Origin: Darksidea phi
Lineage: Eukaryota; Ascomycota; Dothideomycetes; Pleosporales; Lentitheciaceae
Direction: 5' to 3'
DNA length: 18,274 nt
Assembly: GCA_030770425.1 (NCBI GenBank)
Contig: JASJFT010000415.1
Span: 1-18,274, forward strand
Shown: positions 1-18,274 of the stretch, in pieces
Position numbering within the stretch: position 1 is the first letter of the stretch
Layout of the letters: every line of letters starts with the position of its first letter
The notes under the pieces: generated by a model
The model's database searches: none
Seen by the model: the letters and a program-made list of their open reading frames with translations, nothing else
Told to the model about the DNA's origin: nothing
Made by a program: the position numbers and the translations under genes

Positions 1-91
1 TTGCCGCTAAGCTCTGAGCACCCATGGTAGCGTCCGGGGAGGGAGTAACAATTTCTAATCCTTTTTTTTGGGTACGGCGTAGGGGGCCCGG

Positions 92-123
92 CCCCCCCCG
101 CCCCCCCCCCCCCCCCCCCCCCC
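92..123. repeat. Poly-C homopolymer tract
   Basis: A 32-base run of C is interrupted only by one G at position 100. On the other strand it is a G run that could form a quadruplex. It is also a site where sequencing length errors are common. No gene crosses it. Confidence 0.95.
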
Positions 124-768
124 AACGTTCCACTCCACTATCATCTACGCATCGCTCGCCGACCCGCTAGCCTCCCCCACCCTCGGCCCTCCCGATAACA
201 CGCTCGTAGTTCGTGCTGTCTCGACAGCTTCCATCTACACATATGAGCACAAGCCATCGTCGCCGGCGGCGGGAGAGCAAGGAACAATAGACATCCAATC
301 TTCGGCGGCGTGACAGGACGAGATGGGAAGACCACGCCGAGTGGGTCGGAGCGGACGGGATCACTCAGCTCTCCGCCGCAGTTCTGGTCAGGCTCGCCGG
401 TACTAGCCAGGCGCCGGTTGCGCTGCAGGTTACTTACATAGTTGAGAAGACGTAGCTAACGTTCTCCATCGGGTACCTACACTAAGCTTCACGAGCTTTG
501 AGCAGGCATACGCGGATATCATAGGAGCACGATACAGGTAGTTGGCGGGGAGAAGGACGTAAATTGCTGGGTAATGTGACGCGGGAGGACGGTGGCCCCT
601 GGTGCTTGGTGTGACGATATTTTTAAGTGTGCCTCCAGCGATGTGCCAGCCAGGCTAGAGCACTCTGACGCAGACATAGGCCCTCCTCTCGCACGACCTT
701 CAACGCGGATCCGTTTGTAGAAGAGAGAAGCCGTTCGCAGCCGCGTCCCTAAGCCCATCCTCCACCAC
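124..768. other. No recognisable gene
   Basis: This moderately GC-rich stretch has only short overlapping open frames on the minus strand. I see no domain motif, credible splice structure, RNA gene or transposase signature. Confidence 0.5.
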
Positions 769-822
769 GAAGCGCAGGCCAACGAAGCGCAGGCCAACGA
801 AGCGCAGGCCAACGAAGCGCAC
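769..822. repeat. 15-bp tandem repeat, about 3.6 copies
   Basis: The unit CGAAGCGCAGGCCAA is repeated head to tail three times exactly, followed by a partial fourth copy. Read on the minus strand it gives a repeated Cys-Ala-Ser-Leu-Ala, but no domain adjoins it, so I treat it as a minisatellite rather than a coding repeat. Its 15-bp period matches that of the arrays inside the sirtuin locus, although the sequence is different. Confidence 0.9.
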
Positions 823-986
823 CCCTCGCAACCAAACAGCGCGACACCACCAGTGAGAAGCAACTCCCGCCGGCGCACAACTTCAAGAGTTACTCAGAGC
901 GGGTGGGCAGGATGAGCCTTGGCTCAGTACAGGCTCGACGCTGCAGCGTACAGGATGAGACGGATATGCGCGCTGCCAGTGGAGCC

Positions 987-1212
987 GGGCAGTACCAGTA
1001 CACGCTGGGCTTTGTCAGTAACTATCGCGTCATCCTCGCATAGCTGCTGGCTGGCCAGATGGGCACCCACTACTGCGTTCGGCGGCGTTTGGCGCAGAGC
1101 AAGCGATGTTCAAAGTTTTCGTTGATCCGCTTCGATCCAATCGCTGGCGTCCGTGACGGAACTCTGAGTGTGGAGGCTGATGTGCGACTAGGAGACGTCG
1201 TGGTCAGACAGC
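987..1212 (+). pseudogene. Remnant of a PNP/UDP phosphorylase-like domain (fungal NLR type)
   Basis: One frame reads QYQYTLG, then a stop at 1041-1043, then LLAGQMGT, IRF, and SVEADVRLGDVVV. Order and spacing match the nucleoside-phosphorylase domain that fungi commonly place at the N-terminus of NACHT or NB-ARC receptor-like proteins (family pattern: YTLG, then AGQ.GT, then IRFGLMVGIGGG, then DxRLGDVVVS). The glycine-rich loop after IRF is replaced (DPIAGVRDG), the frame has a stop and there is no start codon, so only about 75 residues of a decayed domain remain. The assignment rests on recalled family motifs, not on a search. Confidence 0.65.
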
Positions 1213-1218
1213 CAGTCG

Positions 1219-1804
1219 GGCAACAGCAACTGGCTGGTGGGTTTCGACAACGTGGGTCGAGGCGATCGACAACGCGACGCAGGTCGTAGAGGTGTGTCCC
1301 AGCGACCACAGGTCAGTGTTGATCACGCCCCGTTTTCCCCATCTAGGGCAGTTTGTGGAGAGGTGGGACGTGAACAACAAGGATTTTCGGGACTCGGTAC
1401 AGGAAAGGCAGGGGTATCTATTCGAGTTTGCAGTTGCAGTTGGCTGCAGCGGCTGCGGGTGAGTTGCTGAGACTGCTCGATAGGTTGCCGCTGCGGAGCT
1501 ACGTGAACTGCAGCGTGGCGACGACTTAGGTGAAGAGCGTATAGCCTAGGCTGCTTGCCGCTTCAAAGCAGAAGTCGGTCGTGGATGCGGAGCGGAGATC
1601 CTACTAGCTCAAGGGTTCTTAGTGCTAAGTGTCTTGCGTGATCTTTCAAGGCTTGTTGTCATTAGGCCGATCGTCCGCGTCCCGATCCTCCTCGTAGCAC
1701 TGTATCCACGTCTTCAAGTGTGTTGGGGGCCCCGGGAGGGTAGGGTAGACGTTGTGAAATGTACGGAGCTTATACGGGCTGCCTCGGATAGGAATATATT
1801 ATAG
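1219..1804 (+). pseudogene. Decayed coding-like stretch next to the phosphorylase remnant
   Basis: A frame from 1250 to 1804 has only three internal stops (1460, 1481, 1547) in about 185 codons and no ATG start. In the adjacent frame at 1222 the piece NSNWLVGFDNV resembles the kinase-2 strand of NB-ARC ATPases (NWLLVFDNVD), and SVLITPRFPHLG at about 1308 resembles their kinase-3 strand. This would fit an NLR whose phosphorylase domain lies just upstream, with a deletion between the two. The later part, with VERWDVNNKDFRDSV and QERQGYLFEFAVAV, is not recognised. The NLR link is an inference from two short matches. Confidence 0.3.
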
Positions 1805-2518
1805 GTAGCTACTAATAGCTATACAAGAATCCTATCGCCGCTCGTTCCCTCGAATATGTCCAACGTATAGTTAGTTTTGTACTAATGGTTATTGTAATCG
1901 AAGAGCCTGTCGATAGTACCTCCCGCCTATAGCGCCGGGGATACGCCGCCGCGATATTCGAAAGGTTTAGAGCGCTGTACTCGAATAGCCTGTTGTGCTC
2001 TAGTTTATTCTCCTAAAGGACTAGGCGAACGATCGTTGGTGAAGACATGTGGTTGGTGGGTGTTAATATAAGGAAGCTGGCTGAGGATAAGAGATAGATG
2101 TAGTGAGTAGGATACTAGTATCATCGTAGACAATTTCTATACTGTAGCTTAACGAGCCTTGCCGAGAAAGCGCGGAACGTGGGGTGAGGATTACAAAGCG
2201 TACTCTCCACTTATTTGGGAAGAGCCGTGCACCCTCCTCCGTTTAATATTAGGAAATGGTCAAAATAAGTCTTCCTGCCAGATGTTGTATCTGTGGTCTC
2301 TTTCCAAATTAGACTCAAGTCAATTATTTGGTACTAGGATAGAGGGTCACATTCGCCACGTGACCATCGGAGCGGCGTTTCTCTTTATCCGAATCTGACC
2401 CCGCGTCTAGACCATGTGACGCCTTAAGAAACTTTTTTGCTTGCCAGACCAACACAACATCACAAATCAGGCGAGACACAACCGACGTGTACTTAATCTG
2501 CCTAGGTCTACTGACTTC
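1805..2518. other. Intergenic, no gene seen
   Basis: The composition becomes more AT-rich with many TA steps, as in RIP-affected or relic DNA. The open frames here lack ATG starts and show no motif. The segment just before 2519 would contain the promoter and 5' leader of the next gene; I could not point to a clear TATA element. Confidence 0.45.
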
Positions 2519-3294
2519 ATGGCGTCCTCCCAGCCATCATCGACGGAGAGCACACGGAACGCTATCTTGGAGAACGGATTCTTCTTTGACCACGATGTAC
2601 TCTTAGGGCAGCTTATTGAGGAGATGGACAAGGACAGTGTTCCTTTCGCATCAGCTGGCGGTTTACAGTTCTGTAAAAATAGTGTCCTTGACAACCCAGT
2701 TAGTATAGACTGACTTTTTCTTTTACCTCGCTTAACGTCTCACTCTCGTAGCGCATCCGGCCTATTCTCGAGTCCTTCTTCGATTGGTTTGCTTTGGGAC
2801 TTTACAGATCCATCGGCGCCTTTCCCGGAGAGTATAGCTTCAGGAAGAGCGATCCAAAAGCAAAGGTTGATACTCTTCTAGTCCACCTGTGGAGCAAAGG
2901 ATCTAGAGCGTCCTTTTGGGGAGGTTCACATCGCCATCAGTTACCCTGCGTGAGGGGGGAAAATAATTTGTGGCGGGTTCCTCGTATTAGTTTGAAACAC
3001 CTAAACCTCAAACCCACCGAAGTTACGTTTGAGCAGGGTGGCTTGTAAGTTCTTGATCCTACATTGTAAGCATTATCTCACGGGGACCGCAGCACCATCT
3101 TAGATCCTCGAATCGCCGTCGAAGTCACGAAAGGCACCGCAACCACGTTTGCGTTCGGGACAAAGGAGGTCATCAGCACGTGGAATCCGATGAGACTACC
3201 AAAGTCACAAGATATCGAGGAAACAATCACTGGCATGGAAGGCACAAACTTTGGGATAAACGTGGCTTACGTTGAGCGAAAGGAGGGGACATAA
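2519..3294 (+). CDS. Conserved-looking fungal protein of unknown function, three exons
   Basis: Exons are inferred at 2519-2698, 2752-3044 and 3093-3294. The introns are 53 nt (GTTAGT...GTAG with CTTAAC branch) and 48 nt (GTAAGT...GCAG). Phases agree and the product is 224 aa. The N-terminus is Ser/Thr-rich; residues from about 15 read GFFFDHDVLLGQLIEEMDKD. The centre has DTLLVHLWSKGSRASFWGGSH and later LWRVPRISL, and the C-terminal part has ILDPRIAVEVTKGTATTFAFG. The blocks LVHLWSKGSR, GSHxHxLP and ILDxR look like a fungal hypothetical-protein family I have a sense of but cannot name. No signal peptide or membrane helix is evident. The frame is intact, without RIP-type stops, and the gene converges on the C2H2 gene with no gap. 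Function is unknown. Confidence 0.78.
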
Positions 3295-4602
3295 CTAATA
3301 CGGAATGGCTCCTGTTCTGCCATTTGTCTGGCCGCAACTTCCCTGATGCTCTGGTGCAGGAGCTTGCAAGACGTAATTAGGAGTTTCGAGCGGACTGACC
3401 GTGGGATGATCTCCATTCAGCGTGTTGGAAGACAAATATGGTAGCTGATCGTAGCATGGCGTTATGGTGATACCCTCAAAGATCGGCGCAAATCCAAGCG
3501 TATAGTTGGCTGATCTTTCCATCATTTGAGAGGAGGGGAATGGCATCGACAGTCCTGCATCGAAGAAGCTGCTAGTTGGAGTTGCAGGCCCGTTTGGAAG
3601 TGATGGTATCGGTGCTGGCTGCATGGAATTGTGCACATTGCTTCGAGATGCAACGCCTGTGACATGAACGATTAGAAACTCGTGACATATTGGAAGCTGT
3701 GTCATTACCAAGTAAATTATCTTCGACCGGGAACCATCGATCTGCACCACGGTCGACAGTCGCCATGGGCACCTTCGAAGGCCGATGTTCCGAACATTCA
3801 CCCATCGCCTCGTTGCCTCGCTTTCTCGTCCGCTCGTGACTCGTATCCTGAGCAAGCATTTGATGCAATGTTTCAGTGGCGTACCTCCGTAGTTGAGTGC
3901 ACCGCTCTCTCATGTAAAATACTTTCGCCTTGTCATCCCCTCGCGTTTTGGCTTTGCATTGATGCCTGAGAAACGGCCGTACTCGATTGAATGAATTGCG
4001 ACAAAATACACAGATCTCGTAGCATTGAACATCTATGTAGCGTCTCATTAGCACCCTGCCCTTTTAAGAACATAGGGAGGAATACGTAGTTGAAAGTGTC
4101 GCACAAGTTCCTGTCTTCTGTTGAACCGTTTTTTCCGGTTGCATACTGGATACGGGCAGTGGAGCCTGGCGTGATCCTCGCATTCAAGGGAATAGTCACT
4201 ACTACTCGCGTCGTTATCGTCGCCATCGCCGTCCTCGTCATTGTCGGTGCCACCGTCATCGCCACTGTCATCATTGTCGCCGTAGCAGGCTTCCCTATTA
4301 CAATTAGAGACTGCGTGATGTTGGTTATCCAGCGAAGGTAAATGCGCTTGAGCTTCGAGCATTCTAGCCGTCAGCTGTTGTACTTCGAGCTGTCCTAGCT
4401 AATTAGTGTAGGACGTCTAGGAGCTTGCCTGTACTACCTGAAAATCTCCGATATGGTCGCGCAATGCCCGGCTCGTGTCAAACGGCTTGAAACATATCTG
4501 GCACAGAAGTCGATTATCATTTCTGCCCGTTCTTCGGTCGCTGCCCGTCCTTTGAGCCTTGCTCGGGTCGAAAGGCACAAAAGGAGTTTGTTTGCCCGTC
4601 AT
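3295..4602 (-). CDS. C2H2-type zinc-finger protein (putative transcription regulator), four exons
   Basis: Exons on the minus strand are 4602-4438, 4389-4086, 4032-3709 and 3656-3295. The introns are 48, 53 and 52 nt, each with a GT donor, a CTAA-type branch site and an AG acceptor, and phases agree. The product is 384 aa. The first finger is near residue 35 (CQICFKPFDTSRALRDHI). After an acidic Asp/Gly-rich block comes a second finger created by splicing (CPYPVC, then RRQELVRHFQLH), followed directly by a C2HC-like finger (CYEICVFC, then FLRHQC). The C-terminal 120 residues are Pro/Ser/Thr-rich, as in activation regions. The layout of clustered degenerate fingers and low-complexity tail is typical of fungal C2H2 regulators; the target is unknown. 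A CCAAT-like element lies in the divergent upstream region. The gene has no disruption, unlike its neighbours beyond 5.4 kb. Confidence 0.88.
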
Positions 4603-4890
4603 TTTTCAATGGATCTATAATCTGGGTGCGGAAAGACAAGTATGTTAAGGGCGGGGATTTTGGGAGGACTGGTGGGGGGAGCGTCAAGATGCAATTGGCG
4701 GGTTGAGCCTGCACACCAAAATTAGAATCAGGAGATCTTGGCCACGAGGACATTTGCCACGACGATGAATTCCGGGTATAAAACCGCGCTGAAGGACCCG
4801 TATTCTTGCCCCGACAACTGTCCTCATATCATTGTCCTTTTGAACCCGCTGCTCGAATCAACCCAATTGTACTCTTTCTTCGGTACGAAG
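4603..4890. promoter_or_regulatory. Divergent intergenic promoter region
   Basis: This 288-bp region separates the start codons of the C2H2 gene (-) and the cysteine-rich ORF (+). For the plus gene there is a TATAAA at 4780-4785, about 110 bp before the ATG, in a position suited to start transcription near 4810. On the minus side a CCAAT motif lies within GCAATTGGCG at about 4691-4700. The two genes could share regulatory sites; this is an inference from spacing. Confidence 0.5.
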
Positions 4891-5385
4891 ATGTCTTCTC
4901 CATGTCCAGAGTGCAACGACAAGGGCATAGTCGGTGACTCCATCTGCACTCGATGCAACGGCAACGGCGGATCAAAACAAAACGCACGCTTTGACATTAC
5001 TTCGTGCACTAGCTACATCACACCTGCACACAACGGTAAGGGCGACTTAACCTCTTGTTGTAACGCTCAGTTAGACTCATGCCCTCTTAGAATCAATACA
5101 TTGAGTGACCAACACATAGTTAAGTCGACTTGGGAGGATTTGCCACCCTAACTGGCAAATCTGCGGCAGTAAGGGTTGGGTGGTTGGACATGTCAAGCTC
5201 CTAAGATGTAACCGTGTACCTGGAGAGGAAAACTGCCGAACGATCAATACGTCATTATTTTGGAGCCTGTTTTCCGGCTGGGTGAAGCTAGTTTTACTCC
5301 CTGTTCGCCTGGTCGACAATGCACTGCTTCGCTGGCGAACGAATATATTGCTTGAACCAATAATTAATCTATCCGCGCCTCACTA
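4891..5385 (+). CDS. Small cysteine-rich protein with CxxCxGxG-like motifs (exon structure uncertain)
   Basis: The ATG at 4891 follows a TATA box and opens MSSPCPECNDKGIVGDS, then CTRCNGNGG. These are two CxxC-xx-G elements like those in DnaJ-type zinc domains. Without splicing this frame ends at 5151 (87 aa including LTSCCNAQLDSCPL). A second frame, 5133-5385, contains CHPNWQICGSKGWVVGH, LLRC and EENC and runs open to a stop at 5383-5385. It reads like a continuation with a third zinc-binding half. A donor GTAAGG is present at 5036, but I found no acceptor that joins the two frames cleanly, so this may be a frameshifted gene. No catalytic J domain is present, so it is not a chaperone of the DnaJ type. 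Function is unknown. Confidence 0.45.
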
Positions 5386-5750
5386 GTATGTGCCCTGCCG
5401 TATTACTGGCATGGCATGGAGGACAAGGTTGGAAGGTGCACGTTTCTGTGTGCATTGCTATTTTCGGCTAGGATCGCCTTAGCGTGACGTGGTCATGCTT
5501 CAACTTACGCTCTGGATGTTATTGGTGGGAGTTACGGGTAAATTCCACAAGGTGCGTTAGCAAGCTCAATTCTATCTCGGGCAAAGGGAGGATAAGCACG
5601 CTTTGTGCGCATATCCTATTTCGGACCCAAAAGGATTCTAAAGAAGTAGGAAGGTACGCCTGATGCGCATCTTTCATTATCACAGGGCTTGACCTAGCTG
5701 AGGACGGGTATAGGATGGGTTGCTGCCGCTCCAGCCGGCGCAGAGCTGAG
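5386..5750. other. Intergenic, no gene seen
   Basis: No frame of useful length, splice structure or RNA gene is recognisable. It ends where the first LTR-like repeat copy begins. Confidence 0.5.
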
Positions 5751-5920
5751 TTATTATATCAGGCTAGCTCCTACACCAGATCAGCTCACATGACTGCTCC
5801 TGGCTGCTACGCCGTATTCTGTTCTATATAAGCTGCTCTCATATAGAGCTATTACAATCAACCATAGTTCTTACTTCTTTCCCTTACAGTGATTCACCCT
5901 GATTCCTCACTATGACATAT
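5751..5920 (+). repeat. LTR-like repeat, copy 1 (possible solo LTR)
   Basis: This about 170-bp segment is collinear with 9603-9772, with shared blocks TATCAGGCTAGCT, TCACATGACT, CTCCTGGCTGCTACGCC, TATTCTGTTCTATATAAGCT (CATTCTG in copy 2) and TCAC near the right end. Both have a TATATAA promoter-like box about 70 bp in, followed by a pyrimidine-rich region, as expected for the U3-R-U5 order of a Ty1/copia-type LTR. No gag or pol frame adjoins. The exact ends are uncertain because the TG...CA termini are eroded in this copy. Confidence 0.65.
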
Positions 5921-6279
5921 TAGCTCACATTACATCCATTTCAGCAAGTCCGCCTTCGAATTCCGGTGACACTTGCATTGAGCACAAGATATATCTTTTC
6001 ACCGAACGAGTCTCCTCTTGTAGTCATTATTTTCTAGAATATTCAGCGACTTGCGACGACGCTAAGAAAAAGAAGCAGGTCTGTCAATCTGCAGTTACAA
6101 CACACGCGTCTACGACCGGAACTCTTTGTTATCTTCCTGGGTGCGATAAACAACCGAATTTGAAGCGAGAAGGCCCTGGTAAGTATTCATAGTCTTGGAA
6201 GATTTAACGTGCGCTAATTTCTTCTATAGGTACAAGGAGAAACGGTGGCTTCAAGCCGGATAGAGTGGGATTTGACTAG
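5898..6279 (+). pseudogene. Fragment of a C2H2-like zinc-finger gene downstream of the LTR-like copy
   Basis: An open frame without ATG runs to 6178, is interrupted by a well-formed 51-nt intron (6179-6229: GTAAGT donor, GCTAAT branch, TATAG acceptor), and continues in phase to a stop at 6277-6279. The end of exon 1 has a Lys-rich stretch and CYLPGCDKQPNLKREGPG. After splicing it continues GGFKPDRVGFD. The C-x4-C followed by GGF+xxD resembles fungal fingers of the form CxxPxC...GFxRxDNLxxH, but the histidine half is missing. Because the start region overlaps the LTR-like copy, the element may have replaced the original 5' end. Whether it is expressed cannot be told. Confidence 0.45.
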
Positions 6280-6327
6280 TGTAGCCTACTATAAGGTATG
6301 AGAACCATAACTAGGAAGTTCAAAACA

Positions 6328-7497
6328 CTATTCTAACTTCTTAATTACAGCCCTCAGCTCAAGCCGTTCTTCAGGTCTCTCTGTAGTCGTCTCTTTAACA
6401 ATCTCATTCAACACCTTAAACTCCGTCCTATCGTTTTTAAGTAGGATCAACATTAAAAATAGCCTCCCTAATACCCAAATATCATTACGCACGCGGGCCT
6501 CCCACGGTAGCAAGGTTAGGTTAAGCTATCCTCGGAGTTCGGGAGCTGTCCATTCATATATAGTCGCGAGGCCGCCGATATCGATAATTACGGCGTCGTC
6601 CTTAGTGTCGATTACGATATTTAACGGTTTCAAATCCATATATATAATCTCGTTTTAATGTAGTTGGTGAAGCGCACGGGCGATTTGAAGCGGCCATCTT
6701 TTCTAAACATGGTTTTGCCTCAGCATATCTTCAAGAGTTCCAGCGGCGTGATATTCCAAAAGAAACCCCCGAAGGACCATGATCTGATCCTTTGATCTAC
6801 CCGTATGATAGGGATTTCCTGAGCAAATAACCGAAACGAGCTAAATAATCCCAGGGGATTGACGTAGGCGCAGTAGATTCCGTAATTCACTTTCGAGAAC
6901 GTAGCTGTCTCGAGGCTGATAGAGTAGCCTATCGATTAATTTAAAAATGTATTCCCGATCCCCGGGCCCGACCTGGACTAGCGATACTACTGGAGCAATA
7001 TGCCTAACCTTTTTAATGCTTGAATATGGTATAACCACTATCGAGCAGCAAGTTCTAAGAAAAGGCGGGTAGAGTACCTTCGAAGAGTCCTCTGTAAGCT
7101 GGTAGTAGAATTGACCACAAAACTAGCGGTACCCATTACTCTCTGGCAGATTTGTAACACTGCTTTCGAGTGGTAGGGTGATCCATTTATTCGTATTAAC
7201 TGGTTGAAATACGACTTCAGTAACTCTGTTGTCCAAAAGGGGAAGCGTTTCGAATCTGATATATTGGATGAACTCTCGTAGTTGGTGGCCGCGGACAGCC
7301 CGCTTGCTCTGCTGGCTCAGAAAGCTTTCCGTGTCACCTTTACGAAGGATAGTCCCTCGAAAGGTAACTTTAATATACCACTTGTAATCCCCAGAACGAT
7401 AGATTATGTCTTGAGATCGAATATAAGGTTCTGGATCGCCGTAGCATTAAAAAGCCTCATCTTCGTGATAATTTTTCGGGAGCGCATCGACCGGCAT
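6328..7497 (-). pseudogene. Protein kinase-like gene inactivated by six in-frame stops (RIP-like)
   Basis: From an ATG at 7497-7495 to the terminal stop at 6330-6328 the minus strand keeps one frame for exactly 390 codons. The first 150 residues are unassigned. A kinase fold follows: LLEYHAAGTLEDML (hinge), then YMDLKPLNIVID (catalytic loop, with Asp, Lys and Asn present), IIDIGG in place of DFG, EWTAPELR (APE motif) and RNDIWVLGRLF (DxWxxG helix). Internal stops lie at 7449-7447, 7125-7123, 6843-6841, 6705-6703, 6657-6655 and 6528-6526. Each is TAG or TAA at a place where CAG or CAA would make sense, that is C-to-T in a CpA step. There are no frameshifts. This pattern is expected of RIP rather than random decay. 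The family resembles fungal kinase-like proteins with an MDLKxxN loop; it is not closely similar to the intact kinase at 10.6-11.8 kb. Confidence 0.85.
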
Positions 7498-7817
7498 ATT
7501 AAGAGTTTGCTCGAAGGGACGCGAGGTTCCGGAAGGCACCCGATGGACTCGAGAGTCTACGAGGGCGTCAAGGAGGCCCTAGCGGAGAAGGGAAGTCGAC
7601 TACGCGAGGGGAATCTCTGTGCCAGCGAATAAGGATGGACGGATTTGTATACTTCCTGTGGTTTGTCGTTAGAGCGTGACGGCTAGATAAGGTAGGACGT
7701 GTTGTGCTGCTTAACAGGCCGTGAATCGTCGGAACTTGGGGACAGTTCGGGATAGGGATACTCACGATAAGCTCCCTAGTATACCTAGTTACCAAAAATA
7801 GGAGAACTGGATCGAGG
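7498..7817. other. Upstream region of the kinase pseudogene, no other gene seen
   Basis: A plus-strand open frame covering 7282-7632 is antisense to the kinase pseudogene and has no motif. Beyond 7632 I see nothing recognisable before the minisatellite. Confidence 0.45.
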
Positions 7818-7932
7818 GCAGGAGGAGTGGGTATGCAAGCGCAGGAGGAGTGGGTATGCGAGCGCAGGAGGAGTGGGTATGCGAGCGCAGGAGGAGTGGG
7901 TATGCGAGCGCAGGAGGAGTGGGTATGCGAAC
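7818..7932. repeat. 23-bp minisatellite, exactly five copies
   Basis: Five head-to-tail copies of a 23-bp unit (GCAGGAGGAGTGGGTATGCG followed by AGC) span 115 bp. The copies are nearly identical: the first has CAAGC and the last CGAAC at the end of the unit. Since 23 is not a multiple of three, every copy is read in a different frame, so the repeat is unlikely to be coding. The near identity suggests recent expansion. Confidence 0.95.
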
Positions 7933-8139
7933 TTCTGGCGCACGGCCTCTCTTGGCACAGACTCGCCGCCGTGATGCGAGAGTTTCCTCTCCCTTGTAGT
8001 AGGACTCTATTGCAATAAAACTATATTAAGAAGGACTCTAAGTGTAAGCAGGTAGGGGGTAGAATGAATGTATTGAGTGGTCTGTCTATCTAGCTAGGGC
8101 TCGAGCAGAGGCTCGCTAAATACTGGTTGCGCTAGGTTA

Positions 8140-8265
8140 GGTGATAGGAATAATCACTATAAATCACTGTATAGTCACTGTGGTTTACTGTTGTATGGTC
8201 ACTGTGAGTTCAGTGTATCGTTACTGTGAATCAGTGTGAATTATTGTGTGACTGGAGTAGTCATG
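8140..8265. repeat. Degenerate short repeats rich in CACTGT / TCAGTG
   Basis: ATCACT, GTCACTGTGG, GTCACTGTGAG, TTACTGTGAATCAGTGTG and related words recur about every 15-25 bases, in both direct and inverted senses. The words resemble the 3' part of the LTR-like copies (CACTGTGATAG), so this may be a much decayed relative or a separate satellite. No gene is visible in the surrounding 8019-8430. Confidence 0.5.
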
Positions 8266-8432
8266 TGATGTACAGCGCTCGGCTGCTTAGGTAAGCACCT
8301 GCAGCCCACATCAGTCATCTGCCCAGCTCACCAAAATCAATGCGCCTTCTTGACTGATTGCGCCACAACGCCTACATTGCGTTATGGCCTTGAATATGGC
8401 ACTTCGAGCCCTCTAGTAACGTGTTCTATCAG

Positions 8433-8858
8433 TCAACCGGCCACCCCACCAAAAAAAGACGCCTGTTTCCACCCAACATGAAATGCCGCCCCAACAACGC
8501 GCTCAGCACGTACAAAAATCAGGGAGACTAGATCTATCCACGAACGCGATTCGAGGTTTGACGCTCCAGGCTTAGCGTTGGCGAGGGGCAGGTAGTAGTC
8601 TGGAATGGGCCGTATGCGGCAGGGTTGTACGCCGTACGGGGCTGTTTGGCACTTGGCGAGGTACCCATCAGCGTGGCGACCTTGGATGAACTTGCGCGCC
8701 ACAGCAAACACAAGGCTGATGATACAAGCGTCTTTTCGTCCTCGCTGCTCGCCCGCCGATGCACACGGGGTATCATAAAGGGTTTTCCCGAGCGCCACCG
8801 AGTACTTACGCTTGCCACCGAACAGCAACGCCAAGCAACCACCACGAAACGTCAACAA
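8433..8858 (-). other. Unassigned 141-codon open frame
   Basis: A minus-strand frame of 141 codons is open and includes WIDLVSLIFVRAERVVGAAF and RKFIQGRHADGYLAKCQTAP. I recognise no domain. An antisense frame at 8625-8891 is also open, so coding status is unproven. It lies directly beside the truncated transposase and could be part of another relic repeat. It may simply be a GC-rich open frame. Confidence 0.25.
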
Positions 8859-8879
8859 CCGTTCCGGCCATTTCGTGGA

Positions 8880-9198
8880 AACGTACGATAAGGCCTATAG
8901 AGAGATCTAAGTAGGCCATCTACCGAGCAGCTCGCCATGAAGGTATATAGCCGATAATCTCATCAGCCTGACCATCTGTGAGGGTTCGAGGTCGACCAGT
9001 GCGTTTCTTAGGCGTGACCCGTTCGCTAGTAATCGTATAGGATATCTATCTCTTCGTAAAATAAAGACAGTCTTGAATATCCTCAATAGTATGCCCAGCG
9101 TTGTGTAGAGTCTGTACTCTAATTCTATCATCGCGGGTGAGCTGGCGGCGTGGAGGGGGGGGTGTTGATGGACGGGGCAGCGTTGATAGATCTGACAT
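8880..9198 (-). mobile_element. Tc1/mariner-type transposase relic (N-terminal part)
   Basis: From an ATG at 9198-9196 the minus strand reads a Pro-rich leader, then RRQLTRDDRIRVQTLHNAGH and TIEDIQDCLYFTKR, a helix-turn-helix of the Tc1/pogo type. VTPKKRTGRPRTLT follows, with the GRPR motif that sits between the two DNA-binding subdomains in Tc1 transposases. In-frame stops occur at 9048-9046 (KR-stop-ISYT) and 8922-8920 (AR-stop-MAYL); both are TAG and could derive from CAG. The frame then reads MAYLDLSIGLIVRF, like the second DNA-binding region, and stops being recognisable. The catalytic DDE core is missing, so the element is a truncated relic unable to move itself. A TGAT-type microsatellite (about 9198-9216) sits at its start. 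Confidence 0.62.
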
Positions 9199-9239
9199 GA
9201 TTGATTGATTGATTGTGAGGCGTAGCAAAGGTGTAGCAA

Positions 9240-9602
9240 GAGACGCAGGTACTTCGTATTAAATACAAATCTATAGAGGATTAGCTGTATATCTGTCAGT
9301 AGAGGAACTTTGCAGAACCAGCTTGAAAACTTGGAAGAACCCCTGTTATACGCGGCTCGCTACAATACTTACCCCTACCACCACAGTACTTGGATTTTGC
9401 ATCGTCCAATCTGCGAACGTGAAAAACGACCGTGTCGGCTCACCGGGCCCACTGTCCCACTCTCAGACGCTACTATCCGAAAATGGAAGTAGTGAGTTGG
9501 CAGTCGTCCTCGGTGGTGGAGCGTAACCTAATCCGAGAAGAGCTACATGGCGCTAATTTGATCCTGCAAGGTTCATCTATGTGCAAGCTAGGCATCAGCG
9601 GA
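9240..9602. other. Region before LTR-like copy 2, no identified gene
   Basis: Two overlapping plus-strand frames (about 9310-9492 and 9323-9526) are open but short and lack motifs. It may be relic transposon DNA. No splice structure or RNA gene is seen. Confidence 0.4.
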
Positions 9603-9772
9603 CGTAATATCAGGCTAGCTTACACATCAGGTTAAGTCACATGACTACTCCTGGCTGCTACGCCTCATTCTGTTCTATATAAGCTGCTCTTATGCAGAGC
9701 TTTCATAATCAACTCAGTCTCATACTTCTGCACCCTCACAGTGGTTCACACTAAGCCCTCACTGTGATAGCA
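9603..9772 (+). repeat. LTR-like repeat, copy 2 (possible solo LTR)
   Basis: It is collinear with 5751-5920 and in the same orientation, with the same TATATAA box within TTCTGTTCTATATAAGCTGC. It begins GTAATATCAGG and ends near ACTGTGATAGCA, fitting an eroded TG...CA terminus. Sequence identity to copy 1 looks roughly three quarters by eye. No pol sequence adjoins. Confidence 0.65.
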
Positions 9773-9902
9773 TAGCTTTCTAGTGGGTAAAAAATCACCC
9801 CTCCTAACAAACTTGTGGGTAGCTAACTAAAAGGTGCACGCAGACCAAAACCAAAAGTCCTCCGACAAACTTTAACCTCGTCTTCGCCTCCAGAGAGCAA
9901 CA

Positions 9903-10055
9903 ATGTCCCACTTCGTAAAATATGCCCCAGTCGCAGGCAAACAAATTCCGATTTATGTGGCCTCCGAAGTCCAACATGCGGGCTATAAGCGCGTGGTTGA
10001 TGCAATTGACTTAACTATCCTTAATAATACCGCGGACAAGGTGAATCGGCTCTAG
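9903..10055 (+). CDS. Small open frame or first exon, 50 codons, unknown
   Basis: The ATG lies in a good fungal start context (CAACAATG) after a pyrimidine-rich leader. The frame reads MSHFVKYAPVAGKQIPIYVA, then VVDAIDLTILNNTADKVNRL, and ends at 10053-10055. The composition looks protein-like, but there is no family match I can name. It may be the 5' remnant of a larger gene whose later parts decayed (see the next two entries). Confidence 0.35.
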   Translation: MSHFVKYAPVAGKQIPIYVASEVQHAGYKRVVDAIDLTILNNTADKVNRL

Positions 10056-10159
10056 AGAACAACAAACTATTGTTAGCATCTTAGGTATCTAGTATAAGCT
10101 CTGTCACGATTACGTATGTAACCGATCGAAAGTGAAGACTAACTTACTGACGAAGATAG

Positions 10160-10290
10160 TTCTATGCCCCACCCGAGTGATATAGACCCCAATGAGCATA
10201 GCTCCGTTCTTATGTAGGATTCCCAAGGAAGGGAGGTCGCGAAAGGACATGTCACTTCTGATGAAAGCAAGCAACAGGTAGGCTCCCCTC
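10160..10290 (+). pseudogene. Coding-like fragment with an internal TAG
   Basis: A frame from an ATG at about 10165 reads PHPSDIDPNEHSSVLM, a TAG, then DSQGREVAKGHVTSDESKQQ up to a possible GTAGGC donor at about 10280. The TAG could be a C-to-T change of a Gln codon, as in the nearby kinase pseudogene. No family is recognised. The neighbouring 10291-10467 holds nothing clear. Confidence 0.3.
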
Positions 10291-10467
10291 CTCCTAGCTG
10301 CTATTAGTGCAACCTAACTCCCCATAGAGTGCAGTTTAAGTATGGGAGCTACGCACCTACTGGATATTTTTGTTCGGTTTCTGGACTTCTGCTTGATTTT
10401 CCCTGTCCTAGCTAGTGTGTTATTTAATATAGGTGCCGCCTAATAGTAAACTGTGACCGCGGCATCA

Positions 10468-10593
10468 ATGCAACATGAAAACTTTGTATTGCTTAGAAAA
10501 GGAGAGATTGCCGCCCTACTTGGTGCTCATACTTTGACAATGAAAATGAACGCGCTCCCGCCCACTCCTGTGTATATTCTCCGCCGGTACTAA
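10468..10593 (+). CDS. Short open frame, 41 codons, possibly a 3' exon remnant
   Basis: The frame reads MQHENFVLLRKGEIAALLGA, then HTLTMKMNALPPTPVYILRRY and a stop. Composition looks protein-like, but length and isolation argue for a relic. It runs toward the intact kinase on the opposite strand and ends 31 bp before that gene's stop codon. Confidence 0.3.
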   Translation: MQHENFVLLRKGEIAALLGAHTLTMKMNALPPTPVYILRRY

Positions 10594-10624
10594 TACTAAG
10601 GCTTCCTAAGAGCCAACATATCCT

Positions 10625-11787
10625 TCATGTAAAAGATTGTAAATAGGGATGTTGAAGTGCTTCTGAAGCTGTGGGTCTCTTGCTGTGATCAACGACTAGT
10701 AAAGACTCAATAAAATCCAGTAGCTCCGGCGACACTGGGAGCCGCTGTAGTTCCTCCCGTAAAGTGCCTCCTTTGATAAGCCTCGTGCCATCATGGGGAT
10801 TTTCCATGACCGCTAATTGTTCTGCTAGCTCAAATTCCTCCTTATAGGGCTGGTAATCAACAGGTTGACCTAGCGGGCCAAGGAGACGGATGATTTTCGC
10901 GATGCACCACGCTTCTGTAAACCCTTCGATTATCTTGTCACTAGGACCAAAGAGGGGGTACGGTGATAATCGACGTGCCAACTTCCAACTTAGCTTTCGC
11001 CCAGAGAGGTAGGTGTGAGTACTAACTGTAACACCAAGTGACCATACATCAGAGGAATGTTGACACCCCAAGCCTTGCCAGACCTCAGGCGCCCGACATG
11101 GTAGGCTTTGACCACGTTGTTTTGTAGAACCCTCAGTAATCACTATAAACATGAGCGCTGTTAACTAGAGCTAAGAAGGACACTTACAATTCCCTAAATC
11201 TCCCAGCTTGGCAATTGGCGAAAGCCCATCGATGTCGGAGACGTAAATGTTGTTTACATTAACATCTAGTCATTTAGTACTAGGAGTATAAATGGGGAAC
11301 GAACAATTTACCTGTATGAACAACACTAAGCTTTTTGAAAAGTTCAAGAGCAGACAGGACCGCTTTAGATACCACTTTTAGCAACCTTGGGTCACCTTGG
11401 AATTGGTTAGCCTGGACGGATCGTAAATCTAGATCTATCCATTCAAATACTAGGCATCCTGGGTCGTATTGATCTTTATTTAACCGTACCGTATCGTGTA
11501 GGGTCCGGATGTACGGGGACGAGGCAATTTCGAGGATTCCGTAATTACAGTATTCTCGCCTTAAGGCAATTCTTTCATCGTTGGTAGTAGCAGATTTAAC
11601 TACGGCCCTTGAGTAATAGTAAGCTATTAATTCTTGTAGCACTTAAGTAGAGAGAGCTATACCATTCTCCTTGGATTAGGGGGTTAGACAGCACCCGGGC
11701 TTTGAAGACGCTGGAACCTTTTAACTGCTCCAGCAGCTCATACTTTCCTTTTCCCCCTCGAAGCACTTGTCCAATGCGCAGCGCCAT
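10625..11787 (-). CDS. Protein kinase domain protein, five exons, intact
   Basis: Exons on the minus strand are 11787-11663, 11607-11312, 11265-11188, 11142-11027 and 10981-10625, with introns of 55, 46, 45 and 45 nt. All phases agree, giving 323 aa, essentially one kinase domain. In order: a glycine-loop equivalent LKGSSVFKAR; the ATP-anchoring Lys in EWAVVKSA; a hinge with LVFEWIDLDL; the catalytic loop VVHTDVNVNNIYVS, created by splicing; LGDLGN in place of DFG; PCRAPEVW (APE); SDVWSLGVTLA; and a C-lobe ending in LLVVDHSKRPTASEALQHPY. The catalytic Asp and the metal-binding Asn and Asp are present, but the usual Lys of HRDxK is Asn. The layout, with an insert before the final helix, recalls SRPK-like CMGC kinases. 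The substrate is unknown. Unlike its surroundings it carries no disruption. Confidence 0.9.
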
Positions 11788-12299
11788 ATCTTCTAAAGAG
11801 GTGGGAGAGCGAAATGGTGCGTATGTGCGCGACGGGTCTTGGAGGGAGAAAGGAGCTCCGGCGTTGCAGGCTGATGGTGATTGTTAGCGCGCATTTTGGC
11901 GTCCGTGCTTTGCGCGTCACCACCCAAACTTGCTGCCCCCCTCGCCTCCAATTTTCTCCACCGCTGCTTCGCTCCCCTTGACCCTCGCCTTCAACGCCAC
12001 CCTCCAATTATCGGCCGCGTCTCCGTTCCTTAGGGCCACGTCACAAAGACCGTGGGAGGCAATGCCTTCGGATCGATGGATGAGAGGTTACGCAAGGACT
12101 CGTCGGAGATTGCGACTACAGAAGCCGGTCTTCCCGTCGGAAACCCAATTGAAGTCGCAAGCGACGTGTTTGGTGCTGGCCGATGATGGGCTTGAGCCTA
12201 TCTATGTGGGAAGGCGAGGAGCGACAGAAGTCTCTGGAGAGCATCTCCCGCTCGGGCATCTTTGCAACCTCAATGGCTAGTTACGGGGTAAATTCTAAA
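11788..12299 (+). pseudogene. Region upstream of the kinase with a frameshifted coding fragment
   Basis: The first 240 bp probably include the kinase promoter. From about 12046 one plus frame reads GNAFGSMDERLRKDSSEIAT, then GLPVGNPIEVASDVFGAG. A second frame from about 12175 reads LSMWEGEERQKSLESISRSG, then IFATSMASYG before a GTAAAT. The two together look like one decayed coding region with a frameshift near 12175. I cannot name the family. Confidence 0.3.
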
Positions 12300-12309
12300 T
12301 AAGGTCTTC

Positions 12310-12928
12310 TAATATATTAATTCGACTCTAACGTGCGAATATTAGAATGCACCACCTCTAGCAAAGCGCCATCTCAAAGGCCCAACTACGAGACCGGTCC
12401 CTCCAGTGCCAATATCCCATCCCCCCCAAATGGAATCTGCGAAACGATCCCATGCGGCCGCCGAACCCACTTCCCCTTCCACCGACGCGACAACCCATAA
12501 TCGATCTCGTAATACAAAGGAGACATTGGAGGTGAGAGAAGCAGGGGAGGCAAAGGAGGCATAGGCATTGCCAGAGTCTCGCTGAGAAAATCGAAGGCGT
12601 TATATTGGATCTAGGGCCAAGCCACGATTTGGCTGGCAAAAACGTATCTTAGCAAGGAATATACGCTTCGGGCCTCCGCGACCTTCATCTCGCTCTTTGA
12701 GCCTAACCCTTCGCTAATGTTGACGCAGGATTTCCGCTCTTCGAACCTCGTCTGCCTTTCACCACCGTAGCTTCCTCCGCTACCCGCTCCGCTTGTACCT
12801 CGACGATGTCCTCTTAGCTTACTACCCTCGCCAACCAAGGTTGATGGGTGATAGCTGCTTCTGTTATATTGTGGCCCTACCACTAGTACAGCGTTGGCGG
12901 CGGGGGGGCACAACGACAGGCACGGCAA
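12310..12928 (-). pseudogene. Unrecognised coding-like frame with C-to-T type stops
   Basis: A single minus-strand frame from 12928 continues past a TAG at 12613-12611 as IQYNAFDFLSETLAMPMPPL, PLYYEIDYGLSRRWKGKWVR and GIVSQIPFGGDGILALEGPV, then meets a TAG at about 12388-12386 and a TGA. The TAGs could derive from CAG and the TGA from CGA. The N-terminal part is Gly/Ser/Arg-rich; VAEARSVYSLLRYVFASQIV precedes the first stop. The protein-like composition on both sides of each stop supports a decayed gene, but I do not recognise it. Confidence 0.35.
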
Positions 12929-13732
12929 CGGCGAGGACGTTCACGGCAAGGCGTGGCAAGGCACCATGAAGGGGAGCGCAGCGGTGGACGCAAGCGGCGG
13001 ACGTGATAATGAGAACAAGTTATCGCAAGGCACCAGGGCGCAGCACAGGGTCATGATGTTAGCCTATATAGAACTACGCGGCGACGGTCACTCCGTCAAG
13101 CGCAGACGATGACGAACTATCTTCGCTCTTGTACACTATCTTCTGCGATGCTGCAAGGGTGGCCGGAGCAGGTCGGCCATCCTCTCTACTGGCAAAAAGC
13201 GGATTACGTCATGTAAACCTGGAGGGAGCTTATATCGAATCTGCGCGCAGCCCCTATGCTGCCAAGCGGCAACAACGCTTGATGCCCTCGCTGCGGGGAG
13301 CTGCTGCAGGGCCTCAAGGGCCTTAGCTGTCCGCATCCTGGTACGTTTGGCTGCGCAGGACGGGGGGTCGTTGTGTCGTAGTCGAGTCCGCGGTTCGATA
13401 AAAAAATATCTTACTTCTTCAACAATCCAAAAGTATGCCCGATGGCGCCTCCCAACGCCTACTGTACAAGGTGTATGCCAGTGCGGGTCGACCGCTCTCC
13501 ATGTATGTGGTGGCAATCGCCACCAGCCTAGCCACTTGTTATATCTATCGAAGCTCACCGTGCTAATCTTCAAAGAAGCGAGCTGAAATTGCAATCATGG
13601 TTGCGGCTAAACCTTGATCCACGCCAGCCCCCTCCAAGTGCTTCTTAGCAGCGTGCTCGCCTGCACCCGACAGCATGGTGTCTCCAAGCAAACGACAACA
13701 GGTCCCACAAGGAAACAGGCCTCAAAGAGCAC
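12929..13732. other. GC-rich region with overlapping open frames, no identified gene
   Basis: A minus-strand frame of 152 codons (13594-13136) and plus-strand frames at 13129-13326 and 13347-13586 overlap, and none shows a domain motif. The last 90 bp (from about 13643) are open in the sirtuin frame and may hold the end of an upstream sirtuin exon. I see no RNA gene. Confidence 0.4.
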
Positions 13733-14394
13733 ATGGCAGCGTGCCTTAATCTGCAGAAAGCCCTGGCACCAGCTGACAAGCTGCAGCTGGACCGACTTTT
13801 GAAGACGCTGCGCACCAAGCAAAAGATTGTCGTTGTTGCTGGGGCTGGCATCTCAGTGTCGGCCGGTATCCCAGACTTCGGCTCATCGGTCTGCGCAAAG
13901 AGCATAAGGGTATCTCTACTGGTAAAGATTTATTTAACGCATCTGTGTACCAGGAGGATAGGCAGACGGCCTTATTCCACGATATGATGACAAAATTATC
14001 ACGACAAATAAAGAAGGCCAAACCAACCGCCTTCCATTATCTTCTTGCAAACCTGGCCAAGGAAGATCGGCTCGTGCGCCTATATACCCAAAATATCGAC
14101 GGCATTGATGTCGCACTAAAGCCTCTGGAGACTACGACTCCATTTCCCAAGAAAGGACCCTGGCCAAAGACTGTGCAACTGCACCGAAGTCTAGACAACA
14201 TGGTGTGCTATAAATGCTATGAAATATTTCCGTTTAACGTAGAAATATTCAGTGGCACAGAGCCGCCAGCATGTCCAACTTGCCTAACGAACGACAACTT
14301 GCGTGAGGTAGCCAGTAAACGGAGACGCGGCGTTGGAAGGCTTCGCCCACGTATAGTCCTATATAATGAGAATGGTCCTAACGAGGAAGCGATT
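13733..14394 (+). pseudogene. N-terminal half of an Hst3/Hst4-like sirtuin, cut at a repeat array
   Basis: Sirtuins are NAD+-dependent protein deacylases; the Hst3/Hst4 group acts on histone H3 in fungal nuclei. From the first in-frame ATG this half shows KIVVVAGAGISVSAGIPDF (NAD+-binding loop), then a frameshift at about 13880-13890. The adjacent frame continues GLRKEHKGISTGKDLFNASV, LVRLYTQNIDGID, VQLHRSL (catalytic His; usual LHGSL), a zinc site CYKC...CPTC, and GVGRLRPRIVLYNENGPNEE followed by AIG. The sirtuin then stops abruptly where a 15-bp repeat begins. The next block of the family (DLR..PD.VIVVGTSLKVPG) is found 0.65 kb away on the opposite strand. As it stands it cannot make a complete enzyme: it lacks the last NAD+-binding strands and has a frameshift. 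Confidence 0.9.
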
Positions 14395-14600
14395 GGGCTG
14401 GTGTGCTGCGGGCTGGTGTGCTGCGGGCTGGTGTGCTGCGGGCTGGTGTGCTGCGGGCTGGTGTGCTGCGGTGGTGTGCTGCGGTGGTGTGCTGCGGTGG
14501 TGTGCTGCGGTGTGGTGTGCTGCGGTGTGGTGTGCTGCGGTGTGGTGTGGCTGGTGTGCTGCGGGCTGGTGTGGCTGGTGTGCTGCGGGCTGGTGTGCTG
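14395..14600 (+). repeat. Tandem repeat array A (unit GGGCTGGTGTGCTGC, 15 bp) inside the sirtuin gene
   Basis: Five near-perfect 15-bp units are followed by three 13-bp variants (GGTGGTGTGCTGC), three GGTGTGGTGTGCTGC units and mixed units with GTGTGGCTG. In the sirtuin frame it reads repeated Leu-Val-Cys-Cys-Gly. Three 13-bp units total 39 bp, so the frame is kept across the array. It is inverted relative to array B at 15051-15176, and the pair can form a long hairpin. Confidence 0.95.
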
Positions 14601-15050
14601 CGCGCTGACCTCGCGTCGCAGACCATGCCAAGCCGGAAATTCTTGGCTTTCTATATAGGTACTAGCGCTAGCACAGACCCCCAACAGCGACCCCGCATAG
14701 CTACTTCCGCCAACACTTCCTTCGTCTTCGTCCTCGTCTCCCTCGTCTTCACCATTGTCGCTGGCACTCGGCATTTTGTTGGCGACCTCCTTGCGAAGGT
14801 CATTCCATACGTCCAATTCAGCGCGTCGGGCAACTTCGTCACAAGCGCCTAGAACTACGAGATCCAAAAGCGGATGATCTTTGCGCGCAGGCTCCGCGGT
14901 GTTGATCCAAATAGTTACCCCACCACGGCGAGCCCGGACCATCGCGCACATTTTCCGAACAAGTTGTTGGGCTCCAGGAACCTTTAAACTTGTGCCGACA
15001 ACGATAACAGCATCAGGCCCAGTGCGCAGATCGGCAGCAACGCATGATCC
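14601..15050 (-). pseudogene. C-terminal half of the same sirtuin, in inverted orientation
   Basis: On the minus strand from 15050 the frame reads GSCVAADLRTGPDAVIVVGTS, then LKVPGAQQLVRKMCAMV, GGVTIWIN and LLDLVVLGACDEVARRAEL. This is the part of a sirtuin that follows the zinc module and closes the Rossmann fold (GTSL and the IN strand bind NAD+). An acidic tail with GEDEGDEDEDEGS and then FPAWHGLRREVSA follows before the frame runs into array A. Joining the end of the N-half (NEEAIG) to SCVAADLR gives normal family spacing with nothing missing, which is why I see the two halves as one gene separated by inversion and repeat growth. There is no start codon of its own other than in repeat-derived sequence. 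Confidence 0.9.
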
Positions 15051-15176
15051 GCAGCACACCAGCCCGCGGCACACCAGTCCGCAGCAGACCAGCCCGCAGC
15101 ACACCAGCCCGCGGCACACCAGTCCGCAGCGCACCAGCCCGCAGCGCACCAGCCCGCGGCACACCAGCCCACAGCG
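15051..15176 (-). repeat. Tandem repeat array B, inverted relative to array A
   Basis: About eight 15-bp units (CAGCACACCAGCCCG on +, with CGGCACACCAGTCCG and CAGCGCACC variants) are the reverse complement of the array A unit. On the plus strand it is open as repeated Gln-His-Thr-Ser-Pro and runs in frame into the JmjC gene. On the minus strand it is open as Leu-Val-Cys-Cys-Gly into the sirtuin C-half. Confidence 0.93.
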
Positions 15177-15192
15177 CCGTCCTCTCTCAGCC

Positions 15193-16672
15193 ATGCCCAC
15201 CGACCTGCCATCTACTATCCGTAGCAAGAATAGGGAGAAAGAAGCCAGCGTCACTTCCCACAAAGTATGTCCACGATGCCACACAACCAGGCGATTGGAC
15301 GCATTTCAAGCAAACTCTCTTCGCTGTAAAGAGTGCCGCCATAGCGACAAAGGTCGGCAAAAGGTTCGCGCCCGAAGAACGCCCGCTACAGAACGTCTAC
15401 CAGACGACATCGAACTCAACACCGGATCTGCAGAACTTTCGGCTCTTACGACGACCTATCCAAGCCCCTCAAGCCCTCCCTCGAAATCTTTACTCACGAA
15501 GCACTACCATATTAGCGCGGCAGATATAGAGGCGCTTCGGTGCGCAGATGCCCAGACTCTTAGACAATTACTCCGTCCTGAGGATGACTGCGTCCATGAC
15601 GTTTTCACCTCGTTTGTTAAAGCACTGGAGTCTGGACGGGTACAACTATGGGGCGGTGGCGCGGATAAAATATCCTGGCCTGGAAAAGACCTCCCTCAGC
15701 TTCTCCGCAAGTGGGATTGTGGCTTACCGAAAGACCTTGATCGGCTTTGCATGGAGAATGAGCTTATCGAGGTGTATCGCCAATCTGGATTTGCGAAGCC
15801 GACAGTCCTACAGGATGGAAAGATCTTTAGCGTTACTAAATCTTTGTACGGGAACGACCCGAAAGAGGTCTGTTCGGCCTTTAACGTACCCGTCTATGAC
15901 GAAGAGCCCTTGACGTTGACTCCACCTCAATATATTGTTCGCAACCAGATAATGTTTACGCCAGATACCGTCCTCTATCAAAAAGCGAATGTCACTCCTA
16001 AGTATACGTTCGTAGATACTCATATCGGTAAGTATTACTCTTTTGTAGAATGTTATTGTATTAACGCTGATAGATAATGGCCTCAACGTACTAAGCGTAT
16101 GCGACGACCGCTGCGTAAAATTGTGGGTAATTCACCCACCAACTCCTGCCAACATGGTCGCATTCTCTCTTACCTACGGATGCATGAATGTCTTTAGCCA
16201 CTTTGAGCCCGAAGCAAGTCAAGGGCTGTACTTCTTTACTTTCCCTAATGATGCCATCTATCTACCACCAGGCACTATCCATACGGTCTATACAATTGCA
16301 AGCGGATGTCTAACTGGCATTGCATGGACGAGCGATACTGGACTTCTCGCGAGCGCCCGAATGTTCGAACAAGACTACCACCAGGGTAACAGTATAACGG
16401 CATCCTTTACCTGTCTGATCCAGAGCCTGTGGTGCGCCGTTCAAAAGCGGGAGAACTTTCCAGACATAAAACGTACATTGGGGATTATCTGCCCCATTGT
16501 CATGAAGTTGGTGTGGAGGGAGAAATTGTGGGAGCCAGGAATAGATGAATTACGGAGCACTATACAGAAAGTGGAACAAGAGCTAGAAAGGCATGGTCTT
16601 GAGAAGCCGGTCTGCCCCGAATGTGGTGCTGGAATCCTTACCCATGTAAGAGTTGATCCGCCGATACAGTAA
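15193..16672 (+). CDS. Zn-finger plus JmjC-domain protein, two exons
   Basis: JmjC proteins are Fe(II)/2-oxoglutarate oxygenases, often lysine demethylases. Exons are 15193-16027 and 16074-16672, with a 46-nt intron (GTAAGT donor, TTAAC branch, GATAG acceptor) and agreeing phases; the product is 477 aa. Residues 20-50 hold KVCPRCHTTRRLDAF and LRCKECR, a CxxC...CxxC zinc module. The splice junction builds VDTHIDNGLNVLSVCDDRCV, with the HxD iron ligands (His277, Asp279). KLWVIHPPTPANM follows, and the third ligand sits in YLPPGTIHTVYT (His348). A coiled segment and CPECGAG lie near the C-terminus. The ATG has an acceptable context (GCCATGCCC), but the frame is also open upstream through array B. 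A coding-like frame continues just past the stop (see the nuclease entry). The substrate is unknown; histone lysine is an inference from the family. Confidence 0.85.
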
Positions 16673-17411
16673 CGAACTTCACGAGCAAAGGGAACAGCGG
16701 CGGGCAGTAGCACCGGTGTTCGGTGAACCGGGACCGTGAGACCGAGTGGAACAATCGCATGCACACCAAGTGCTAGAGCTGGCGCTGGGAAACGATGAGA
16801 CGAGTATTGGGTTCCGAAGCGTGTAAGTACTCTTCGGCCCGTCCACGACTTGGACACTCAAAGGGCTTCGCTAACTAGAGCGACACCATCCAGAAGTGCA
16901 GCCAGAATTACCGGAATATCGCCCCACCCATTCAAACAACCTCACAGCTGGCAAGATCGTCGATTATGCTATTTACCTCGGGCCCTCCGGCATGCCACAT
17001 TATATCATCCCTCATCAGCATGTCGCCCGAGCCTATTAACCACGTCGACTACGAGGGTCTGCGCGCTCGGCCTATCTCTGTATCGATCGAAACCAAGACC
17101 CCGAGAGTCGGACGGTAGAGGAGGCGAAGGTACAACTAGGCGTGTGGTAGCGGCGCAGGTAGTACAGATCGAGGCACTCGTAGGGCAGCTTAATCCGCTT
17201 GGGGCGAAGAAGCTTGCAGCAGAGGCACAGCCTGGCCGACTAGAATCAGAGATGGTCACACGAGGCCAGACGGAAAAGCCGCGGGAGAGGTGGTAGGATG
17301 CCACAAGCAGAGCAGCTACAGACGCAGGAACTGATCCTATCTCCCACTGTCATGATAGTCCTGGATCCCTCTGATATCCTCTTACGGACTGTATTTCTAC
17401 TCATTGACATC
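16650..17411 (+). pseudogene. Decayed PD-(D/E)XK nuclease-like domain of the fungal PDDEXK type
   Basis: A frame overlapping the last codons of the JmjC gene reads ELIRRYSNELHEQREQRRAV, meets a TGA at 16737-16739, then reads HQVLELALGNDETSIGFRSV to a GTAAGT at 16823; a CTAACTAG acceptor ends near 16875. Further pieces in changing frames are PEYRPTHSNNL, GKIVDYAIYLGPSG (catalytic Asp at 16962), NHVDYEGLRARPISVSIETK (Glu at 17089, Lys at 17095), EEAKVQLGVW and VAAQVVQIEALVGQL. This order (VDY...HxDY.PLR.RPI.I.IETK...VQLGVW.AAQ) matches the fungus-specific PD-(D/E)XK nuclease-like family. At least four frame changes and one stop make it a pseudogene, unless the sequence carries indel errors. Only about 45 residues separate the JmjC end from the conserved core, so the usual N-terminal region is missing or was supplied by a fusion. 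Confidence 0.72.
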
Positions 17412-18023
17412 TAATCTAAACCGTAGTCGCTCTTCTTCGCTCAGGTCACGCCATCAAACGCCCTCCACCTATCAAATTTAGACATTAGCAAACTTGTATC
17501 GTATATTTAAATCTTCTATTCGGTTCCCTTAGAAAATACGGCGAATACAGTGCAGACATATCGGCTGGTCAAAAACTTAAAGGTACTAAGGGATTAGGTC
17601 AAACTTCCACAAGTAGTGGGATGAGATTTTGGGGTTTCGCAACGCTGAAGTGGGCGGTGGATGAGGTTGCATTGGTAGCACTTTGTATTGATAGTTCTCG
17701 TGGAATATAATAGCGCTTCGTATTACTTATTTCCGTACATTTACATACTCTGGATTGTAATTCGAGACTATGTCGCTCTTGCAATAGACATCCTTCGCGC
17801 ATGCATGCATAGGTTGATTCTTTCATGATAATCTCGGCACTCTGGGGCGTGTAAGATCGCTGCTAACTAAACAAGCACGTATTAACTTCCGCTGAAAGTA
17901 ATTAATTGACGAGAACTTTTGAAGTGTCGGCTTTCAGCGTCGACGCCGTACTGCCAGTCCTTGAAAAGGAGTAGGAAGGGTTCGAATCTGCACACCATAC
18001 GACGCCTATTCAGAGCCGTCAGT
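17412..18023. other. Intergenic, no gene; one inverted repeat
   Basis: AT-rich sequence with no supported gene. A 9-bp inverted repeat, CGCTGAAAG at about 17890-17898 and CTTTCAGCG at about 17931-17939, encloses 32 bases. The last part probably holds the upstream region of the partial gene at 18024. Confidence 0.45.
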
Positions 18024-18274
18024 ATGCCCTCTCGCACCGTCCACTCGAAGAAGAACACCCGCTCCAGCACCTATCTGCCTAGTGGACGAAACAATCCCGA
18101 CACGCAGCTGGTCGACGAAACACACCAGCAGCGCCCCGAGTTCAGGAACTGGAATCGGACGACGAGGACGACCACCCACCGGGGGACCCGTTTGACCCTG
18201 AAAACATTCCGGAGGGTCAACGCGTCCCCGGAACCCCTACAACCCGCGCGCGGTACGACGGCGAAGAAATGACA
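18024..18274 (+). pseudogene. 5' part of a coding region leaving the window, frameshifted
   Basis: From the ATG at 18024 the frame reads MPSRTVHSKKNTRSSTYLPS, then NNPDTQLVDETHQQ. At about 18130 the protein-like signal moves to another frame: RVQELESDDEDDHPPGDPFD, then PENIPEGQRVPG to the window end. A basic N-terminus followed by an acidic, Pro-rich segment resembles the start of a retrotransposon Gag or of a disordered nuclear protein, but nothing decisive is visible. Either the gene is broken or there is a one-base sequence error at about 18130. Confidence 0.35.

Follow-up and report, generated by a model that had tools for sequence, protein, structure and literature searches.

A degraded sirtuin gene copy of the fungus Darksidea phi, whose two halves lie on opposite strands, quite probably arose by a single inversion for which the DNA broke once within the gene and once within one downstream minisatellite, which was thereby split into two inverted arrays. 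The copy is located on contig C352 of an assembly of 51.35 Mb and 477 contigs, and the whole contig (18,274 bp, referred to as the window) was analysed. In the likeliest history, the inverted arrays are a product of the inversion and not its cause, and the copy is probably a dead gene and not a genetic switch. A literature search showed no published account of the locus among the titles listed. The features of the locus are listed in Table 1.

Table 1. Features of the split sirtuin copy and its surroundings in the window
Feature	Position	Strand	Basis
Degraded SIR2-family sirtuin, N-terminal half	about 13700-14396	+	Protein match to C434 from 13700; Pfam SIR2
Gene-side inversion breakpoint, EAIG/SCV, 2-bp microhomology GG	14396-14397	.	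Best of 1,368 cut pairs; three copies continuous
Array A, 15-bp minisatellite (GCTGGTGTGCTGCGG) including variants of 13 bp and additional pieces of 9 bp	14397-14607	+	Tandem Repeats Finder: 14395-14607, 15.4 copies
Sirtuin C-terminal half (SCVAADLR...GTSLKVPG...WIN) with acidic tail, inverted	14608-15048	-	Match to C434; alignment of 240 homologues
Start of dispersed repeat, 65 bp, in sirtuin tail	14651-14715	-	Genome matches; alignment with flanks; absent in C465
Array-side inversion breakpoint, where the C-half meets array B	15048-15049	.	Cut-pair scan
Array B, 15-bp minisatellite of array A in opposite orientation, 45-bp higher-order unit	15049-15177	+	Inverted-arm comparison
Flank beyond array B, common with C465 beside its single array	15178-15225	+	88% over 43 bp, C465:2291-2333
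Apparently intact two-exon ORF, family unassigned by Pfam, about 15 bp past array B	15193-16672	+	Intron about 16028-16073 by eye

Both halves belong to the SIR2 family (PF02146) by descent. Positions 13777 to 14391 of the N-half matched the Pfam SIR2 profile with 48.8 bits (cut-off 24 bits), and the N-half piece is 68% identical on the protein level to the sirtuin encoded on contig C434 over its residues 38 to 205. The C-half by itself matched no Pfam family and was assigned by its alignment with the C434 sirtuin (64% identity over 89 residues). The preliminary description of the locus, which had placed the N-half on the forward and the C-half on the reverse strand, is confirmed by these matches. 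Functional SIR2 proteins carry the motifs GAGIS, GIPDFR and TQNxDG, an HG catalytic motif and two zinc-binding CxxC pairs in one reading frame. Retained in the window copy are TQNIDG, the histidine, which we take to be the catalytic one, and the four zinc cysteines, as the preliminary description had noted. The single reading frame assumed there for the N-half did not hold, since the frame changes in the GIPDF region (about 13876 to 13895, with a net shortfall of 16 nt compared to C434), and GAGIS is present in the other frame. The LHRSL motif, also listed previously, is indeed encoded but is not typical of the family: its histidine is followed by arginine, where all 240 aligned homologues (two sets of 120, the best of 1,963 and of 324, respectively) have glycine. 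The window copy is thus homologous to the SIR2-family fungal sirtuins, some of which are named Hst4, but differs from them in its broken frame, the change of HG to HR and the location of its halves on opposite strands; with the frame broken at GIPDF and the HG motif altered, it does not qualify as a functional member of PF02146.

A further lesion is found in the tail of the C-half, which contains the initial part of a dispersed repeat (TGTTGG...CTATATAG) occurring at no fewer than 20 genomic sites, the one in the window included. Among the 19 other aligned copies, 18 extend beyond the end of the window copy with common sequence, and L071 diverges earlier. By eye, the repeat is solo-LTR-like. 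An intron common to several genes was considered for this stretch and rejected on the grounds of these 18 longer copies.

A tree was computed from 49 of the 240 proteins together with the window copy and C434 (51 rows). It placed the window copy beside P0002 with a support of 99/86, but this place is unsure because of the long branch of the window row (0.88 compared to a median of 0.059 in the same tree). The dN/dS ratio of the window copy was 0.13 for the N-half (167 codons) and 0.24 for the C-half (90 codons) against C434, and 0.33 (54 codons) against the fragment on C445; since synonymous differences to C434 amount to 56 to 65% of the sites, which is near saturation, these ratios are no more than suggestive of past constraint. 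Such values suggest that the copy may have been under constraint through much of its history, which was perhaps relaxed later.

Nine SIR2 matches, distributed across six contigs, were detected genome-wide, so that the window copy is not the sole sirtuin of the fungus. C434 harbors an open sirtuin frame of 667 codons, stop to stop, in which the junction of the two halves is intact. Its product shows 62 to 64% identity to proteins of Massarina, Byssothecium and Periconia, with four better-scoring matches at 73 to 76%; the genera named place the fungus in Pleosporales. C434 likely carries the working sirtuin copy. The other copies used for comparison are fragments. On C445, the junction is intact and the C-half is interrupted by two TAG and one TAA stop codons. 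The fragment on C252 (L046, positions 2004 to 2185) is identical to the N side of the window copy at 66 of 68 positions in two aligned blocks, runs 24 bp further through the window's break and then passes into the minisatellite in the orientation of array A; beyond this array, a comparison with the window gave no further match. All three copies (C434, C445 and C252) cross the EAIG/SCV site with no array located there.

The copy on C465 is organized differently. Its C-half is unflipped, i.e. it points the same way as the downstream gene, and is followed by the tail, a single array (two complete units plus part of another), and the downstream flank known from the window. The sirtuin N-half was looked for on C465 and none was found; therefore, no one copy displays the entire ancestral order. 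The C-half of C465 contains three TAG and three TAA stops. Its differences to the window are mostly of the G-to-A and C-to-T type (40 of 60 in the C-half and, further downstream, 70 of 105), a bias of the kind that repeat-induced point mutation would produce; the corresponding share between C445 and the window is 27 of 60.

The two arrays are 441 bp apart, and the inverted arms that they form extend over up to 78 nt with 94% identity and a longest exact match of 25 bp. Tandem Repeats Finder, with which all tandem arrays were called, reported array B at 15049 to 15175 with 8.5 copies, or at 15049 to 15177 with a period of 45 bp. The preliminary description had located both breakpoints at the edges of oppositely oriented 15-bp arrays and the break in the protein between consecutive residues of the family. 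Both observations hold, as the arrays directly adjoin the gene halves and no residue is found between G and S of EAIG/SCV in any of the 240 homologues. To locate the breakpoints, 1,368 pairs of cuts were scanned and scored for the gene junction, compared to C434, C445 and C252, and for the phase of the 15-bp array. The pair 14396/15048 gave the best gene junction (32, 35 and 38 of 40 positions for the three copies, respectively, 105 of 120 taken together) and an array phase of 28/30, which was reached by only eight of all pairs; a chance coincidence of both is therefore unlikely. When the ends are rejoined at these cuts, the gene becomes continuous again and the repeats fall into the phase of one array; the joint has a microhomology of 2 bp, and no sequence is lost. 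Reciprocal junctions, neither gain nor loss of sequence and little homology are the marks of a two-break (cut-and-paste) inversion.

The array of C465 links the two arrays of the window. Its tail edge matches that of array A, its far edge and flank match those of array B, and the two GCGC-variant units that it contains recur at the far end of array B, so that A and B are best read as parts of one array. The single array of C465, together with a cut pair restoring both gene and phase, makes one inversion the likeliest course of events. Of the earlier proposal, the inversion thus stands; homologous recombination between pre-existing inverted arrays is not its simplest explanation, given the single array of C465, the array-free copies and the 2-bp joint. 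A one-time inactivating inversion, named in the preliminary description as a competing view, fits best.

According to this history, the ancestral order would have been N-half, C-half, tail, one array and downstream gene. Two double-strand breaks, one inside the gene and one inside the 15-bp array, would have released a middle piece (14397 to 15048, 652 bp including array A), which would have been put back in reverse by end joining at a microhomology of about 2 bp, not by homologous recombination. Array A would represent the portion of the ancestral array that was inverted and array B the portion that kept its orientation, and both parts may later have changed their copy number independently. 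The copy might have been non-functional before the inversion or have become so afterwards; the C434 gene would do the sirtuin work.

Several observations are not in line with a single inversion. Besides the missing N-half on C465, the copy on C252 shows a second junction of gene and array, 24 bp deeper in the gene and with unchanged orientation, and the dN/dS values of 0.13 to 0.33 suggest lasting constraint. Furthermore, the breaks in C352, C252 and C465 all fall into a stretch of about 30 bp (the C-half of C465 starts within about 15 bp), and one random event does not account for three such breaks. A shared ancestry of the breaks is a possible reason for the cluster. The best similarity of the array to the gene near the break was 14/24, compared to maxima of 14 to 16 in 93 and of 17 to 18 in six of 100 shuffled controls; being at chance level, it makes homology an unlikely guide of the break. 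Neither a derivation of the array from the gene's own sequence nor a break guided by gene-array homology is therefore supported. A DNA hairpin causing the break is likewise unsupported, with folding z values of +0.70, -1.17 and -1.45 in three copies, and so neither array similarity nor DNA folding explains the cluster.

Matches to two units of the array (at most three mismatches in 30) were found on four contigs, on three of them beside pieces of the window's sirtuin family, which is in favor of the single inversion. A weaker array-like match (74%) on C346 counts among the observations against it. At the array site on C29 (L047, positions 2656 to 2745), no adjoining sirtuin piece was found. 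About 550 bp past this array, positions 3292 to 3944 of C29 match positions 873 to 1582 of the window in two pieces with 68 to 71% identity, a second segment common to both contigs.

Alternatively, a copy of the array might first have been inserted at the EAIG/SCV site, after which homologous recombination between the inverted arrays flipped the C-half once. The inverted arms present today, up to 78 nt at 94%, and the array joined to a sirtuin gene near the same spot on C252 are in favor of this order of events. It is nevertheless unlikely, as C434, C445 and C252 cross the site with no array there, the exact match between the arms does not exceed 25 bp, and the exact phase requires the additional insertion of whole units, for which the chance is estimated at about 1 in 15 if the insertion were arbitrary.

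Repeat arrays are places where assemblers fail, and the window is an entire small contig of 18,274 bp with repeats, so an assembly or template-switch artefact at the arrays was considered as well. Such an origin appears improbable, since the junctions are reciprocal and exact to the base and show neither loss nor duplication; in a fold-back chimera, sequence would be present twice, and a search with the C-half found it once on C352.

The preliminary description had also proposed a reversible switch, in which recombination between the arrays flips the segment and thereby switches the sirtuin between an on and an off state. The inverted arms exist, and a gene-truncating inversion system is known from a fungus: the inversion at the MAT locus of Sclerotinia sclerotiorum truncates a gene, comprises a 3.6-kb segment between identical 250-bp inverted repeats and segregates 1:1 in its orientations (PMC3574095). 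The window resembles it in that a fungal gene is partly inverted and the inverted segment is bordered by inverted repeats, but differs from it in its arms of at most 78 nt at 94%, the distance of 441 bp between the arrays, the single orientation found and the otherwise damaged gene. Neither long near-identical repeats nor an intact gene in one orientation was present in the window. Flipping the segment would yield no intact protein because of the upstream frame change, the replaced invariant glycine and the repeat fragment in the tail, and the arms are short and imperfect compared to the identical 250-bp repeats of Sclerotinia (PMC3574095). An unflipped, near-identical C-half was not found in the assembly, where a search with the C-half gave one copy, that on C352. 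In view of these other lesions, the exact arm match limited to 25 bp and the one orientation assembled, the proposal is not supported, and a switch seems very improbable.

Equally remote is a head-to-head arrangement of halves from two different genes, to which the opposite strands and the fragmentary copies on C445, C252 and C465 might point: the halves join at adjacent residues of one family in all 240 homologues and at adjacent bases in three other copies, which contradicts two genes and bears out the earlier reading as two halves of one.

Two further systems were compared with the window. Budding-yeast flip/flop mating-type switching is based on an inversion between inverted repeats flanking mating-type genes (PMC6692504). 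DNA inversion and inverted repeats are shared with the window; the repeats drive the switch there, whereas those in the window are located within and next to a gene copy that is broken. Inversions in Drosophila are described as originating by cut-and-paste, by unequal recombination between repeats or from staggered breaks (PMC5080602). A gene-disrupting cut-and-paste inversion of this kind fits the window. In contrast to staggered breaks, to which duplications are tied in that study, the window breakpoints show no duplication, and unlike in the two-break inversions described there, one window break is located in a minisatellite (PMC5080602).

Downstream of array B, the similarity to C465 continues (78% DNA identity between window positions 15225 to 15748 and C465:2501-3015). 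The two-exon ORF located here matched no Pfam family over the cut-off and gave no useful match to solved structures (best E value 0.6); a JmjC fold, which had been an impression by eye, was supported neither by the Pfam scan nor by the solved structures. Elsewhere in the window, positions 1781 to 2147 comprise a repeated element with copies of 83 to 91% identity on more than 30 contigs among the matches listed. A protein kinase homologue in pieces is found on the reverse strand at 10628 to 11840 (Pkinase, 42.5 bits for 10628 to 11164), with copies of 72% DNA identity on C168 and C193. Two further tandem arrays have other units (767 to 821, 15 bp; 7813 to 7930, 23 bp).

The split sirtuin copy illustrates that a pair of inverted repeats resembling a switch can be the footprint of a single inversion breaking inside a tandem array, and that one related copy with a single array goes far in separating a switch from a one-off inversion. 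The three breaks within about 30 bp, if real, would provide a small case for studying the joining of minisatellites and genes. As to an inversion by a site-specific recombinase, a Pfam scan of ten ORFs, out of 71 listed for the window, showed no recombinase domain. It is conceivable, though hardly to be expected, that the arrays made by the inversion armed the locus, so that the segment now flips back and forth and cultures contain both orientations of the sirtuin-array fusion. If true, this would be a repeat-driven switch born of one chance break.
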